Shown here piece by piece: positions 1-64,000 of a stretch of DNA of 64,000 nt. The notes beneath the pieces are model-generated. The model saw only the letters and a list, made by a program, of their open reading frames with translations. It was not told the origin of the DNA and made no database searches. Source of the DNA: Robiginitalea aestuariiviva (GTDB taxonomy: Bacteria; Bacteroidota; Bacteroidia; Flavobacteriales; Flavobacteriaceae). The stretch covers positions 494,965 through 558,964 of the forward strand of contig NZ_JARPUQ010000001.1 of the NCBI RefSeq assembly GCF_029537735.1, written 5' to 3'. A program made the position numbers and the translations under genes. The first letter of the stretch is position 1, and every line of letters begins with the position of its first letter.

Positions 1-321
1 TACCAACAGGAACTCACCTACCAGGCGGACCTGAATGCCGCCGCCAACCTAAAAGCCTTCGGGGGGGACCTGCGCATCGAGCGCACGGCATCCGGATTGG
101 GCATCCGTTTCCCGGAAGGCATGGAACCCGCCAAAATCAAAGGAACCTTGTCCCTTTACAGGCCATCCAATAAGCAATTGGATTTTGAAACGCCCATTCA
201 AATATCCGATACGCTATTGCTCATACCCGAAAGCCGCTTGTTGGATGGTCGCTGGGACATACGCCTGGATTGGGAATACCAGGGTACCCCGTATTTGTAT
301 CGGGGACGGGTAACTTATTAA
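1..321 (+). CDS. fixH: FixH/CcoH family protein (5'-truncated by window edge)
   Basis: The reading frame is open from base 1 to a TAA at 319-321, so the start lies upstream of the window; 106 residues are visible. The visible part opens with YQQELTYQADLN and ends in a beta-rich segment with LDGRWDIRLDWEYQG. This matches the C-terminal periplasmic domain of FixH/CcoH, a small membrane-anchored protein needed for assembly of cbb3-type cytochrome c oxidase. The usual N-terminal membrane helix would be outside the window. The TauE/SafE-like gene downstream is the common companion of fixH at the end of cco clusters in Bacteroidota, which supports the call. Identification rests on the short visible domain and context. 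Confidence 0.75.
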   Translation, partial: YQQELTYQADLNAAANLKAFGGDLRIERTASGLGIRFPEGMEPAKIKGTLSLYRPSNKQLDFETPIQISDTLLLIPESRLLDGRWDIRLDWEYQGTPYLYRGRVTY

Positions 322-481
322 TTAGAAAATGTGCCCATTTGAAAATTTGAAAATGGGGATTCGTTCAACCATAATAATGGCTCCCTGAAATCAACTATCA
401 GGAAACGTTCCGTTTTAAGGGCCGCGGTCAATTAAGCTCCTTTTAAAGGAATGAACCATGAAGCTTGAATGCTGCAATTTC

Positions 482-528
482 CAAATTCACAAATTTTCAA
501 ATTCACAAATTTTCAAATTCACAAATTG
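482..528. repeat. Tandem 16-bp AT-rich repeat ahead of the TauE-like gene
   Basis: The unit CAAATTCACAAATTTT starts at 482, 498 and 514; the third copy diverges at its last base. The array ends five bases before the ATG at 533. It is much more AT-rich than its surroundings. It could be a slippage-prone spacer, or it could affect translation start. Function unknown. Confidence 0.8.
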
Positions 529-532
529 AAAA

Positions 533-1237
533 ATGATCGCAACCGCCTTCATATTAGGTCTGATGGGAAGCCTGCACTGCATTGGCATGTGCGGCCCCAT
601 CGCTTTTATGCTGCCCCTGGACCGGGAGCGGCCGGTTGCCCGCTATGCCCAGCTGGGGCTGTACCATGTGGGGCGCCTGCTGGCCTACGGGGCTATTGGC
701 CTGATCTTTGGGCTGGTCGGTCGCGGCCTCTACCTTTTCGGGTTCCAGCAATACCTGTCTATTGGGGTAGGGTTGATCATGATCCTTTCGGTGGTTGTGC
801 CGTCCCACTGGTTTTCCCGCTGGCAACTGACCCGCCCGGCCTACCGCCTGGTGGGGCGCCTTAGAAATGCCCTGGGCAATCAATTGAAACAGCGCGGGCC
901 GGACACCTTCCTCACCCTGGGTCTGCTCAATGGGCTGTTGCCCTGCGGCCTGGTATACATGGCCCTGATCGGTGCCATGGCCCTGGCCTCGGCGCCCGAA
1001 GGCGCCGCATATATGATGCTGTTCGGGGCCGGCACCATCCCGCTGATGAGTGCCGCCGCCCTTTTGGGCAAACTCCTGAAAGGCCGGTGGGCCCCGCTGC
1101 TGAGGCGCACCATCCCTGTGCTGGTAGTGCTGATCGGGGCGTTATTTATCTTGCGTGGGCTGGGGCTGGGCATCCCCTACCTTTCCCCCCCGCCTCCGGG
1201 CCAACACCTGAGCGCGGCAGCGGCCTGTCACCCCTAA
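533..1237 (+). CDS. Sulfite exporter TauE/SafE family membrane protein
   Basis: 234 residues, mostly hydrophobic, with about six predicted membrane helices. Two repeats carry cysteine-proline features: LHCIGMCGP near residues 15-23 and LLPCGLVY near 137-144. These are hallmarks of the TauE/SafE-like, CcdA/UreH-related family. In cbb3 oxidase clusters of Bacteroidota such a protein regularly follows fixH and is thought to help with copper or heme supply to the oxidase; that role is inferred from position. The ATG at 533 directly follows the AT-rich tandem repeat, with no Shine-Dalgarno, which is normal for this phylum. The C-terminus is Pro/Ala-rich and low in complexity. Confidence 0.8.
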   Translation: MIATAFILGLMGSLHCIGMCGPIAFMLPLDRERPVARYAQLGLYHVGRLLAYGAIGLIFGLVGRGLYLFGFQQYLSIGVGLIMILSVVVPSHWFSRWQLTRPAYRLVGRLRNALGNQLKQRGPDTFLTLGLLNGLLPCGLVYMALIGAMALASAPEGAAYMMLFGAGTIPLMSAAALLGKLLKGRWAPLLRRTIPVLVVLIGALFILRGLGLGIPYLSPPPPGQHLSAAAACHP

Positions 1238-1250
1238 ATTTGTACTTTTG
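1235..1250 (+). promoter_or_regulatory. Two abutting Bacteroidota -7 elements
   Basis: TAAATTTG at 1235-1242 is followed at once by TACTTTTG at 1243-1250. Both match the TAnnTTTG -7 consensus of the Bacteroidota primary sigma factor. They overlap the stop of the TauE-like gene and lie about 30 bases before the lipoprotein ATG at 1280. No clear -33 TTTG is visible in the coding sequence upstream. Confidence 0.5.
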
Positions 1251-1279
1251 CCTTGCGAAACGCCAAACAACACGAATTC

Positions 1280-2749
1280 ATGAAATTGCGCAACTATTTC
1301 CCCCTCCTGCTCTTGTTGGTTGCAGCCTGCAAACCGGCCCCGGAAGCGGCCCCCGCAATGGCCGAACCCACCGGCAAGGAAAACGTGGCTTATCAGTGGG
1401 GCGCCATGGCCCTGGAGGCCACCGCCCTGGACACGGAGCGTTTTAAACCCCGCCCGACCATCACCTCCCGTTACCTGGCGCTGATCTTTACGGCCGTTTT
1501 TGATGCCTGGTCCCGTTACGACGCCCATGCCCTCCCGGTTTACCTGCAAGGCGTAGAGCGGGTGCCCGCAGCCCAGCGAATCCGGGAAAACAAGGAAATT
1601 GCCATCAGCTATGCGGCCTATGGGGCCATGAAAGAATATTATTATACGGACAGCACTCTGTTCCGGGGCTTTATGATGGGCCTGGGCCTGGACCCGGATA
1701 ACCACAATATGGATCCGGATAACCCCATTGGGATCGGGAACCTGGCGGCCCGGGCAGTGATCGAAGCCCGGAAAGGCGACGGGGCCAACCAGTATGGGGA
1801 AGAACCGGGTTCCGACGGTATGCCCTATTTTGACTACAGTGGGTACCAGCCGGTAAACAGCCCGGAGCAAAACACAGACATCAACCGCTGGCAGCCCAAA
1901 TACTTCTCGGATGGCATGGGCGGGCGCTATGCCCCAGCTTGCCTGACCCCCTATTGGCAGGATGTGGCCCCCATCGCCCTGGATTCCGCCAGCCAGTTTC
2001 GCCCGGGCCCGCCGCCCATGGTCGGCTCCGAACAGCTGGAAAAAGAGGTGCGGGAAGTGATCGAGATGCAGGCCAACCTGACCGATGCGGACAAAGCCCT
2101 GGTGGAGTTTATGCGGGACGGCCCCAAATCCGTACAGCAGGCCGGGCACTGGCTCAACTTTGCCCAGGATGTTTCCCGACGGGATCAGCATACTCTGGAC
2201 CAGGACGTGAAGATGTATTTCCTGAACCAGATTACCGCCATGGATGCCTTTATCGCCTCCTGGGACTCCAAGATGTTCTACGATTTTGCACGGCCTTACG
2301 CCCTGGTCCACGATTACTTTGAAGGCCAGATGATCAAGGCATGGGGCGGCCCCGGCAAGGGGATGATCGATATGAAGGGCGAGGCCTGGAGGCCGTATTC
2401 GCCCGAAACCTTCCTCTGCCCGCCCTTTCCCAGCTATACCTCGGGCCACAGCACCGTGAGCGGCGCCTGCGGGGAAGCCCTGAAACTCTTTACCGGAGAC
2501 GATTACTTCGGGGAAAAAGTAACCCTGGTACCGGGAATCCTGACGGAAATTGACCCGGCATACTACGGCGACACGGTGGTCCTGGAATTCCCCACCTTTA
2601 CCGAGGCCGCGGAAATGGCTGGGATTTCCCGCGTGATGGGCGGGTACCACATCCAAGCCGACAATATCGCCGGCCTGGAATTGGGGCGGGACGTAGCGCA
2701 CAAAGCCTGGGAATTCTATCAGAAACACCTGGGCATGGACGGGGAATAA
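1280..2749 (+). CDS. Vanadium-dependent haloperoxidase/PAP2-like lipoprotein
   Basis: 489 residues from the ATG at 1280, chosen because it opens a lipoprotein signal peptide (MKLRNYF, a leucine run, then VAAC with Cys16). A longer frame from 1253 would mask it. The C-terminal half has the three phosphate/vanadate-site motifs of the vanadium haloperoxidase/PAP2 superfamily: K331-x6-R338-P339, PSYTSGHS with H390, and SRVMGGYH with H457. Family members either oxidise halides with hydrogen peroxide or act as phosphatases. The PSxxSGHS spacing and length resemble bacterial vanadium chloroperoxidase-like proteins more than short PAP2 lipid phosphatases. The lipobox implies a periplasmic or outer-membrane location. 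Halide use cannot be told from sequence alone. Confidence 0.8.
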   Translation: MKLRNYFPLLLLLVAACKPAPEAAPAMAEPTGKENVAYQWGAMALEATALDTERFKPRPTITSRYLALIFTAVFDAWSRYDAHALPVYLQGVERVPAAQRIRENKEIAISYAAYGAMKEYYYTDSTLFRGFMMGLGLDPDNHNMDPDNPIGIGNLAARAVIEARKGDGANQYGEEPGSDGMPYFDYSGYQPVNSPEQNTDINRWQPKYFSDGMGGRYAPACLTPYWQDVAPIALDSASQFRPGPPPMVGSEQLEKEVREVIEMQANLTDADKALVEFMRDGPKSVQQAGHWLNFAQDVSRRDQHTLDQDVKMYFLNQITAMDAFIASWDSKMFYDFARPYALVHDYFEGQMIKAWGGPGKGMIDMKGEAWRPYSPETFLCPPFPSYTSGHSTVSGACGEALKLFTGDDYFGEKVTLVPGILTEIDPAYYGDTVVLEFPTFTEAAEMAGISRVMGGYHIQADNIAGLELGRDVAHKAWEFYQKHLGMDGE

Positions 2750-2779
2750 ACCCCGCCCGCAACTTTTAATCTGCCGCCG

Positions 2780-4045
2780 ATGAATCTTGTTTCCCTGGAA
2801 GAAGCCGCCGCCTTTGTGGCTTCCGGCAACCGGGTTTTTGTACAGGGGGCCGCCATGACGCCCAATACCCTGGTCAATGCCATCTGCCAGCGCCACAAAG
2901 AGCTGAAACAGGTGGAAATCATTTCCATCCACACGGACGGGGAGGTGCTCTTTGCCCAGGACCCGTACCGGGCTGCCTTCCGCATCAATACCTGTTTTGT
3001 GGGCAGCAATATGCGCCAGGCCGTAAACACCAACCAGGGCGATTACATTCCCATTTTCCTGAGTGAAATCCATTTATTGTTCCGCCGGGGCATCCTTCCG
3101 CTCGATGTGGCCGTGGTGCAGGTTTCGCCCCCGGACAAACACGGGTATTGCTCCCTTGGGGTTTCGGTGGATATCACCCTGCCTGCCGTGCAGCAGGCCA
3201 AAAAAGTCATTGCCCAGCTTAACCCCCACGTGCCCCGCACCCACGGGGACGGTATCATCCACATTAGCCAGATTGACGCCCTGGTGGAAGTGCCCGAGCC
3301 CATCCACCGGTACCCAGGGGCTCCCATTTCTGAAACTGAGGCCCGGATCGGGGCCCATGTGGCTTCTCTGGTGGAAGACGGCGCCACCCTGCAGATGGGG
3401 ATTGGGAACATCCCGAATGCCGTCCTTCAAAACCTGGGCGGGCACCGGCGCCTGGGCATCCATACAGAGATGTTTTCAGATGGCATCCTTCCCCTGGTGG
3501 ATTCCGGGGTGATTACCGGGGAGGAAAAGCGCCTGGACACCAACAAGATTGTTACCAGCTTTGCAGCCGGCTCCCAGGCCCTGTATGACTTTGTGGACGA
3601 CAACCCCCTGGTCCACTTCCGGGAAGCAGCCTATACCAACGACACCGCCCATATCCGGGCCAACCCCAGGGTTACCGCCATTAACAGCGCCATTGAAATT
3701 GACCTCACCGGGCAGGTGTGTGCAGACACCATCGGGAGCTTCCAGTACTCCGGGGTAGGCGGGCAGATGGATTTCATCAGGGGGGCATCCCTTTCGGAAG
3801 GCGGGAAACCCATCTTTGCCCTCCCCTCCACCACGGCCAGGGGCATTTCGAAAATCACCCCCTTCCTCCAACACGGGGCCGGGGTAACCACTACCCGGGC
3901 ACACGTGCATTACGTGGTCACGGAGTATGGGGTGGTAAACCTTTTCGGGAAAAACCTGCAGCAACGGGCCAAAGCGCTGATCTCCATTGCCCACCCCCAG
4001 CATAGGGAAGCGCTGGAAGCCGCAGCCCGGGAACGATTCGGATAA
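2780..4045 (+). CDS. Acetyl-CoA hydrolase/transferase family (4-hydroxybutyrate CoA-transferase type)
   Basis: 421 residues, a full-length class I CoA-transferase of the acetyl-CoA hydrolase/4-hydroxybutyrate CoA-transferase family. Visible features are SPPDKHGYCSLG (116-127), the GIGNIPNAV loop (208-216), the LGIHTEMFSDG segment with the likely catalytic Glu230, and a C-terminal GVGGQMDF loop typical of the CoA-binding domain. The enzyme would exchange CoA between acetate or another short acid and an acyl-CoA through a glutamyl-CoA thioester. The substrate cannot be read from sequence. It starts 30 bases after the haloperoxidase-like gene and may be co-transcribed, although the two have no obvious shared pathway. 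Confidence 0.85.
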   Translation: MNLVSLEEAAAFVASGNRVFVQGAAMTPNTLVNAICQRHKELKQVEIISIHTDGEVLFAQDPYRAAFRINTCFVGSNMRQAVNTNQGDYIPIFLSEIHLLFRRGILPLDVAVVQVSPPDKHGYCSLGVSVDITLPAVQQAKKVIAQLNPHVPRTHGDGIIHISQIDALVEVPEPIHRYPGAPISETEARIGAHVASLVEDGATLQMGIGNIPNAVLQNLGGHRRLGIHTEMFSDGILPLVDSGVITGEEKRLDTNKIVTSFAAGSQALYDFVDDNPLVHFREAAYTNDTAHIRANPRVTAINSAIEIDLTGQVCADTIGSFQYSGVGGQMDFIRGASLSEGGKPIFALPSTTARGISKITPFLQHGAGVTTTRAHVHYVVTEYGVVNLFGKNLQQRAKALISIAHPQHREALEAAARERFG

Positions 4046-4121
4046 GAAGCCCACTCCTGCAGGTTGCGCCTGCCGGGGGAATCGCGTATCTTCAGCGGGC
4101 AAACCTCAAAACCTTACCCGC

Positions 4122-5510
4122 ATGAAACCGGAACAAAACCCCCGCAGGAACTTTCTCAAAAAAGCAGGGCTGGCCACGGCAGGGCTCGCCACAGGCCCTT
4201 ACCTGATGGCTGCCCACGGGCAAACCCGCCCCCTCACCCGCCTGGCCGGACAGGCCCCGATGGCCAACGACCATATCCAGTTGGGTCTCATCGGGTGCGG
4301 CATACAGGGCATTTACGATACCCGCTCTGCCCTGGAAGTACCCGGGGTAACCCTGACTGCGGTTTGTGACCTTTATACGGGCCGCCTGGAACGGGCCACG
4401 GAACTTTGGGGGGAAGGGCTGTTCTTAACCCAGGATTACCGGGAATTGCTGGCGCGTCCGGATATTGACGCTGTAATAGTGGCCACCCCGGACCACTGGC
4501 ACAAACGCATTGTGATAGACGCCCTGGAAGCCGGAAAAGCGGTGTACTGCGAAAAACCCATGGTACAACAGGCCGCGGAAGGCCATGAGATCATAGCAGC
4601 CGAACGGAAAACCGGTGGTATCCTGCAGGTAGGCAGCCAGGGCATGTCTTCCCTGGGCAATGAAAAGGCACGGGAGCTATACCAGGCCGGGGCTATCGGG
4701 GAAATTGTAATGCTGGACATGTACAACGACCGCTATTCGGCCGAAGGGGCCTGGCAGTATCCCATCCCCCCGGACGCCAATCCGGATACCGTAGATTTTG
4801 ACACCTTCCTGGGCCGTGCCCCGAAACGCCCCTACGACAATACGCGCTTCTTCCGCTGGCGCAATTACCGGGATTACGGTACCGGGGTAGCCGGGGACTT
4901 GTTTGTTCACGCCTTTTCCACCCTGCACTACATCCTGGACAGCCAGGGCCCGGTACGGGCGCTTTCCACGGGCGGGCTACGCTATTGGAACGACGGACGC
5001 GATGTGCCGGATGTAACCCTGACCTTCTACGACTTCCCCAAAACGGATACCCATGCCGCCTTTAATGCCTCCTTCCGCGTAAACTTTATTGCCGGTGGCG
5101 GTGGCGGTGGCGGTTTCCGGATGGTGGGGACCGAGGGCGCCATGGAAGTGGGGCAGCGCTCGGTAAAACTCAGCCGGACGGCACTGGGCATGGCCCCTGG
5201 GGGCTACTCCATGGTGGCCCAGACCGAAGCCAACCAGCAGGCCCTCAGGGAACAATTTGCCAAACAGTTCCCGCCAAACCGGGCAGAACAGCTGGAGTTG
5301 GGCGAAACGGTATGGGAGGCTCCCCGCGATTACCAGGGCGGGCATTACGACCACTTCCACAACTTCTTTGAAGCGGTGCGTGGCAATAAGAAGGTTGTAC
5401 AGGACGCCACCTTCGGGCTTCGCGCTGCCGGAGCGGCCCTGCTGGCCAACGAAAGCTACTTCAAAGGGCAGCCTGTAGCCTGGGACCCTGTTAAGATGCG
5501 GTTGGTATAA
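4122..5510 (+). CDS. Tat-exported Gfo/Idh/MocA family oxidoreductase
   Basis: 462 residues from the ATG at 4122, which opens a twin-arginine signal (RRNFLKKAG followed by an Ala/Gly/Leu stretch). A longer frame from 3987 would overlap the previous gene and bury the signal. The Rossmann motif GLIGCGIQG and the EKPMVQQ segment, whose Lys is conserved in the family, mark an NAD(P)-dependent Gfo/Idh/MocA fold. The C-terminal domain has a run of seven glycines around 5094-5114, encoded by alternating GGT/GGC; Gly-rich loops occur here in related exported proteins. Exported members are common in Bacteroidota that degrade polysaccharides and are thought to act on sugars or polyols in the periplasm. 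Substrate unknown. Confidence 0.85.
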   Translation: MKPEQNPRRNFLKKAGLATAGLATGPYLMAAHGQTRPLTRLAGQAPMANDHIQLGLIGCGIQGIYDTRSALEVPGVTLTAVCDLYTGRLERATELWGEGLFLTQDYRELLARPDIDAVIVATPDHWHKRIVIDALEAGKAVYCEKPMVQQAAEGHEIIAAERKTGGILQVGSQGMSSLGNEKARELYQAGAIGEIVMLDMYNDRYSAEGAWQYPIPPDANPDTVDFDTFLGRAPKRPYDNTRFFRWRNYRDYGTGVAGDLFVHAFSTLHYILDSQGPVRALSTGGLRYWNDGRDVPDVTLTFYDFPKTDTHAAFNASFRVNFIAGGGGGGGFRMVGTEGAMEVGQRSVKLSRTALGMAPGGYSMVAQTEANQQALREQFAKQFPPNRAEQLELGETVWEAPRDYQGGHYDHFHNFFEAVRGNKKVVQDATFGLRAAGAALLANESYFKGQPVAWDPVKMRLV

Positions 5511-5524
5511 GCACCATTGAAAAG

Positions 5525-5553
5525 GGAGGCCATCCCGCAGGATGCGCCTCCCC
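5525..5553. terminator. Hairpin between convergent genes
   Basis: GGGAGGC-CATCC (5525-5536), loop CGCA, then GGATG-C-GCCTCCC (5541-5553) form a strong stem with one bulged C. It lies between the stop of the oxidoreductase and the convergent stress-protein gene. It lacks a clear T-tract on either strand, so it is only a possible bidirectional terminator. Confidence 0.45.
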
Positions 5554-5576
5554 AATCGTAACAGCAACTAAAATCC

Positions 5577-6398
5577 TTATATCTTAAAGGTCATTACCGG
5601 AACGCCGGAATGGTTGGCAATGTCTTCCCCGATACTGCCCATAAAGAAATGGGAAATGCCCTTGCGGCCATGGGTCGGGATGCCAATCAGGTCTGCATGC
5701 ATGGCCTCGGCGTAATTCAGGACGCCGCGTTCCACACTGTAATCGCAATAATGATCTACCTGCATACCGGCCTTGGCACGGTCCAGGAACTTCGAAATCT
5801 GGTCGTTCATATCCGAGCTGCTCAGGAAATGGTCGCCCGGGGTATTGATGTAAACCGCCTTAAAGGCCGCTCCCATCTTGTCTGCAAAAGCCCTGGCCTT
5901 CTGGAAGGCGGGAATGCTGTCTTCCCGGAAATCACAGGCAAAAACAAAGGTGCTGATCGCAAAATTCGGCCGGTCCTTTTTCAGGACCAGGACGGGGATG
6001 TCTGAGGTGCGCACCACCTTCTCTGCATTGGACCCAAAGAAAATTTCCTCCAGGCCGTCCGTGCCGTGGGACCCCATAATAATCAGGTCTGCCTCGTGTT
6101 TCTCGGCAATGTCGTTCACTTCGGAGAAGACCTTGTAATGCTTGATTACCGGAGTAACTTTTACCCCTTCCAGATAGGACTGATCCAGGAATTCCTCCAG
6201 GCGTTTTTCTGCCGCCTTCAGCAGGAATACAATTTGTTCGGGGTGGTAGGCCTCCGAAGAAGAAATCATGGCGTAATTCAACTCCAGCATATGCAGGACT
6301 ATGATCTCCGCCCCGTGCTTCTTGGCCAGGGATGCCGCGGCCTTAAGCGCATATTCGGATTGTTGGGAAAAATCAACGGGAACGATAATGGTTTTCAT
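5577..6398 (-). CDS. Universal stress protein, tandem UspA domains
   Basis: 273 residues holding two UspA domains. Domain 1 (about 1-143) starts TIIVPVDFSQ and ends with an ATP-binding signature of the type GSHGTDG...GSNAEKVV. Domain 2 (about 150-273) ends IPTHGRKG...GSIGEDI. The double-domain architecture is usual in Bacteroidota. The gene follows hemN by 16 bases on the same strand, so the two probably form an operon. With hemN and a nearby cbb3 assembly gene, a role in low-oxygen or energy stress is plausible but inferred. Confidence 0.9.
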   Translation of the reverse strand: MKTIIVPVDFSQQSEYALKAAASLAKKHGAEIIVLHMLELNYAMISSSEAYHPEQIVFLLKAAEKRLEEFLDQSYLEGVKVTPVIKHYKVFSEVNDIAEKHEADLIIMGSHGTDGLEEIFFGSNAEKVVRTSDIPVLVLKKDRPNFAISTFVFACDFREDSIPAFQKARAFADKMGAAFKAVYINTPGDHFLSSSDMNDQISKFLDRAKAGMQVDHYCDYSVERGVLNYAEAMHADLIGIPTHGRKGISHFFMGSIGEDIANHSGVPVMTFKI

Positions 6399-6414
6399 GG
6401 CTTGGGTTTTAAGG

Positions 6415-7773
6415 TTAAACCGTCATAGAGAACAACCGCGTTTCCGGGGCTTTATTGTGTAAACGCAGGTCGAAGGCCATGCAGATGTTCCGGATAAACA
6501 TCCGTCCCTTTTCTGTAACAGACAGCCGGTCCGGGCCCAGAACCACCAGGCCGTCCGATTCGGGTTCCCGCAAACGGGCTTCAATCTCCGCCCGTATTGC
6601 CTCCGGCAGCTCCTTGTCCCAGGCCGTTTCAAAACGGCACATGAGGTCCAGGATATGCCGGCGCACCTGCTGGTCCTGCTCGCTTAGCGCGTGACCGCGC
6701 ATCAGGGGGATGATGCCGCAGGACACCAGGTGTTCGTATTCTTCAATGCTTTTGACATTCTGCGCAAAAGCATACCAGCTGTCGCCAATGCTGGATACGC
6801 CTAGGCCAATCATCAGCCGGGTATTGCTTTCCGTATACCCCATGAAATTCCGGTGCAATTGCCCGGCCTTCATGGCGCGGTACAGGCCGTCCGACGGGAG
6901 GGCAAAATGGTCCATCCCGATCTCGGCGTAACCGGCCTTTTTCAGGGCCTGTTTACCCAGTTCGTACTGCTGCAGCTTTTCGGCCGGGGAGGGCAGGTCG
7001 CTTTCCTTATAGCCCCGCTGGCCATTGCCTTTACGCCAGGGCACGTGAGCATAACTGTAAAAGGCAATGCGGTCCGGGCGGATCTCCGCCGTCTTGCGAA
7101 GGGTCTCCGACATATGGTCCGCCGTCTGCAGGGGTAGGCCATAGATGATATCGTGTCCTACGGAAGTAAAGCCGATTTCTCGGGAAATCCGGGTGATTTC
7201 AGCCACCTGTTCAAAGGACTGAATGCGGTGGATGGCCCGCTGCACGGATTCGCTGTAATCCTGCACCCCATAGGAAACCCGGCGGAAACCGGCATCGTAC
7301 AGGACCTGCAGGTGTTCCCGGGTGGTGTTGCCGGGGTGTCCTTCAAAACTGAATTCCCAGGTCTCGGCCCGGTCCGCTTTACGGAAAAGCCCCCGGAGCA
7401 GCATTCCCAGGTTTTCGGGGGAAAAGAATGTGGGGGTACCCCCACCCAGGTGTAATTCCCGGATCATGGGACGGTTGTCAAACAGCTGGCAATAAAGATC
7501 CCACTCTTTTAACAAGGCCTTGATGTAGGGTACCTCCACACTATGCTGGCGCGTAATGCGCTTATGGCATCCGCAAAACGTACACATACTCTCGCAAAAA
7601 GGCAGGTGCAGGTACAGGCTGATGCCCTGGGTTTGGTTGGATTCCTGAAATGCTCTTTTAACGGTCTCTTTCCAGTGCTGGCCGGAAAACCCGTTAGGAT
7701 CCCAATAGGGCACAGTGGGGTAACTGGTATACCGCGGCCCAGGGACATTGTATTTTTGTACCAATCCACACAT
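6415..7773 (-). CDS. hemN: Oxygen-independent coproporphyrinogen III oxidase HemN
   Basis: 452 residues from the ATG at 7773 (MCGLVQKYNVPGPRYTSYP), which matches the usual HemN N-terminus; an upstream ATG at 7818 would add 15 residues with no family resemblance. The radical-SAM motif is C60-x3-C64-x2-C67-G-C69, the HemN form of CxxxCxxC, followed by LHLGGGTPTF. HemN decarboxylates two propionates of coproporphyrinogen III to give protoporphyrinogen IX without oxygen, supplying heme under microaerobic or anaerobic conditions. It probably leads an operon with the stress-protein gene. A candidate FNR-type site lies about 50 bases upstream. Confidence 0.95.
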   Translation of the reverse strand: MCGLVQKYNVPGPRYTSYPTVPYWDPNGFSGQHWKETVKRAFQESNQTQGISLYLHLPFCESMCTFCGCHKRITRQHSVEVPYIKALLKEWDLYCQLFDNRPMIRELHLGGGTPTFFSPENLGMLLRGLFRKADRAETWEFSFEGHPGNTTREHLQVLYDAGFRRVSYGVQDYSESVQRAIHRIQSFEQVAEITRISREIGFTSVGHDIIYGLPLQTADHMSETLRKTAEIRPDRIAFYSYAHVPWRKGNGQRGYKESDLPSPAEKLQQYELGKQALKKAGYAEIGMDHFALPSDGLYRAMKAGQLHRNFMGYTESNTRLMIGLGVSSIGDSWYAFAQNVKSIEEYEHLVSCGIIPLMRGHALSEQDQQVRRHILDLMCRFETAWDKELPEAIRAEIEARLREPESDGLVVLGPDRLSVTEKGRMFIRNICMAFDLRLHNKAPETRLFSMTV

Positions 7774-7821
7774 AGAGGTTGCTGTTTGATACAAAACTAG
7801 CCGGTGGGCCCGGTTCAAAAC

Positions 7822-7835
7822 ATGATAAAAATCAG
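7822..7835 (-). promoter_or_regulatory. Candidate Crp/Fnr-type operator upstream of hemN
   Basis: ATGATAAAAATCAG contains the dyad TGAT-N4-ATCA (7823-7834), matching 8 of 10 positions of the FNR consensus TTGAT-N4-ATCAA. It sits about 50 bases ahead of the hemN start, inside the short gap to the next gene. Control of hemN by FNR-type activators is known in several bacteria. Use of this site here is inference. Confidence 0.4.
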
Positions 7836-7874
7836 GCCGCTAACCCTGGATCGCAGATTTCATCCGGCTCCGGG

Positions 7875-9230
7875 CTAAAATGTGTCCTTCAGCCAGTCGT
7901 AAGGGGTCCTGCCGATCCATCGGCCCCGGGTAAAATCCGGGACGTGCTGGGGTTCGCCACCGGCCGCAATGGATTGCTCGGATAGCGGGGTGACCGCGCT
8001 CCAGGCTGCAGCATCGTAGGCGTCAATGGGCGGGGCGATACCCCGTTTAGCCGATTCCACAAAGGCGTGCATCACAAAGAAATCCATACCCCCGTGCCCG
8101 GCCCCAGTGGCGTATTCTCCATAGCGCTGCCACAAAGGATGGTCGTAGGCCTCCAGCCAGGAAGCTGCCGGGTCCCATCGATGGGGTTGGGATTTCCCCT
8201 CTACATAAATGCGGCTGCCGTCCACTTCCCAAAGGCCTTTTGCCCCCTGTACCCGGAATCCCAGGGAGTACGGGCGGGGCAGGTTACAGTCGTGGGTCAC
8301 AATAATGGTTTCCCCCCGGGCTGTGGTCAGGGTGGTGGTAATCACATCGCCCTGTTTGAATTTCAGGGCCGCATTGGGGTGGTCCTCACCCCCCTGGGCC
8401 ACAATGTGGTTGTGCAAGCCTATGGCCTTGGAAGCCGAAGAGGTGAGGCTTACCAGGCGGTTGCCCCGGTTGATGTCTGCCATCACCGCAATAGGGCCCA
8501 GCCCGTGGGTGGGGTAGACATCCGCATTGCGTTTCAGGGAATGCAGGGTACGCCAGCGGGCTTCCGAGATGCCCTTTTCCCCGAACTCAGCGCCGCCTCC
8601 ATAGGGTTGTTTGCCGTTGTTGAATTTTACCTCGCGCAGGTCGTGCTGGTACCCGCAGCGGAAATGCACCAACTCCCCGAATACGCCTTCCCGCACCATG
8701 CGCAATACCGCCATAATGTCCCGCCGGTAGTTCACGTTTTCCAAAAGCATCATATGGGTGCCCGTGGCCTCGTGGGTGTTCACCAGGTCCCAGCATTCGG
8801 CCAGGGTGGTGGCGGCAGAAACTTCAAGCCCGGCATATTTCCCGGCCTTCATGGCGTCCACGGCCATAGGGGTATGCCAGAGCCAGGGGGTGGAAATCAC
8901 CACGGCATCCACAGCCTCCATGGCAAGCAGGTCGCGATACGAATATTCGTGGGCGCCAAAAGTAGCGGCTTTCGCCTGCCCGGCCTCTTTCAGGGCCTGG
9001 GCGGCAAGTTCCAGACGGGCCGGGTCCGTATCGCAAAGGGCAGTTACCTGCACATCGTCCCGCAATAAAAGGTTCCTCAAATGGTTGGTGCCCCGCAGGC
9101 CCAACCCGATCAGGCCAACGCGCAAGCGTTCAGTCTGGGGGGCAGCGGCCTGGAGTTGTCCCAGGGGGTAGATGCCCAAAGCGGTGGCGCCAAAGGCGGA
9201 TTTTCTCAGAAAAGAGCGTCTGGATTCCAT
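7875..9230 (-). CDS. GH109-type NAD-dependent glycosidase (alpha-N-acetylgalactosaminidase family)
   Basis: 451 residues. A Tat signal (SRRSFLRKS) precedes a Rossmann motif (GLIGLGLRG) that should hold a tightly bound NAD. The segments LLENVNYRRD, CGYQHDLREVKFN, YPTHGLGP and GGEDHPNA are the pattern I recognise from family GH109, whose founding members remove alpha-N-acetylgalactosamine by an NAD-dependent oxidation-elimination mechanism. This is far more specific than a generic Gfo/Idh/MocA call. The enzyme should be exported folded to the periplasm. It is divergent from a nucleotidyltransferase and a NahK-like kinase, which suggests amino-sugar salvage. Actual substrate specificity within GH109 varies and is not proven here. 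Confidence 0.85.
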   Translation of the reverse strand: MESRRSFLRKSAFGATALGIYPLGQLQAAAPQTERLRVGLIGLGLRGTNHLRNLLLRDDVQVTALCDTDPARLELAAQALKEAGQAKAATFGAHEYSYRDLLAMEAVDAVVISTPWLWHTPMAVDAMKAGKYAGLEVSAATTLAECWDLVNTHEATGTHMMLLENVNYRRDIMAVLRMVREGVFGELVHFRCGYQHDLREVKFNNGKQPYGGGAEFGEKGISEARWRTLHSLKRNADVYPTHGLGPIAVMADINRGNRLVSLTSSASKAIGLHNHIVAQGGEDHPNAALKFKQGDVITTTLTTARGETIIVTHDCNLPRPYSLGFRVQGAKGLWEVDGSRIYVEGKSQPHRWDPAASWLEAYDHPLWQRYGEYATGAGHGGMDFFVMHAFVESAKRGIAPPIDAYDAAAWSAVTPLSEQSIAAGGEPQHVPDFTRGRWIGRTPYDWLKDTF

Positions 9231-9304
9231 TTTTTAAAAGGTTGGATTGGATTTTGGAAGGTATGAAATAATCCCAATCCGGGAAGGAGTTCCCCCCAAA
9301 ACCT

Positions 9305-9312
9305 TATTTTTG
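9305..9312 (+). promoter_or_regulatory. -7 element for the nucleotidyltransferase-kinase pair
   Basis: TATTTTTG at 9305-9312 matches TAnnTTTG and lies 20 bases before the ATG at 9333, in the divergent gap with the GH109-type gene. A -33 element is not obvious. Confidence 0.5.
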
Positions 9313-9332
9313 GGCAGCGAAATAACGAACCC

Positions 9333-10220
9333 ATGACATTACTGCTGATGGCCGCAGGACGCGGCAGCCGATACGGCAAACTCAAACAATTTGACGACCT
9401 GGGGCCCCAGGGGGAATTCCTGATGGAATTCAGTATATACGATGCCCTGGCCAACGGGTTTAACCATATCGTGGTAATCACCCAGAAAGACAATGTGGAC
9501 TACCTGCGGGAATACCTGGGCCAGCGCCTGCCCGGCCATGTAAGCCTGGACGTACTGGCACAGGAACTTACGGACCTGCCGGCCGGCGCCCAGTTTGCGG
9601 GGGAACGCCCCAAACCCTGGGGAACGGCCCATGCGGTATGGACTGCCCGTTCGGTGATCACCCAGCCCTTTGCCGTGATCAATGCAGACGACTATTACGG
9701 GCAGCCGGCTTTTGCCCGCGCAGCCCATTTTATCTCCAACGCCGGCAACCGGGATCGTTTTGGCCTGGTGGCCTACACCCTGCAGGACACCCTCTCCCCC
9801 CATGGCTCCGTTTCCCGGGGCGTGTGCAGCCAGGAGGGGAACCTGTTGATGTCCGTGGACGAGCGGGTGGAAATTGCCCGGGAGAATGGGCAGATCCGCG
9901 ATGCGGACAGCGGCCTGGAGTTCACCGGGAACGAATTGGTGAGTATGAATTTCTGGGTGTGCAGCCCTCGTATCTTTCCGAAGATCGAAGCGGACTTCCG
10001 CCAATTCCTGGAAACGGCCGAAGACGCCTCCAAAGGGGAAATTTACCTGCCGTTTGTAATCCAGGACATGCTGCGCCAGGGCCTGACCGAGGTTGAAGTG
10101 ATTCCGGCCCAAAGTGACTGGTTTGGGGTTACCTATGCCGCGGACCGCGAAAAGGCAGTGGGAGCCCTACAGGACCTTACCGGCAACGGGAAGTATCCCT
10201 CCCCCCTCTGGACCTCCTGA
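9333..10220 (+). CDS. Sugar-phosphate nucleotidyltransferase (NTP_transferase)
   Basis: 295 residues. The N-terminal MAAGRGSRYGKLKQ is the nucleotide-binding loop of sugar nucleotidyltransferases (GxGxRxxxxTKxxxP type, here diverged), and INADDYYG at about 114-121 supplies metal-binding aspartates. It probably makes an NDP-sugar from a sugar 1-phosphate. The kinase-like gene begins 9 bases after its stop, so the product of that kinase may be its substrate. The nucleotide and the sugar cannot be read from sequence; UDP-HexNAc is the context-based guess. Confidence 0.75.
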   Translation: MTLLLMAAGRGSRYGKLKQFDDLGPQGEFLMEFSIYDALANGFNHIVVITQKDNVDYLREYLGQRLPGHVSLDVLAQELTDLPAGAQFAGERPKPWGTAHAVWTARSVITQPFAVINADDYYGQPAFARAAHFISNAGNRDRFGLVAYTLQDTLSPHGSVSRGVCSQEGNLLMSVDERVEIARENGQIRDADSGLEFTGNELVSMNFWVCSPRIFPKIEADFRQFLETAEDASKGEIYLPFVIQDMLRQGLTEVEVIPAQSDWFGVTYAADREKAVGALQDLTGNGKYPSPLWTS

Positions 10221-10229
10221 CCCCGGCCC

Positions 10230-11270
10230 ATGGATGCCGTCCTGAAACCCGTGCTGGCAGCCTTTGGGCTGAACCCGTTCCAGGTCTCACCCCTGGGGGG
10301 CGGCCTTATTAATGACACCTACCATGTTTTGGACCCCGGGCAAACAGGCGTAATCCTGCAACGGGTTAATACAAAAGTTTTCCAGGACCCCGTGGCCCTA
10401 ATGGAAAACCTGATGAAGGTACTCCCTGTACTGGAAGGTCCAGGATACCAAAAAACGGAACTCCTTAAAACGCCGGCAGGCGAAGCCTGGGTATGGCAAC
10501 CGGAATCGGGGTTCTGGCGGGCCTACCGGTACATCCCCAACAGCCGGACTTACGAAAATACCACAGACCCTGCCCTGGCCCGGGAAGCCGGGCGCATCCT
10601 GGGGCAATTCCACAACCTGCTGGATGGCGTGCCGGCCCGGGAACTGCATACGCCCTTGCCGGGCTTCCATGACCTGGAGAAGCGAGCCCGGGAACTGCAA
10701 GAAGCCGTATCCCAGGGCGGAACTGCGCGTAAATCCCAGGCTGCGCCCTGGCTAGAAGTGGCCGGCGGGCTTATCGATGCCTGCCGGGAAATCCCCTTTG
10801 ACACCTTTCCCCTCCGGGTTTGCCACAACGACCCGGTACTGAAAAACATCCTGTACCGCAAAGACCGCCCTCAGGCACTTTGCCTCATAGACCTGGATAC
10901 CCTTATGCCGGGGGTCCTGATCTGGGATTTCGGGGATGCGGTGCGCAGCGTTGTCTGTGCGTACCCTGAGGATTACGGGGGGGAGGGGGCCATGCAACCG
11001 GACCTGGACGCTTTCGCTGCCTTTGCGGACGGCTTTCTCGGCAGCGGGGTGGAGCTTACGGAGTCAGAACGGGAGTGGCTCCCCTGGGGCCTGATACTTA
11101 TGCCGCTGTTGCACGGCATCCGTGCTCTGGCGGATTATCTGGCAGGAGACGTGTACTACAAGGTCAGCTTCCCGGAGCAAAACCTGGTGCGCGCAAAGAA
11201 CCTGCTTGAGCTTGCCCGCGCAAGCCAGGAAGCGCTGCCGGAATTGTACCGGCGGTTTTCCGGGGCTTGA
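10230..11270 (+). CDS. Aminoglycoside-phosphotransferase-fold kinase, NahK-like
   Basis: 346 residues with the protein-kinase-like APH fold. The Brenner-type catalytic segment CHNDPVLKNILY and the metal-binding segment LIDLDTLMPG...DFGDAVR closely resemble N-acetylhexosamine 1-kinase (NahK), which phosphorylates the anomeric position of GlcNAc or GalNAc. It overlaps neither neighbour: 9 bases after the nucleotidyltransferase and 3 bases before the convergent acyl-CoA dehydrogenase. The pairing kinase plus nucleotidyltransferase suggests a HexNAc to HexNAc-1-P to UDP-HexNAc route. Choline or other small-molecule kinases share the fold and are the main alternatives. Confidence 0.7.
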   Translation: MDAVLKPVLAAFGLNPFQVSPLGGGLINDTYHVLDPGQTGVILQRVNTKVFQDPVALMENLMKVLPVLEGPGYQKTELLKTPAGEAWVWQPESGFWRAYRYIPNSRTYENTTDPALAREAGRILGQFHNLLDGVPARELHTPLPGFHDLEKRARELQEAVSQGGTARKSQAAPWLEVAGGLIDACREIPFDTFPLRVCHNDPVLKNILYRKDRPQALCLIDLDTLMPGVLIWDFGDAVRSVVCAYPEDYGGEGAMQPDLDAFAAFADGFLGSGVELTESEREWLPWGLILMPLLHGIRALADYLAGDVYYKVSFPEQNLVRAKNLLELARASQEALPELYRRFSGA

Positions 11271-11273
11271 TTC

Positions 11274-12452
11274 CTATTTAAAAGCGCTAAATCCGGTAAT
11301 ATCGTGCCCGGTAATGAGCAAGTGAATGTCGTGCGTGCCTTCGTAGGTGACCACGGATTCCAGGTTCATCATGTGGCGCATGATGGGATACTCCCCGGTA
11401 ATCCCCATACCGCCCAATACCTGCCGGGCATCCCGGGCAATTTTCAGGGCCATATCCACATTGTTTCGCTTGGCCATGCTGATCTGGGCCGTGGTGGCCT
11501 TGCCTTCGTTTTTGAGCTGCCCCAGGCGGAAAGCCAGCAACTGGGCCTTGGTGATTTCCGTAACCATTTCGGCCAGCTTCTTTTGCTGCAGTTGGGTGGC
11601 CGCGATGGGTTTGCCGAATTGCACCCGCTCCCTGGCATAGCGCAGGGCCGTATCGTAGCAGTCCATGGCCGCCCCGATGGCGCCCCAGGCAATTCCGTAC
11701 CGGGCAGAGTCCAGACACCCCAGAGGAGCGCCCAGTCCGTTCTTGCCGGGCAATAGGTTTTCCTTGGGCACTTTTACATTGTCGAAAATGAGTTCACCCG
11801 TGGCCGAGGCGCGCAGGGACCATTTATTATGCGTTTCCGGGGTGCTGAAACCTTCCATCCCGCGTTCTACTATCAGCCCGTGGATGCGGCCTTCCTCATT
11901 TTTGGCCCAGACCACGGCAATGTCTGCAAAAGGGGCATTGGAAATCCAGAGCTTGGCCCCGTTCAGCAAAAAATGATCGCCCTTGTCCTTGAAGTGGGTC
12001 ACCATCCCCCCGGGGTTGGACCCGTGGTCCGGCTCGGTCAGGCCAAAACAGCCCATCAGTTCCCCGGTGGCCAGTTTGGGCAGGTATTTCTGCTTTTGGT
12101 CTTCACTTCCGTAGGCGAAAATGGGGTACATCACCAGGGAGGACTGCACCGAGGCGGTTGAGCGCACCCCACTGTCTCCGCGTTCAATTTCCTGCATGAT
12201 CAGGCCGTAGCTGATCTGGTCCAGCCCCGCCCCGCCGTATTCCATGGGAATGTAGGGACCAAAGGCGCCAATCTCGGCCAGCCCGCCAATGATTTCTTTC
12301 GGGAAGGCTGCCCGCTGGGCAAAATCCTCGATGATGGGCGAAACCGAGCGCTTCACCCAGCTGCGGGCTGCGTCGCGCACCAGTTTGTGCTCTTCAGTGA
12401 GCAAATCGTCCAGCAGGTAGTAATCGGGGGCTTCAAAAAGATCGGGTTTCAT
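11274..12452 (-). CDS. gcdH: Acyl-CoA dehydrogenase, glutaryl-CoA dehydrogenase type
   Basis: 392 residues from the ATG at 12452 (MKPDLFEAPDYYLLDDLLTEE); a start 14 codons upstream would overlap the promoter. FAD-binding motifs CFGLTEPDHGSNPG and LWISNAPFAD are present. The C-terminal TYEGTHDIHLLITGHDITG places the catalytic Glu as in glutaryl-CoA dehydrogenase, which oxidises and decarboxylates glutaryl-CoA to crotonyl-CoA in lysine and tryptophan breakdown. The full sequence fits this subfamily better than generic acyl-CoA dehydrogenases. No other gene of the pathway is next to it. The electron-transfer flavoprotein it needs is not in the window. Confidence 0.85.
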   Translation of the reverse strand: MKPDLFEAPDYYLLDDLLTEEHKLVRDAARSWVKRSVSPIIEDFAQRAAFPKEIIGGLAEIGAFGPYIPMEYGGAGLDQISYGLIMQEIERGDSGVRSTASVQSSLVMYPIFAYGSEDQKQKYLPKLATGELMGCFGLTEPDHGSNPGGMVTHFKDKGDHFLLNGAKLWISNAPFADIAVVWAKNEEGRIHGLIVERGMEGFSTPETHNKWSLRASATGELIFDNVKVPKENLLPGKNGLGAPLGCLDSARYGIAWGAIGAAMDCYDTALRYARERVQFGKPIAATQLQQKKLAEMVTEITKAQLLAFRLGQLKNEGKATTAQISMAKRNNVDMALKIARDARQVLGGMGITGEYPIMRHMMNLESVVTYEGTHDIHLLITGHDITGFSAFK

Positions 12453-12472
12453 GGGTGTAAAATTATCAGGTT

Positions 12473-12480
12473 CAAAGGTA
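12473..12480 (-). promoter_or_regulatory. -7 element upstream of the acyl-CoA dehydrogenase
   Basis: On the minus strand TACCTTTG (12480 to 12473) matches TAnnTTTG and lies about 20 bases ahead of the ATG at 12452. Confidence 0.5.
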
Positions 12481-12548
12481 GATAAAACCAACAAATAGCA
12501 GGCGGATCGTTATGAATTTAACGAGAAGGTTTTGCCAGGGCAGCGGGC

Positions 12549-13637
12549 TTAACGCATTAGGAATTCGGCCAGCAACCGGTGAAAATGATGTACCCCCTGC
12601 TCCCGCGTGGGTGAAAAGCGCCCCGCGCGGTAAAAACGGGACTGCAGCCCCTTGTGTACGCCTTCCACCACGGCCTCATCTTCCAGTTCCACGCGGTCCA
12701 GGCCGGAACCCGCACCCCGGTCCAGTTTGGAGGCATCCCAGACAAAGCTCTTAAAGGTAACCCGCGTGTGGTCCGGGCCCAGCGGATGCACCCAGTTGAC
12801 CGAGACCCCCCAGGGGTAAAAATTAAACATGGTATTCGGGAAGAGCAAGAAATAATAGGCGGCTACCTGCCGCCCGGCATCCGGATGCTTTTCGGGCAGG
12901 GCAAAGACCTCCTGCTCCCCGTCCGCATAACCAATCTGCAGGTTGCAATGCTCAAAAAGTACCGTTTCGTAGTCCCCGTAATCCAAAACTGCATCCAGGG
13001 CCTTATGCACAAAGGGGATATGGAACCCTTCCAGGAAATTGTCGCAATACAGGGCCCAATGGGCCTTCACATCGTACACCTGGGTGCGCGACGGGTCCGG
13101 CCGGAGTTGGTCCAGGGGCAGGAACCCGATGCGGGCCTCCATGGCTTCCAGGACAGGTCCTATTTCAAAGGCCGGGTCCAGGCCGGCAAACAGGAAGGGG
13201 CCCCATTGACGCAGGGGCAGCTGGGCGAGGTGGTCGCAGGGCGAAGGAAAGTCTTTGGTCTGTTCAAATTCCGGCATATGCTCAAAACTACCATCCAGGC
13301 CAAAACGCCGCCCGTGGTAGCCGCATACAAGCTTACGCGCCGGGCCGGATTCTTCCACAACCAGGTTGCCCCGGTGGGTGCAGACATTGCTCAGGCAATA
13401 GGGGTTACCCCCTGCATCCCGGGTCAAAACCAGGGGTTCGTCCAAAAAGCCCTCCAACAACATTAACGGGGTTGCAGAACCCGGATCCCCAAGCATACCG
13501 CTATCCCCGATGCATTGCCAGGATTGGTAAAAAACCTTTTCTTTAAGGGCCTGGTACACTTCCGGGTCCCGGTAAAAGGATGCCGGCAGGGTCTCGGCTT
13601 TCCGAATGTCCGGATCTATATGGAAGGATGGTATCAC
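12549..13637 (-). CDS. Rieske non-heme iron aromatic-ring-hydroxylating oxygenase, alpha subunit type
   Basis: 362 residues if started at the GTG at 13637 (IPSFHIDPDIRKAETLP). An ATG at 13718 in the same frame would overlap the divergent permease gene by 31 bases and add 27 unlike residues, so I prefer the GTG. The Rieske cluster ligands are C86-x-H88 and C105-x2-H108. The mononuclear iron site is N200-x2-E203-x2-H206-x4-H211. Such enzymes use a reductase to activate oxygen on aromatic, quaternary-ammonium or related substrates. No reductase or beta subunit lies beside it. Length and stand-alone context resemble choline/carnitine monooxygenase-like members, but the substrate is unknown. Confidence 0.8.
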   Translation of the reverse strand: MIPSFHIDPDIRKAETLPASFYRDPEVYQALKEKVFYQSWQCIGDSGMLGDPGSATPLMLLEGFLDEPLVLTRDAGGNPYCLSNVCTHRGNLVVEESGPARKLVCGYHGRRFGLDGSFEHMPEFEQTKDFPSPCDHLAQLPLRQWGPFLFAGLDPAFEIGPVLEAMEARIGFLPLDQLRPDPSRTQVYDVKAHWALYCDNFLEGFHIPFVHKALDAVLDYGDYETVLFEHCNLQIGYADGEQEVFALPEKHPDAGRQVAAYYFLLFPNTMFNFYPWGVSVNWVHPLGPDHTRVTFKSFVWDASKLDRGAGSGLDRVELEDEAVVEGVHKGLQSRFYRAGRFSPTREQGVHHFHRLLAEFLMR

Positions 13638-13687
13638 GCAAACCGTTTCTAAGGAATTAAAGTTATGGATTTCTTTCCGATCGCTCC

Positions 13688-14998
13688 ATGGGAATAACTT
13701 CAAAAACAGGCGGCGCACTCGGCTTCTGGATGAGTATTTCCCTGGTGGTCGGCAACATGATCGGGGCGGGGGTTTTCCTGATGCCCGCCGCCCTGGCCCA
13801 ATACGGGGGGATCAGCCTGGCCGGCTGGGTGATATCCGCTGCAGGCGCCTTGCTGATTGCGCAAATGTTCAGCCGGCTCAGCCGATTGCTTACGGGGCGC
13901 GGCGGGGGGCCTTATGCCTTTGCCCGCGCCGGCCTGGGAGACTATCCGGGCTTTTTGGTGGCCTGGGGCTATTGGAACTCCATCTGGATTGCCAATGCCG
14001 CCATTACCATTGCCTTTGTGGGAGCCGCCTCGGACCTGGTTCCGGCCCTGCAGGCCCGTCCGCTGCTGGCTATGGCCATGGGGATGGGTACGCTCTGGTT
14101 GCTTACCGGGGTGAACCTGCTGGGGTTGCGTCGTTCCGGCTGGCTGCAGCTGGTCAGCACCGCCCTCAAACTCCTGCCCATCCTGGTGGTTATTGCCGGT
14201 GGCTGGTTCTTTTTCAGGCCGGAACACTTTGTTCCCCTGAATGCCAGCGGGCAATCCGGCCTGGAAGCCATTGCGGCTTCCGGGGCCCTGACCCTGTACG
14301 CCTTCCTGGGCCTGGAAAGCGCCACGGTACCCGCAGACCACATCCGCGACCCAGGCCGTAATGTTCCCAGGGCTACCCTGGTAGGCACCGCCCTCACCAC
14401 GGTGGTCTACATCCTGGGTACCGTAGTGGTAATGGGTATGGTTCCCATGGGAGAACTGGCCGCATCTACCGCCCCCTTTGCCGATGCCATGCGGATCATT
14501 TCCGGGAAGTGGGGCGGGGTACTGGTAGCCGGGGGCATGGCCGTAGCTGCCTTTGGCGCCCTGAATGGCTGGATCCTGATCCAGGGGCAGGTGGCGCGGG
14601 CCACCGCCAGGGACGGTCTTTTTCCTGCAGTTTTCGGGAAGGAAAACCGCTTTGGCGTGCCGGGTTATGGCCTGGTCCTGGGGAGTGTACTGAGCTCCCT
14701 GCTTGTCGGGATGCATTATACAGAAGGCCTGGTGGAGCAGTTCCGGTTTATGATCCTGTTGTCCACCTTCTGCACCCTGGTGCCCTATGTGGGCAGTGCC
14801 CTGGCCTATTTGGTTTTGTCGCGCAGGCAACGCCTGGGAACGCCGGGCGTATGGATCCTGGGCGGGAGCACCCTGGCCTTTTCGGCCTGGGCCATCTATG
14901 GCGCTGGCGGGCCTGCAGTCCTTTGGGGACTGGCCTTACTCCTGCTGGGCACCCCGGTGTATTGGGCCGTCAAACGGGCCCGCCGTACCAACTCCTGA
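13688..14998 (+). CDS. APC-family amino-acid/polyamine permease
   Basis: 436 residues with about twelve hydrophobic helices. The N-terminal GNMIGAGVFLMPAALA segment in helix 1 is the substrate-binding signature of the amino acid-polyamine-organocation superfamily. LTLYAFLGLESATVPADHIRDPGRNVPRA (split around residues 200-228) matches the helix 6 region of AdiC/PotE-type carriers. It likely moves an amino acid or amine across the inner membrane. The gene is divergent from the Rieske oxygenase and convergent with trmN6. Specificity is not readable; AdiC-like antiport is one option. Confidence 0.8.
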   Translation: MGITSKTGGALGFWMSISLVVGNMIGAGVFLMPAALAQYGGISLAGWVISAAGALLIAQMFSRLSRLLTGRGGGPYAFARAGLGDYPGFLVAWGYWNSIWIANAAITIAFVGAASDLVPALQARPLLAMAMGMGTLWLLTGVNLLGLRRSGWLQLVSTALKLLPILVVIAGGWFFFRPEHFVPLNASGQSGLEAIAASGALTLYAFLGLESATVPADHIRDPGRNVPRATLVGTALTTVVYILGTVVVMGMVPMGELAASTAPFADAMRIISGKWGGVLVAGGMAVAAFGALNGWILIQGQVARATARDGLFPAVFGKENRFGVPGYGLVLGSVLSSLLVGMHYTEGLVEQFRFMILLSTFCTLVPYVGSALAYLVLSRRQRLGTPGVWILGGSTLAFSAWAIYGAGGPAVLWGLALLLLGTPVYWAVKRARRTNS

Positions 14999-15013
14999 TC
15001 TGGGGTTGCAACC

Positions 15014-15724
15014 TCACATTTTCAGGTAGTAATCCCTGGTAAGCGCCCGGAATTCGGTGCTGGGCTCCCCCGCAATTTGCGCAATGATCAACTCGGAAAC
15101 TTTGGGCTTCCCGGCGGTCCTGCCCAGGTGGAGCAACATGCGCTTGCACGGGACGTCGGGCAACCCGCGTACCCGGCAAAGCCGCAAGGGATAAAGGCTA
15201 TGGGCAGCGGCCAGGTCCATAAACCCAGGGGCTTCTCCCACGGGTAGGATCAGGGAAAGGGTGCCCGCAGGCCCCAGGAGCCGGTCCGCACCCTCCAGCA
15301 AGGTTTCAAATGGGAGGGAGCGCAGCTGACGGGCCTGGTCGCGGCGGGGTTCCCCGGAAGACACCATTTCCCGGTAAAATGGGGGGTTGCTCACCAGGGC
15401 ATCCCAATCTTTAGCAGCATCACGAGCATACGTTCCAAAATCCGCCGCGTGGGCCCTGAGCCTTTCGGACCAGGGGGAGGCTGCCATGTTGGCTTTGGCC
15501 TGTGCTGCAGCCGAAGGGTCCCGGTCAATTCCCGTAATATGGGCCAGGGGGCAGCGTTGCGCCAACATCAGGGCGATGAGCCCGTTGCCGGTACCGACGT
15601 CCAGGATCCTGCGCGCCTTTCCGGGAACAGGGGCCCAGGCCCCCAGCAAGATGCCATCCGTCCCTACCTTCATGGCCGCTCCGGCCTCGTCTACCTGGAA
15701 TTGTTTGAACCGGAAAACCGACAC
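15014..15724 (-). CDS. trmN6: tRNA1(Val) (adenine37-N6)-methyltransferase TrmN6
   Basis: 236 residues, a class I SAM-dependent methyltransferase. The SAM-binding motif DVGTGNG is at 42-48 and the N6-adenine motif NPPF at 113-116. The N-terminal FRFKQFQVDEAGAAMKVGTDG and overall length match YfiC/TrmN6, which methylates A37 next to the anticodon of tRNA1(Val) in E. coli. The stop lies two bases... upstream of nothing else: its start at 15724 almost touches the sulfatase stop at 15727, so the sulfatase gene may be transcribed into it. Target tRNA in this organism is inferred. Confidence 0.85.
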   Translation of the reverse strand: MSVFRFKQFQVDEAGAAMKVGTDGILLGAWAPVPGKARRILDVGTGNGLIALMLAQRCPLAHITGIDRDPSAAAQAKANMAASPWSERLRAHAADFGTYARDAAKDWDALVSNPPFYREMVSSGEPRRDQARQLRSLPFETLLEGADRLLGPAGTLSLILPVGEAPGFMDLAAAHSLYPLRLCRVRGLPDVPCKRMLLHLGRTAGKPKVSELIIAQIAGEPSTEFRALTRDYYLKM

Positions 15725-15726
15725 CG

Positions 15727-17202
15727 TCAGGGTTCTGGTGTTTCCCCTGGCGCAAGCCGGCCCGGGGGGCGGTTTTCCACCCCTTCACTCCCGGTCAGTG
15801 CATCGCCCAGGCGGTGGCGCATCCCATCGGCCAGGGCAGAAAGCCGGCCGACCACTTCCGGGTTCTCGGAGGCTACATCCCGCGTTTCGGAGGGGTCCCG
15901 GCCCAGGTGGTATAGCTCCGGGGTTTCCAGCTCAAAATAGGTATACGGCCCCGGAAGCCCGTCACGCCCCGGGGGTTGCCCCTCCATGGAGCGATAGCTG
16001 TGGGGGAAGTACATTTTCCAGGGGCCGCTGCGCACCGCGTGCATCTCGTTTACGCGGTAGTAATAAAAGTAGGCGTCCTGGGAGCTCTCCTGCTGCAGCC
16101 CGGTTAGCAGGGGCCAGATATTTTTGCCGTCAATGGGGTTTTGGGGCCTGGGGGCGCCCGCCAGGTCCGTGAGGGTAGGCAGCAGATCAATGGCCATGGC
16201 CGGCACCTCCACCCGTTGCCCGGCCGGGATCCGGCCCGGGAACTTCAGGATAAAAGGTTCGCGCACCCCCCCTTCCCAGGTAGTGCCTTTCCCTTCCCGC
16301 AGCGGCCCGGCACTCCCGGCATGGTTCCCATAGGATAACCATGGGCCGTTGTCCGAGGTAAAGACCACCAGCGTATTTTCGCTAAGGCCGTTGTCTTGCA
16401 GCGCCTGCAGGATCTGCCCTACCGACCAGTCAATTTCCATGATCACGTCTCCGTAAAGCCCACGTCCGGATTTTCCGCGAAAGGCTTCCGAGGCAAATAG
16501 CGGCACATGGGGCTGGGGGTGGGGCACATAGAGGAAGAACGGCTGGTCGCGGTGCTCCCGGATAAAGGCCACACTTTTGCGGGTGATGTCCCGCGTCAGG
16601 TAGGTCTGGTCGTCCAGGGTATCCACCACGGTTTCCTGTTCGTAGAGGGGAAGGGGGTCAAAATGGAAGACACTCCCCTGCTGGGGGTGATGGGGCCACA
16701 TGTCGTTGGAATAGGGAATACCGTAAAACTGATCAAAGCCGTGGCGGGTCGGAAGGAATTCCGGCGCATCGCCCAGGTGCCATTTCCCGAAAATACCAGT
16801 GCTATACCCCCGGGCCTGCAGCAGTTCTGCCAGGGTTTCCTCTTCCGGGTTCAGCCCCACCGGGCTGCCGGGCATCAGGGCATTGTGGATCCCGATCCGG
16901 TTGGGATAACACCCGGTAAGCAAGGCGGCCCGGGAAGCCGAACATACGGGCTGGGCCGCGTAGAACTCGGTCAGGACTACCCCTTCTGCCGCCATCCCGT
17001 CCAGGTTGGGGGTCGGGATATCCGCAGCCCCGAAGACCCCTACATCCCCGTATCCCTGGTCGTCTGTAAAGATGATAACGATGTTGGGGCGGTCCGGGTC
17101 TCCCCGTTCCGGGACTTCGGACCGGCACCTGGCCAGGGTGGAAAACAGGGCAGCCAACAGCCCCATTCCGGCGGCCCCTAGCGGTGAAAACTTGGGTTTC
17201 AT
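15727..17202 (-). CDS. Sulfatase, lipoprotein (S1-type)
   Basis: 491 residues from the ATG at 17202, which opens a lipoprotein-like signal ending LARC (Cys26). A longer frame to 17298 adds unlike residues and would touch the divergent gene. The sulfatase signature reads C87-S-A-S-R-A-A-L-L-T-G, with Cys87 expected to become formylglycine; Ala replaces the usual Pro. NIVIIFTDDQGYGDVG supplies the N-terminal metal-binding Asp pair and FGKWHLG follows. It should remove sulfate esters from polysaccharides in the periplasm or at the surface. No sulfatase-maturating enzyme is present in the window. Divergent from a PVC-type cytochrome gene. Confidence 0.9.
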   Translation of the reverse strand: MKPKFSPLGAAGMGLLAALFSTLARCRSEVPERGDPDRPNIVIIFTDDQGYGDVGVFGAADIPTPNLDGMAAEGVVLTEFYAAQPVCSASRAALLTGCYPNRIGIHNALMPGSPVGLNPEEETLAELLQARGYSTGIFGKWHLGDAPEFLPTRHGFDQFYGIPYSNDMWPHHPQQGSVFHFDPLPLYEQETVVDTLDDQTYLTRDITRKSVAFIREHRDQPFFLYVPHPQPHVPLFASEAFRGKSGRGLYGDVIMEIDWSVGQILQALQDNGLSENTLVVFTSDNGPWLSYGNHAGSAGPLREGKGTTWEGGVREPFILKFPGRIPAGQRVEVPAMAIDLLPTLTDLAGAPRPQNPIDGKNIWPLLTGLQQESSQDAYFYYYRVNEMHAVRSGPWKMYFPHSYRSMEGQPPGRDGLPGPYTYFELETPELYHLGRDPSETRDVASENPEVVGRLSALADGMRHRLGDALTGSEGVENRPPGRLAPGETPEP

Positions 17203-17297
17203 ACTGTTAAATCCTTGATAGATGATCGTAAAGTAGTTAAATTTCTGTCGCCTTGCGACCCTGGGGCTACCCCCGGGGGCGCAAAACCCAGTACCCA

Positions 17298-20078
17298 ATG
17301 AACCGAAGCCTATACTCTGCCGGGGCCCTGACGGGCATCCTCTGCCTCCTGTTCACGGCCGCCTGCCGCGAGCCGGGCCCACACCCTGTAGACCAGGTTA
17401 TCGGGAGTTTTTCAGATACCCTGCCCCAGGTGGCCCCGCCCGAAGGCACAGACCCGGAAGATCCCAACTGGAAAGGGGCAGACCTGGAGCCCAAAGCCCC
17501 GGTAATACCCCTTTACGCCTCCGAAGCCGCTAAACACTTCCTGCTGCCCGAAGGCTACCAAATCTCCCCGGTGCTTACGGAACCGCAAATCCAGCAGCCT
17601 GGCGCCATTGCCTTCGACGGCAACGGGCGGATGTACGTCCTGGAACTACGCACCTATATGCTCAATGCGGATTCGGAAGGCACCCTGGATCCGGTAAGCC
17701 GGATTTCCCGATGGGAAGACCGGGATAACGACGGGATCTACGAAACGGGGGGCGTCTTTGTGGACAGCCTGGTCTTCCCCCGCTTTGTACTCCCCTATGG
17801 AAAAGACTGCATCCTGGCCATGGAAACCAACCAGGACAACGTATACCGGTATACGGATACCGACGGAGACGGCAAGGCGGACCGCAAGGAATTGTTCGCC
17901 ACCCAGTTTGGCCGGTTCGGCAATGTGGAACACCAGCAGGCCTTCCTCTATTACGGGATGGACAACTGGCTGTACAGCACCGTAAATGCCTTTAGGGTGC
18001 GGGAAACCCCGGGCGGCCTGGTGCGCCAGCCTACCGGGTATAACCGGGCCCAGTGGGGCATTACCCACGACGACGATGGCAAGCTGTGGTTCCTGGGCGG
18101 GGCCTCCGGCCTGCCCTCCTACTTCCAGTTCCCCATCCATTATGGGAACATTGAGGTGGAAGCATCCTTTGCGGAGGGGTTTGAAGTCCCCTGGGGTGCG
18201 CCCATAGGGGTGGCAGACGTGCAGGGGGGCATGGATGCAGTGCGCCAGCCGGACGGCTCCCTGAACCGCGTAACCGGTGCCGCCGGCAACGACATTTTCC
18301 GGGGAGACCGCCTGCCCCCCGAGCTGTATGGCAAACTTTTTTACGGGGAACCGGTGGCCCGGATCATCCGTCAGGCCAACCCCGAGGTGCGCGAGGGCCT
18401 CACCACCCTGCACAACCCGTATCAGGAATCGCGATCCGAATTCCTGCGATCCACCGACCCCCTGTTCCGACCCGTAGACCTTACCACGGCACCGGATGGC
18501 ACCCTCTATGTAACGGACATGTACCACGGTATTATTCAGGAGGGGGAATGGGCGCAACCGGGGAGTTACCTCCGCGCCAAGATTGAACAATACCAGCTGG
18601 ATAAGGTGATCCGCCTGGGCAGGGTCTGGCGCATTTCCCACAACAGCCTGCCCCGCAACCGGGAACAGCCGCGCATGCTGGACCAGGCGCCCGCCGAACT
18701 GCTGCAGTACCTGAGTCACCCCAATGGGTGGTGGCGGGACAAAGCCCAGCAACTGATCGTACTTTCGGGCGACCGTTCCTTAGGCGCCGCCCTGGAGCAA
18801 CTAACCCGGCCGGGGCATCCTGTGGAAGCCCGCATCCACGCCCTCTGGTGCCTGGAGGGCCTGGGTACCCTCTCGGAGAGCCAGATCCGGGCGCTAGCTG
18901 CAGATCCCAACCCCCGCATCCGGATTCAGGCGCTCCGGGCCGGGGAGTCGCTGGCCGGACAGGGCAGCACTTCCCTACACCCGCTTTACCTGAGCGCCCT
19001 GGAAGACCCGCAGGTGGATGTAGCCCTGCAGGCCATGCTGAGTATGGCCTGGCTGGAACTCCCAGAATGGCGGGAGCACATCGCAGCAGTGCTGGAGGCC
19101 AATCCATCCCGGGGCATACAAACCGTAGGTGCCCAATTGCTGGCCCGGGAACCCGAAAAAAAGGAAAATGCCCCCTTCCCCTTAAGTGAACCTCAAAAGG
19201 AATCCCTGGCCCGGGGCGCTGCCATCTTCAATGAACTCTGTGTGCAATGCCACGGCCCGGGCGGCCATGGCAAACCCCTGGGCAACGGCAGCTATATGGC
19301 CCCGGTGCTGGCCGGTTCCGCCCGGGTTCAGGGCCACCCGGCCTATGTGGTAAAAACCGTAATGCACGGGCTGCAGGGACCCCTGGACGGCAACACCTTT
19401 GCCGGGGGCGTCATGGTAGGCAATGCCGAACAGCCCGACCGCTGGATTGCAGACGTAAGCTCCTACATTCGCGTGCTCCTTGGCAACGGGGCCAGCATGG
19501 TTTCCGAAGCCGAAGTATCCCGCATCCGGGAAGAAACTGCAGCACAATCCCAGCCATACACCTATAAGAGGCTCCGCGAAGAAGTGCCCCTGGCCTTGGA
19601 ATTCGGGCCGGATTGGAAAGTAACCGCCAGCCATTCGGGGCCCGTGATTATCGGGGGGTCCGAAAACCCGGAAAGCGGCTTTAATTTTGAGGGGTGGACC
19701 ACCGGGTCCGCCCAACAAAACGGCATGTGGTACCAGGTTCGCCTGCCGCGCAGCGCCCGCCTGTATGAACTGGCTTTTGATGCTCCTGCCAATGGCCTGC
19801 CCTGGCAGGCTGACAAAAAACCCCCGGCCTATCCGCGGGGGCTCCGGGTCCTGACTTCCGCAGATGGCACGGCCTGGGAAGAAGTAGTCCGGGCGCATCC
19901 CGAACAGCAGCAGGTACACCTGCCCCTGGACGGCCAACCCGCCCGGTACCTCCGCCTGGAACTGGAGGACATCCCGTCAGACCTGGGCGATATCCCCTGG
20001 TCTATCCGCAACTTAAAAATCTACGGGCAATATGAGAACCATATGCCACAAAACCCTTCAAACACCCAATCGCCATGA
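17298..20078 (+). CDS. PVC-type heme-binding CxxCH lipoprotein with beta-propeller and HEAT-like region
   Basis: 926 residues from the ATG at 17298, opening a lipoprotein signal ending FTAAC. The N-terminal third resembles the membrane-bound dehydrogenase/glucose-sorbosone-type beta-propeller of these proteins (APDGTLYVTDMYHG near 395-408). It is followed by a helical, HEAT-like section, a cytochrome c motif C648-V-Q-C651-H652, and a C-terminal beta-sandwich resembling F5/8 discoidin domains (LRLELEDIPSD). This architecture is typical of large exported cytochromes in Bacteroidota and Planctomycetota that break down complex glycans. It may pass electrons from sugar oxidation. Its TGA overlaps the ATG of the next gene (ATGA), so the two are translationally coupled. 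Confidence 0.85.
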   Translation: MNRSLYSAGALTGILCLLFTAACREPGPHPVDQVIGSFSDTLPQVAPPEGTDPEDPNWKGADLEPKAPVIPLYASEAAKHFLLPEGYQISPVLTEPQIQQPGAIAFDGNGRMYVLELRTYMLNADSEGTLDPVSRISRWEDRDNDGIYETGGVFVDSLVFPRFVLPYGKDCILAMETNQDNVYRYTDTDGDGKADRKELFATQFGRFGNVEHQQAFLYYGMDNWLYSTVNAFRVRETPGGLVRQPTGYNRAQWGITHDDDGKLWFLGGASGLPSYFQFPIHYGNIEVEASFAEGFEVPWGAPIGVADVQGGMDAVRQPDGSLNRVTGAAGNDIFRGDRLPPELYGKLFYGEPVARIIRQANPEVREGLTTLHNPYQESRSEFLRSTDPLFRPVDLTTAPDGTLYVTDMYHGIIQEGEWAQPGSYLRAKIEQYQLDKVIRLGRVWRISHNSLPRNREQPRMLDQAPAELLQYLSHPNGWWRDKAQQLIVLSGDRSLGAALEQLTRPGHPVEARIHALWCLEGLGTLSESQIRALAADPNPRIRIQALRAGESLAGQGSTSLHPLYLSALEDPQVDVALQAMLSMAWLELPEWREHIAAVLEANPSRGIQTVGAQLLAREPEKKENAPFPLSEPQKESLARGAAIFNELCVQCHGPGGHGKPLGNGSYMAPVLAGSARVQGHPAYVVKTVMHGLQGPLDGNTFAGGVMVGNAEQPDRWIADVSSYIRVLLGNGASMVSEAEVSRIREETAAQSQPYTYKRLREEVPLALEFGPDWKVTASHSGPVIIGGSENPESGFNFEGWTTGSAQQNGMWYQVRLPRSARLYELAFDAPANGLPWQADKKPPAYPRGLRVLTSADGTAWEEVVRAHPEQQQVHLPLDGQPARYLRLELEDIPSDLGDIPWSIRNLKIYGQYENHMPQNPSNTQSP

Positions 20079-21115
20079 AAAACAAACAAAATCCGAATCG
20101 TCGCCAATTCCTCAGTACTGCTGCCCTTGGGGCGGCGGGCCTGAGCCTGACACCCTCCGGCCTCTTTGCCGGGCCGGCTATCCTGAAAACACCGCGGAAA
20201 GCCATATCCATGATTAACGGGGTACAGGTGGGGGTCATAACCTACTCCTTCCGCAGCCTGCCGGACCAGAGTGCGGAAGCCACCCTGGGCTATATAAAGG
20301 CCTGCGGCATAAATGCCATCGAACTGATGGGAGACCCGGCCGAGGCCTTTGCCGGCAAGCCGGAAAACCCCATAGACCGCAGGGCCATGTTCAGCCTGAT
20401 GCGCGCCCAGCGCGAGGGCGGCCTGAGCACTAACCAGGAGAAGGAACTGGAAGAAATGCGGGAGCGCATGGCGGCCTACAACCAGGAGGTTGCCGCCTGG
20501 CGCGCCCAAACCTCCATGGAACCCTTTGAGAAAATACGGCAGATGTACGCAGATGCCGGGGTTTCTATCTATGCCTTTAAGCCCAGGGCCTTTGGGCAGG
20601 ATAATACCGATGCGGAAATCGACTGGGGCATCCGGGCCGCCAAAGCCCTGGGGGCGAGCCATGTGACGCTGGAGCACCCCTCGGACGACGCCCATACCCT
20701 GAAGCTCGGTAAAATGGGAGCCAAACACGGGATCTTTGTGGCCTATCACGGGCACGAACAACAAACCCCCACCTTCTGGGATACAGCCCTGCGCCAGTCC
20801 ACCTTCAACGCCCTGAACCTGGACCTGGGGCATTACGTGGCTGCCGGGAATGCAGCCCCCCTGGATCTGATCCGCGATAAATTTTACCGCATCCGCAGCA
20901 TGCACGTCAAGGACCGGCAGACCCCCGAAAACGGGAAAGGCAATGTAGTCTGGGGTACGGGGGACACCCCCATTGGAGCGGCCCTGCAACTCATGCGGGA
21001 CAACCGGTACGACTTCCCGGCCACCATAGAACTGGAATACGCCATCCCGGACGGATCCGACCCCATTGCGGAGGTCCGGAAATGCCTGGATTACTGCGCG
21101 GGGGCCCTGGGTTAA
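20075..21115 (+). CDS. Tat-exported sugar phosphate isomerase/epimerase (xylose isomerase-like TIM barrel)
   Basis: 346 residues. A Tat signal (PNRRQFLSTAALGAAG) precedes a TIM barrel of the AP-endonuclease-2/xylose-isomerase-like family. Likely metal ligands are visible in strand ends: LEHPSDD, AYHGHEQ, NLDLGHYVAAG, HVKDRQ and IELEYA. It overlaps the upstream cytochrome gene by four bases (ATGA), implying joint production and a shared periplasmic task, perhaps interconverting a keto-sugar made by oxidation. This is inference; these proteins are often misnamed after hydroxypyruvate isomerase. The end overlaps the convergent rimM by four bases. Confidence 0.8.
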   Translation: MKNKQNPNRRQFLSTAALGAAGLSLTPSGLFAGPAILKTPRKAISMINGVQVGVITYSFRSLPDQSAEATLGYIKACGINAIELMGDPAEAFAGKPENPIDRRAMFSLMRAQREGGLSTNQEKELEEMRERMAAYNQEVAAWRAQTSMEPFEKIRQMYADAGVSIYAFKPRAFGQDNTDAEIDWGIRAAKALGASHVTLEHPSDDAHTLKLGKMGAKHGIFVAYHGHEQQTPTFWDTALRQSTFNALNLDLGHYVAAGNAAPLDLIRDKFYRIRSMHVKDRQTPENGKGNVVWGTGDTPIGAALQLMRDNRYDFPATIELEYAIPDGSDPIAEVRKCLDYCAGALG

Positions 21116-21648
21116 TCCCCAGCCCCTAAATAAAGGTCAATAAGGCCTTCAGGGGTCGTAATTTCAATGCAGCGGGCCTTCCGGTCTACCCGGTGGATAA
21201 AGTTATCGCTAATGGGGATCAGGAGCTCCTTTCCATCCTTCTCGGCCACAAACAGGGCCTGGGAGGCCTGGTCGTTCACGGCCCGGATTACCCCGACATC
21301 CCCGTGCTCCAGGTCCTTTAAGGTAAAGCCGATGACCTCGTGGTAATAGAAGCGGTTTCCTTCCAGGGGCGGTAAAAGGTCCAGGGGCAAGTAAAGTTCC
21401 GCACCGATCAGGTCGGTGGCGTCGGCCTCGGAGGCCACGTCTTCCAGGCTCAGGCGGAGAAGCTCCGACTTATGCAACCGGCTTTGGCGCACAAAAAAAG
21501 GAACCAGATGGTTCCCGAGGGCAACCAAAACTGATTCCAGATTTTCGTAGGCACCGGGCTCGTCCGTGTCCAGCTTGGCGAGCAGGTCTCCTTTGTAGCC
21601 GTGGCGGGAGACGATCTTACCGAGGTAAAAACAGTCTTCCTTACGCAT
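21112..21648 (-). CDS. rimM: Ribosome maturation factor RimM
   Basis: 178 residues with the RimM N-domain start YLGKIVSRHGYKGDLLAKLDTD, here split into its beginning (residues 7-20) and its barrel continuation. A PRC-like C-terminal beta-barrel ends IEITTPEGLIDLYL. RimM binds S19 and assists 30S head assembly. It follows rpsP by seven bases, the conserved rpsP-rimM order. Confidence 0.95.
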   Translation of the reverse strand: MRKEDCFYLGKIVSRHGYKGDLLAKLDTDEPGAYENLESVLVALGNHLVPFFVRQSRLHKSELLRLSLEDVASEADATDLIGAELYLPLDLLPPLEGNRFYYHEVIGFTLKDLEHGDVGVIRAVNDQASQALFVAEKDGKELLIPISDNFIHRVDRKARCIEITTPEGLIDLYLGAGD

Positions 21649-21655
21649 GGCCGGT

Positions 21656-22240
21656 TTATTCTTCTTCGGTGCTGGCAGCTTCCTCTTCCTGAGCAGGAGC
21701 TTCCTCGGCCGCTTCGGCAGCAGCTTCTGCCTCAGGGGCAGCTTCGGCTACGGCTTCTTCGGCCGCTTCGGCAGCAACCTCGGCCTCAGCCTCGGCAGCG
21801 GCAGCCTGGGCACGCTTCTCGTTCACCTCTTTCTCGGCTTCCAGAGCCTTGGCTTTGGCGTCGGCCTTGGCTTGTGCCAGCCCCTGGGATTTGGCCTCGA
21901 TCTTCTGGGCCTTTTCATCCAGCCATGCCTCGAATTTCTTCTCGGCCTCCTCTTCGGTGAGGGCGCCTTTGCGAACCCCGGCTTTCAGGTGGTGCTTCAG
22001 CAGCACTCCCTTGTAGGAGAGGATGCGGCGGGCGGTTTCGGAAGGCTGGGCCCCGTTGTCGAGCCACTGAACACTCTGGTCTACGTCCAGGTCAATCGTA
22101 GCGGGGTTGGTGTTGGGGTTGTAGATTCCCAGTTTCTCCAGGAATCGGCCATCGCGCTTGGAACGCGCATCGGCGGCAACAATCCAGTAAAAGGGTTTTC
22201 CTTTCTTACCGTGTCTTTGAAGTCTGATTCTAACGGGCAT
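21656..22240 (-). CDS. rpsP: 30S ribosomal protein S16 with Ala/Glu-rich C-terminal extension
   Basis: 194 residues. The N-terminal 80 or so (MPVRIRLQRHGKKGKPFYWI and GIYNPNTNP) are S16. Beyond about residue 100 the protein continues as a charged helical segment and then a run made almost only of Ala and Glu, ending STEEE. Most bacterial S16 proteins have about 80-90 residues; long acidic tails are known in Bacteroidota. The tail is low in complexity and would be solvent-exposed on the 30S subunit. It is the first gene of the rpsP-rimM pair. Confidence 0.95.
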   Translation of the reverse strand: MPVRIRLQRHGKKGKPFYWIVAADARSKRDGRFLEKLGIYNPNTNPATIDLDVDQSVQWLDNGAQPSETARRILSYKGVLLKHHLKAGVRKGALTEEEAEKKFEAWLDEKAQKIEAKSQGLAQAKADAKAKALEAEKEVNEKRAQAAAAEAEAEVAAEAAEEAVAEAAPEAEAAAEAAEEAPAQEEEAASTEEE

Positions 22241-22257
22241 ATCACATTAATTTAGAT

Positions 22258-22307
22258 GGGGTACCCGACCCCGGTTATTAATTCCGGTTACAACGCGGGT
22301 AGCGTTG
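22258..22307 (-). promoter_or_regulatory. rpsP: Structured 5' leader of rpsP
   Basis: Between the likely promoter and the rpsP start are three short inverted repeats: GGGGT/ACCCC (22258-22262 with 22268-22272), CCGG/CCGG (22271-22274 with 22284-22287) and CAACGC/GCGTTG (22291-22296 with 22302-22307). The first two overlap, so they would be alternatives. Such a leader could carry autoregulation by S16 or another ribosomal protein. No known leader class was assigned. Confidence 0.35.
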
Positions 22308-22340
22308 TTCACCCTTCTGGCTTTCAATCAAAAGCGGGTG

Positions 22341-22348
22341 CAAATATA
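22341..22348 (-). promoter_or_regulatory. -7 element of the rpsP-rimM operon
   Basis: On the minus strand TATATTTG (22348 to 22341) is a perfect TAnnTTTG. It lies about 100 bases before the rpsP ATG, leaving room for the structured leader. No clear -33 TTTG is seen. Confidence 0.55.
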
Positions 22349-22516
22349 AGCTACTTTTTTGAGTTCTTCAGACCCTCCGGCCGAAATTTTGGACCCACCA
22401 CAGCGCCCCAGGTTGTTAAAGCCCTATTAAAAGATGTTAAATATTTGATTTTCAGCTTTTTATTTCTTATACTATAGATGCGTTGCCGAGAGCCGGCAAC
22501 CCTGTAGACTTTAAAA

Positions 22517-22987
22517 ATGAAGCGAGATAATATGACGTATTCTGAAAAAATTTCGAACCAACTCAACGACTTACTGGAAAAAACATATGATGCGGAAAAA
22601 GGCTTTGGCCTGGCCGCGGAAAAGGTGGACACCCCCGAGGTCAAAGCCTTCCTGCAGGACAAGGTAAAGCAGCGTAATGCCTTTGGCCACGAGCTGAAGG
22701 ACGAAATCCGCGAATTTGGCAAATTGCCGGAAAAAGACGGCAGCCTGAAAGGAGACGTACACCGCAGCTGGATGCAGCTTACCGCCGCCCTGAGCAGTAA
22801 CCAGACCTCCCGGATCCTGGAAGAGGTAGAGCGGGGCGAAAAAGCCAGCCTGGAACAGTACAATGAGATGCTGAAAGACACCGAAGTCACCTTGCCACCC
22901 AGCACCGAACGCATGCTGGCCCGCCACCGGGATGCCATTCAGGCTTCCCTGAACACGGCGCGGATGTATGAAACCCTGACTTCCTAA
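22517..22987 (+). CDS. DUF2383/PA2169-family four-helix-bundle protein
   Basis: 156 residues, almost entirely helical and charged, without signal peptide or membrane segment. The segments LNDLLEKTYDAEKGF and ERMLARHRDAIQASLNTAR match the ferritin-like DUF2383 (PA2169) family. These small cytosolic proteins are common in Bacteroidota and often stress-associated, but their function is not established. An alternative ATG at 22532 (MTYSEKIS) matches the usual family N-terminus equally well. A strong terminator follows. Confidence 0.8.
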   Translation: MKRDNMTYSEKISNQLNDLLEKTYDAEKGFGLAAEKVDTPEVKAFLQDKVKQRNAFGHELKDEIREFGKLPEKDGSLKGDVHRSWMQLTAALSSNQTSRILEEVERGEKASLEQYNEMLKDTEVTLPPSTERMLARHRDAIQASLNTARMYETLTS

Positions 22988-23009
22988 ACCGACAAATTCC
23001 AAGAGAAAG

Positions 23010-23034
23010 AACCCGGCTCCGGCCGGGTTTTTTT
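23010..23034 (+). terminator. Intrinsic terminator after the DUF2383 gene
   Basis: AACCCGGC-TCCG-GCCGGGTT (23010-23029) is a perfect 8-bp stem with a 4-base loop, followed by a T run to 23034. Confidence 0.9.
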
Positions 23035-23119
23035 ATTCGTTGATAACTCCTGAAAAAATGCCCTTTACTCCATGGGGGCATTTCCATATTTTTAACCCTC
23101 ATTAATCCCGCCTCAGCAG

Positions 23120-26100
23120 ATGTACCTGATTTTCGATACGGAAACCACCGGCCTTCCGAAACGCTGGGACGCCCCGGTGAGCGACACGGACAACTGGCCC
23201 CGCTGTGTGCAGATTGCCTGGCAACTGCACGGCCCGGACGGCGCATTGCTGGAGCAGTACGACGCCCTGGTACAACCGGAGGGGTTCAACATCCCCTACG
23301 ATGCCGAACAAATCCACGGCATCTCCACCGAACTGGCTGCCCAACAGGGACTCCCCCTGAACGATGTCCTGGAGGCTTTCCGCGAGGCCATGAGCCGCAC
23401 CACCTACCTGGTGGGGCAGAACGTGGGCTTCGACATCAATATTATGGGGGCGGAATTCCTGAGGGCCGGGCGGGAAAACCCCCTGGAATCCATGCCGGTG
23501 CTGGACACCTGTACAGAAGATACCGCCGAACTTTGCCGCCTGCCTGGTGGCCGCGGGGGCAAATTCAAACTGCCCACCCTGACAGAACTGCACCAGCATC
23601 TCTTCGGGGAGCCCTTTGAGGAGGCGCACAACGCTACGGCAGATGTGGAGGCCACAGCCCGTTGTTTCCTGGAATTGGTGCGCCAGCGCGCGTTCAGCGC
23701 AACGGACCTGGGTGCAGGCCCCGAGTACTTCCGCGAATTTGAAGCCGCCAACCCGGGGGTGATTGCCCCCATCGGGCTAAAACACCTTAACCTGAAAGAG
23801 GCCTCCCGCAAATTGCAAGCCCAGGCCGCTTCGGACCAGCCGGATGTAAGCCGGGAAGAGTTGCGGGAAAACGAAAAAGTGCTGGCGGACGCCCCCTTTG
23901 CCCACCTGCACAACCACAGCCAGTTTTCGGTATTGCAATCTACCATCCGCATCCGGGACCTGGTAGGGGCGGCAGCCCGCCACAACATGCCTGCCGTAGC
24001 CCTTACGGACCACGCCAACATGATGGGGGCCTTCCATTTCGTGAAGGAGGTAAAGGCCTACAATGCGGGGCTTACCGAAGAAGACCGGGCAGCAGGGAAA
24101 ACCGGGCTGGTGCCCATCCTGGGATGCGAATTCTTTGTGTGCGAAGACCGGCACAACAAATCGGTCAAGGATTACGGCTACCAGGTAGTGATGCTGGCCA
24201 AAAACAAAAACGGATACCAGAACCTGGCCAAGATGTCTTCCATCGCCTATACCGAGGGGTTCTATTACGTACCCCGCATAGATCGGGACGTGGTGGAAAC
24301 CTACAAGGACGACCTGATTGTCCTGACCGGGAACCTGTACGGGGAAGTGCCCTCCAAGGTGCTTAACGTGGGGGAAAAACAGGCGGAGGAAGCCCTGCTC
24401 TGGTGGAAGGAGCGCTTTGGGGAAGACCTCTATGTGGAACTGATGCGCCACGGGCAGGAAGACGAAGACCGCGCCAACCAGACCCTGGTGGCCCTGGCCC
24501 GTAAACACGGCGTTTCCCTGGTGGCCACCAACAATACCTATTACTGCGACAAGGAAGACGCGGAAGCCCACGACATCCTGCTCTGCGTCAAGGAGGGCGA
24601 GAAACAGGCCACCCCCATTGGCCGCGGCCGGGGGTACCGCTTTGGCCTGCCCAACCAGGAATACTACTTCAAGTCTTCCCAGGCCATGAAGGAGCTCTTC
24701 AGCGACCTGCCGGAGAGTATTCTCTCCGTGGCCGAGATTGTGGAGAAGATCGAACCTTTTGACCTGGCCCGTGATGTGCTCCTGCCCAAGTTTGAAATCC
24801 CGGACAATTTCAAGGTAGCCCAAGACGAAAAGGACGGGGGGAAACGGGGGGAAAATGCCTACCTGCGCCATATTACCTACCAGGGGGCCGAACGGCGTTA
24901 CGGGGATATCACCGACGCCATCCGCGAACGGGTGGACTTTGAGCTGGCCACCATTGAGAATTCCGGCTACCCGGGCTACTTCCTGATTGTGGAAGACTTT
25001 ATACGGGAAGCGCGCAATATGGGCGTTTCCGTCGGGCCGGGGCGGGGATCGGCCGCGGGATCGGTAGTGGCCTATTGCCTGGGCATCACCAACATTGACC
25101 CCCTGAAATACGACCTGCTTTTTGAGCGCTTTCTGAATCCGGACCGGGTGTCCATGCCCGATATCGACATCGACTTCGACGACGAGGGCCGCTCCCGGGT
25201 AATGGATTACGTGATCGGAAAATACGGTGCCAACCAGGTGGCCCAGATCATCACTTACGGCACCATGGCCGCCAAGTCTTCCATCCGGGATACGGCCCGG
25301 GTGCTGGACCTGCCCCTGGGGGATGCGGACCGCATTGCCAAGCTGATCCCGAACATGTCCAAACTGGGCAAGATTTTCGGGGTGCCCGAGGCAGACCTCA
25401 GGAAAAAATTCCGTTCAGACGAACTGGAAAAGGTAAACCAGCTGCTGAATATTGCCGAAGGGGAAGACCTGGAGGCCCAGACCGTAAACATGGCGCGGGT
25501 GCTGGAAGGCTCCCTGCGCAACACGGGCATCCACGCCTGCGGGGTGATTATTACCCCGGACGACATCACCAATTTTGTGCCCGTGGCCACAGCCAAGGAT
25601 TCCGAACTGTATGTGACCCAGTTCGACAACTCCGTCGTGGAGAGCGCCGGGCTGCTCAAAATGGACTTCCTGGGGCTGAAGACCCTGACCCTGATCAAGG
25701 ACACCGTTAAGATCGTGAAGGCGCGCCTGGGCATTGAACTGGTGCCGGACGACTTTCCCCTGGACGACGAAGCCACCTATGAGTTGTTCCAGCGGGGGGA
25801 GACCGTAGGGATCTTCCAGTACGAATCCCCCGGGATGCAGAAGTACCTGAAGGAGCTCAAGCCCTCGATTTTTGACGACCTGATAGCCATGAATGCCCTC
25901 TACCGCCCCGGGCCCATGGAATACATCCCCAGCTTTGTGGCCCGGAAGCACGGGCGGGAAGAGATCACTTACGACCTACCGGAGATGGAGGAATTCCTGA
26001 AGGAAACCTACGGGATCACGGTCTACCAGGAGCAGGTGATGCTGCTCTCCCAAAAGCTGGCCGGGTTTACCAAGGGCGAGGCGGACGTACTGCGCAAAGC

Positions 26101-27481
26101 CATGGGGAAAAAGATCTTTGCCCTGCTGCAGAAACTCCAGCCCAAATTCCTGGACGGGGGCGTGGCCAACGGCCATCCCAGGGACGTTTTGGAAAAAATC
26201 TGGAAGGATTGGGAAGCCTTTGCTTCTTACGCCTTCAACAAGAGCCACTCTACCTGCTACGCCTATATTGCCTACCAGACCGCCTACCTGAAGGCCCACT
26301 ACCCTGCCGAATATATGGCGGCCGTACTTTCCAACAACATGAACGACATCAAGCAGGTGACCTTCTTTATGGAAGAATGCCGTCGCATGGGGCTGGATGT
26401 ACTGGGGCCGGACGTAAATGAATCCTACTACAAATTTGCCGTAAACAAGGAAAACCAGGTGCGCTTCGGCATGGGGGCCATCAAAGGCGTGGGCCGCTCT
26501 GCCGTGGAAGCCATTGTGGAGAAACGGAAGGAAGACGGGCCCTACCGCTCCATCTTTGACCTGGCCAAACGCGTAGACTTAAGGGCGGCCAACAAAAAAG
26601 CATTCGAAAACCTGGCCCTGGCCGGGGGCTTTGACTCCCTGGGGGAAGCCCACCGCGCCCAGTTCTTCCACACCGGCCCGGACGGGGTGAGCTTCCTGGA
26701 AAAAGTGATCCGCTTCGGGGCGCGCTTTCAGGAAAGCGAGAATTCCTCCCAGGTGAGCCTTTTCGGGGGCAATAGCGAGGTGCAGATTGCCGAACCGGAA
26801 ATCCCGCCCTGCGAATCCTGGGGCACCATGGAGACCCTAAAGCGGGAAAAGGAAGTGGTGGGCATTTATATTTCCGGCCACCCCCTGGACGACTTCAATA
26901 CGGAAATGCAGTGCTTCTGCAACGCCCAGGTACAGGACCTGCAGGACCTGCAGCCCTTCATTAACCGCGAGCTTTCCCTGGCCGGGGTCATCACCGATGT
27001 GCAGCACCGGGTTTCCAAGAACGGAAAGGGGTGGGGGATTTTTACCCTGGAAGATTACTCGGACAGCCGGGATTTCCGGATTTTCGGGGAGGACTACCTG
27101 AAATTCCGGCATTTCTTCACCATTAATGCCTTTGTGTACCTGAAGGTCTTTATCCGGGAGGGGTGGACCAACCGGGATACCGGGGCCACAGGCGAGCCCC
27201 GCCTGCAGTACAACCAGGTGATGCTGCTGCAGGACGTGATGGAGGCCTACGCCAAAAAGCTGACCATACAGCTGGACATCAACCAACTGCAGGAAGGCCG
27301 CATCCAGACCCTGAAGGATACCCTGCGCTCTTTTAAGGGGCAGCACCCCCTGAACTTTGTGGTCTACCAGCCTGAAGAAGCGATCAAGGTAAACCTGGCC
27401 AGCCGTAAACAAAAAGTGCACATCACGGCCGAACTCCTGGACAACCTGAAAGCCCAGGAAGTACACTACAAACTGAACTGA
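23120..27481 (+). CDS. dnaE: DNA polymerase III alpha subunit with N-terminal DnaQ-like exonuclease
   Basis: 1453 residues, about 300 longer than E. coli DnaE. The N-terminal ~190 residues are a DEDDh proofreading exonuclease: FDTETTG with D6 and E8, and HNATADVEAT with H170 and D175. A PHP domain begins near residue 260 (HLHNHSQFSVL). The palm motif PDIDIDFDD is at 680-688, and AYNKSHS-type fingers appear as AFNKSHSTCYAY. The OB fold is near 1290 (LAGVITDVQHRVSKNGKGW). This DnaQ-DnaE fusion puts polymerase and proofreader on one chain, as known for Bacteroidota replicative polymerases. No intein or frameshift is seen. Confidence 0.95.
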   Translation: MYLIFDTETTGLPKRWDAPVSDTDNWPRCVQIAWQLHGPDGALLEQYDALVQPEGFNIPYDAEQIHGISTELAAQQGLPLNDVLEAFREAMSRTTYLVGQNVGFDINIMGAEFLRAGRENPLESMPVLDTCTEDTAELCRLPGGRGGKFKLPTLTELHQHLFGEPFEEAHNATADVEATARCFLELVRQRAFSATDLGAGPEYFREFEAANPGVIAPIGLKHLNLKEASRKLQAQAASDQPDVSREELRENEKVLADAPFAHLHNHSQFSVLQSTIRIRDLVGAAARHNMPAVALTDHANMMGAFHFVKEVKAYNAGLTEEDRAAGKTGLVPILGCEFFVCEDRHNKSVKDYGYQVVMLAKNKNGYQNLAKMSSIAYTEGFYYVPRIDRDVVETYKDDLIVLTGNLYGEVPSKVLNVGEKQAEEALLWWKERFGEDLYVELMRHGQEDEDRANQTLVALARKHGVSLVATNNTYYCDKEDAEAHDILLCVKEGEKQATPIGRGRGYRFGLPNQEYYFKSSQAMKELFSDLPESILSVAEIVEKIEPFDLARDVLLPKFEIPDNFKVAQDEKDGGKRGENAYLRHITYQGAERRYGDITDAIRERVDFELATIENSGYPGYFLIVEDFIREARNMGVSVGPGRGSAAGSVVAYCLGITNIDPLKYDLLFERFLNPDRVSMPDIDIDFDDEGRSRVMDYVIGKYGANQVAQIITYGTMAAKSSIRDTARVLDLPLGDADRIAKLIPNMSKLGKIFGVPEADLRKKFRSDELEKVNQLLNIAEGEDLEAQTVNMARVLEGSLRNTGIHACGVIITPDDITNFVPVATAKDSELYVTQFDNSVVESAGLLKMDFLGLKTLTLIKDTVKIVKARLGIELVPDDFPLDDEATYELFQRGETVGIFQYESPGMQKYLKELKPSIFDDLIAMNALYRPGPMEYIPSFVARKHGREEITYDLPEMEEFLKETYGITVYQEQVMLLSQKLAGFTKGEADVLRKAMGKKIFALLQKLQPKFLDGGVANGHPRDVLEKIWKDWEAFASYAFNKSHSTCYAYIAYQTAYLKAHYPAEYMAAVLSNNMNDIKQVTFFMEECRRMGLDVLGPDVNESYYKFAVNKENQVRFGMGAIKGVGRSAVEAIVEKRKEDGPYRSIFDLAKRVDLRAANKKAFENLALAGGFDSLGEAHRAQFFHTGPDGVSFLEKVIRFGARFQESENSSQVSLFGGNSEVQIAEPEIPPCESWGTMETLKREKEVVGIYISGHPLDDFNTEMQCFCNAQVQDLQDLQPFINRELSLAGVITDVQHRVSKNGKGWGIFTLEDYSDSRDFRIFGEDYLKFRHFFTINAFVYLKVFIREGWTNRDTGATGEPRLQYNQVMLLQDVMEAYAKKLTIQLDINQLQEGRIQTLKDTLRSFKGQHPLNFVVYQPEEAIKVNLASRKQKVHITAELLDNLKAQEVHYKLN

Positions 27482-27581
27482 TTTGCATCCGGCTGATACT
27501 CCGGGGCTTGAATAGTTTACCTCGATCTGCGGATAGGGAAAACGAATGCCGTATCGGTAAGGTTTCGGTGGAAATATTGAC

Positions 27582-27589
27582 TAACTTTG
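27582..27589 (+). promoter_or_regulatory. -7 element of trxA
   Basis: TAACTTTG matches TAnnTTTG and lies 23 bases before the trxA ATG at 27613. Confidence 0.55.
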
Positions 27590-27612
27590 CACGAAACAAA
27601 ATCTGATTTATA

Positions 27613-27930
27613 ATGGCTTTAGAAATCACCGATGCTACTTTTGACGAAGTAGTACTGAAAAGCGATAAACCGGTCCTCGTGGATTTTTGGGCAGCCTGGT
27701 GCGGCCCCTGCCGGATGGTAGGTCCGATCATTGAGGAACTCAGTCAGGAATACGACGGCAAGGCCGTAGTCGGGAAGGTGGATGTAGACGTCCACATGCA
27801 GTTTGCCGCCAAATACGGCGTGCGCAACATCCCTACCGTACTGGTATTCAAAGACGGGGAAATCGTAAACCGCCAGGTTGGCGTCAGCCCCAAGAAGGTC
27901 TATGCGGACGCCCTGGAGGCGGCCATGTAA
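27613..27930 (+). CDS. trxA: Thioredoxin
   Basis: 105 residues, a single thioredoxin fold. The redox-active site W-C30-G-P-C33 and the cis-proline segment RNIPTVLVF are intact. No signal peptide, so it is cytosolic. It would reduce disulfides in enzymes such as ribonucleotide reductase. Own promoter upstream, strong terminator downstream, hence probably monocistronic. Confidence 0.97.
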   Translation: MALEITDATFDEVVLKSDKPVLVDFWAAWCGPCRMVGPIIEELSQEYDGKAVVGKVDVDVHMQFAAKYGVRNIPTVLVFKDGEIVNRQVGVSPKKVYADALEAAM

Positions 27931-27954
27931 GCCTTTGAAAATATACACCTCCCA

Positions 27955-27979
27955 AACCCCGGCATGGCCGGGGTTTTTT
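27955..27979 (+). terminator. Intrinsic terminator after trxA
   Basis: AACCCCGGC-ATG-GCCGGGGTT (27955-27975), a perfect 9-bp stem with a 3-base loop, followed by a T run to 27979. Confidence 0.92.
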
Positions 27980-28014
27980 CATGCCCACCGCCCCGGCTTT
28001 TGTATCTTTAAGGC

Positions 28015-28944
28015 ATGGACCTGCAAGGCGAACTCCATAAAGCCCCCCTCTTTGAAAACCTGCCCCTCCTGGCGCGGCAGGTAGTGGAGGGCTATATCAG
28101 CGGCATCCACAAAAGCCCCTTCCACGGGTATTCGGCAGAATTCGCCGAACACAAAATTTACAACCCGGGCGAAAGCACCAAGCACATCGACTGGAAACTC
28201 TTTGCCAAAACCGACAAGCTCTTCACCAAACGGTACGAAGAGGAAACCAACCTGCGCTGCCACCTGGTGGTAGACCATTCCGCTTCCATGTACTACCCTT
28301 CCGTGGCCAACCAGGGGCTGGACCACCTCAACAAAATGGGCTTTTCCGTACTGGCAGCGGCCGCCCTGATGCAGCTGCTCAAAAAACAACGGGATGCGGT
28401 GGGGCTCAGCGTCTTTTCGGACACCTACCCCTACTATGCCCCGGAAAAAGGGAGCGAACGCCACTACCAGATGCTCTTTAACGCCCTGGGGCGCATTGGA
28501 TCTGAACCCCAGCACAACGCGGGCACAGACCTGCATACTCACCTCCACCTGATTGCCGAAAAGCTCAAGCGCCGCAGCCTAGTGGTCCTCTTTTCCGACC
28601 TCTTCCAGGACCGGGTAGAAGACGAAGTGCTCTTCGATGCCCTGCGCCACCTGAAATACAACAAGCACGAGGTGATTGTCTTTCATGTAACCGATAAGGC
28701 CTCCGAGCTGGATTTCGACTTCGAAAACATACCCCGGAAGTTTGTGGATGTGGAAAGCGGGCAGGCCGTAGATCTCTACCCAGAAGCGGTTCGGGACGCC
28801 TACCGCGAGGCCCTTGCGGAGTATGTGAAAAACCTGAAACTGATCAGCGCCCGATACGGTATCAAGTACGTGGGGGTAGACATTGCGGAGCCCTTTGCCC
28901 GGGTCTTCAATACCTTTTTGGTGGAGCGCCAGCGCTTTGTCTGA
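28015..28944 (+). CDS. DUF58 domain protein (vWA-like)
   Basis: 309 residues. GYSAEFAEHKIYNPGES and HIDWKLFAKTDKLFTKRYEEE form the DUF58 signature. It is followed by a vWA-like fold with a metal-site motif DHSASM (a DxSxS variant) and LFSDLFQD. DUF58 proteins normally work with a MoxR AAA+ ATPase and Bat-type vWA proteins, possibly as chaperones; neither is adjacent here. A possible -7 element (TATCTTTA, 28003-28010) lies only 5 bases before the ATG, which would give a nearly leaderless transcript or belong to a longer upstream unit. Confidence 0.85.
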   Translation: MDLQGELHKAPLFENLPLLARQVVEGYISGIHKSPFHGYSAEFAEHKIYNPGESTKHIDWKLFAKTDKLFTKRYEEETNLRCHLVVDHSASMYYPSVANQGLDHLNKMGFSVLAAAALMQLLKKQRDAVGLSVFSDTYPYYAPEKGSERHYQMLFNALGRIGSEPQHNAGTDLHTHLHLIAEKLKRRSLVVLFSDLFQDRVEDEVLFDALRHLKYNKHEVIVFHVTDKASELDFDFENIPRKFVDVESGQAVDLYPEAVRDAYREALAEYVKNLKLISARYGIKYVGVDIAEPFARVFNTFLVERQRFV

Positions 28945-28971
28945 AATCCGGCCCTAAAAATGCCGTTTTTG

Positions 28972-29002
28972 TTTGCGGGATTGAAATAGTAGCGTATATT
29001 TG
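28972..29002 (+). promoter_or_regulatory. Promoter of tRNA-Asp
   Basis: TTTG at 28972-28975, a 19-base spacer, then TATATTTG at 28995-29002. Both boxes match the Bacteroidota consensus (TTTG, 19-21 bases, TAnnTTTG). This is the clearest complete promoter in the window. Confidence 0.85.
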
Positions 29003-29078
29003 CCCACGCTTTTGAAGAAAAAGCGCCGACAATTTCCTTAAAACTAACTGTCGTTAGTCACCTTCGGGTTGGAAACTT

Positions 29079-29152
29079 GGTCTGGTAGTTCAGTTGGTTA
29101 GAATACCTGCCTGTCACGCAGGGGGTCGCGGGTTCGAGTCCCGTCCAGACCG
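29079..29152 (+). tRNA. tRNA-Asp (GTC)
   Basis: A 74-nt cloverleaf. Acceptor arms GGTCTGG (29079-29085) and CCAGACC (29145-29151) pair perfectly, discriminator G at 29152. The anticodon stem CCTGC/GCAGG encloses the loop CTGTCAC, with anticodon GTC at 29113-29115, decoding aspartate. The T arm is GCGGG-TTCGAGT-CCCGT with one wobble pair. The CCA end is not encoded. Confidence 0.97.
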
Positions 29153-29165
29153 CTGAGAAGCAGAG

Positions 29166-29195
29166 CCCTTCGCACGCAAGTGCGGAGGGTTTTTT
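29166..29195 (+). terminator. Intrinsic terminator of tRNA-Asp
   Basis: CCCTTCGCAC (29166-29175), loop GCAA, GTGCGGAGGG (29180-29189): ten pairs with one T-G wobble, then six T. Confidence 0.92.
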
Positions 29196-29198
29196 CAT

Positions 29199-29333
29199 TT
29201 AGCTGCGTGCAAGCTCGCTTGCTGACGCAGCTAAAAGAAAAGGAACCGCCGGCTGCAAAGCAGCCGGAAGGGCTCGGCCACGCTTCTCAGCTGGCCACCC
29301 CTTGGGCCGATTTCCGAGCAAAGCGAGGAAATC
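29199..29333. other. Cluster of hairpins downstream of tRNA-Asp
   Basis: Three inverted repeats follow in quick order. TTAGCTGCGT-GCAAGC...GCTTGC-TG-ACGCAGCTAA (29199-29234) has 16-bp arms with a 2-base bulge. CCGGCTGC-AAA-GCAGCCGG is at 29249-29267. GATTTCC...GGAAATC is at 29309-29333. In addition, GCTGAGAAGC right after the tRNA (29152-29161) recurs inverted as GCTTCTCAGC at 29282-29291. No plausible gene lies here. It could be a processed RNA, a mobile hairpin remnant or a recombination trace. Confidence 0.6.
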
Positions 29334-29401
29334 AATCCCGTCCACTGCACACAGACGCTCTATCCGACCTCCAGGTATTCCCCTAAAAATGTTTTAAGCG
29401 G

Positions 29402-29409
29402 TATATTTG
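29402..29409 (+). promoter_or_regulatory. -7 element of the small membrane protein/ABC pair
   Basis: TATATTTG is a perfect TAnnTTTG and lies 23 bases before the ATG at 29433. Confidence 0.55.
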
Positions 29410-29432
29410 AAAGGATCCATCCCTAAAAAATA

Positions 29433-29717
29433 ATGCCCTTCCTGAAATCCCTTAAGATCATTGCATTATTTCAAAGGCGAATCCTTCCCCTGGCCCTTGT
29501 ACTTTCCATCCCTGTCCTATTCCTGTCCGGCGGCCATTTCCAATTCTCTGGGTACTCGGTTTTATTCCTGTCCCTTGGTCTTCACTACTGGACTTATAAT
29601 CACAAACGGCCTGAAGCGTATTATTACTATTACAACCTGGGGTTCAGCCCGGTCTTGCTTTGGGCCTCCACTCTGGGGCTTGGCCTGATTCTGCTGCTAA
29701 TCTCCTATCTGGCATGA
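29433..29717 (+). CDS. Small hydrophobic membrane protein coupled to an ABC ATPase
   Basis: 94 residues with three hydrophobic stretches, about 18-33, 40-50 and 70-92, and a run of five tyrosines (YYYYY near 63-67) in the central loop. I do not recognise a family. The TGA overlaps the ATG of the ABC ATPase (ATGA), so it is probably its partner, perhaps a minimal membrane anchor or a protected/exported factor. Base composition is clearly more AT-rich than the neighbours, which suggests transfer. Confidence 0.7.
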   Translation: MPFLKSLKIIALFQRRILPLALVLSIPVLFLSGGHFQFSGYSVLFLSLGLHYWTYNHKRPEAYYYYYNLGFSPVLLWASTLGLGLILLLISYLA

Positions 29718-30379
29718 AAACCCTACATGTAGATTCTATACGGAAGTCGTTTCAAAACAGGGTTATTCTTAGCGACATCTACCTAACCTGTAACCAGGGG
29801 GAGATCGTGGGCCTTTTAGGACGGAATGGCATGGGTAAATCCACTTTGCTCAAAATCATTTTTGGATCCGAGAAAGCGGACCAGAAATTCGTTCGCGCAG
29901 GAAGCCGGATTGTCCGAAATATCACCGACGGCAGAAAGCTTATCAACTACCTCCCTCAGGAAAACTTTATGCCCAACGGGGTACGCATTCAAAAACTCAT
30001 AGACTTATTCCTGGAGCCGCAGCACCGCCAAGGCATTTTGGAACACGATTACATAAAACCCCTGCTGTACAAAAAGAATGGTGACTTATCCGGGGGGGAG
30101 CGCAGAATTGTCGAGATCCTTTTGCTCCTCCACTCCAAAGCCGATTTCTTACTCCTGGATGAGCCTTTCAATGGATTGAGTCCTGTCTTACGCGACTATA
30201 TCTGTGAGTATATCCGTCAACTCACCCCGCAGAAAGGGATCATTATCTCAGATCACGATTACGTCAATATCATCAAACTTTCCGACCGCATGCTCCTTTT
30301 GAAAGATGGGCACTTGCGTGAAGTTAAAGCCCATACAGAGCTTGTGGAATTAGGTTACCTCCCGAAGAGCCATTCCTAG
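29714..30379 (+). CDS. ABC transporter ATP-binding protein, LptB-like
   Basis: 221 residues from the ATG at 29714. Walker A GRNGMGKST, signature LSGGERR, Walker B FLLLDEPFNG and switch ISDHD are intact, so it should hydrolyse ATP. The SDHD switch followed by RMLLLKDGHL recalls LptB-type ATPases. No permease of normal size is next to it; the only candidate partner is the 94-residue membrane protein it overlaps. The pair might serve export, immunity or a non-transport role. Composition is lower in GC than surrounding genes. Confidence 0.85.
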   Translation: MKTLHVDSIRKSFQNRVILSDIYLTCNQGEIVGLLGRNGMGKSTLLKIIFGSEKADQKFVRAGSRIVRNITDGRKLINYLPQENFMPNGVRIQKLIDLFLEPQHRQGILEHDYIKPLLYKKNGDLSGGERRIVEILLLLHSKADFLLLDEPFNGLSPVLRDYICEYIRQLTPQKGIIISDHDYVNIIKLSDRMLLLKDGHLREVKAHTELVELGYLPKSHS

Positions 30380-30439
30380 TTTTCAGAGTACCCTGAATGA
30401 ATCTTAGCGCTCCAGGAAATAGGCACCTGTACGTTCCTC

Positions 30440-31417
30440 TTACCGATTCACCCCCTCCATCGCCTGCGCCAATACCTCCACGGTACGGGCATAGCTCTGT
30501 GCCAGCATTTCGCGGGCATCCCATTGGGACCAATAGCCTTTGTTGAAAAGCTCCACTGAAAACGCGCCCCGGAAGCCGGCGTGGTAAAGCTTGGGAATAA
30601 CGGTTTGGAACGGGCATGAACCCTCCCCGGGCAGGACCCGGTCTGCATCCGTAAGGGCATCCCAGGCCGGGGTGGCCGGGTAGTCATTCATATGGATCAC
30701 AGGCATGCGGGCGCCATTCAGCATATCTACGGTGTCCCAGGAATTCCCGCCCCGGTGTACGTGGTAGATATCCAGCAACAGGGCCGCCCGGGGGTGGCCA
30801 GTTGCCATAGCGATTTGGGCTGCGTCCGAAACCCGGTGTAAAGCACCCATGCCCCAGAGTTCCAGCAGGGGGTACACCCCGGTCTGCTCCCCCAGATCCA
30901 GAATGCTGCGGTAGCGCTCCGCATAGGCATCAAATCGGGCCGGGTCAAGCTGGGGCACCCCCATCACCGGGGTGGCAATGTACCCCCCGCCCAGGGCGGC
31001 AATGACCTCCATTTCCTTTTGCAACACCTCCAGGGCTTCCTTGCGGATCTCAGGGTCGTCATTACACCACTGGGAAAACCCGATGATGTTCTCCAAAACC
31101 AGGTTCCCGGCCTCCAGTTTTTCCTTCAGGTCTGCTGCCTTCCCGCCCTTTTCCAAATAAGCCTGGATATCCCGCATCCAGAGTTCAGTGCCGTCAAAAC
31201 CCGCTGCGGTTATGAGGTCTATCTGCTGGTCCACCGGCAATTCATAGGCCATCAGGGTAGAGGTGTTCAGGCTTACCCGGAATGGCAGGGTATGCTTAAA
31301 CCCTTTTCTTACGGGCCGGGAATCCGAACGGGAAAAGGCCAAGCCGGAACTCAGGCCCAGGGCAGCTGCAAAACCGGTCTTTAAGGCATTTCTGCGGGTA
31401 TGGGATCTGGATGTCAT
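30440..31417 (-). CDS. Tat-exported TIM-barrel sugar isomerase/epimerase
   Basis: 325 residues from the ATG at 31417 (MTSRSHTRRNALKTG), which begins a twin-arginine signal. Metal-site segments of the AP-endonuclease-2/xylose-isomerase-like barrel are seen: LVLENIIGF, LLELWGMG, LLLDIYHVHRGG, VIHMNDYP and FSVELFN. It probably isomerises or epimerises a sugar or inositol derivative in the periplasm. It is only distantly similar to the other exported isomerase at 20075-21115 and stands alone, convergent with the ABC gene. Confidence 0.8.
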   Translation of the reverse strand: MTSRSHTRRNALKTGFAAALGLSSGLAFSRSDSRPVRKGFKHTLPFRVSLNTSTLMAYELPVDQQIDLITAAGFDGTELWMRDIQAYLEKGGKAADLKEKLEAGNLVLENIIGFSQWCNDDPEIRKEALEVLQKEMEVIAALGGGYIATPVMGVPQLDPARFDAYAERYRSILDLGEQTGVYPLLELWGMGALHRVSDAAQIAMATGHPRAALLLDIYHVHRGGNSWDTVDMLNGARMPVIHMNDYPATPAWDALTDADRVLPGEGSCPFQTVIPKLYHAGFRGAFSVELFNKGYWSQWDAREMLAQSYARTVEVLAQAMEGVNR

Positions 31418-31501
31418 AGGCGGTTGGATTGGGTAGTTGCTTGTTTTACCATCTCCTTCCAAAGTACTAAAATTTCAATCGGAATTCTGTACCTTCCTCT
31501 T

Positions 31502-32227
31502 ATGCTTTCTTTCTTCCGCCGCCTCCGAAAACAGCTCCTCACCGAGAACCGCTTCTCGAAATACCTGCTCTATGCCATAGGGGAAATTGTGTTGGTGGTC
31601 ATTGGGATCCTGATTGCCCTGCAGATCAATGAATGGAACGAAGCCCGCAAAAACCGGGAATTCGAAAGGGAAATCCTGGAGCAGATCCAGGCCAACCTGG
31701 TTAAGGACCAAGAGAACCTTACGGAAATTGCCCATAATTTTAAGCGTGCCGTTGCCTCCTCGGATAAACTGCTGAATGGCAACTGGGATGAAGCGCAGGC
31801 GGACAGCCTTAAATTCTGGCTGGGCGATATTGTGCAGTTCGATCGTTTCCAACCGTTAACCAACGCCTACGAAGTAATCAAATCCAAAGGCCTGGACCTG
31901 ATTTCCAACAAAAAGCTGCGCATTGACCTGGGCACCTACTACGACGATCAGGCCCAGCATGCCAAAAAATCCATCGCAGATTTGGAAGTTACTTTTAATT
32001 CCGATTGGAACCCGGTGATGCTGGAACAGGCCAGGGACTTTAAATACAAAAGTTATGTAGTGGTCAAGGATTTTCAAATCTTCCTGCAGGACACCAAGGC
32101 CCGTAGGATTCTTATCATGAATCGCGACAATTACGGCAGTGGTCTGGAGCGCATCCAAAGTATCCTCGCAACCATTGATAACATTCAAGCCCAGATCCGG
32201 CAGGAGCTTCAGGGCATTGGAAACTAA
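31502..32227 (+). CDS. DUF6090 family membrane-anchored protein
   Basis: 241 residues from the ATG at 31502 (MLSFFRRLRKQL). RFSKYLLYAIGEI and the hydrophobic helix VVIGILIALQINEWNE near 21-43 are the hallmark of DUF6090, common in Flavobacteriia. The remainder is a charged helical domain on one side of the membrane. Function unknown. A frame extending upstream to 31400 would run into the divergent isomerase gene. Confidence 0.8.
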   Translation: MLSFFRRLRKQLLTENRFSKYLLYAIGEIVLVVIGILIALQINEWNEARKNREFEREILEQIQANLVKDQENLTEIAHNFKRAVASSDKLLNGNWDEAQADSLKFWLGDIVQFDRFQPLTNAYEVIKSKGLDLISNKKLRIDLGTYYDDQAQHAKKSIADLEVTFNSDWNPVMLEQARDFKYKSYVVVKDFQIFLQDTKARRILIMNRDNYGSGLERIQSILATIDNIQAQIRQELQGIGN

Positions 32228-32467
32228 ACCCTGAGGGCAGGCTACATCCCGGCAGGTATTTCCGCTAAGAGGTGGCTGGCCAGAAATAACAGAGGCGTAA
32301 CTCCGTGAAGGGATTCAAGTCTTTAATCATAAGCCCACTTATACCTGCCCCGAATCCGTGTAAGCGCACACTATTAATGGCCCTTTTTTGGCATTAAATC
32401 ACAGATAAATGGGCATTTTGGCAACAGAATGGACATATTTACAAGAACCTAACGCCTTGGAATTCGT

Positions 32468-33103
32468 TTGAAAAACCTCCTCCGCTTACTCGTTATGCTC
32501 ACCGCTGTGGTCCTGCCACATCTGTGGCCGCTGCCGTTCAATACGTATAGTCTGGTTGTACTCCTGATGGTTTGGGGTTTCCTGAAAATGGATTCGGACA
32601 CTTTTGCGAATCAGGGCTTTGCATTTTCCCGGTTCCGCTGGAGGGCCATCCCCTTCGGCTTAGGGGCTGCCATAGCTATTGTAGCCTTTATGCAACTCCT
32701 CTTCTTCCCCCTGCTTGAGACCTTCATCGATTTCCCGGAAACGCGGGTTGAATTGTATGACCAATTGCGGGGGGACACGGCGTTTTATATCCTGATCCTG
32801 ATCATGGCATGGATTATAGGCGGACTGTACGAAGAAATCATATTTCACGGGTTCATATATACCCAAATGCAAAAGTTCTTTAAAGGGCGTTACAGGCAAG
32901 GCATAAGCTTTCTGCTCACCGGGATCCTCTTTGGCCTGTATCACCTACAGCTCGGCCCCGCCGATGCCCTGAATGCCTTCGTAGTGGGAATGGCCTACCA
33001 TGGCCTTGCGCTTTACTTCAACGGGAATCTCTGGTATGCGGTATTTTGCCACGGCTTCTACAATACCATCATTGTTAGCCTGTTGTACCTGGGATATATT
33101 TAG
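32468..33103 (+). CDS. CPBP-family intramembrane metalloprotease with Arg-to-His change
   Basis: 211 residues from a TTG at 32468; the next ATG (residue 10) would cut the first helix. About six hydrophobic helices. The CPBP/Abi motifs are E122-E123-x3-H127, F155-x3-H159 and H195-x3-N199. The first motif normally reads EExxxR; here His replaces Arg. The catalytic Glu and zinc-type His remain, so activity is possible. CPBP proteases process prenylated or other membrane proteins and some protect against bacteriocins. Adjacent genes give no hint of a substrate. Confidence 0.8.
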   Translation: MKNLLRLLVMLTAVVLPHLWPLPFNTYSLVVLLMVWGFLKMDSDTFANQGFAFSRFRWRAIPFGLGAAIAIVAFMQLLFFPLLETFIDFPETRVELYDQLRGDTAFYILILIMAWIIGGLYEEIIFHGFIYTQMQKFFKGRYRQGISFLLTGILFGLYHLQLGPADALNAFVVGMAYHGLALYFNGNLWYAVFCHGFYNTIIVSLLYLGYI

Positions 33104-33286
33104 TCTGAACAGTACTCCGATGGTTGCCACATAAGCACATTAGATAGGCATCACTTTAGGGATATTTCTACGGTAACCTCCAATTTCAGGCACCTTTCTT
33201 CCTCTAGCGATTTAGTAAACTTTCACATTTTACATACTTTTCTTACAAAATGAATTTTTATATTCCCGGTTCAAGAACCTGACAGC

Positions 33287-36115
33287 ATGAAAAAATTCGC
33301 ATTTCTGATCGCCCTTGCCTTCCTCGGAATAACCCCGGTAGTGGCCCAGACCGATGGCCTGGGCAGTGGCAACATCCCGGAAGAAAACATCCCGGTGGAC
33401 CCCCAGGTTAAAGTGGGGACCCTGCCCAATGGGCTTACTTACTACATTCGGAACAATGGAAAACCGGAAGACAAGGTAGAGCTTCGGCTGGTGGTCAATG
33501 CCGGTTCCATTATGGAGACGGAACGCCAATTGGGGCTGGCCCACTTTATGGAGCACATGAACTTTAACGGGACCACCAATTTTGAGAAGAACGACCTGGT
33601 GGATTACCTGCAGAGCATAGGGGTAAAATTCGGGGCAGATTTAAATGCCTACACCAGCTTTGACGAAACGGTCTACATCCTGCCTATCCCCAGCGACGAC
33701 CCGGAGAAACTGGAGAAGGGATTCCAGATCCTGGAAGACTGGGCACACCAGACCACCCTTTCCGAAGAAGCCATAGACGGGGAACGCGGAGTAGTTTTGG
33801 AAGAGCTGCGGCTGCGGCTGGGGGCCGAAGAGCGTATGCAAAAGGTAACCCTGCCCAAGATCATGTACGGCTCCCGCTATGCCGAGCGGTTACCTATTGG
33901 CACCAAAGAGAACCTGGAAAATTTCTCCTACTCGGATGTACGCGATTACTACCACACCTGGTACCGGCCGGATTTAATGGCCGTGGTGGCCGTGGGCGAC
34001 CTGGACGTAGCCACCCTGGAGGCTAAGATCAAGGAACACTTTTCCGGGATCGACAAACCGGAAAACCCGGCCAAAAGGGAATCCTATGAGCTCCCCAACC
34101 ACGAAGAAACCCTTATTGCCATCGCCGCAGACCAGGAAGCGGCCTTCACCAGCGTGCGCATCCTCTACAAAGACCCCTTTCAGGCCCCGCAAATCACCAC
34201 CGTGAATGACTTTCGCGACCGGTTAATCAGAAACCTGTTCTCCACCCTGATCAACAACCGCCTGAACGAACTGCGCAATGGGCCCAACCCGCCTTTTGTG
34301 TTCGGGTTTTCCTATTACGGGGGTACCCTGGCCCGAACCAAAAACGCCTATCAATCCTTTGCCCAGACCAGCCCGGATGGCCAGATGAAAGCCCTGAATG
34401 CCCTGCTGGAAGAGAATGAACGCGTAAAGCGATACGGCTTTCAGCAAGGGGAGTTTGAGCGGGCCAAAAAAAGCCTGATATCCCGGCTGGAAAAGCAGTA
34501 CAACGATCGGGATAAAATGGAGAGCAACCGCCTGGTTGGCGGGTACATCAACCACTACCTGGAAAACAACCCAATCCCGGGCATTGCCTGGGAGTTCGAT
34601 ATGACCCGGCAGTTATTGCCCACCATTAACCTGAACGAGGTCGGGGCCCTGATCAATTCCTTCCTGCACGACAACAACCGGGTAATTGTAATGACCGGCC
34701 CGGAAAAAGACGGCGGGGCTCCCGTCTCGGAGGCCGAGGTCAGGACCCTGTTGGAAACGATGAAAACCCTGGAGATTGCCCCCTATCAGGACGAGGGCGT
34801 CCGTGCTGCCCTGCTGGAAGAGGAACCCGTGCCAGGAACCATTGTGGACACCGAAAACAATCCGGCACTGAACACCACCACCTACACCCTCAGTAACGGG
34901 GCCAAAGTCACCTACAAGAAAACCGATTTTAAAAACGACGAAGTGCTTTTTGAAGCCTTTAGCCCGGGAGGCAGCAGCCTGTTGAGTGACGAAGTCTATC
35001 ACGCCACTGTTTTTGCCAACAACGGCCTCTCCGAGGCCGGCATAGGCGGGTTATCCGTAACGGACCTGAGTAAGTTTATGAGCGGGAAGATTGCCCGGGT
35101 AACGCCCAGAATCAGCAGTTTCAGCGAAAATTTTACCGGTTCGGCCGCCCCGAAGGACCTGGAAATCCTCTTCCAGATGGTGCACCTGTATTTTACGTCC
35201 CTGAACAAAGACCGGGAAGCCTTTGACTCCTTCCTGATCAAACAGAAGAGTTTTTTGGGGAACCTGATGGCCAACCCCCAGTTTTATTTCCAGGACCAGT
35301 TGGGGCAAATCCGGAATGAAGGCAACCCCCGGTACACCGGGTTCCCCACGGTAGAAAAACTGGATGCTTCGGACTACGACCTGGCTTATGAAACCTACCA
35401 GCAGCGCTTTGCCGATGCCGGGGATTTCCATTTTTATTTTGTCGGCAATGTGGATGAAGCCCAGCTGAAGGAGTACGCCGTTACCTACCTGGCCTCCCTG
35501 CCCGGGTTAAACAGCAATGAAGCCTTTGTCCCCACAACATTCCGGAGAAAGGACGCCTACCAGAAACACATTGTAAAAAAGGGGACAGATCCCAAAAGTA
35601 GTGTCAGCATTACCTGGGAGGAAGAGATCCCTTACGACAGCCACACCGAAATGGCGGTAAAGGCGCTGGGCGAGGTACTCACCATTAAGCTCGTCGAAAA
35701 ACTCCGGGAAGAGGAAGGGGGCGTTTATGGCGTAGGGGCCAGGGGTTCCCTCAGTAAGATCTCATTCTCCAACCTCACCTTCAGCATCGGTTTCCCTTGC
35801 GGGCCGGAGAATGTGGATAAACTGGTAGCCGCCGCACTGGCCGAAGTAGAAAAAATAAAAACAGATGGGGTAACCCCGGAAGACATGGCCAAGGTCAAAG
35901 AGACCTATCTGGTAAAGCACAAAGAAGACCTGAAGACCAATGTGTTCTGGATTCGCAACCTGATGAGGGCCGATCAGGAGGGGCGGAACCTGGAGGAACT
36001 GGTGGGCCTGGAAGGCCAACTGAAGCAGCTTACTGCAGCAGACCTGCAGGCCGTAGCCCGGAAATATCTGGATGACCAGTACTTTATAGGGATTCTGATG
36101 CCGGAAACCGAATAG
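33287..36115 (+). CDS. M16 family zinc protease (two-domain pitrilysin-like), exported
   Basis: 942 residues with a Sec signal ending PVVAQ. The inverted zinc motif H86-F-M-E89-H90 lies in an N-terminal M16 domain, and the downstream zinc Glu is expected in EELRLRLG about 75 residues later. A second, non-catalytic M16 half starts near residue 520. Length and layout match periplasmic PqqL-like or outer-membrane associated M16 peptidases of Bacteroidota, which degrade short or unfolded peptides in a clam-shell chamber. It has its own upstream gap of about 180 bases and no clear operon partner. Confidence 0.9.
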   Translation: MKKFAFLIALAFLGITPVVAQTDGLGSGNIPEENIPVDPQVKVGTLPNGLTYYIRNNGKPEDKVELRLVVNAGSIMETERQLGLAHFMEHMNFNGTTNFEKNDLVDYLQSIGVKFGADLNAYTSFDETVYILPIPSDDPEKLEKGFQILEDWAHQTTLSEEAIDGERGVVLEELRLRLGAEERMQKVTLPKIMYGSRYAERLPIGTKENLENFSYSDVRDYYHTWYRPDLMAVVAVGDLDVATLEAKIKEHFSGIDKPENPAKRESYELPNHEETLIAIAADQEAAFTSVRILYKDPFQAPQITTVNDFRDRLIRNLFSTLINNRLNELRNGPNPPFVFGFSYYGGTLARTKNAYQSFAQTSPDGQMKALNALLEENERVKRYGFQQGEFERAKKSLISRLEKQYNDRDKMESNRLVGGYINHYLENNPIPGIAWEFDMTRQLLPTINLNEVGALINSFLHDNNRVIVMTGPEKDGGAPVSEAEVRTLLETMKTLEIAPYQDEGVRAALLEEEPVPGTIVDTENNPALNTTTYTLSNGAKVTYKKTDFKNDEVLFEAFSPGGSSLLSDEVYHATVFANNGLSEAGIGGLSVTDLSKFMSGKIARVTPRISSFSENFTGSAAPKDLEILFQMVHLYFTSLNKDREAFDSFLIKQKSFLGNLMANPQFYFQDQLGQIRNEGNPRYTGFPTVEKLDASDYDLAYETYQQRFADAGDFHFYFVGNVDEAQLKEYAVTYLASLPGLNSNEAFVPTTFRRKDAYQKHIVKKGTDPKSSVSITWEEEIPYDSHTEMAVKALGEVLTIKLVEKLREEEGGVYGVGARGSLSKISFSNLTFSIGFPCGPENVDKLVAAALAEVEKIKTDGVTPEDMAKVKETYLVKHKEDLKTNVFWIRNLMRADQEGRNLEELVGLEGQLKQLTAADLQAVARKYLDDQYFIGILMPETE

Positions 36116-36186
36116 GCCACTGCCTGAAATTTTGGCACCAAACGCAACCTTTTACCCCAAGGCTGGTCTATATAGAAATCTTTGAA

Positions 36187-36573
36187 ATGAAAAAAATCTG
36201 GCTCTTACTGCTGATCCCCTTCCTCCTCTCCACCCAGTGCGAAGAAGATATAGTGCCCTACGGGTATGAAACCGGGTATATTCTGGAAAACCGCTCCGGG
36301 ACAGACCTGTATTTGAAAACCCAGGATAATACGTTTGTGGAAGTGAAGAGCCAGGCCAAACTGACCCTTGGCACTACCCTGAACTCCAATACCCAGGCTA
36401 TTGCGCCATCAGATTCCTATCTTTTTACGGGTATCAATCTGTATCAATCCGAAAACGAGAATTTTATCCTGGTGTACAGCCAGGACCCTATAGACGATGC
36501 CGTATGGGGCTTTATGGAGCCCGAGGAAAACCGGTATGAATACACCCTGACGGTAACCGATAACGACCTTTAG
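36187..36573 (+). CDS. Small lipoprotein of unknown function
   Basis: 128 residues. The N-terminus MKKIWLLLLIPFLLSTQC is a lipoprotein signal with Cys18. The mature part is beta-rich, with many Asn/Thr/Gln and acidic residues, and I recognise no family. It follows the M16 gene by 71 bases on the same strand. Confidence 0.7.
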   Translation: MKKIWLLLLIPFLLSTQCEEDIVPYGYETGYILENRSGTDLYLKTQDNTFVEVKSQAKLTLGTTLNSNTQAIAPSDSYLFTGINLYQSENENFILVYSQDPIDDAVWGFMEPEENRYEYTLTVTDNDL

Positions 36574-36627
36574 GCCTTAAAGGAAGGCATCCTGGCTTGC
36601 TGGCATTCCTTTTTTAAAAAGCGCCCA

Positions 36628-37224
36628 ATGCAATGGAGTATCAAATTTTATGTGGGAGCCTATGCCCTGATGCTGGCGGTCATTTTCATTCTTCCTTTTT
36701 ACAGCTCAGAGAACTATTCAATACTGGAGCACACTACCAGTGAACTGGGCGGGCAGGGCATGCCGCATGCCTGGGTCATGAATGTGGTTTTTGTCCTGCT
36801 GGGGGCAAGCAGCATCCTGGGCAGTTGGGCCTACCTGAAATCCTACTGGATTCCGAAGCTCCTGATCCTTGTATTCGGACTGGCATTAACAGGCACGGCC
36901 TTTTACAGCCATGCCCCGACGGACCCCGCCATGCCCTTTAGCGCCTGGGAAGACCAGGCACATTCGCATCTGGCGAAGGTCACAGGGTTTGCATTTACCT
37001 GCTTCGCCATGACTATGGCCTTTATCCTGAAGCAGCGGCAACAGGCGCTCCTGGCCGCGCTGGTGGCAGTCTGGGACACGGTCCTTTCTGCAACTATGTT
37101 CGAATTCCCCATGGTTACCGGCCTGTTCCAGCGCCTGATCTTTATGGTATCCTTTGGATGGCTGGGTTATATCCTCCTAAGTGAAACCGCCCTGAAAGAC
37201 TACAGGGAAACTTCAGGAAATTAG
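36628..37224 (+). CDS. DUF998-type membrane protein
   Basis: 198 residues with six hydrophobic helices. NYSILEHTTSELGGQGMPHAWVMN after helix 1 (residues 31 onward) is the conserved DUF998 block. These are inner-membrane proteins of unknown function. It begins 55 bases after the lipoprotein gene; the gap holds a weak AAAGGAA/TTCCTTT hairpin with a T run. Confidence 0.75.
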   Translation: MQWSIKFYVGAYALMLAVIFILPFYSSENYSILEHTTSELGGQGMPHAWVMNVVFVLLGASSILGSWAYLKSYWIPKLLILVFGLALTGTAFYSHAPTDPAMPFSAWEDQAHSHLAKVTGFAFTCFAMTMAFILKQRQQALLAALVAVWDTVLSATMFEFPMVTGLFQRLIFMVSFGWLGYILLSETALKDYRETSGN

Positions 37225-37375
37225 CGTTCCAACCCTTTCCCGGATGGGGTTTTACCAGGGTATTCGGTAAAAACAGTACTCCACGACAATGATTTTAACA
37301 GAATTATCTGTCATGATGCGCATCTAATTCCTTAATTTGTACGTTTTTACTTACCTTAAATAAAATTTTAGTCCC

Positions 37376-39568
37376 GTGGTCGTTACCCAGGAACTGCTTA
37401 AGCGCACCCCATTACCCATTGCGGTTCTAGATGCCAACCTTCGCTTTCTGGCCTGTTCGGATTTCTGGAAACAGCATGTGCCGGACACCGATTCCCTTTT
37501 AGGTAAACCTTTTAAGGAAACCATGCCAGAACTCCCGGAAGAACTCTACCTGGATTTTCATTACTGCCTGGAAGGGGTGGAACATCGCACTGATACCCTG
37601 CGCTTTGTGGATAGCCGGGGCCATGCCTTCTGGTATGAGTGGAAGGTGAATTCCTGGCTGGGCGATGCCGGGGAGGTGAACGGCCTGATCGTGATCCTGG
37701 AAGATCGCACCGCCCAAAAGCGTAACGAGGAACTGCTGGAGCGCGCCCAGGAAGTGGCCCGGATTGGGGGCTGGGAAGTGGATTTGATTAAGGGTACCAT
37801 GTATTGGTCCCGCATCACTAAAGAAATACACGAGGTACCGGAAGACTTTGAACCCAACCTGGAAACCGGCATTAATTTCTACAAGGAAGGGGAAAGCCGG
37901 GATACCATCACGCGCCTGGTGGGGACAGCTATGGAAAAGGGACAGGGCTGGGACACCGAGCTGCAGATCATCACCGCTACCGGCAAAGAGCTTTGGGTAC
38001 GGGCCAAGGGGGAAGCGGAACTCCTGGACGGGAAATGTGTCCGGCTAACCGGCACTTTCCAGGATATCGATAAACGCAAAAAAGCCGAGCTGGAATTCAA
38101 TGCCCTGAGCCACCGCCTGCAAATGGCTACCCAAACTTCCGGGATTGGCATATGGGAGCATAACCTCTCTACCGAAGAGGTAATCTGGGACGCAAATATG
38201 TACGCCATCTACGGCATTCGTCGGGAGGACTTTGCCAGCGCCCGTGAGGCCTGGGATGCCGTGGCTTTCCTGGAAGATAAGGACCCTACCGTTAACAAAG
38301 TCCGGCAGGCTATGGAACGGGGAGAAGACGTAAGCACCATGTTCCGCGCCCAGCGGCCGGACGGGGATATCCGTTGGATCAAGGCCTTTGCCACCACGGT
38401 AAAGGACACCTATGGGAAACCGGTCAAGATGCTCGGGGTAAACTGGGATATTACCGAATTGCGCAATACCCAGTTGCAGTTACAACAGAGCGAAGCCTCC
38501 CTGAAAGGGGCCTTCGAGAATTCCCGCGTAGGGATGGCCCTGGTAGGGATGGACGGGCGGTTTATGGATGCAAACCCCAGCCTGTGCGATAGCCTTGGGT
38601 ATTCCCGGGAAGGCTTGCTGGCCAAAACTTTCCAGGAGATCACCCACCCGGAAGATCTGGATGCAGACCTGGAAATGCTGGGCGAAGTCATGGAAGGGAA
38701 GCGGGAAACCTACCAGATCGAAAAACGCTACATCCATCGAAACGGAAATATAGTCTACGTCTACCTCACGGTTACCGGGGTTAAAGACATCCATGGGAAA
38801 TTGTCGCATTTCATCTCACAGATTGTAGACATTACCTCCCGTACTGAGGCCGAGAACCGGCTGAAACACTTACTGGACCTGACGGGGAAACAAAATGAAA
38901 GCCTGGTAAACTTTGCACACATTGTGTCCCACAACCTCCGCAGCCATGCCACCAACCTCTCCATGCTCACCCAGTTGCTTATCAACGACAAAATTGAAGA
39001 GGGACAGAAAGAATATGCCCTGAATATGCTGCACAAGGCCGCAGACGGGCTGCACGAAACCATTGAACACCTGAATGAAGTGGTACAGGTAAAGGTGATC
39101 CGCAACGAGAACCTGAAGGCCCTTAACCTGTCCAAAATTGTGGAAAAGGTACTGGTAGACCTGAACACCCAAATCCGGCAGAGCCAGACCACTCTCCAAA
39201 TGGAAATCCCTGCCGGCCTTAAAGTCAGGGGGGTATCCGCTTATGCGGAAAGCATCCTGCTGAACCTGATTTCGAATGCCCTTAAATACCGGCACCCGGA
39301 CAAGGCCAATCGCATTGAGATCCGTGCCGTGGATACGGGGGAAACGGTAACGGTTACCATTGCCGACAACGGGCTGGGGATTGATATGGCCCGGCACCAA
39401 AGAAAGCTGTTCGGGATGTATAAAACCTTTCACAACAATAAAGATGCCAAGGGAATTGGCCTGTTTATCACCAAGAACCAGATCGAATCCATGGGCGGTA
39501 AAATACATGTAACCAGCATGGTTAACGAGGGCTCCACTTTTACGGTTGAATTTTTAAAATCCAAATGA
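37376..39568 (+). CDS. Multi-PAS sensor histidine kinase
   Basis: 730 residues from a GTG at 37376; no ATG nearby fits. There are four PAS/PAC modules (roughly 10-120, 128-240, 245-365 and 370-490) and no membrane helix, so it senses inside the cell. The phosphoacceptor box is IVSHNLRSH with H519. The ATPase domain has an intact N box (NLISNALKYRH), G1 (DNGLGID) and G2-like (GIGLFI). Its TGA overlaps the first receiver gene (ATGA), so signalling probably passes to it. Confidence 0.9.
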   Translation: MVVTQELLKRTPLPIAVLDANLRFLACSDFWKQHVPDTDSLLGKPFKETMPELPEELYLDFHYCLEGVEHRTDTLRFVDSRGHAFWYEWKVNSWLGDAGEVNGLIVILEDRTAQKRNEELLERAQEVARIGGWEVDLIKGTMYWSRITKEIHEVPEDFEPNLETGINFYKEGESRDTITRLVGTAMEKGQGWDTELQIITATGKELWVRAKGEAELLDGKCVRLTGTFQDIDKRKKAELEFNALSHRLQMATQTSGIGIWEHNLSTEEVIWDANMYAIYGIRREDFASAREAWDAVAFLEDKDPTVNKVRQAMERGEDVSTMFRAQRPDGDIRWIKAFATTVKDTYGKPVKMLGVNWDITELRNTQLQLQQSEASLKGAFENSRVGMALVGMDGRFMDANPSLCDSLGYSREGLLAKTFQEITHPEDLDADLEMLGEVMEGKRETYQIEKRYIHRNGNIVYVYLTVTGVKDIHGKLSHFISQIVDITSRTEAENRLKHLLDLTGKQNESLVNFAHIVSHNLRSHATNLSMLTQLLINDKIEEGQKEYALNMLHKAADGLHETIEHLNEVVQVKVIRNENLKALNLSKIVEKVLVDLNTQIRQSQTTLQMEIPAGLKVRGVSAYAESILLNLISNALKYRHPDKANRIEIRAVDTGETVTVTIADNGLGIDMARHQRKLFGMYKTFHNNKDAKGIGLFITKNQIESMGGKIHVTSMVNEGSTFTVEFLKSK

Positions 39569-39972
39569 TGTCTGCAGCGTTTAAAGAAGTATGTATTATC
39601 GATGATGACCCGATCTACCAGTTCGGGATGAAGATCCTGATGAGTGAAGTGGATTTTTCCGAACAAATCCTGATTTATCAGGACGGGCAGGAGGCCATAG
39701 ACGGGTTGCTTCAGAAACTGGGGCGGGGCGAGGCCCTGCCACCTGTCATTTTCCTGGACCTGAATATGCCTATCAAGGACGGCTGGGATTTCCTGGACGA
39801 CTTTGTACAGATTCCCCACAACAACCGGGAAAAAGTGACCATTTACGTGATCAGTTCCTCCATTAATCCGGCAGACCGGGAACGGGCCCGCCAATACGAA
39901 GTGGTAGGGAATTACATCGTTAAACCCATTAGCAGCGAAAACCTGAAGGAAATTATTGCTGCACACGGATGA
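39565..39972 (+). CDS. Single-domain response regulator
   Basis: 135 residues, a lone CheY-like receiver. Acidic pocket IIDDDP, phosphoacceptor D65 in FLDLNMPIKDGW, and the switch Lys in YIVKPI are intact. No output domain, so it acts through protein contact or as a phosphate relay. Translationally coupled to the upstream kinase. Confidence 0.92.
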   Translation: MMSAAFKEVCIIDDDPIYQFGMKILMSEVDFSEQILIYQDGQEAIDGLLQKLGRGEALPPVIFLDLNMPIKDGWDFLDDFVQIPHNNREKVTIYVISSSINPADRERARQYEVVGNYIVKPISSENLKEIIAAHG

Positions 39973-40006
39973 GGCCATGAGATATAATCCCCTGGGAAAT
40001 CCCTGA

Positions 40007-40387
40007 ATGAAGACCATTATCCTTATTGACGACGACGACCTGGGTGTCTATTTGAATTCCATGATCCTGAAAGAAGCTTTGGGCACCGTGGAAATCGTGC
40101 ATTACCCCTCTGTGGAAGCGGCCCTGGAGTACTTTCTGGGCCCGGACTACTCCCACCCCAACCTCATCCTGCTGGACATAAACCTCCCGGCCATGGATGC
40201 CTGGGACTTTTTACAGGAATTGGAACAGCGCCAGGTGGCCATTGGGGAACTTCCGCTGGTTCTGCTCAGCTCCCATATCAGCCCCAGGGATGAAGAAAAG
40301 ATTGCACAGTATGGAATGGAAGGAGCCGTCATGATTAAGCCCCTGCAGATGGAAATCCTGGCGGAATTGGGCATTTTACGTCATTGA
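40007..40387 (+). CDS. Single-domain response regulator
   Basis: 126 residues, a second lone receiver. IDDDD, D57 in LLDINLPAMDAW and MIKPL carry the catalytic residues. It lies 34 bases after the first receiver and 88 bases before a second kinase. No output domain. Confidence 0.92.
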   Translation: MKTIILIDDDDLGVYLNSMILKEALGTVEIVHYPSVEAALEYFLGPDYSHPNLILLDINLPAMDAWDFLQELEQRQVAIGELPLVLLSSHISPRDEEKIAQYGMEGAVMIKPLQMEILAELGILRH

Positions 40388-40475
40388 TCGGATTTTTGAT
40401 GCCCTTTGCCGATTCTGATACCCATCGGTTCATGATTGGATTTTTTGTTATAAATTGTAGGATATACCTTACGTT

Positions 40476-42296
40476 ATGAAGCTGCGTTCCACCTCCATCC
40501 CTTCCCCGGAAATCCTTGACCAGCTCCCCTCCCCCGTTGTGGTACTGGACAAAAACATGAAAATCCTTCAAGCCTCCAAGGCATGGCTGGGGCAATTTGA
40601 ACTTAAACTGGAACAGATTGAGCACAAGCCGTTTTTCGATTTTTTTGACGACCGGGACGGGGACTGGCTTACCAAGTTCCAATACGCCCTGGACGGGTTA
40701 CCGGGCATATCCCTGCTCGACAAAAAAACACTGGAAGGCGAGATACTGGTCTGGCAACTCTCCGCCCTTAAGGATGGGTACGGCACCATATCGGGCCTGA
40801 TGGTACAGGCCGAAAAGCTGGATGATGCAGCCCAGACCAAGTTGGAAGAACAGCAAGCCCAGGACCTGATCATGGAAAACCAGAAGATGGTTAAAATCGG
40901 GAGCTGGGAATACCGCGTGGCCGAAGATACCCTGGAACTGACCCCAGCCCTGCAGGAACTCCTGGGCATTACCCGGGCTACACTTTCTCTCGAGGATTTC
41001 ATCAAGCAACTCGACAAATCCCTGGAACATTCACGCATACACTACCTGATACAGGAGGGTATCCGCAATGGCAAGCCCTGGTCCGAAAAAATACGCGTGC
41101 AGCTGGAGGGGCGGGGCACTACCTTCCTGCAATCCATTGGCCGGCCCAAGTTCAAGGACGGGATGTGCTCCCGTATTATCGGCACCTTCCAGGAACAGTC
41201 CGAAGCCATTCCTTCCGGGAAGTTTGCCTGGTCGCCCATCAATAAGGTAGACTCCGACCTGCTTATGTGCCTTCCGGTTTCCCTCATGGTCCTGGAGCTG
41301 TCCAGCGGGCGGGTTACCCTGGCCAACGAAATGGTATGCCAGCTCTTGGGCATACCCGAGGAAGACCTCCTGGCCAAGCCTTTTTTTGATTTCATCCGCC
41401 TTTCGAACGAGCGCAAACGCAACCTGCTGGGGGAGCTGGAAACCCGCGGGCATTTTGACCTGAGCGAGGTATCTTTAAAGCTGGCCAGGAAGAAAGACCG
41501 GACCTTTAATCTGCAGGGGCAGACCTACACCGCCATTAACGGGGTGCAGCACCTGGTGCTTACCCTGCAGGAAAGCAATAAATCCCTGAAGCTGCAGGCC
41601 GACCTGGAAACCCGCAACAAAGAGCTGCACAACATCGTAAACTTTACCCACCTGATTTCCCACAACCTGAAAGGGCACGTCTCCAACCAGCAACTGTTGC
41701 TGCAGATTCTTACGCGGGAAAAGGACACGGAAAAGAAAAAGGTGCTGTTGAACTACCTGCAGACCTCCTGCGACAACCTCACCAAAACCATCAAAGATTT
41801 GCGGTATATGGTGAGTATAGAGGAAACCCAGCATAAAAAGGCGGCTCAGGTGGCCCTGGGGGACATTATCTACAATGCAGAGGCCAAGCTCTCCACCCTT
41901 ACCCGCAGCGTTGGCGCCAAGATCGTCAATGAAATCCCGGACGACCTGGCCGTGCGGGGTAACCCCATTTACCTGGAAAACATCATGGTGTTTATGATAC
42001 AGCTGGCCTGCGAAAACCGGCAGGAAGACAAACCCCTGGTCATTATTCTGGGCGCCGATAGGGACGACCTCCACACCTATATGACCATAGAAGACAACGG
42101 CAAAGGGTTTGAACCTAAAACAGTCTCCAAATGGATGGAACAACCCTATCAATCCCCGCTAAAATCGTCCAGGGTGGACGATGTGGGTCTGTTTTGGGTA
42201 AAGCACCAGATGGATTTAATGCAAGGCAGCATCCACTGCAAAAGCCAGAAAGGCCAGGGCACCACATTCACCCTGGGCTTTAAGCACCCGGCGTAA
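40476..42296 (+). CDS. PAS histidine kinase-like protein with degenerate ATP-binding boxes
   Basis: 606 residues, soluble, with three PAS-like regions followed by a kinase core. The H box LISHNLKGH keeps the phosphoacceptor H396. The N box region reads FMIQLACENRQ, lacking the invariant Asn in its expected place. G1 (DNGKGF) is present, but G2 is reduced to VDDVGLFWVK. It may have weak or no kinase activity and serve as a scaffold, phosphatase or phosphotransfer protein for the neighbouring kinase and receivers. Sequencing error is unlikely because the frame is intact throughout. Confidence 0.85.
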   Translation: MKLRSTSIPSPEILDQLPSPVVVLDKNMKILQASKAWLGQFELKLEQIEHKPFFDFFDDRDGDWLTKFQYALDGLPGISLLDKKTLEGEILVWQLSALKDGYGTISGLMVQAEKLDDAAQTKLEEQQAQDLIMENQKMVKIGSWEYRVAEDTLELTPALQELLGITRATLSLEDFIKQLDKSLEHSRIHYLIQEGIRNGKPWSEKIRVQLEGRGTTFLQSIGRPKFKDGMCSRIIGTFQEQSEAIPSGKFAWSPINKVDSDLLMCLPVSLMVLELSSGRVTLANEMVCQLLGIPEEDLLAKPFFDFIRLSNERKRNLLGELETRGHFDLSEVSLKLARKKDRTFNLQGQTYTAINGVQHLVLTLQESNKSLKLQADLETRNKELHNIVNFTHLISHNLKGHVSNQQLLLQILTREKDTEKKKVLLNYLQTSCDNLTKTIKDLRYMVSIEETQHKKAAQVALGDIIYNAEAKLSTLTRSVGAKIVNEIPDDLAVRGNPIYLENIMVFMIQLACENRQEDKPLVIILGADRDDLHTYMTIEDNGKGFEPKTVSKWMEQPYQSPLKSSRVDDVGLFWVKHQMDLMQGSIHCKSQKGQGTTFTLGFKHPA

Positions 42297-42310
42297 ACCA
42301 GTTGCCTTTT

Positions 42311-43216
42311 TCAGATAGTGGCACGGTACGCTTGGGGCGTTGCCCCTACCTTTTTCTTGAAGAGGCGGGTAAAATGCTGGGGATATTTGAAGCCCAGTTC
42401 AAAGGCCACCTCGCTTACCGACTTTTCGGGGTCAAATATTTTTTCCTTGGCCACCTCAATGATTTTATCCTGGATAAACTCCTGGGCGCTTTGCCCGGTC
42501 TCCTTTTTTATCAGGTCGCCAAAGTAATTGGCAGAGAGGTTCAATTGCCCCGCAAAATACCCCACCGTAGGGGTTCCTATTTCCTGGGGTTGTTTCGAGT
42601 TCAGGTAGGCTTCCAGAGCAGTTGAAAACTGCTCAACCACCCCCTGATGCACATCTTCCCGGGTAATAAACTGCCGGTCGTAAAAGCGGTTGCAATAGTT
42701 CAGAAACAACTCGAGGTTGGAAACGATCAGCTTTTTGCTGTGGGGATCCACCCCCTGCTCCAGTTCGTAATCGATCTTGTCCAGGCAATCCAGTACAATG
42801 TGCCGTTCTTTCCGGGAAAGGTGCAGGGCCTCGCTCACTTCATAGGAGAAAAAATGGTACTGGTTCATCACCTGCCCCAGGTGGGTACCGCGCAATAGGT
42901 CCGGATGGAAGAGCAGCGCCTGCCCGGAAGGAATATAGGCATTCCCGTCATTCATAAGGGTAACCACCTGCCCCGGGCCGATAAAGACCAGGGTACCGTC
43001 CTGATAGTCGTAATTGCGCCGTCCGTATTTGATGGTGCAATGCTTCCCCTGCTTGAGGAAGACCGCGTAAAAGTTAAACCGCAGCGCTTCAATCCCCTCC
43101 TGGGACCTGCGGGTGAGGTCCTTCAGGTCCAGGGTGGTTACCAGGGGGTGCTTGGCGGAGGTGTAAAACCGTTCGCAGTAATCGTTTACGGTTTCCAGGT
43201 TGCATATCTTGCCCAT
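42311..43216 (-). CDS. AraC-family transcriptional regulator
   Basis: 301 residues from the ATG at 43216 (MGKICNLETVNDY); a TTG at 43237 would overlap the palindrome upstream. The N-terminal half is a cupin-like sensing domain. The last 95 residues hold two helix-turn-helix motifs (SANYFGDLIKKETGQS and VSEVAFELGFKYPQHFTRLFKKKVG). It is divergent from the outer-membrane-type gene at 43367 and may control it. Inducer unknown. Confidence 0.9.
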   Translation of the reverse strand: MGKICNLETVNDYCERFYTSAKHPLVTTLDLKDLTRRSQEGIEALRFNFYAVFLKQGKHCTIKYGRRNYDYQDGTLVFIGPGQVVTLMNDGNAYIPSGQALLFHPDLLRGTHLGQVMNQYHFFSYEVSEALHLSRKERHIVLDCLDKIDYELEQGVDPHSKKLIVSNLELFLNYCNRFYDRQFITREDVHQGVVEQFSTALEAYLNSKQPQEIGTPTVGYFAGQLNLSANYFGDLIKKETGQSAQEFIQDKIIEVAKEKIFDPEKSVSEVAFELGFKYPQHFTRLFKKKVGATPQAYRATI

Positions 43217-43221
43217 ACCGG

Positions 43222-43238
43222 TTTGATTTTGAATCAAA
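43222..43238. promoter_or_regulatory. Palindromic operator candidate at the araC-type promoter
   Basis: TTTGATT-TTG-AATCAAA is a perfect 7-bp dyad with a 3-base spacer, centred about 14 bases before the regulator start. Its position favours autoregulation or control by another dimeric factor. The half-site TTGAT recalls Crp/Fnr sites, although the spacing differs by one base. Confidence 0.45.
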
Positions 43239-43339
43239 TGTACTGATCCCGGCCCAGTAAACCCCTATGTATGCCAGACGACCGGTAAAAGTGGTAGGCA
43301 TTGCCGTAATACAGGTTGGTTACGCAGCCAAAGTCCGGG

Positions 43340-43347
43340 TATCTTTG
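43340..43347 (+). promoter_or_regulatory. -7 element of the outer-membrane-type gene
   Basis: TATCTTTG matches TAnnTTTG, with TTGG about 20 bases upstream (43316-43319) as a possible -33. It lies 20 bases before the ATG at 43367. Confidence 0.55.
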
Positions 43348-43366
43348 TATCAAACACCATCCTTTT

Positions 43367-44161
43367 ATGAAACCCAACCCGAACCCATACCATTACTTCC
43401 TCCTGTTTCTGCTGTTACTCCTTACCTTTTCCCGGGTTCATGCCCAGGAAGAAAACCGCCGGTTCCTGGACGATTTCCGGGGCACGGCCAGCATAACCCA
43501 CAACGGCATCTCCCTGGTACCCTCCTTTAGCCTGGGCGACCCGGCCCTGCTTTTCGATCTGAAATTCACCAAAGGCCGCCTGAGTTTTGAACCCGATATG
43601 CGGTTTGCCCTGGAGGGCAAGCCCTGGTCCTTCATATTCTGGTTCCGGTATAAGGCTATACAGAAAGAACGTTTCTCCCTGCGCGTGGGGGCGCACCCGG
43701 CCCTGAACTTCCGGACCGTGGAGATTCTCCGCGACGGACAACCGGAAGAACTGTTGGAAGCCCGAAGGTATCTGGCGGCGGAACTGGCCCCCAATTACAG
43801 GCTGACGGACAAGATTAGCGTAGGCGCTTACTACCTTCTGGGAAAAGGCTTTGACCAGGGGGTAAAGACCACCCATTTCATAGTTTTGAATTCGGCCTTT
43901 TCCAGACTGTACCTGGCAGAAAAGGTGCATATGAATATCTCGCCCCAGCTCTATTACCTGCAGATGGACCAGGCCAGGGGCGTCTATACCGTTGGAATGG
44001 TTTCCCTGGTTCGGGACGGCTTCCCCCTCTCCCTTTCGGCCATTTTCAACAAGGCCATCGACACGGAAATCCAGCCGGAAAAGGATTTTATCTGGAACGT
44101 TTCCCTGGTGTACAGTTTTCCGAACCCGGGCCGATCCAAAGGTACGCGTATCCAACGATGA
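43367..44161 (+). CDS. Outer-membrane beta-barrel-like protein of unknown function
   Basis: 264 residues from the ATG at 43367, which starts a Sec signal (a leucine run, then SRVHAQ). The mature chain alternates polar and hydrophobic residues in short strands (SVGAYYLL, MNISPQLYYL, YTVGMVSLV) and ends WNVSLVYSF, as in small beta-barrels of Bacteroidota. No specific family recognised. Divergent from the AraC regulator. Confidence 0.7.
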   Translation: MKPNPNPYHYFLLFLLLLLTFSRVHAQEENRRFLDDFRGTASITHNGISLVPSFSLGDPALLFDLKFTKGRLSFEPDMRFALEGKPWSFIFWFRYKAIQKERFSLRVGAHPALNFRTVEILRDGQPEELLEARRYLAAELAPNYRLTDKISVGAYYLLGKGFDQGVKTTHFIVLNSAFSRLYLAEKVHMNISPQLYYLQMDQARGVYTVGMVSLVRDGFPLSLSAIFNKAIDTEIQPEKDFIWNVSLVYSFPNPGRSKGTRIQR

Positions 44162-44245
44162 CCCCATAAGGCCTTCTTCCCGGCCACCCAATTTAAATCC
44201 GTTCTTTTTCTTAAAACACTTATCTTCAAGAGCATATTCGAAATC

Positions 44246-44707
44246 ATGGCACAATTCACCCTTAACATCAACGGAAGCAGCCACACGGTAGAGGCAGATC
44301 CCTCTACCCCGCTGCTATGGGTCCTGAGGGACCACCTGAACCTGGTCGGCACCAAATATGGATGCGGTATTGCCCAATGCGGGTCCTGTACCGTGCACCT
44401 GGGGGACGTGGCCACGCGTTCTTGTATGTTGCCGGTAGCCTCGGTCGGCAATCAGGAAGTCACCACCATTGAGGGCCTTTCCGAGGCCGGAGACCACCCG
44501 GTTCAGGAAGCCTGGCTGGAGGAAGACGTACCCCAGTGCGGATACTGCCAGGCAGGGCAGATCATGACGGCTGCTGCCCTGCTCAAGCAAAACCCCAACC
44601 CGTCGGATGCCGAAATCGAAATGGCCATGAATGGCAATATCTGCCGCTGCGGCACCTATGTGCGAATCAAAAAGGCCATTCGCCGCGCGGCCGATGCGAA
44701 TGCCTGA
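44246..44707 (+). CDS. iorA: (2Fe-2S) subunit of an isoquinoline 1-oxidoreductase-like molybdoenzyme (copy 1)
   Basis: 153 residues. Two [2Fe-2S] clusters: plant-type ligands C40, C45, C48, C60, then C98, C101, C133, C135 in the helical domain. This is the small electron-transfer subunit of the xanthine oxidase superfamily in the IorA form. It differs from the second copy at 49351 at only about 20 of 152 positions. It starts 33 bases before the large subunit. No signal peptide, so it would ride out with the Tat-bearing large subunit. Confidence 0.9.
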
Positions 44708-44739
44708 ACCTTATTTGCTGACATAAAAACCCCGGACAG

Positions 44740-46998
44740 ATGACCCGAATAAAAACGACCCTGGGAAGGCGCGCCTTCATCAAAAACACCAGCCTGGCCG
44801 GTGGCGGCCTGGTCCTGGGATTCAGCTGGCTGAATGCCTGCAAACCCGAACAGGCCAAAACCATGGCCGTCCTCGAAATGCCCGAGGAATGGTTCGAGAT
44901 TAACGCCTACCTGAAAATTGGGGATAATGGCCTGGCCACCATCTTTTCGCCCAACCCGGAATTCGGGCAGAATGTGATCACCTCCATGCCCATGATAGTG
45001 GCCGAGGAACTGGGTATAGCCTGGGAAAAGGTACTGGTGGAACAAGCGCCCTTCCATGTGGAAAACTACGGCCGCCAATTTACTGGTGGCAGCCAGGGCA
45101 TCCGCCGCGCCTGGGAAGGCCTGCGCATGGCGGGAGCCTCTGCCCGGCATATGCTGCGGCAGGCAGCCGCCAACGCCTGGGCGGTGTCCATGGATGAAAT
45201 CACCACCCAAGGTGGCATGCTGCACCACGCGGGCAGCGGCAAATCTGCCCATTATGGTGAGATGGCCGCAGCAGCAGCCCAACTGGAAGTACCTGAAGAA
45301 ATTGAATTGAAAACCCCGGCGGATTTCAATATTATCGGCCATTCCAAAAAGAACGTGAGAGGTCACGACATCGTAACGGGCAAACCCATATTTGGCGTGG
45401 ATTATACCCGAGAGGGCATGCTCATTGCCATGCCGGTATTCCCGCCGGCGTTCGGGATGACCTTTAAATCCATGGATGCCGAAGCCGTGAAAGCCATGCC
45501 CGGCATTCGCGATGTCTTTACCATTGAGACGCTGGAACCGGACTACCAGCGCAGTATGTTCGATACCACCACTTTTGAGCAACCCATTATCATTGTGGGG
45601 GAAACCACCTGGGCGGTGATGCAGGCCAAAAAAGCCCTGCACGCCCAATGGGAACCCTTTGAAGCCCGCACTCATACCGTAGCCGGCTGGGGCGGGGCCC
45701 AGGAAGTAACCATCCCGGCCGGGCTGGAAAACACCCGGACCCACCGGGAACAAATGGAAGCCATGGATGCCAAACCCGGCAAGGTTGCCCGGAAAGACGG
45801 AGACCCGGAAACGGCTTTTAAAAACGCCGCCAAGGTAGTGGAACGCACCTATTCCTGTCCCTTTCTGGCGCACAATTGCATGGAGCCCATGAATTTCTTT
45901 GCCCATGTAACGGAAGAAAAGGCCGAACTGGCCGGCCCGCTCCAGGCCCCCGAATTTATAGAAAACACCCTGGCCGCCCGTCTGGGGATGCCCAAAGAAA
46001 ATATAGACATTCACATGACCCGTATGGGAGGCGGGTTCGGACGGCGGGCCTACAGCACCCATGCCGTAGAGGCCGCCCTGGTTTCAAGGAAAATGAACGC
46101 CCCGGTCCGGCTCATGTACAGCCGGGAGGACGATATGGGCTTCGGTATTTACCGGCCATCCTACTTTGCCCGGTTTAAAGCGGCCCTGGATGCGGACAAC
46201 AATCTGGTGGGATATACCGTGAAGGCCGGGGGCATCCCGGAATCCCCCCTCTTTGCCAACCGCTTCCCGGCAGGAGCCGTAGACCATTATCTGGCCGAGG
46301 AATGGGACATCCCCTCCAACATCACCATTGGTGCCTTCCGGGCGCCCCGCTCCAATTTCATGGCCGGGGCGGAGCAGTCTTTCCTGGACGAAGTGGCCGA
46401 AACCGCGGGCAAGGACCCGATCGCCTTCCGTCTGGAATTACTGGAAAAGGCCAAAACCCAACCCGTTGGCGAAACCAACGATTACGATCCGGAGCGGTAC
46501 GCTGGTGTACTGGAGCTGGTGCGTGAAAAATCCGGCTGGGACACCCTCCAAAACAAAGGCAACCGGGGCGTTTCGGCCTATTTCTGCCACAACAGCTACG
46601 CCGCCCACGTGCTGGAGCTTTCCATGGAAAATGGGAAACCCCGGGTAGAAAAAGTAACCTGTGCCTTGGATTGTGGGATCGTTATTAACCCGGACGCCGC
46701 CGTCAACATGGCCGAAGGGGCCATTGTAGACGGGGTAGGCAACACCATGTTCGGCGAAATGACCTTTACCGACGGCCGGCCGGATAAGCGGAATTTTGAT
46801 ACCTATCGTATGATCCGCATGACCGAAGCACCCCGGGATATCCAGGTGCATTTTGTGCAAAACGAAATTGCCCCCACAGGGCTTGGTGAACCGCCCTTCC
46901 CGCCCATTTTCGGGGCATTTGCCAATGCGCTTTATAAAGCCACCGGGCAGCGGCAGTACCACCAGCCCTTTGTCACTGAAAGACCCTTAAAGACTTGA
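44740..46998 (+). CDS. iorB: Molybdopterin-binding large subunit, IorB-like (copy 1)
   Basis: 752 residues. The N-terminus GRRAFIKNTSLAGGG is a Tat signal, and the following LNAC could be a lipobox. The two aldehyde-oxidase-type molybdopterin domains carry RMGGGFGRR, YSREDDM, GAFRAPRSNFMAGAEQSFLDE and TGLGEPPFPP, the last holding the likely catalytic Glu. It should hydroxylate an N-heterocycle or oxidise an aldehyde in the periplasm. No FAD subunit is present, as in the Ior type, so electrons would leave by a cytochrome. Substrate unknown. Confidence 0.88.
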   Translation: MTRIKTTLGRRAFIKNTSLAGGGLVLGFSWLNACKPEQAKTMAVLEMPEEWFEINAYLKIGDNGLATIFSPNPEFGQNVITSMPMIVAEELGIAWEKVLVEQAPFHVENYGRQFTGGSQGIRRAWEGLRMAGASARHMLRQAAANAWAVSMDEITTQGGMLHHAGSGKSAHYGEMAAAAAQLEVPEEIELKTPADFNIIGHSKKNVRGHDIVTGKPIFGVDYTREGMLIAMPVFPPAFGMTFKSMDAEAVKAMPGIRDVFTIETLEPDYQRSMFDTTTFEQPIIIVGETTWAVMQAKKALHAQWEPFEARTHTVAGWGGAQEVTIPAGLENTRTHREQMEAMDAKPGKVARKDGDPETAFKNAAKVVERTYSCPFLAHNCMEPMNFFAHVTEEKAELAGPLQAPEFIENTLAARLGMPKENIDIHMTRMGGGFGRRAYSTHAVEAALVSRKMNAPVRLMYSREDDMGFGIYRPSYFARFKAALDADNNLVGYTVKAGGIPESPLFANRFPAGAVDHYLAEEWDIPSNITIGAFRAPRSNFMAGAEQSFLDEVAETAGKDPIAFRLELLEKAKTQPVGETNDYDPERYAGVLELVREKSGWDTLQNKGNRGVSAYFCHNSYAAHVLELSMENGKPRVEKVTCALDCGIVINPDAAVNMAEGAIVDGVGNTMFGEMTFTDGRPDKRNFDTYRMIRMTEAPRDIQVHFVQNEIAPTGLGEPPFPPIFGAFANALYKATGQRQYHQPFVTERPLKT

Positions 46999-47000
46999 TT

Positions 47001-49232
47001 ATGAAGCATCTCGAGGTTTCCGAAAGCCGGCGGCAGTTCCTTAAGGCCTCCAGCCTGGCCGGGGGCGGGCTACTGCTCTCCTTCAATTGGCTGGCCTCGT
47101 GCCGGTTTTCCGCAGAGGAAATGGGTGAAATGCCCAAGGAATGGTCCGAACTGAACGGATTCCTCAAAATTGCGGACAATGGGCAGGTGACCATTATGTC
47201 GCCCAACCCCGAAGGCGGGCAGAATGTAAAAACCTCCATGCCCATGATCGTTGCCGACGAACTGGATGTGGACTGGAAAAGCGTCCGTGTGGAACAGGCC
47301 CCCCTTAACCTGGATGCCTTTTCCTTCCAATGGCTGGGGGGTAGCCAGGCCATTCGCCGCGGCTGGCCCGGCCTCCGCCAAGCCGGGGCCTCCGCCCGCC
47401 TGATGTTGCGCACCGCAGCTGCACAGGCCTGGGAGGTAGACCCCGTTGAGGTCACCACCCGCAGTGGAGTCCTGGAACACCAGCCCAGCGGCCGGTCTGC
47501 CGGATATGGCGCATTTGCCGCAGCCGCTGCACTGCTACCCGTGCCGGAGGAGGTCCCGCTGAAGGAGCCCGGGGATTTTCATATTATCGGGAGTTCCCGT
47601 AAAAATGTAGATGGGCCGGAAATCGTAACCGGGAAACCGCTTTTTGGCTCAGACATCTCCGAGGAAGGCATGCTGATTGCCATGATTGTGCACCCAACCG
47701 CCTTTGGCCTGAAAATTAAAAGCGTGGACGACTCCCAGGCGCGGAACATGCCGGGCATCCGGGATATTTTCACCATTCAAATTTTGGACGAGGCCTACCA
47801 GAAAGAGTATTTCGACACCCTCACTTTTAATGAAGTGGTGGCCATTGTGGGGGATTCCACCTGGCAGGTGATGCAGGCTAAAAAGGCCCTGCGAATTACG
47901 TGCGAACCTATAGCAACCCGGGAAGAAACCCGGCTGCGTTTTGGCCAGCCGTATCCTTTTGTAACCCCTTCCGGCCTGGAATCCTCGGCCGGGCACGAAA
48001 GGCAGATGGAGGAAATGGCGGTCCGCCCGGGTGCCATCCGCCGTAAGGACGGAGACCCTGAAGCTGCCTTCCGGCGTGCCGCCCGGATTGTGGAACGGTC
48101 CTATACCGGCCCGTTTCTGGCACATAATTGCATGGAGCCGATGACCTTTTTTGCCGATGTCTCCCCTACGCATGCCCGGCTGAAAGGCCCCCTGCAGAAA
48201 CCGGAACTCACGGAAAAGGCCCTTTCCGCCCGCCTGGGGATGCCTTTGGAGCAGATCGATTTTGAAATGACCCGCCTGGGTGGCGGGTACGGCCGCCGAT
48301 CCTATGCGCATTGGGCTATAGAAGCCGCCTTGATTTCGCAGCACATGGGAGCGCCCGTTAAACTGACTTATAGCCGGGAAGACGACATGACTGCCGGTAT
48401 CTACCGGCCAGCCTACCATGTACGGTTCCGCGCCGGTCTGGATGCGGAGAATAACCTGATTGCCTTCCATGTAAAAGCCGGGGGCATCCCGGAAAGCCCC
48501 CTGGCCGCCAATCGTTTTCCGGCCGGGGCCGTGCCCCACTACCTGGCCGAGGAATGGACCCTGGACACCAACCTGACGGTAGGGTCGTTCCGCGCCCCCC
48601 GTTCCAACTTTATGGCCGCCTCAGAGCAGTCCTTCCTGGATGAGGTGGCCGAAGCCGCAGGAAAAGACCCCATCGAATTCCGTCTGGAACTATTGGAGCA
48701 GGCACTAACCAACCCCGTAGGCGAAACCAACGACTACGATGCAGCCCGGTACGCCGGCGTCCTGGAACTGGTGCGTGAAAAATCGGGGTGGGCCAATCCA
48801 CCCGATGGCTTGTACCGGGGCGTATCGGCTTATTTCTGCCATAACTCCTACGCCGCCCAGGTCCTGGATCTGGTGATGGAAGATGGGAAGCCCCGGGTAC
48901 AAAACGTAACCTGTGCCCTGGACTGCGGCATCGTCATTAATCCGGACGCCGCCCGCAACCTGACCGAGGGCGGGATCGTAGACGGAATTGGCAATGCCCT
49001 CTTTGCCGAACTCCCCTTTGTGGATGGGGTGGCCCAGAAGGACAACTTCGACCGCTACCGCATGATCCGCATGGCGGAAGCACCTAAAGCCATAGACGTC
49101 CATTTTGTGGAAAACGGGATGGATCCGACCGGGTTGGGAGAACCCATGTTCCCCCCCGTATTTGCAGCTTTGGCCAATGCCCTGTACCAGGCTACCGGCC
49201 GCAGGCATTACCGCCAGCCTTTCCTGGGCTAA
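47001..49232 (+). CDS. Molybdopterin-binding large subunit, IorB-like (copy 2)
   Basis: 743 residues from the ATG at 47001, two bases after the copy 1 stop; a TTG at 46995 would overlap it. Tat signal ESRRQFLKASSLAGGG and a Cys at the end of the hydrophobic core. The same motifs as copy 1 occur in order (RLGGGYGRRSY, YSREDDM, GSFRAPRSNFMAASEQSF, TGLGEPMFPP). It has no small subunit of its own, so it must share copy 1's or copy 2's iron-sulfur protein or form a heterodimer of large subunits. Confidence 0.85.
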   Translation: MKHLEVSESRRQFLKASSLAGGGLLLSFNWLASCRFSAEEMGEMPKEWSELNGFLKIADNGQVTIMSPNPEGGQNVKTSMPMIVADELDVDWKSVRVEQAPLNLDAFSFQWLGGSQAIRRGWPGLRQAGASARLMLRTAAAQAWEVDPVEVTTRSGVLEHQPSGRSAGYGAFAAAAALLPVPEEVPLKEPGDFHIIGSSRKNVDGPEIVTGKPLFGSDISEEGMLIAMIVHPTAFGLKIKSVDDSQARNMPGIRDIFTIQILDEAYQKEYFDTLTFNEVVAIVGDSTWQVMQAKKALRITCEPIATREETRLRFGQPYPFVTPSGLESSAGHERQMEEMAVRPGAIRRKDGDPEAAFRRAARIVERSYTGPFLAHNCMEPMTFFADVSPTHARLKGPLQKPELTEKALSARLGMPLEQIDFEMTRLGGGYGRRSYAHWAIEAALISQHMGAPVKLTYSREDDMTAGIYRPAYHVRFRAGLDAENNLIAFHVKAGGIPESPLAANRFPAGAVPHYLAEEWTLDTNLTVGSFRAPRSNFMAASEQSFLDEVAEAAGKDPIEFRLELLEQALTNPVGETNDYDAARYAGVLELVREKSGWANPPDGLYRGVSAYFCHNSYAAQVLDLVMEDGKPRVQNVTCALDCGIVINPDAARNLTEGGIVDGIGNALFAELPFVDGVAQKDNFDRYRMIRMAEAPKAIDVHFVENGMDPTGLGEPMFPPVFAALANALYQATGRRHYRQPFLG

Positions 49233-49350
49233 AGCTCCCGGGCAATTGGAACCAACCCCCTGATGCACAGCTGGCACCGGCCGGCAAGCGTTTCTATTTA
49301 AAACGATTCTTAGGGGTATATTCTTTACTTTCAGGGCAAGAATCCGAATT

Positions 49351-49809
49351 ATGGCACAATTTACCCTGAACATCAATGGCACATCGCGGGAGGTGGACGT
49401 AGACCCCACCACCCCGCTGCTCTGGGTCCTGAGGGACCACCTGAACCTTGTTGGCACCAAGTACGGATGCGGCATTGCCCAATGCGGGGCGTGTACCGTA
49501 CATGTTGGCGATGTGGCCACACGCTCCTGTATGTTGCCCGTTTCCTCGGTAGGCAACCAGAACGTCACCACTATAGAAGGCCTTTCTGAAACGGGAGACC
49601 ACCCGGTGCAACAAGCCTGGCTGGAAGCAGACGTACCCCAGTGTGGGTACTGCCAGGCCGGGCAAATCATGACCGCTACGGCCCTGCTCAAGCAAAACCC
49701 GAATCCCTCGGACGCAGAAATCGAAATGGCCATGAATGGCAACATTTGTCGCTGCGGCACCTATGTGCGCATCAAGGAAGCCATTAAGAACGCGGCATCC
49801 CAATCCTGA
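49351..49809 (+). CDS. iorA: (2Fe-2S) subunit of an isoquinoline 1-oxidoreductase-like molybdoenzyme (copy 2)
   Basis: 152 residues, nearly a duplicate of the protein at 44246, with all eight cluster cysteines conserved. DNA similarity is also high, including the start region, pointing to recent duplication or gene conversion. A 118-base gap with possible promoter elements (TATATTC, TACTTTCA) precedes it, so this second block may be transcribed separately. Confidence 0.9.
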
Positions 49810-49828
49810 ACCTTAATATCCCTGAAAC

Positions 49829-52027
49829 ATGACACTGGTCAAAACACAATACAACCGCCGTTCATTCCTAAAGGTTTCCACTGCTGCTGGCGGGGGTATG
49901 CTGATCGGATTTAACTGGCTCATGAGCTGCACCCGGTCCGATGAAAAACCGGCTGTTGCCATCCCGAACGAATGGTTCGAAATTAACGGCTATATCAAAA
50001 TAGGGGATACCGGGATGGTAACCCTCTATAACCCCAATCCCGAAATTGGCCAGAACGTAATGACCTCCATGCCCATGATTGTAGCGGAAGAACTGGATGT
50101 GCCGTGGGATCATGTCATTGTGGAACAGGGCATGCTGGATTCGGATGCCTTTAAAAACCCGCAGTTTGCCGGGGGAAGCCTTTCGATAATGCTGGGGTGG
50201 GAGCCCTTGCGTATGGCCGGGGCCACCGGCAAGCGAATGCTGCTGGAAGCGGCTGCAAAGGAATGGGGCGTTAGCGTTTCTGATCTTACGGCCAGCCAGG
50301 GCATCATCAAAGAAACCCAGGGCACCCGGCAAATCGGATATGGGGAAATTGCCTCCAAGGCCGTGGGCATGGAGATTCCGGAGGAAGTAGCCCTGAAGGA
50401 CCCCAAGGATTTTACCCTGATCGGAACGCCGCAAAAAAATGTGGTAGGGACGGAGATTGTAACCGGGAAACCCCTCTTTGGGCTGGATTACCAGCGCGAA
50501 GGCATGAAACTGGCCATGATTGTACAACCACCTGCCTTTGGGCTGACTCCTACCGGGTTTAACCGGGACGAAATCCTGGCCATGGCCGGGGTGCAGGATG
50601 CGTTTATGATCGACACGGGCCTGGAAAGCGAACTCTTCGGCAATGTGAATGCCTTTCCCAAATGCATTGCCCTGGTGGGGGATACCACCTGGGAACTCAT
50701 GCAGGCCAAAAAGGCCGTGCGGGCAACCTATGAAACCACCGGCGCATTGGAGGATTCCAGTATGCACGACCGTAGGTTGCAAGAGGCCCTGGCCGCCGGG
50801 GAACCCAGGGATACCCGCCGGGATGGCGATCCGGAAGCCGCCTTTGCCGGGGCGTCGAAAATCATCGAACGGACCTATACCTCTCCCTTCCAGGCCCACA
50901 ACACCCTGGAGCCGATGAACTTCTTTGCACATGTAACAGAGGGTCAGGCCGAACTCTTTGGGCCAACCCAGACCCCGAATGCCTTACGCGATCTGGCAGC
51001 CTTATTGCTGGAAATGGACAAAGAGCAAATCAGCGTGGGCATGACGCGCATGGGAGGGGGCTTCGGCCGCAGGCTGTATACGCATTTTGGCCTGAGGGCC
51101 GCCGCCATTTCCAAACAGGCCGGTGTTCCCATTAAACTGATTTATACCCGCGAAGACGATATGACCAACGGCGTGTACCGACCGGCCTATCGCTCCACCT
51201 ACAAAGCCGGGCTGGACGCGGACAACAATCTGGTTGCCTTTTCGGTTCGGGGTACCGGCCTGCCCGAAGGCGCCATTTTCCCGAACCGTTTTCCCGCCGG
51301 GGCCGTAGATCATTATCTGGCGGAAAACATCATGTCCGAAACTAATATTTCCACCGGCGCCTGGCGGGCGCCGCGTTCACATTTCACTGCCGGGGCGGAG
51401 CAGTCCTTCCTGGACGAAGTCGCAGAGGCCGCGGGGAAAGACCCCATTGACTTTCGCCTGGAACTGCTCTCTCGCGCTGCATCGGACCGGGTTGGTGAGC
51501 AGTTCGAATACGACGCCGAGCGCTATGCCGGAGTCCTGAAACTGGTCAGGGAAAAATCTGGCTGGGGCACCCAGACGCCCGGGATTTACCGGGGGGTGGC
51601 CGCGTACTTCTGCCACAACAGCTATGTGGCTGAAGTCTTTGACCTGGCCATGGAAGACGGGCAGCCCAAGGTGAAAAAAGTCTGGTGTGCGGTAGACTGC
51701 GGGATTGTAATCAACCCGGAAGGTGCGGTCAATATGATCCAGGGGGGCGTGGTAGATGGCATAGGCCATGCCATGTATAGTGAGCTCACCTTTGAGAACG
51801 GGGCACCCCAACAACAGAATTTTGACCGTTACCAACTGATCCGCCACCTGCAGGCACCGGAGGCCATCGAGGTCTTCTTTGTGGAAAGCGACGTGGCGCC
51901 CACAGGCCTGGGCGAACCCGGATTACCGCCCGCCGTGGGAGCCATGGCCAGTGCCCTTTACAAGGCTACCGGGAATCGGGTATACCATGTGCCGTTTGCC
52001 ACGGACAAACCACCCCTGGTGGGATAG
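49829..52027 (+). CDS. iorB: Molybdopterin-binding large subunit, IorB-like (copy 3)
   Basis: 732 residues, 19 bases after the second small subunit. Tat signal NRRSFLKVSTAAGGG, then LMSC. RMGGGFGRRLY, YTREDDM, GAWRAPRSHFTAGAEQSF and TGLGEPGLPP match the family. It is the most divergent of the three large subunits (for example QGGVVDGIGHAMY in place of the usual EG block), so it probably has its own substrate. A strong terminator follows. Confidence 0.88.
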   Translation: MTLVKTQYNRRSFLKVSTAAGGGMLIGFNWLMSCTRSDEKPAVAIPNEWFEINGYIKIGDTGMVTLYNPNPEIGQNVMTSMPMIVAEELDVPWDHVIVEQGMLDSDAFKNPQFAGGSLSIMLGWEPLRMAGATGKRMLLEAAAKEWGVSVSDLTASQGIIKETQGTRQIGYGEIASKAVGMEIPEEVALKDPKDFTLIGTPQKNVVGTEIVTGKPLFGLDYQREGMKLAMIVQPPAFGLTPTGFNRDEILAMAGVQDAFMIDTGLESELFGNVNAFPKCIALVGDTTWELMQAKKAVRATYETTGALEDSSMHDRRLQEALAAGEPRDTRRDGDPEAAFAGASKIIERTYTSPFQAHNTLEPMNFFAHVTEGQAELFGPTQTPNALRDLAALLLEMDKEQISVGMTRMGGGFGRRLYTHFGLRAAAISKQAGVPIKLIYTREDDMTNGVYRPAYRSTYKAGLDADNNLVAFSVRGTGLPEGAIFPNRFPAGAVDHYLAENIMSETNISTGAWRAPRSHFTAGAEQSFLDEVAEAAGKDPIDFRLELLSRAASDRVGEQFEYDAERYAGVLKLVREKSGWGTQTPGIYRGVAAYFCHNSYVAEVFDLAMEDGQPKVKKVWCAVDCGIVINPEGAVNMIQGGVVDGIGHAMYSELTFENGAPQQQNFDRYQLIRHLQAPEAIEVFFVESDVAPTGLGEPGLPPAVGAMASALYKATGNRVYHVPFATDKPPLVG

Positions 52028-52050
52028 GCCTGCAAGGCCACAAAGCACTA

Positions 52051-52076
52051 AAAAAGGCAGCTGGTGCTGCCTTTTT
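52051..52076. terminator. Intrinsic terminator after the molybdoenzyme cluster
   Basis: AAAAAGGCAGC-TGGT-GCTGCCTTTTT, a perfect 11-bp stem. The A and T tracts make it usable from both strands, so it may also end the convergent sulfatase transcript. Confidence 0.9.
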
Positions 52077-52129
52077 ATATTTGTACGCATAACCCCGTGT
52101 CGGTTGCGTTAATCTTCCGGGCATTAACC

Positions 52130-53569
52130 CTATCCCCGGTCCTTTAACTGGTCCGGCTTGCGGACCATTTTGGCCCGGTGCTCAGCAGTCAGCTTACGGA
52201 TGGCTTCCAATACCTCCGGGTGGGCTTCCGCAATGTTGAAGCGTTCCGAAGGATCCTCTTCCACGTTAAAGAGCAGGGGTATTCCATGTTCCTCCCGCGT
52301 ATCCCTACGATATCCCGCCTCGGTAATAAAGTGGGCCTTAAAGGGGCCCAGGCGCACAGCATACAGCTCACTTCCGCGGTAATAGAACATGGTATTCCGG
52401 GCACTTTTCCCGTTGCCGGCCAGTACCGGAGTCAGGTCTACTCCATCCAGGATGCGGTCCTGGGGCAAGGGCACCCCGGCCATGGCGCTAAAAGTAGGCA
52501 GCAGGTCCATGGTACTGCCCATCTCCATCACCACGCCCGGGCGAACATAGGCCGGGCCCCAGAATATGGTAGGTTCCCGCATCCCCCCTTCCCAGGTGGT
52601 CCCTTTGCCCTCCCGCAACATTCCCGCGGTACCCCCGGAAATTTCGGTAGGCAGCCAGGGGCCGTTATCCGAGGTAAAGACCACAATGGTGTTCTGATCC
52701 AGGCCTTCTTCCCGAAGCATTTCGAGCAAAAGCCCCATGCCGTGGTCAATTTCCTCCACTACGTCTCCGTACAGGCCCCTGCGGCTGCTGCCCAGAAAGT
52801 CTTCCGAAGCAAAGAGGGGCACATGCGGAAGGTTGTGTGCCAGGTACATGAAAAACGGGCCCTCCTTATGGTCACGGACCCACCGGATGGCCTCCTCGGT
52901 ATAACGGCGGGTGAGGGTGCGCTGGTCTGCGGGCCGTTCCACCACTTCGGTGTCCCGGATCAGGGGGACATTGAAATCTGCAGGGGTCAGGTTTTTATAT
53001 TCCCTGGTCCAGAGTTCCCAATAGCCGCTAGCAGCCGTCAGCTTGCGGGTCAGATCCATGTCGTTGGAATAGGGGATCCCGAAATAATCGTCAAAACCAT
53101 GGTTCACCGGCAGGTACTCCGGTTGGTGCCCCAGGTGCCACTTACCCACCATGCCGGTAGCATATCCGGCGGCCTTCAGTTGTTCGGCCAGGGTCACCTC
53201 CGAGGCCGGCAGGCCGCCGTGGGAATCCGGGAAAAGCACCCGGTTCACGGACGAGGCCATCCCACTGCGGATAGGCAGGCGGCCTGTCATCAGCCCGGCC
53301 CTGCTGGGCGTACACACACTGGCTGCAGCATAGAACTGGGTCCATTTCTGCCCCTCAAGGGCCATGCGGTCCAGGTTGGGGGTCCGGATGGTCGGATGGC
53401 CAAATACCCCCAGGTCTCCGTATCCCAGGTCGTCTGCAAAGACTACAATCACATTGGGAGGGCGGGTAGCCGGGGCTTCCTGGGCATAACCGACAGGACC
53501 GGCCAACAGGGCCGCCAGAAATAAGATAAAGGGGATCGATGGAACCGAAAAAGCGGGCTGTACGGGCAT
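52130..53569 (-). CDS. Sulfatase, exported (S1-type)
   Basis: 479 residues from the ATG at 53569 (MPVQPAFSVPS), which opens a Sec signal ending GYAQ. The active site reads C86-T-P-S-R-A-G-L-M-T-G, the canonical formylglycine signature. VIVVFADDLGYGDLG, MVGKWHLGH and FTSDNGPW are further metal and substrate elements. Closest in style to the arylsulfatase A-like S1 group. Divergent from another sulfatase, as expected for sulfated-polysaccharide users, but no SusC/D pair is in the window. Confidence 0.9.
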   Translation of the reverse strand: MPVQPAFSVPSIPFILFLAALLAGPVGYAQEAPATRPPNVIVVFADDLGYGDLGVFGHPTIRTPNLDRMALEGQKWTQFYAAASVCTPSRAGLMTGRLPIRSGMASSVNRVLFPDSHGGLPASEVTLAEQLKAAGYATGMVGKWHLGHQPEYLPVNHGFDDYFGIPYSNDMDLTRKLTAASGYWELWTREYKNLTPADFNVPLIRDTEVVERPADQRTLTRRYTEEAIRWVRDHKEGPFFMYLAHNLPHVPLFASEDFLGSSRRGLYGDVVEEIDHGMGLLLEMLREEGLDQNTIVVFTSDNGPWLPTEISGGTAGMLREGKGTTWEGGMREPTIFWGPAYVRPGVVMEMGSTMDLLPTFSAMAGVPLPQDRILDGVDLTPVLAGNGKSARNTMFYYRGSELYAVRLGPFKAHFITEAGYRRDTREEHGIPLLFNVEEDPSERFNIAEAHPEVLEAIRKLTAEHRAKMVRKPDQLKDRG

Positions 53570-53661
53570 GGGCTGGTGGTTTTGCAAGGTGCTGGGGCCG
53601 GGATAAGCGTAATGTACACACAATTCCTTACATTTAAACGAAAACCACCTAACCCCAGCCT

Positions 53662-55149
53662 ATGCGCCCGTTCCGCCTTTCCCTGCTTGGTTTCGCCTTT
53701 ATGCTGGCCCTCCCGCTACCTCTGCTGGCCGGGAACCCGGGGCCGAAGCCCGCGAAAAAACAAAGAAACGTCATCTTTATCCTAACGGACGACCACCGCT
53801 ACGACTATATGGGGTTTACCGGGAAAGTCCCCTGGCTGGAGACGCCGAATATGGACCGCCTGGCAGCCGAAGGCGCCTACCTGCCCAACACCTTTGTGAC
53901 CACCTCCCTTTGTTCCCCAAGCCGGGCCTCCATCCTCACCGGGATGTACTCCCATACCCATACCATTGTGGACAACCAGGCCCCCAACCCGGGCAACCTT
54001 ACCTATTTTCCGCAGTACCTGCAGAAAGCGGGGTACCAGACCGCCTTCCTCGGGAAATGGCATATGGGCAGCCATACGGATGAACCCCGCCCGGGGTTTG
54101 ACCATTGGGAGAGCTTTTTTGGGCAGGGGGTGTATTATAACCCCACCCTGAACATTAACGGAGAACGCATACAGTATGGGGATTCCACCTATATCACCGA
54201 CCTGCTTACCGAACATGCCATAGATTGGCTTAAGGAGCGGGACCGGAAAAAACCATTTTTTCTATACCTCTCCCACAAGGCCGTACATGCCGAATTCCAG
54301 CCTGCACGCCGTCATAAAGGGAAGTACGCCGGGAAAAAAATCGCCCTGCCCCCTACCTACGACCAGACTAAAACCGGGGAATGGCGCAAACTGAAATGGC
54401 CCAAATGGGTAGCCGAACAGCGCGTGAGCTGGCATGGCGTGGACTATATGTACCACAGCAATACCGATATGCAGGAGCTGGTACAGGCCTATTGTGAGAC
54501 CCTGCTGGGGGTAGATGAGAGCATTGGGTCGGTTATGGCGTATCTGGAAGCCGAAGGCCTGGACCAGGAAACCCTGGTTATCTACATGGGCGATAACGGC
54601 TTCAGCTGGGGCGAGCACGGGCTAATCGACAAGCGCCACTTTTATGAGGAATCCGTAAAGGTTCCCCTGCTGGTGCGCTGTCCGGAACTCTTCTCTGGGG
54701 GGCAGACCCCCCAGGCCATGGTGCAGAACATCGACATTGGTCCAACCATCCTTGCCGAGGCCGGGGTAAAACAGCCCTCAGATATGCCGGGAGTTTCGTT
54801 TATCCCCATCCTGACCGGGGAGAAGCCTGAGGGCAACCGGGATAAGATATTCTATGAGTATTATTGGGAAAACGACTTCCCGATGACCCCCACCGTTTTT
54901 GGGATGCGGACGGATAAATACAAGTATATCCGCTACAACGGGGTTTGGGATCAGAACGAGCTCTACGACCTGGAAAACGACCCCCATGAGATGTACAACC
55001 TGATAGCCCACCCGAAGCAGCAGGAGGTGGCCAGGCAAATGCTGGACTCCCTGTACACCTGGCTGGAAAGCACTGGGGGCATGCAGATCCCGCTCAAACG
55101 AACCGGAAGGCCACGGTTTGGGGATTTCAGGCACAAAGGGGAGTACTAA
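53662..55149 (+). CDS. Sulfatase, exported (S1-type)
   Basis: 495 residues with a Sec signal ending PLLAG. Active site C84-S-P-S-R-A-S-I-L-T-G, N-terminal LTDDHRYDYMG and FLGKWHMGSH. The C-terminus (ELYDLENDPHEMYNL) is typical of S1 sulfatases acting on glycans such as heparan-type or other carboxylated sugars. A -7-like TACATTTA (53629-53636) lies in the divergent gap. Quite different in sequence from the neighbouring sulfatase, so probably a different linkage. Confidence 0.9.
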   Translation: MRPFRLSLLGFAFMLALPLPLLAGNPGPKPAKKQRNVIFILTDDHRYDYMGFTGKVPWLETPNMDRLAAEGAYLPNTFVTTSLCSPSRASILTGMYSHTHTIVDNQAPNPGNLTYFPQYLQKAGYQTAFLGKWHMGSHTDEPRPGFDHWESFFGQGVYYNPTLNINGERIQYGDSTYITDLLTEHAIDWLKERDRKKPFFLYLSHKAVHAEFQPARRHKGKYAGKKIALPPTYDQTKTGEWRKLKWPKWVAEQRVSWHGVDYMYHSNTDMQELVQAYCETLLGVDESIGSVMAYLEAEGLDQETLVIYMGDNGFSWGEHGLIDKRHFYEESVKVPLLVRCPELFSGGQTPQAMVQNIDIGPTILAEAGVKQPSDMPGVSFIPILTGEKPEGNRDKIFYEYYWENDFPMTPTVFGMRTDKYKYIRYNGVWDQNELYDLENDPHEMYNLIAHPKQQEVARQMLDSLYTWLESTGGMQIPLKRTGRPRFGDFRHKGEY

Positions 55150-55421
55150 CTTGCGCTTTCGGACCAAAAGCAAGGGGTTTCCTACATTTTTTAGTAAAAA
55201 TTGAAGCTTTTCATGCATACAGGCGATGATTTTGCCCGTTTGGTGTGGGCTGTTACCCGAAACTTATTAAATTGGAGGGAACGTGGCCAGGGTGCCGCTC
55301 CCCCATCATCTTGCCAGCAACGCCGGAGGTGCCCTGCGCCAACGGAGTACGGACGTTTTAGTTACCGGTACGCAATGAAAACAACGGGAAGCCAACCCCA
55401 TACCAAATCCTTCAAAGACTC

Positions 55422-56762
55422 ATGAACGAGGCCACGTTGCAACGCATTATCAAGCGGATCAATGAGGGCCAGTGCCTGGTGATCCTCGGGCCGCAATTAT
55501 TGAGTCCGGATGGCACCGGCATCCATACCCTGCTGAACCAGCACCTGACCGAAACCCTGGGTAGCAAGGTGCGTTGCTACGACGACCAGGAATTCATCAG
55601 CTTCGATGCCAAAACCCGGGAATTGCTCATAGAAGATGAGGTCTCGGACTTCTTCGAGGGCCTGCAGGCCAACGACCTGTACCGCAAGATCGCGGACATC
55701 CCCTTTCCCCTGATCATCAATACTGCCCCGGATGTGACCCTGAATCAGATCCTGAAGGAAAAGGGCATAGGGTTCGACTACGACTTTTACCATAAGGGAA
55801 GGGCCCCCAAGGAACCAGCCAAAACCCAGGCCCGTTACCTCTACAACATTTTTGGCGACCACCGGGAACTGGATTCCATGATCCTCACCTACCGGGACCT
55901 CTACGAATACCTCCACAGCATTATGGGAGACAACGGCCTGAAGATCAAAAGCCTGCTTCGGGAATCCAAAACCGTCCTCTTTTTCGGCTTCAGTTTCGAC
56001 AAATGGTATTTCCAGCTGCTGCTCTGGCTGATGCAGATTGAAGACAAGCTGCTGAATTCCCACGACATCAACCAGGAGAGTATCAAACACCTCTACCACG
56101 AAGAATTCGATGTGGAATTTTTCGAGAACAGCACCGCGGCCGAGATTATAGACGCCCTGCACAAGGCCCTGGAAGCAGGGCAGATCCAGGAGCCCGAAGC
56201 CCAGAAAGTGGCACCGACTGAAATCTACATTTCCTATGCCTGGAAAGGCGCCAGCGAGGAAATGGCCAACCTGATCGAAACCACCCTGCAGGCCAATGAA
56301 ATCCACTTGGTACGGGACAAGAACGACCTCGGCTATAAAGGCGGGATCACAGAATTCATGAACCGGATTGGGCAGGCCAAGGGAGTAGTGGTGATTGTGA
56401 GCGACAAGTACCTCAAATCCGGGTACTGCATGTACGAACTCTCCGAGATTTACCGGCATGCAGACTTCGAGGGCCGCATTTTTCCCATCGTGCTGGAGGA
56501 TGCCATGATCTTCGATGTAAACAAGCGCCTGGAATACAAACAGGAATGGAAACAGAAGCTGGATGCCCTGGATGAGGAAATCAAACGTTCCGGGGCTGAG
56601 GCCCTGCAGACCATAGGGGCCGAGTACGAGAAATTCAAGCGCATCTACGACGATTTTGACCGCATCATCAACAAGGTGTCCGATATGAATGTACTGACCC
56701 CGGACATCCATAAAAGCACCCATTTCGAAGACCTGATCAAAGCCATCCGGCAAAACACCTAA
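55422..56762 (+). CDS. SIR2-like/TIR domain fusion protein (candidate immune NADase)
   Basis: 446 residues, soluble. The N-terminal ~250 residues are SIR2-like: CLVILGPQLLS (18-28), LIINTAPD (97-104), YNIFGD (141-146), an ILTYRDLYEYL block (154-164) and LFFGFSFDKWYF (187-197). The position of the sirtuin catalytic His (LHG) is Phe144, so this half may bind but not cleave NAD+. Residues 266-430 are a TIR domain: EIYISYAW, YLKSGYCMYELSEIY with the likely catalytic Glu339, and FPIVLED. TIR and SIR2 effectors deplete NAD+ in anti-phage systems. The STAND NTPase gene begins 21 bases later, so a sensor-effector pair is likely. Confidence 0.85.
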   Translation: MNEATLQRIIKRINEGQCLVILGPQLLSPDGTGIHTLLNQHLTETLGSKVRCYDDQEFISFDAKTRELLIEDEVSDFFEGLQANDLYRKIADIPFPLIINTAPDVTLNQILKEKGIGFDYDFYHKGRAPKEPAKTQARYLYNIFGDHRELDSMILTYRDLYEYLHSIMGDNGLKIKSLLRESKTVLFFGFSFDKWYFQLLLWLMQIEDKLLNSHDINQESIKHLYHEEFDVEFFENSTAAEIIDALHKALEAGQIQEPEAQKVAPTEIYISYAWKGASEEMANLIETTLQANEIHLVRDKNDLGYKGGITEFMNRIGQAKGVVVIVSDKYLKSGYCMYELSEIYRHADFEGRIFPIVLEDAMIFDVNKRLEYKQEWKQKLDALDEEIKRSGAEALQTIGAEYEKFKRIYDDFDRIINKVSDMNVLTPDIHKSTHFEDLIKAIRQNT

Positions 56763-56783
56763 AACCCGCGAACCGCAACCACC

Positions 56784-59150
56784 TTGGAAAAGCAATTCAG
56801 ATATCCCGGCGCCCGCCCCTTCTCCGCAAAGGACGGCAACCTGTTTTTCGGACGGGAACAGGATATCCGTGCGCTTGCCAACCGGATTGCCCTGGAACCC
56901 CTGGTGGTGCTTTTCGGAAAATCGGGCTATGGAAAAACCTCCCTGCTGCAGGCCGGGGTATTGCCCATACTGCGGGAACGGGAGAACCACCGAACCATTG
57001 AACTGGACCTCAAGGAACCCGAAGCCCACCCCATAGACCTGGTGATCCACCAATTGCAGGAGCATCTGGGCGGGGCCCCATACCTGGGCGATCGGCTGAA
57101 TATTGCGGCCGAGCTCCCTGACGACCTGGTGGCCGTACTTTGGTGCACCCTGAAATCCATACAACTGGCGCACCCGGAACATACGTGGAACACCCTGGTC
57201 TTTGACCACTTCGAAGACCTTTTCAACAGTCACCAGCCCCATGTGGAATCCCTGGGCCGGGCCCTGTCCGAAATGCTGCAAAAACAGCCCCCGAAGCCCA
57301 TCCGGCGGATCATCAAAACCCATATGAAATCCGGGGCGGACAGCTTTAGCGAAGCCGAACTGGAGGCCTGGTTTGCCCCCCTGAACCTGAAAGTGGTCCT
57401 CTCGGTCCGCCATGACCACCTGGGGTCCCTGGACGGGCTGAAACCCTATATCCCCTATATCTTCAGGCACACTTACGAACTCAAGCCCCTGAGCAGTTTG
57501 CAGGCCCTGGAGGCCCTGGAACGCCCGGCGGCCCTGGAAGGGGACTTTGCTTCGCCTGCATTCACCTATCAGCCCAAAGCCCTTGAAAAAATTGTCAGCA
57601 GCCTGAGGGACAAACGCACCCAGCGCATCGAGACCTTCCAGCTGCAACTCATTGCCCAGCATGCGGAAGAGGCCATGATGGCCCAGGCCGCGGCCAACCC
57701 ACAGGCGAAAGCCTTCACCCTTTCCGCCAAAGACCTGGGCAATCCGGATGAAATCTTTGAAAACCACTACGAGGAAATTATTCTGGGGCTGCCCCGCAAA
57801 AACCGGGGCAAGGCGCGCAGCCTGGTTGAGAAACGACTGATTCTGAACGGGAATCGCATTCCCCTGCCGGAGCAGATGATTACGGAACAATACCACATCC
57901 CCCTGGGGCTGGTTAACACCCTGGTAGAGCGACGCCTGGTGCGGTCCCAGCTCAATTCGGTGGGCACCACCAGCTATGAGCTCAGCCACGACACCCTGGT
58001 GCCTCCCATCCTGAAAACAGCTCGGCGCCACCGGCAGAAAGTCCTCTGGAGGCGGCTGCGCATTGCCGGGTTACTACTGTTGCTGGCCATTATCGGGTTC
58101 GCTTCCTGGGGCACCTACCAGATGTCCCGGGCAGACGACCTTGCCAAAGATGTAGACAGCCTTCGCCAGGCACTGGACCAATACAAGGACAGCATACGGG
58201 TGGTGGAAGTGCCCGGAGAGGTAGAGGTCATTGACCGATTAAATATTGAAATCCAGCAACAGCGGGATACGCTGGACAGCCTGCGCAACCGGCTTGCCGA
58301 GGCGGCAACGCCCACCACGGGCATTGGGCCGGTTATCGGAACAGACCCTCCGGATACGGAGGTAATCACAGGCCCCGTTGGCCCGCCTATAGACGACCGC
58401 ATTTTGGTGAGGCTCCCTGCCCAGGTGCATTCGGAATGGATCGAAAAACTGGACCGGCTAAGGACCAAGCTCAGCGCAGACCCGGATGCGGAGTACCGCA
58501 GCATTGACGGTTTTTCGGGAAGTTCAGACACCCGCCCACCGGAGGGCTGGGACCTGGACCCCGAGGCCACCCACCTGTTGGCCATCCGGGTAAAAACGGG
58601 AAGGCGGGTCTTTGACGCCCGCAACCCCAAAGCCTTCTTTGTCTTGCTCGCCCAGGGCAAGGCCTATAAATTCCTGGGGGGCACGGGCTTTTATCAGACC
58701 GAAGGCGACCTGGCCTTTTTGCCCAAAGGGCAGCACCGCATGAAACTGGGCACGCCCAGGGCAGACCGGGTTCTGGTGCCCTATTCGGAAGGAGTACTGC
58801 TGATCCGGGATATGGACCGCAATGGCGAGCTCTCCGAAACCGATGCCCGCAATGGCCTGGTTAGAAACCCGGTATCGGACCTTTCCATCCGCTGGTTTAC
58901 CGGCGGCAACGCCATAGATAAAGCAGGAGAACAACTGATTTTTAACCAGTACTACATCAATTCGGACGACCGCATCCGGGCTCTGGCAGGTGGGTCGCAA
59001 GGCGCTTATGACCGGTTTGTCGGGATCCTTTGGGGGCAGCCCCAGGGCCGCCCCATCTATTACACCGTCCTGGACCTGGATGAATTCGATTCGGTAGACC
59101 GGCAGGAAATAACCCGCGATATTGACCGCCTCACCACAGGTTCCCGCTAA
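56784..59150 (+). CDS. Membrane-anchored STAND (nSTAND1-type) NTPase with extracytoplasmic domain
   Basis: 788 residues from a TTG at 56784; no ATG is near. YPGARPFSAKDGNLFFGRE opens the nSTAND1 module, with Walker A G45-K-S-G-Y-G-K51-T52 and Walker B VFDHFEDLF. A winged-helix-like region follows. One membrane helix lies at 427-445, then a coiled coil (SLRQALDQ and DSLRNRLAEA) and a beta-rich C-terminal domain with an EF-hand-like loop (DMDRNGELSETD, 676-687). The layout implies a cytoplasmic NTPase switch linked to an envelope sensor or anchor. Paired with the SIR2-TIR gene, it could gate its activation. Ligand unknown. Confidence 0.82.
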   Translation: MEKQFRYPGARPFSAKDGNLFFGREQDIRALANRIALEPLVVLFGKSGYGKTSLLQAGVLPILRERENHRTIELDLKEPEAHPIDLVIHQLQEHLGGAPYLGDRLNIAAELPDDLVAVLWCTLKSIQLAHPEHTWNTLVFDHFEDLFNSHQPHVESLGRALSEMLQKQPPKPIRRIIKTHMKSGADSFSEAELEAWFAPLNLKVVLSVRHDHLGSLDGLKPYIPYIFRHTYELKPLSSLQALEALERPAALEGDFASPAFTYQPKALEKIVSSLRDKRTQRIETFQLQLIAQHAEEAMMAQAAANPQAKAFTLSAKDLGNPDEIFENHYEEIILGLPRKNRGKARSLVEKRLILNGNRIPLPEQMITEQYHIPLGLVNTLVERRLVRSQLNSVGTTSYELSHDTLVPPILKTARRHRQKVLWRRLRIAGLLLLLAIIGFASWGTYQMSRADDLAKDVDSLRQALDQYKDSIRVVEVPGEVEVIDRLNIEIQQQRDTLDSLRNRLAEAATPTTGIGPVIGTDPPDTEVITGPVGPPIDDRILVRLPAQVHSEWIEKLDRLRTKLSADPDAEYRSIDGFSGSSDTRPPEGWDLDPEATHLLAIRVKTGRRVFDARNPKAFFVLLAQGKAYKFLGGTGFYQTEGDLAFLPKGQHRMKLGTPRADRVLVPYSEGVLLIRDMDRNGELSETDARNGLVRNPVSDLSIRWFTGGNAIDKAGEQLIFNQYYINSDDRIRALAGGSQGAYDRFVGILWGQPQGRPIYYTVLDLDEFDSVDRQEITRDIDRLTTGSR

Positions 59151-59165
59151 TTCCCAATTGCTTTC

Positions 59166-59196
59166 AAAAAACAAAGCGACACCCAACGGGTGCCGC
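59166..59196 (-). terminator. Intrinsic terminator of the fasciclin gene
   Basis: On the minus strand GCGGCACCC-GTT-GGGTGTCGC forms a 9-bp stem with one wobble, followed by TTTGTTTTTT. It ends about 30 bases after the fasciclin stop and may also slow transcription from the plus-strand STAND gene. Confidence 0.85.
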
Positions 59197-59225
59197 CTTG
59201 CACAAATCAACAACCAAACGACTCC

Positions 59226-59792
59226 CTAGGAAGCAGGGAGTATTACCGTATCTACCACATGGATTACGCCATTGGACTGGTTTACATCCGCAATGCGCAC
59301 AGTGGAAGTGTTGCCGGAGGCATCCCGCACCACCAGGCTTTTGCCCTGCTGCATCACGCTGAGGCTGCCGCCCTGGGCTGTGGTAAGGGTGGCCTTACCC
59401 CCTCCTTTACGGACCAATTCCATAAGGGCTGTGGCGGAATAACGCCCCGGGACCACATGATAGGTCAGCACGGCCTGTAATTTGGCCTTATTCTCCGGAG
59501 CCAGCAGCATGGGAATAGTTCCCTCGGGCAACTTATCAAAAGCTGCATTGGTAGGGGCAAAGACCGTGAAAGGGCCCTCGCTTTGGAGGGTGGGCACCAG
59601 GTCTGCCGCCTTTACGGCAGCCACCAGGGTGGTGTGATCTTTGGATTCCACGGCATTGGCAACAATATCCTTGGTGGGGTACATGGGGGCACCACCCACC
59701 ATTTTTACCTGGGCCGAAGCCAGATGGCCGGCAAACAGCAGGCCGAAAAGCATAAAACAGGTACTCTTTACTTGTGGTTTAAAGGAAAACAT
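59226..59792 (-). CDS. Exported fasciclin (FAS1) domain protein
   Basis: 188 residues. A Sec signal ends ASAQ, followed by a single FAS1 domain with the H1 block GPFTVFAPTNAAFDKLP and the H2-like block NGVIHVVDTVILP. FAS1 proteins mediate adhesion or bind small ligands at the surface. It interrupts the presumed conflict genes on the opposite strand and has its own terminator; a link to them is not evident. Confidence 0.92.
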   Translation of the reverse strand: MFSFKPQVKSTCFMLFGLLFAGHLASAQVKMVGGAPMYPTKDIVANAVESKDHTTLVAAVKAADLVPTLQSEGPFTVFAPTNAAFDKLPEGTIPMLLAPENKAKLQAVLTYHVVPGRYSATALMELVRKGGGKATLTTAQGGSLSVMQQGKSLVVRDASGNTSTVRIADVNQSNGVIHVVDTVILPAS

Positions 59793-60015
59793 AGGTTTTT
59801 GTTTTAGGATTACATCCTTACCTACGCAGCTTTCCGGTACGGGTTTGGTTTCCGGTCAAAAAAAAAATTTCCGACAAAGGGTGCGCATAGCCACCCCCTT
59901 TCCGTTTTGGGAGTAAACACCTAACACCAATCAAGGAAAGAAGTCAGTGTCCAGATTTAAGAATATGGAATCCTGCCGCCTGGGGCTGGATACCGGATAG
60001 GTGAATTGCCTCGGA

Positions 60016-60342
60016 TTAGATATCGACGTCGATGCCGGCTGCGGAAAATACCCTGTAGATAAACTGGATCTCCTTTTCGTCCACATCCCCATCTGCATTG
60101 GCGGCCTCGTTCATCAGGCGGGCCAGGGCTTGCTTCTGGGCGTCCGGCATGGCGCGCAAGACCCCAAGCGCCTCCCCGGGTTCGGCCTTGCGGGCCTCCA
60201 GGATAAGTTCCGGCTTAAAATCCAGGGCGTCTGCCAGGCGGTCCATAAACCGCACTTCACCCCTTTTGATCTGATTATCCATTTGAATGACCTCGTCGAT
60301 AGCTTTGAGGACGGCCAATTTTTCCAGGAGATTGAATTGCAT
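60016..60342 (-). CDS. TerB-like protein A
   Basis: 108 residues from the ATG at 60342 (MQFNLLEKLAVLKAID); a longer frame to 60393 is unlike its paralogue. All-helical, with the TerB acidic turn NADGDVDEKEIQFIYRVF. TerB-like domains (tellurite-resistance/phage-defence context, DjlA) bind metals or act as adaptors near membranes. It is a tandem paralogue of the gene at 60486. The 143-base gap between them has overlapping GC hairpins. Confidence 0.75.
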   Translation of the reverse strand: MQFNLLEKLAVLKAIDEVIQMDNQIKRGEVRFMDRLADALDFKPELILEARKAEPGEALGVLRAMPDAQKQALARLMNEAANADGDVDEKEIQFIYRVFSAAGIDVDI

Positions 60343-60485
60343 AAATAGAAGACTAAGGTTAAGGCAGGCGCAAGCAGGGCCTGCGCCGGACACGAAGATA
60401 GAACTTTCCCCGCTACCGGAGAAGCCATAAAGGCAACCCTGCCGGACTGCAATGCGTTTCCAGGGTATCCTTTGGGCGAAAAAAC

Positions 60486-60815
60486 CTAGAGGCGCTCCGT
60501 TTCGATGCCCACCCGCTCAAAAATATTCGCAATCAGCTGCAGCTCCCTGTCGGAGACCCGGCCATCAGAACTGGCTGCTTCCTGCAGCATAACCCCCAGG
60601 GCGTATTTTTTACTTTCCGGCATGGCCTTAAGGGTGGTATAGGCCTTCTCATGATCCAAATCCCGGGCTTGCTTCAGGAGGTTGAGATCAAATTGCAGGA
60701 CCGCGGCAAGCTGGGTCAGGAACCGGGCTTCCCCTTCATATACCCGGTCATCGGAACGCATAATGGTATCGACGGACTTTAGGACGGCCATTTGTTCGGC
60801 CAGATTGAAATCCAT
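60486..60815 (-). CDS. TerB-like protein B
   Basis: 109 residues, MDFNLAEQMAVLKSVDTIM at the start, closely parallel to TerB-like protein A. The acidic turn is SSDGRVSDRELQLIANIF. Same length and spacing of motifs as its paralogue, so an old tandem duplication. Separate start and no overlap. Possible adaptor in the conflict locus. Confidence 0.75.
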   Translation of the reverse strand: MDFNLAEQMAVLKSVDTIMRSDDRVYEGEARFLTQLAAVLQFDLNLLKQARDLDHEKAYTTLKAMPESKKYALGVMLQEAASSDGRVSDRELQLIANIFERVGIETERL

Positions 60816-60891
60816 AGGCGAGGATTTAAAGTGTACACGTAAACATCCGAAGGCCCATATTTCGAGGCTATCGGTAAGGAATATCGGCCCC

Positions 60892-61176
60892 CTACTTCGA
60901 TTTTACCCCTGGGCCGCCCTTGGATTTAACTCCAGGGCCGCTCTTAGATTTCACCCCGGGACCACTCTTGGATTTAACGCCCGGACCAGACTTGGACTTC
61001 ACTCCGGGGCCGCTCTTGGATTTTACTCCGGGACCACTTTTGGACTTGACCCCCGGGCCGCTCTTGGATTTTACTCCGGGGCCACTTTTGGATTTTACCC
61101 CCGGGCCCGACTTGGATTTCACCCCCGGACCGGACTTGGACTGGAGGCTTGGTTTTGGTTGTTTTGATTCAGACAT
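60892..61176 (-). CDS. Octapeptide-repeat basic protein (SKSGPGVK x10)
   Basis: 94 residues. After MSESKQPKPSLQ the chain is ten copies of SKSGPGVK (Gly for Ser in the last) and a final SK. Charge is strongly positive, with only Lys as ionic residue in the repeat; it must be intrinsically disordered. No signal peptide. I recognise no family; the composition recalls nucleic-acid-binding or histone H1-like tails. The non-repetitive N-terminus and ATG favour the minus strand as coding. Codon variants between units (GTC/GTT and so on) suggest the protein repeat is kept by selection. Confidence 0.65.
   Translation of the reverse strand: MSESKQPKPSLQSKSGPGVKSKSGPGVKSKSGPGVKSKSGPGVKSKSGPGVKSKSGPGVKSKSGPGVKSKSGPGVKSKSGPGVKSKGGPGVKSK
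60901..61140 (-). repeat. 24-bp tandem repeat, ten units
   Basis: Ten in-frame units of 24 bases encode SKSGPGVK. Units differ mainly at synonymous third positions. Copy number is likely to vary between strains by slippage or recombination. Confidence 0.9.
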
Positions 61177-61281
61177 GAGTTCCCCAATTAGTTACTATAT
61201 TCACTATATTAGTTAAAATAAGGGAGGCAACCAAACAAATCCGGGGGTTTTAGACCCTCAAATTCAGCTTTTAACGGGGAC

Positions 61282-63270
61282 ATGAAATTTAAAAAATTTA
61301 TCAGGGAATGCCGGGAGCACAATGTCCTGAAAAACCTCTCAATTTACATCGTATCCAGTTGGGTCCTGCTGCAGGTCATCGCCCTGATCGCTGAGCCACT
61401 GGGGTTTTCCACCAAGGCCGTTGCATACGGCCTGATCCTGCTGCTTATCGGGTTCCCCCTCTACATCTACGGGGTCTGGCGTTTTCAACTGGCGCCCCAA
61501 CTTTCCCAGGCCGGGCCGGAGCCTGAAGACGGAGCCGCAACCGCTGGCAAATCCCCGAAATCCCCTTTCCAAAAACTGTATTTCTCCTTCCTCGCCATTA
61601 TTACTCTGGTCTGTACGGGAATTGTGCTGGCCCTGGTGAATCAGAACCTGGTACGGCCAGGGGTTTCCCTGCAGGCCCCTACGGGAAACAAGATTGCCGT
61701 ACTGCGTTTTGAAAACCTTACGGGGGACCCTTCCAAAAATCTTATAGGGGAAATGGCCGTAGACTGGATTATACATGGCATTACCCGCAATAAACTCGGG
61801 CAGGTGATCTCCCCGGAGATTATAGAGGATTATTCCAAAGTACTCCGGGCGAGTATGGTGCCGGATCCCTCCCAGGTGCAGGTGACCGAATACCTGAAAC
61901 CCTCCAAAATCATTGAAGGGGATTATTACCTGAGCGAGGGACGGATGCTCTTCCAGTGCTCCATCACGGACGAAGTAATGAACCGCACCCTGGTATCCTT
62001 CGAACCCGTTTCCTGCGATGCGGACACCCCCTTGGAATGTATAGAGGCCCTTAGCCAGCGTATTCTCGGTTTCTTTATCGACGAGGAACGGGCCGCCGAA
62101 AGCCTGGAGGAACACCCCCCTAAATACGAGGCTTATGAGTTATTCAGCAAGGCCAAGACCTGGTGGAATGAAGACGACCAGCAATACCTGAAACTCCTGA
62201 ACGAAGCCATTGCGGCAGATCAGGATTTTTTTGAACCCAAGGCCTTTCGGTTTATGTATTATTTCAATCGGGGAATCTATCCAACGGCAGATTCCCTGTT
62301 GCGGCAAATGAAACAGGAATCCGGCCTGTACTTTCGGCAACAAATCCTGCTGAACCTCTACGAAGCCCTGCTGGAAGGCAACCACCGCAATGCCTATAAA
62401 TACCAGGAGCAGGAATACCACATTACCCCCATGCATCTGGAGACCAATTCCAATATGATGGTCTTTTCCCTGCAGTTCACCAACCGGCCGGAGGCTATCG
62501 ACAGCCTGTACCGGGAGATCGATATGTCCGAAATGGACCTCTCCCAATGTGCTTTTTGCGTGGAGCGCTACAAGATCAAGGCGATGTCCGATATTGACCT
62601 CGGCAACGAACAAGCAGCCATCAGGTTACTGGAACCCCTGGCCCGGCAGGATGGTTTCTGGATCCTGAAAAAAATTCTCCTCAGGGCCTATGTCCGCTCC
62701 GGGCAGTGGGAAGAAGGGCGCCGCCAACTCGAAACCTGGCGCATTGTCGCCCCGGTGGATACCCAAAAGGACCTGATGCTTTTCGGGGCCAGGGAGTTCC
62801 TGAGGGAGGGGAGATCAAAGGAGGCTCGTGAAATCCTGAAGCAGGCTCTGGAGCTGCCTTTTTCGGACAATCCCGTCGATGCCTATCTGAAGGGGGAATT
62901 GCTATTTTACAATGGAAACTACCAGGAAGCCCTGCCTTATCTGGAAGAAGGATACGGGGCCGATCCTGCAGATTTCAATTACGGGGCCCTGCTGGCCATC
63001 AGCCTCGAAAAACTGGGGCGGGCTGCCGAAGCGCAGCAGCAGTTGCAACAAATGGAAAGCCTGAAGGCCCCATACCAGTATGGGGAATTGCCCTATTCCC
63101 TGGCCATGTATTACGCGGCCACAGGGCAGGTTGAAGCCTGCCTGGACCAGTTGCTAAAGGCCATTGCGGAAGGCCATTGGTACGAGACCAGTGCCTTCCA
63201 GAATGATCCGCTGCTCCGACCGGTTTACAACACCCCCGGATTTGAGGCCGTAATGAATTATTGGAAATAA
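61282..63270 (+). CDS. Membrane TolB-N-like/TPR protein
   Basis: 662 residues. Two membrane helices near the N-terminus (YIVSSWVLLQVIALIAEPL and the next, GLILLLIGFPLYIYGVW) and a third near 97-117. Then a TolB-N/FlgO-like fold (KIAVLRFENLTGDPSKNL and IIEGDYYL), as in the TPR proteins attached to adenylate cyclases and CadC-like regulators. The C-terminal half is helical TPR (EGRSKEAREILKQAL, YNGNYQEALPYLEEGY). There is no cyclase or DNA-binding domain. It precedes a caspase-like gene by 10 bases, so TPRs may dock that peptidase or its substrate. Confidence 0.8.
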   Translation: MKFKKFIRECREHNVLKNLSIYIVSSWVLLQVIALIAEPLGFSTKAVAYGLILLLIGFPLYIYGVWRFQLAPQLSQAGPEPEDGAATAGKSPKSPFQKLYFSFLAIITLVCTGIVLALVNQNLVRPGVSLQAPTGNKIAVLRFENLTGDPSKNLIGEMAVDWIIHGITRNKLGQVISPEIIEDYSKVLRASMVPDPSQVQVTEYLKPSKIIEGDYYLSEGRMLFQCSITDEVMNRTLVSFEPVSCDADTPLECIEALSQRILGFFIDEERAAESLEEHPPKYEAYELFSKAKTWWNEDDQQYLKLLNEAIAADQDFFEPKAFRFMYYFNRGIYPTADSLLRQMKQESGLYFRQQILLNLYEALLEGNHRNAYKYQEQEYHITPMHLETNSNMMVFSLQFTNRPEAIDSLYREIDMSEMDLSQCAFCVERYKIKAMSDIDLGNEQAAIRLLEPLARQDGFWILKKILLRAYVRSGQWEEGRRQLETWRIVAPVDTQKDLMLFGAREFLREGRSKEAREILKQALELPFSDNPVDAYLKGELLFYNGNYQEALPYLEEGYGADPADFNYGALLAISLEKLGRAAEAQQQLQQMESLKAPYQYGELPYSLAMYYAATGQVEACLDQLLKAIAEGHWYETSAFQNDPLLRPVYNTPGFEAVMNYWK

Positions 63271-63280
63271 ACACCCGCAT

Positions 63281-64000
63281 ATGACCCTCCTGCAAAACGC
63301 CTATGCCCTGCTGATCGGCATCTCTTATGAAGACGGCCTCGATACCATTGGAGACGCACAGGATATTGCGGCCCTGCTTCAGGACCCGGCCCTTTGCGGG
63401 TATCTCCCGGAGAACGTAATTCTGGTAACGGGCGAGCAGGCGGATCGCAACGGCATCCTGTCTGCCTTCGACCAGCTGATCGAAAGGACCGATGCCAATT
63501 CCTCCGTTTTCCTTTATTATTCCGGCCACGGCGATGTACTGGATGGGATTTTTCATTTTGTGCCCCATGGCATCGTGGCCGGTATGGAGTACGACGATTA
63601 TACTTCCGCCTGGGTAACCGCAGAGGATATCCGGGACAAAATTGACCGCCTGCAAACCCGCAGGCTGATCTTCTTTATGGATTGCTGCCACGCCACCGGA
63701 ATGGCCGTTGGCGGTTTCAGCCCGCGCCTGGGTCCTGGACAGCCGGAGGAAGCCCCCCAGGCTGCTTTCGACAAACTGGAAGGCCTGGCCCAAAAGGTAG
63801 ATAACGAACGCGGGATATCCGTGATAGCCTCCTGTAAGGAAGAACAGGAATCCTACCAGCTGGACGGAGACCGCAACAGCTTGTTCACCAAGCACCTGCT
63901 GCTGGCTCTGAAGGGGGAACACCTGGAACAGGTCCGGGATCCCTACGTCCGGATCCTGGAGGTGGCCGGGTACCTCTTGCGCGTTATCCCAGAAACCATT
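63281..64000 (+). CDS. Caspase-like peptidase (3'-truncated by window edge)
   Basis: The frame is open from the ATG at 63281 to the window end, 240 residues. The p20-type caspase fold is complete: NAYALLIGISY at the start, the catalytic His83 in YYSGHGD and the catalytic Cys136 in FFMDCCHATG, followed by ISVIASCKEEQESYQ and SLFTKHLLLAL. Clan CD peptidases of this kind (metacaspase/C14-like) cleave after basic or acidic residues and act in bacterial suicide defence. Ten bases after the membrane TPR gene, so co-expressed. Any C-terminal partner domain is beyond the window. Confidence 0.88.
   Translation, partial: MTLLQNAYALLIGISYEDGLDTIGDAQDIAALLQDPALCGYLPENVILVTGEQADRNGILSAFDQLIERTDANSSVFLYYSGHGDVLDGIFHFVPHGIVAGMEYDDYTSAWVTAEDIRDKIDRLQTRRLIFFMDCCHATGMAVGGFSPRLGPGQPEEAPQAAFDKLEGLAQKVDNERGISVIASCKEEQESYQLDGDRNSLFTKHLLLALKGEHLEQVRDPYVRILEVAGYLLRVIPETI

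Follow-up and report, generated by a model that had tools for sequence, protein, structure and literature searches.

A repeat-peptide gene accompanies a membrane TPR protein and a metacaspase-like protease in Robiginitalea aestuariiviva and related Flavobacteriaceae

In the genome of Robiginitalea aestuariiviva, a small gene that encodes a repeat peptide (RPT) is located next to the genes of a membrane TPR protein and a metacaspase-like protease, and a counterpart accompanies nearly every such TPR-caspase pair examined in the family. These genes are referred to as module B. It appears about evenly balanced whether module B is a TIR-linked metacaspase-like system in which RPT acts as a multivalent substrate or decoy. 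The analysed window comprises 64,000 nucleotides (bases 494965–558964 of a 1.50-Mb contig; genome size 3.22 Mb), and the whole genome was used beyond the window end. The region is best explained as two separate conflict-type modules, A and B, beside core genes (Table 1).

Table 1. Features of the region in window coordinates.
Feature	Position	Strand	Basis
SIR2-like + TIR protein, 446 aa (module A, gene 1)	55422..56762	+	Pfam SIR2_2, TIR_2; homologues
nSTAND1 NTPase, 788 aa (module A, gene 2)	56784..59150	+	Pfam nSTAND1; TM scan; adjacency
Fasciclin-domain protein	59226..59792	-	Pfam
TerB-like protein 1	60016..60393	-	Pfam
TerB-like protein 2	60486..60815	-	Pfam
RPT, 94 aa, about ten SGPGVKSK octapeptides (module B)	60892..61176	-	repeat array; counterparts
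Conserved intergenic element (C)ACTATATTAGTTAAAA (module B)	61202..61218	.	upstream-region comparison
TPR protein, 662 aa (module B)	61282..63270	+	Pfam; hydropathy scan
Metacaspase-like protease (module B)	63281..64000, runs on to 65527	+	Pfam Peptidase_C14; genome extension
SLATT (DUF4231) gene, outside the window	65796-66248	-	genome extension + family match

Two modules beside core genes

The first-pass annotation had named SIR2-TIR, STAND, fasciclin, two TerB-like, TPR and caspase-like proteins, and Pfam matches bear out each of these calls. It had also suggested a possible single multi-module locus, with the fasciclin gene as a reason for caution. Synteny among the ten genomes of the genus argues against this, and one six-family locus is rejected. 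The SIR2-TIR/nSTAND1 pair is present in three of the ten genomes (G000, G007 and G004) and the caspase in four (G000, G007, G002 and G003). The TPR orthologue is found in the latter four and, without a caspase, in G004. Module A occurs together with TPR and caspase in two genomes only. Because their presence differs in this way, modules A and B are regarded as separate. G005 apparently has an empty site: the gene found at the cassette border elsewhere lies only 106 bp away from a TerB gene, and the cassette is missing between the two.

TerB-like matches are present in all ten genomes, whether these carry the modules or not. The two TerB-like genes are core, genus-wide and outside both modules, and a role as conflict-system component is rejected since the gene is not co-inherited with the conflict genes. 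No clustered counterpart of the fasciclin gene was found in the other genus regions read, and the gene looks like a bystander. Thus, the alternative of unrelated conserved blocks holds for the TerB and fasciclin genes and only partly for module A.

Two genes had been overlooked in the first reading, the octapeptide-repeat gene and the SLATT gene just beyond the window. SLATT, TIR-like and nSTAND1-like genes (named by resemblance) also lie beside the caspase of G002 and G003, on the other strand. One homologue of this type of TIR-like protein has a TIR_2 match. The TIR-like and nSTAND1-like genes match those of module A only weakly and are not their orthologues. Elsewhere in the window, a gene run at 44740–52027 resembles large and small subunits of molybdenum hydroxylases, and a match to the S16-Flavobacteria ribosomal leader RNA is located at 22246–22282 on the minus strand (barely over the gathering score, E 0.23).

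In module A, SIR2-TIR adjoins nSTAND1 in six of seven genomes; the seventh copy is broken off at a contig end. The nSTAND1 protein has one predicted transmembrane segment and a C-terminal domain. By analogy it may act as the sensor, with SIR2-TIR as the acting or signaling component. The earlier proposal that the latter cleaves NAD+ probably stands for the TIR half, which was aligned to plant TIRs and retains the catalytic Glu (E339) in all seven proteins. For the SIR2 half it probably does not. In 7/7 homologues NT[AS]PD and N[IL]FGD occupy the places which we presume to be those of the catalytic Asn and His (the alignment held no solved SIR2). The SIR2 half therefore looks catalytically dead, and an active SIR2 NADase is unlikely.

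In STAND-based defence systems of the Avs/AVAST type, an effector domain is fused ahead of the STAND NTPase. Module A likewise combines a STAND NTPase with an effector, but here nSTAND1 bears a transmembrane segment and the effector-like SIR2-TIR is encoded by a separate gene. The nSTAND1 domain covers residues 7–406 of 788, and no Pfam match to a fused effector domain was found. For this comparison PADLOC gave only weak matches to mad8 and LmuB. It also gave a weak match to ThsA of type I Thoeris across the SIR2 half (E 8e-5); module A differs from ThsA in that the expected catalytic Asn and His are not seen, as described above.

That SIR2-TIR, STAND, TerB, TPR and caspase act as one layered response is very improbable. 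The modules are separable in the genus and TerB-like genes are genus-wide, although the genes are close together here and, of the five sampled genomes in which SIR2-TIR is full-length, four encode the caspase too (44/397 overall; Fisher p 6e-4, kinship ignored). In two of these four genomes (G254 and G270, both draft assemblies) the two genes are on different contigs.

Composition of module B

Following the caspase gene past the window end, as the first-pass annotation had proposed, completes a protein of 748 residues. The caspase domain is followed by an alpha/beta-hydrolase domain (PGAP1/DUF676) and a C-terminal TPR-S domain. The latter is said to go back to work of Burroughs and Aravind in 2020, and the protease shares it with TPR-S effector proteins (Pfam PF20308). 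The motifs SGHG and DCCH, which contain the His-Cys pair, are kept. The closest solved sequences are metacaspases and, for the hydrolase part, the phospholipase PlaB. A structural model is weak (pLDDT 67, pTM 0.40); its closest folds are MALT1 and yeast metacaspase. Residues D25 and D134 align with metacaspase Asp residues which we take to form the S1 pocket for basic residues. Because of this match the protease is expected to cut after Lys or Arg. The domain match to the EACC1-associated caspases (NCBIfam NF047832; E 1.2e-18) shows a similar caspase domain, but its score of 67.3 bits is under the curated cut-off for membership of 140.

The Ser nucleophile of the hydrolase is replaced by Gly in all four Robiginitalea proteins, which makes an active lipase arm unlikely in this genus. 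G222 and G359 show the same replacement, whereas the Ser is retained in most of the other relatives of the hydrolase type for which the search pattern matched.

An alignment search of 397 family genomes detected the caspase in 44 of them; these belong to 35 of the 237 genera sampled. Sorted by hand, 33 of these genomes have the hydrolase type, 7 a short type without hydrolase and 4 the caspase domain only. Stretches were read around 40 caspase places, with G172, G351 and G368 left out. In a phylum sample of 395 genomes, 27 genomes gave matches to the caspase protein at E 1e-20. Only those of G000 and G178, both in the family, are full-length; of the remaining 25, six extend across the hydrolase and the C-terminal part and the others across single parts. 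The six genomes of the former kind (6/395; L196–L201), outside the family, have this match without a caspase, and an 'MPFG' family protein follows it in five of the six. In some genomes a second copy of the caspase or of the TPR-caspase pair lies nearby (L121, L123 and L128). As for mobile cargo, which was rejected, caspase matches were present in 15 plasmid records, none covering 80%, and in no phages.

The TPR protein has three N-terminal transmembrane segments in a hydropathy scan, in agreement with the membrane nature assigned to it earlier, and a TPR superhelix at the C terminus. The label 'TolB-N' has no Pfam or NCBIfam match. The TPR protein is present in 40 and the caspase in 44 of the 397 genomes, both together in 37 (Fisher p 2e-41, kinship ignored). 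The TPR partner of G270 (L109:6354-8606) begins with a guanylate cyclase domain in place of the N-terminal transmembrane part (Pfam match at E 2.4e-14), hinting that the input domain is swappable. In 16 pairs a small transmembrane protein, MID, is encoded between the TPR and caspase genes.

The RPT gene and the TPR-caspase operon are transcribed divergently. Between them, mostly 60–65 bp ahead of the TPR start, lies ACTATATTAGTGAAAA or a near copy of it. The element was found within two mismatches in 29 of the 41 pairs compared with 1 of 352 background upstream regions; the other 12 pairs lack it at this threshold. The exact 16-mer occurs in 4 of 279 family genomes, and in three of the four its position corresponds to the cassette; a reversed control occurs in 2. 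The core CACTA-TAT-TAGTG reads as an inverted repeat. The element is proposed to serve both RPT and TPR as promoter or operator.

The repeat peptide

The array of [S/T]GPGVKSK octapeptides extends from 60895 to 61131 on the minus strand, and its DNA copies are 76% alike. Codon differences between neighbouring units are mainly synonymous (48 synonymous vs 11 nonsynonymous). In 20 analysable arrays, 683 synonymous differences stand against 320 nonsynonymous ones, with the nonsynonymous prevailing in four (G312, G222, G244 and G150). Judged from these codons, the cell probably translates RPT in this frame, and selection probably acts on the peptide.

In the genus regions first read, the array was confined to the four genomes that have the caspase. 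When all ten genus genomes were searched, these four matched with E values no higher than 1.3e-30, and the next best place elsewhere reached 0.004. In the family, 41 TPR-caspase pairs in 39 genomes were examinable, the genus included. A counterpart of RPT stands at 40 of them, 36 detected by script and the remaining four by inspection (G086 has two of these, G017 and G301b one each), and the start-to-start distance of RPT and TPR is 100–113 bp in 35 of these 40. None was found at the pair of G174, where the TPR gene is seemingly in pieces. A strict criterion, fixed after the first examples were known, picks out a counterpart at 34 of the 41 pairs and at none of the 346 other genes in these loci. 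No RPT was found at the TPR-only genomes G061 and G276 (G393, with a cut contig, was left out), nor do G206 and G378 have one at their second TPR gene. In G004, an RPT-like ORF of 29 aa with the appearance of a relic lies 106 bp upstream of the TPR orthologue (L021:1501-3489); perhaps this is a decaying cassette. Taken together, a cassette that includes the RPT family is well supported.

The RPT units are 7 to 14 residues long and loosely follow SKxGxx[IV]xPK. They are rich in Gly, Lys, Ser and Pro, and aromatic residues are nearly absent. Copy numbers range from 1 to over 30 among relatives. Within one genome the units are near-uniform; between genera they differ strongly. Lys or Arg is present in all 39 RPT examined. 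In G221, where the TPR gene is farther from the caspase, the RPT is an acidic version.

These features bear on a reading in which RPT is a pro-form that the caspase cuts into many identical short peptides acting on the cell or its neighbours. The near-identical short units, the ubiquitous basic residue and the copy-number range agree with it. We consider it improbable, since no exporter or modification gene was noticed in the cassettes read, the units diverge strongly between genera and some RPT consist of a single unit.

The RPT motif recurs in some membrane partners. The MID linker carries the RPT unit of its own genome in 5 of 16 cases, all from one group (groups of genomes were set by inspection, without a tree), and a lax K[SDEG] is found by eye at the aligned place of all 16 linkers. 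The seven short-caspase pairs without MID have a cytosolic loop insert in the TPR protein with [SAT]K[SD], which is clearly RPT-like in four and loosely so in three. Over all TPR loops, this motif is present in 11 of 24 without MID and in none of 16 with MID. Counted as 5-mers common to the own RPT, the sharing is 5/16 for MID, compared with 9% with the RPT of others. It is 2/39 for TPR (1.2% background), 1/39 for the caspase (1.7%) and 1/25 for TIR (1%), so that motif sharing with caspase or TIR is at background level. In the four Robiginitalea cassettes, no partner with a clearly shared RPT motif was found. As far as these comparisons go, the sharing with membrane partners is real and confined to part of the relatives.

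In another reading RPT is a docking scaffold, bound but not cut by TPR or TPR-S, through which the caspase is recruited to its membrane partner. The similar motifs in linkers of membrane partners in two groups of genomes and the resemblance of the TPR part of a weak fold model to the peptide-binding LGN/Pins fit this idea. By reasoning only, a free RPT of many units should compete against membrane recruitment, and we regard a docking scaffold as quite unlikely.

The TIR link and the possible function of module B

Outside the genus, a TIR profile detects a TIR gene directly after the caspase, on the same strand and at most about 310 bp away, in 24 of 40 loci; this is a lower bound for nearby TIR genes because the profile misses known ones in the genus and in L110. 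By inspection, the catalytic Glu is present in eight aligned downstream TIRs. Among 74 scanned proteins from the neighbourhood of the cassette, hand-picked from 148 printed and 213 listed to thin look-alikes, 14 match TIR_2. None of the four Robiginitalea cassettes, that of the window included, has a TIR gene directly after the caspase. The position of the TIR genes suggests that TIR and caspase probably form one pathway. These TIR genes and the co-occurrence of full-length SIR2-TIR with the caspase speak for a link between the NAD+ and protease arms, which the first-pass annotation had taken for layers; they suggest one signaling chain more than two layered effectors.

The same data bear on the possibility that the protease system of module B responds to the envelope or to stress, is mainly vertically inherited and has no relation to phage defence. 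This would suit the three transmembrane segments of the TPR protein, the recurrence of housekeeping neighbours (ribosomal protein L20 in 3 of the 74 scanned proteins) and the lack of a phage match. We hold it to be unlikely in view of the TIR genes that adjoin the caspase and of the patchy distribution in family and genus. Module B likely serves defence.

Type IV Thoeris (Rousset et al. 2025) is described in PMC12847820 as a TIR system in which N7-cADPR switches on a protease of caspase type. Module B resembles it in the His-Cys pair of the caspase and in a TIR with catalytic Glu. A TIR gene right behind the caspase-family gene is a resemblance found in 24 of the 40 loci outside the genus and in none of the four Robiginitalea cassettes. 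Module B differs in the additional RPT gene, membrane TPR protein and shared intergenic element, in the alpha/beta-hydrolase insert of the caspase (and in TPR-S, its status in type IV aside), and, in the window, in a caspase without an adjoining TIR gene. Plausibly, module B works like type IV Thoeris. The excerpts of PMC12847820, PMC8195603, PMC7159879, PMC13373217 and PMC13232231 contain no mention of a repeat-peptide partner. Titles and abstract openings of the open-licence PMC literature gave nothing relevant to RPT, and no description of a TPR-S system with RPT or the TPR membrane partner was found in the literature searched.

If module B is a TIR-linked protease system with RPT as substrate or decoy, its course may be as follows. 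Upon infection, a TIR protein would make an NAD-derived signal. Its source would be the gene downstream of the caspase in the related loci and, here, perhaps SIR2-TIR/nSTAND1. The signal would bind TPR-S and switch the protease on, which would then cut after Lys or Arg. RPT would soak up basal protease activity as a substrate or docking decoy and thereby set a threshold; this decoy role is a testable guess. Lys before Pro is a poor cleavage site, and several RPT units have Lys directly before Pro. Such units, the single-unit RPT and the acidic RPT of G221 count against RPT as substrate or decoy. The proposal as a whole is further weakened by the Robiginitalea cassettes, which show neither an adjoining TIR gene nor a partner with a clearly shared motif, by the low 5-mer sharing, by the four arrays richer in nonsynonymous differences, by the 12 pairs lacking the element at two mismatches, and by the outcome of the phage and plasmid comparison.

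A more far-reaching version is that some TIR-caspase systems encode their own substrate sponge, whose units copy a motif of the membrane target and whose copy number sets the death threshold. The units, uniform in each genome and different between genera, suggest that the protease pocket has evolved in step with the target linker and the sponge. We put this forward tentatively and consider it doubtful.

How bacterial caspases are silenced and what they target are largely open questions, for which RPT offers a candidate substrate or inhibitor. The series of RPT copy numbers is a natural test set. Furthermore, the cassette connects TIR genes with a metacaspase-like, TPR-S-bearing protease that occurs in 35 of the 237 genera sampled. 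Small low-complexity genes of this kind are easily overlooked in defence surveys.
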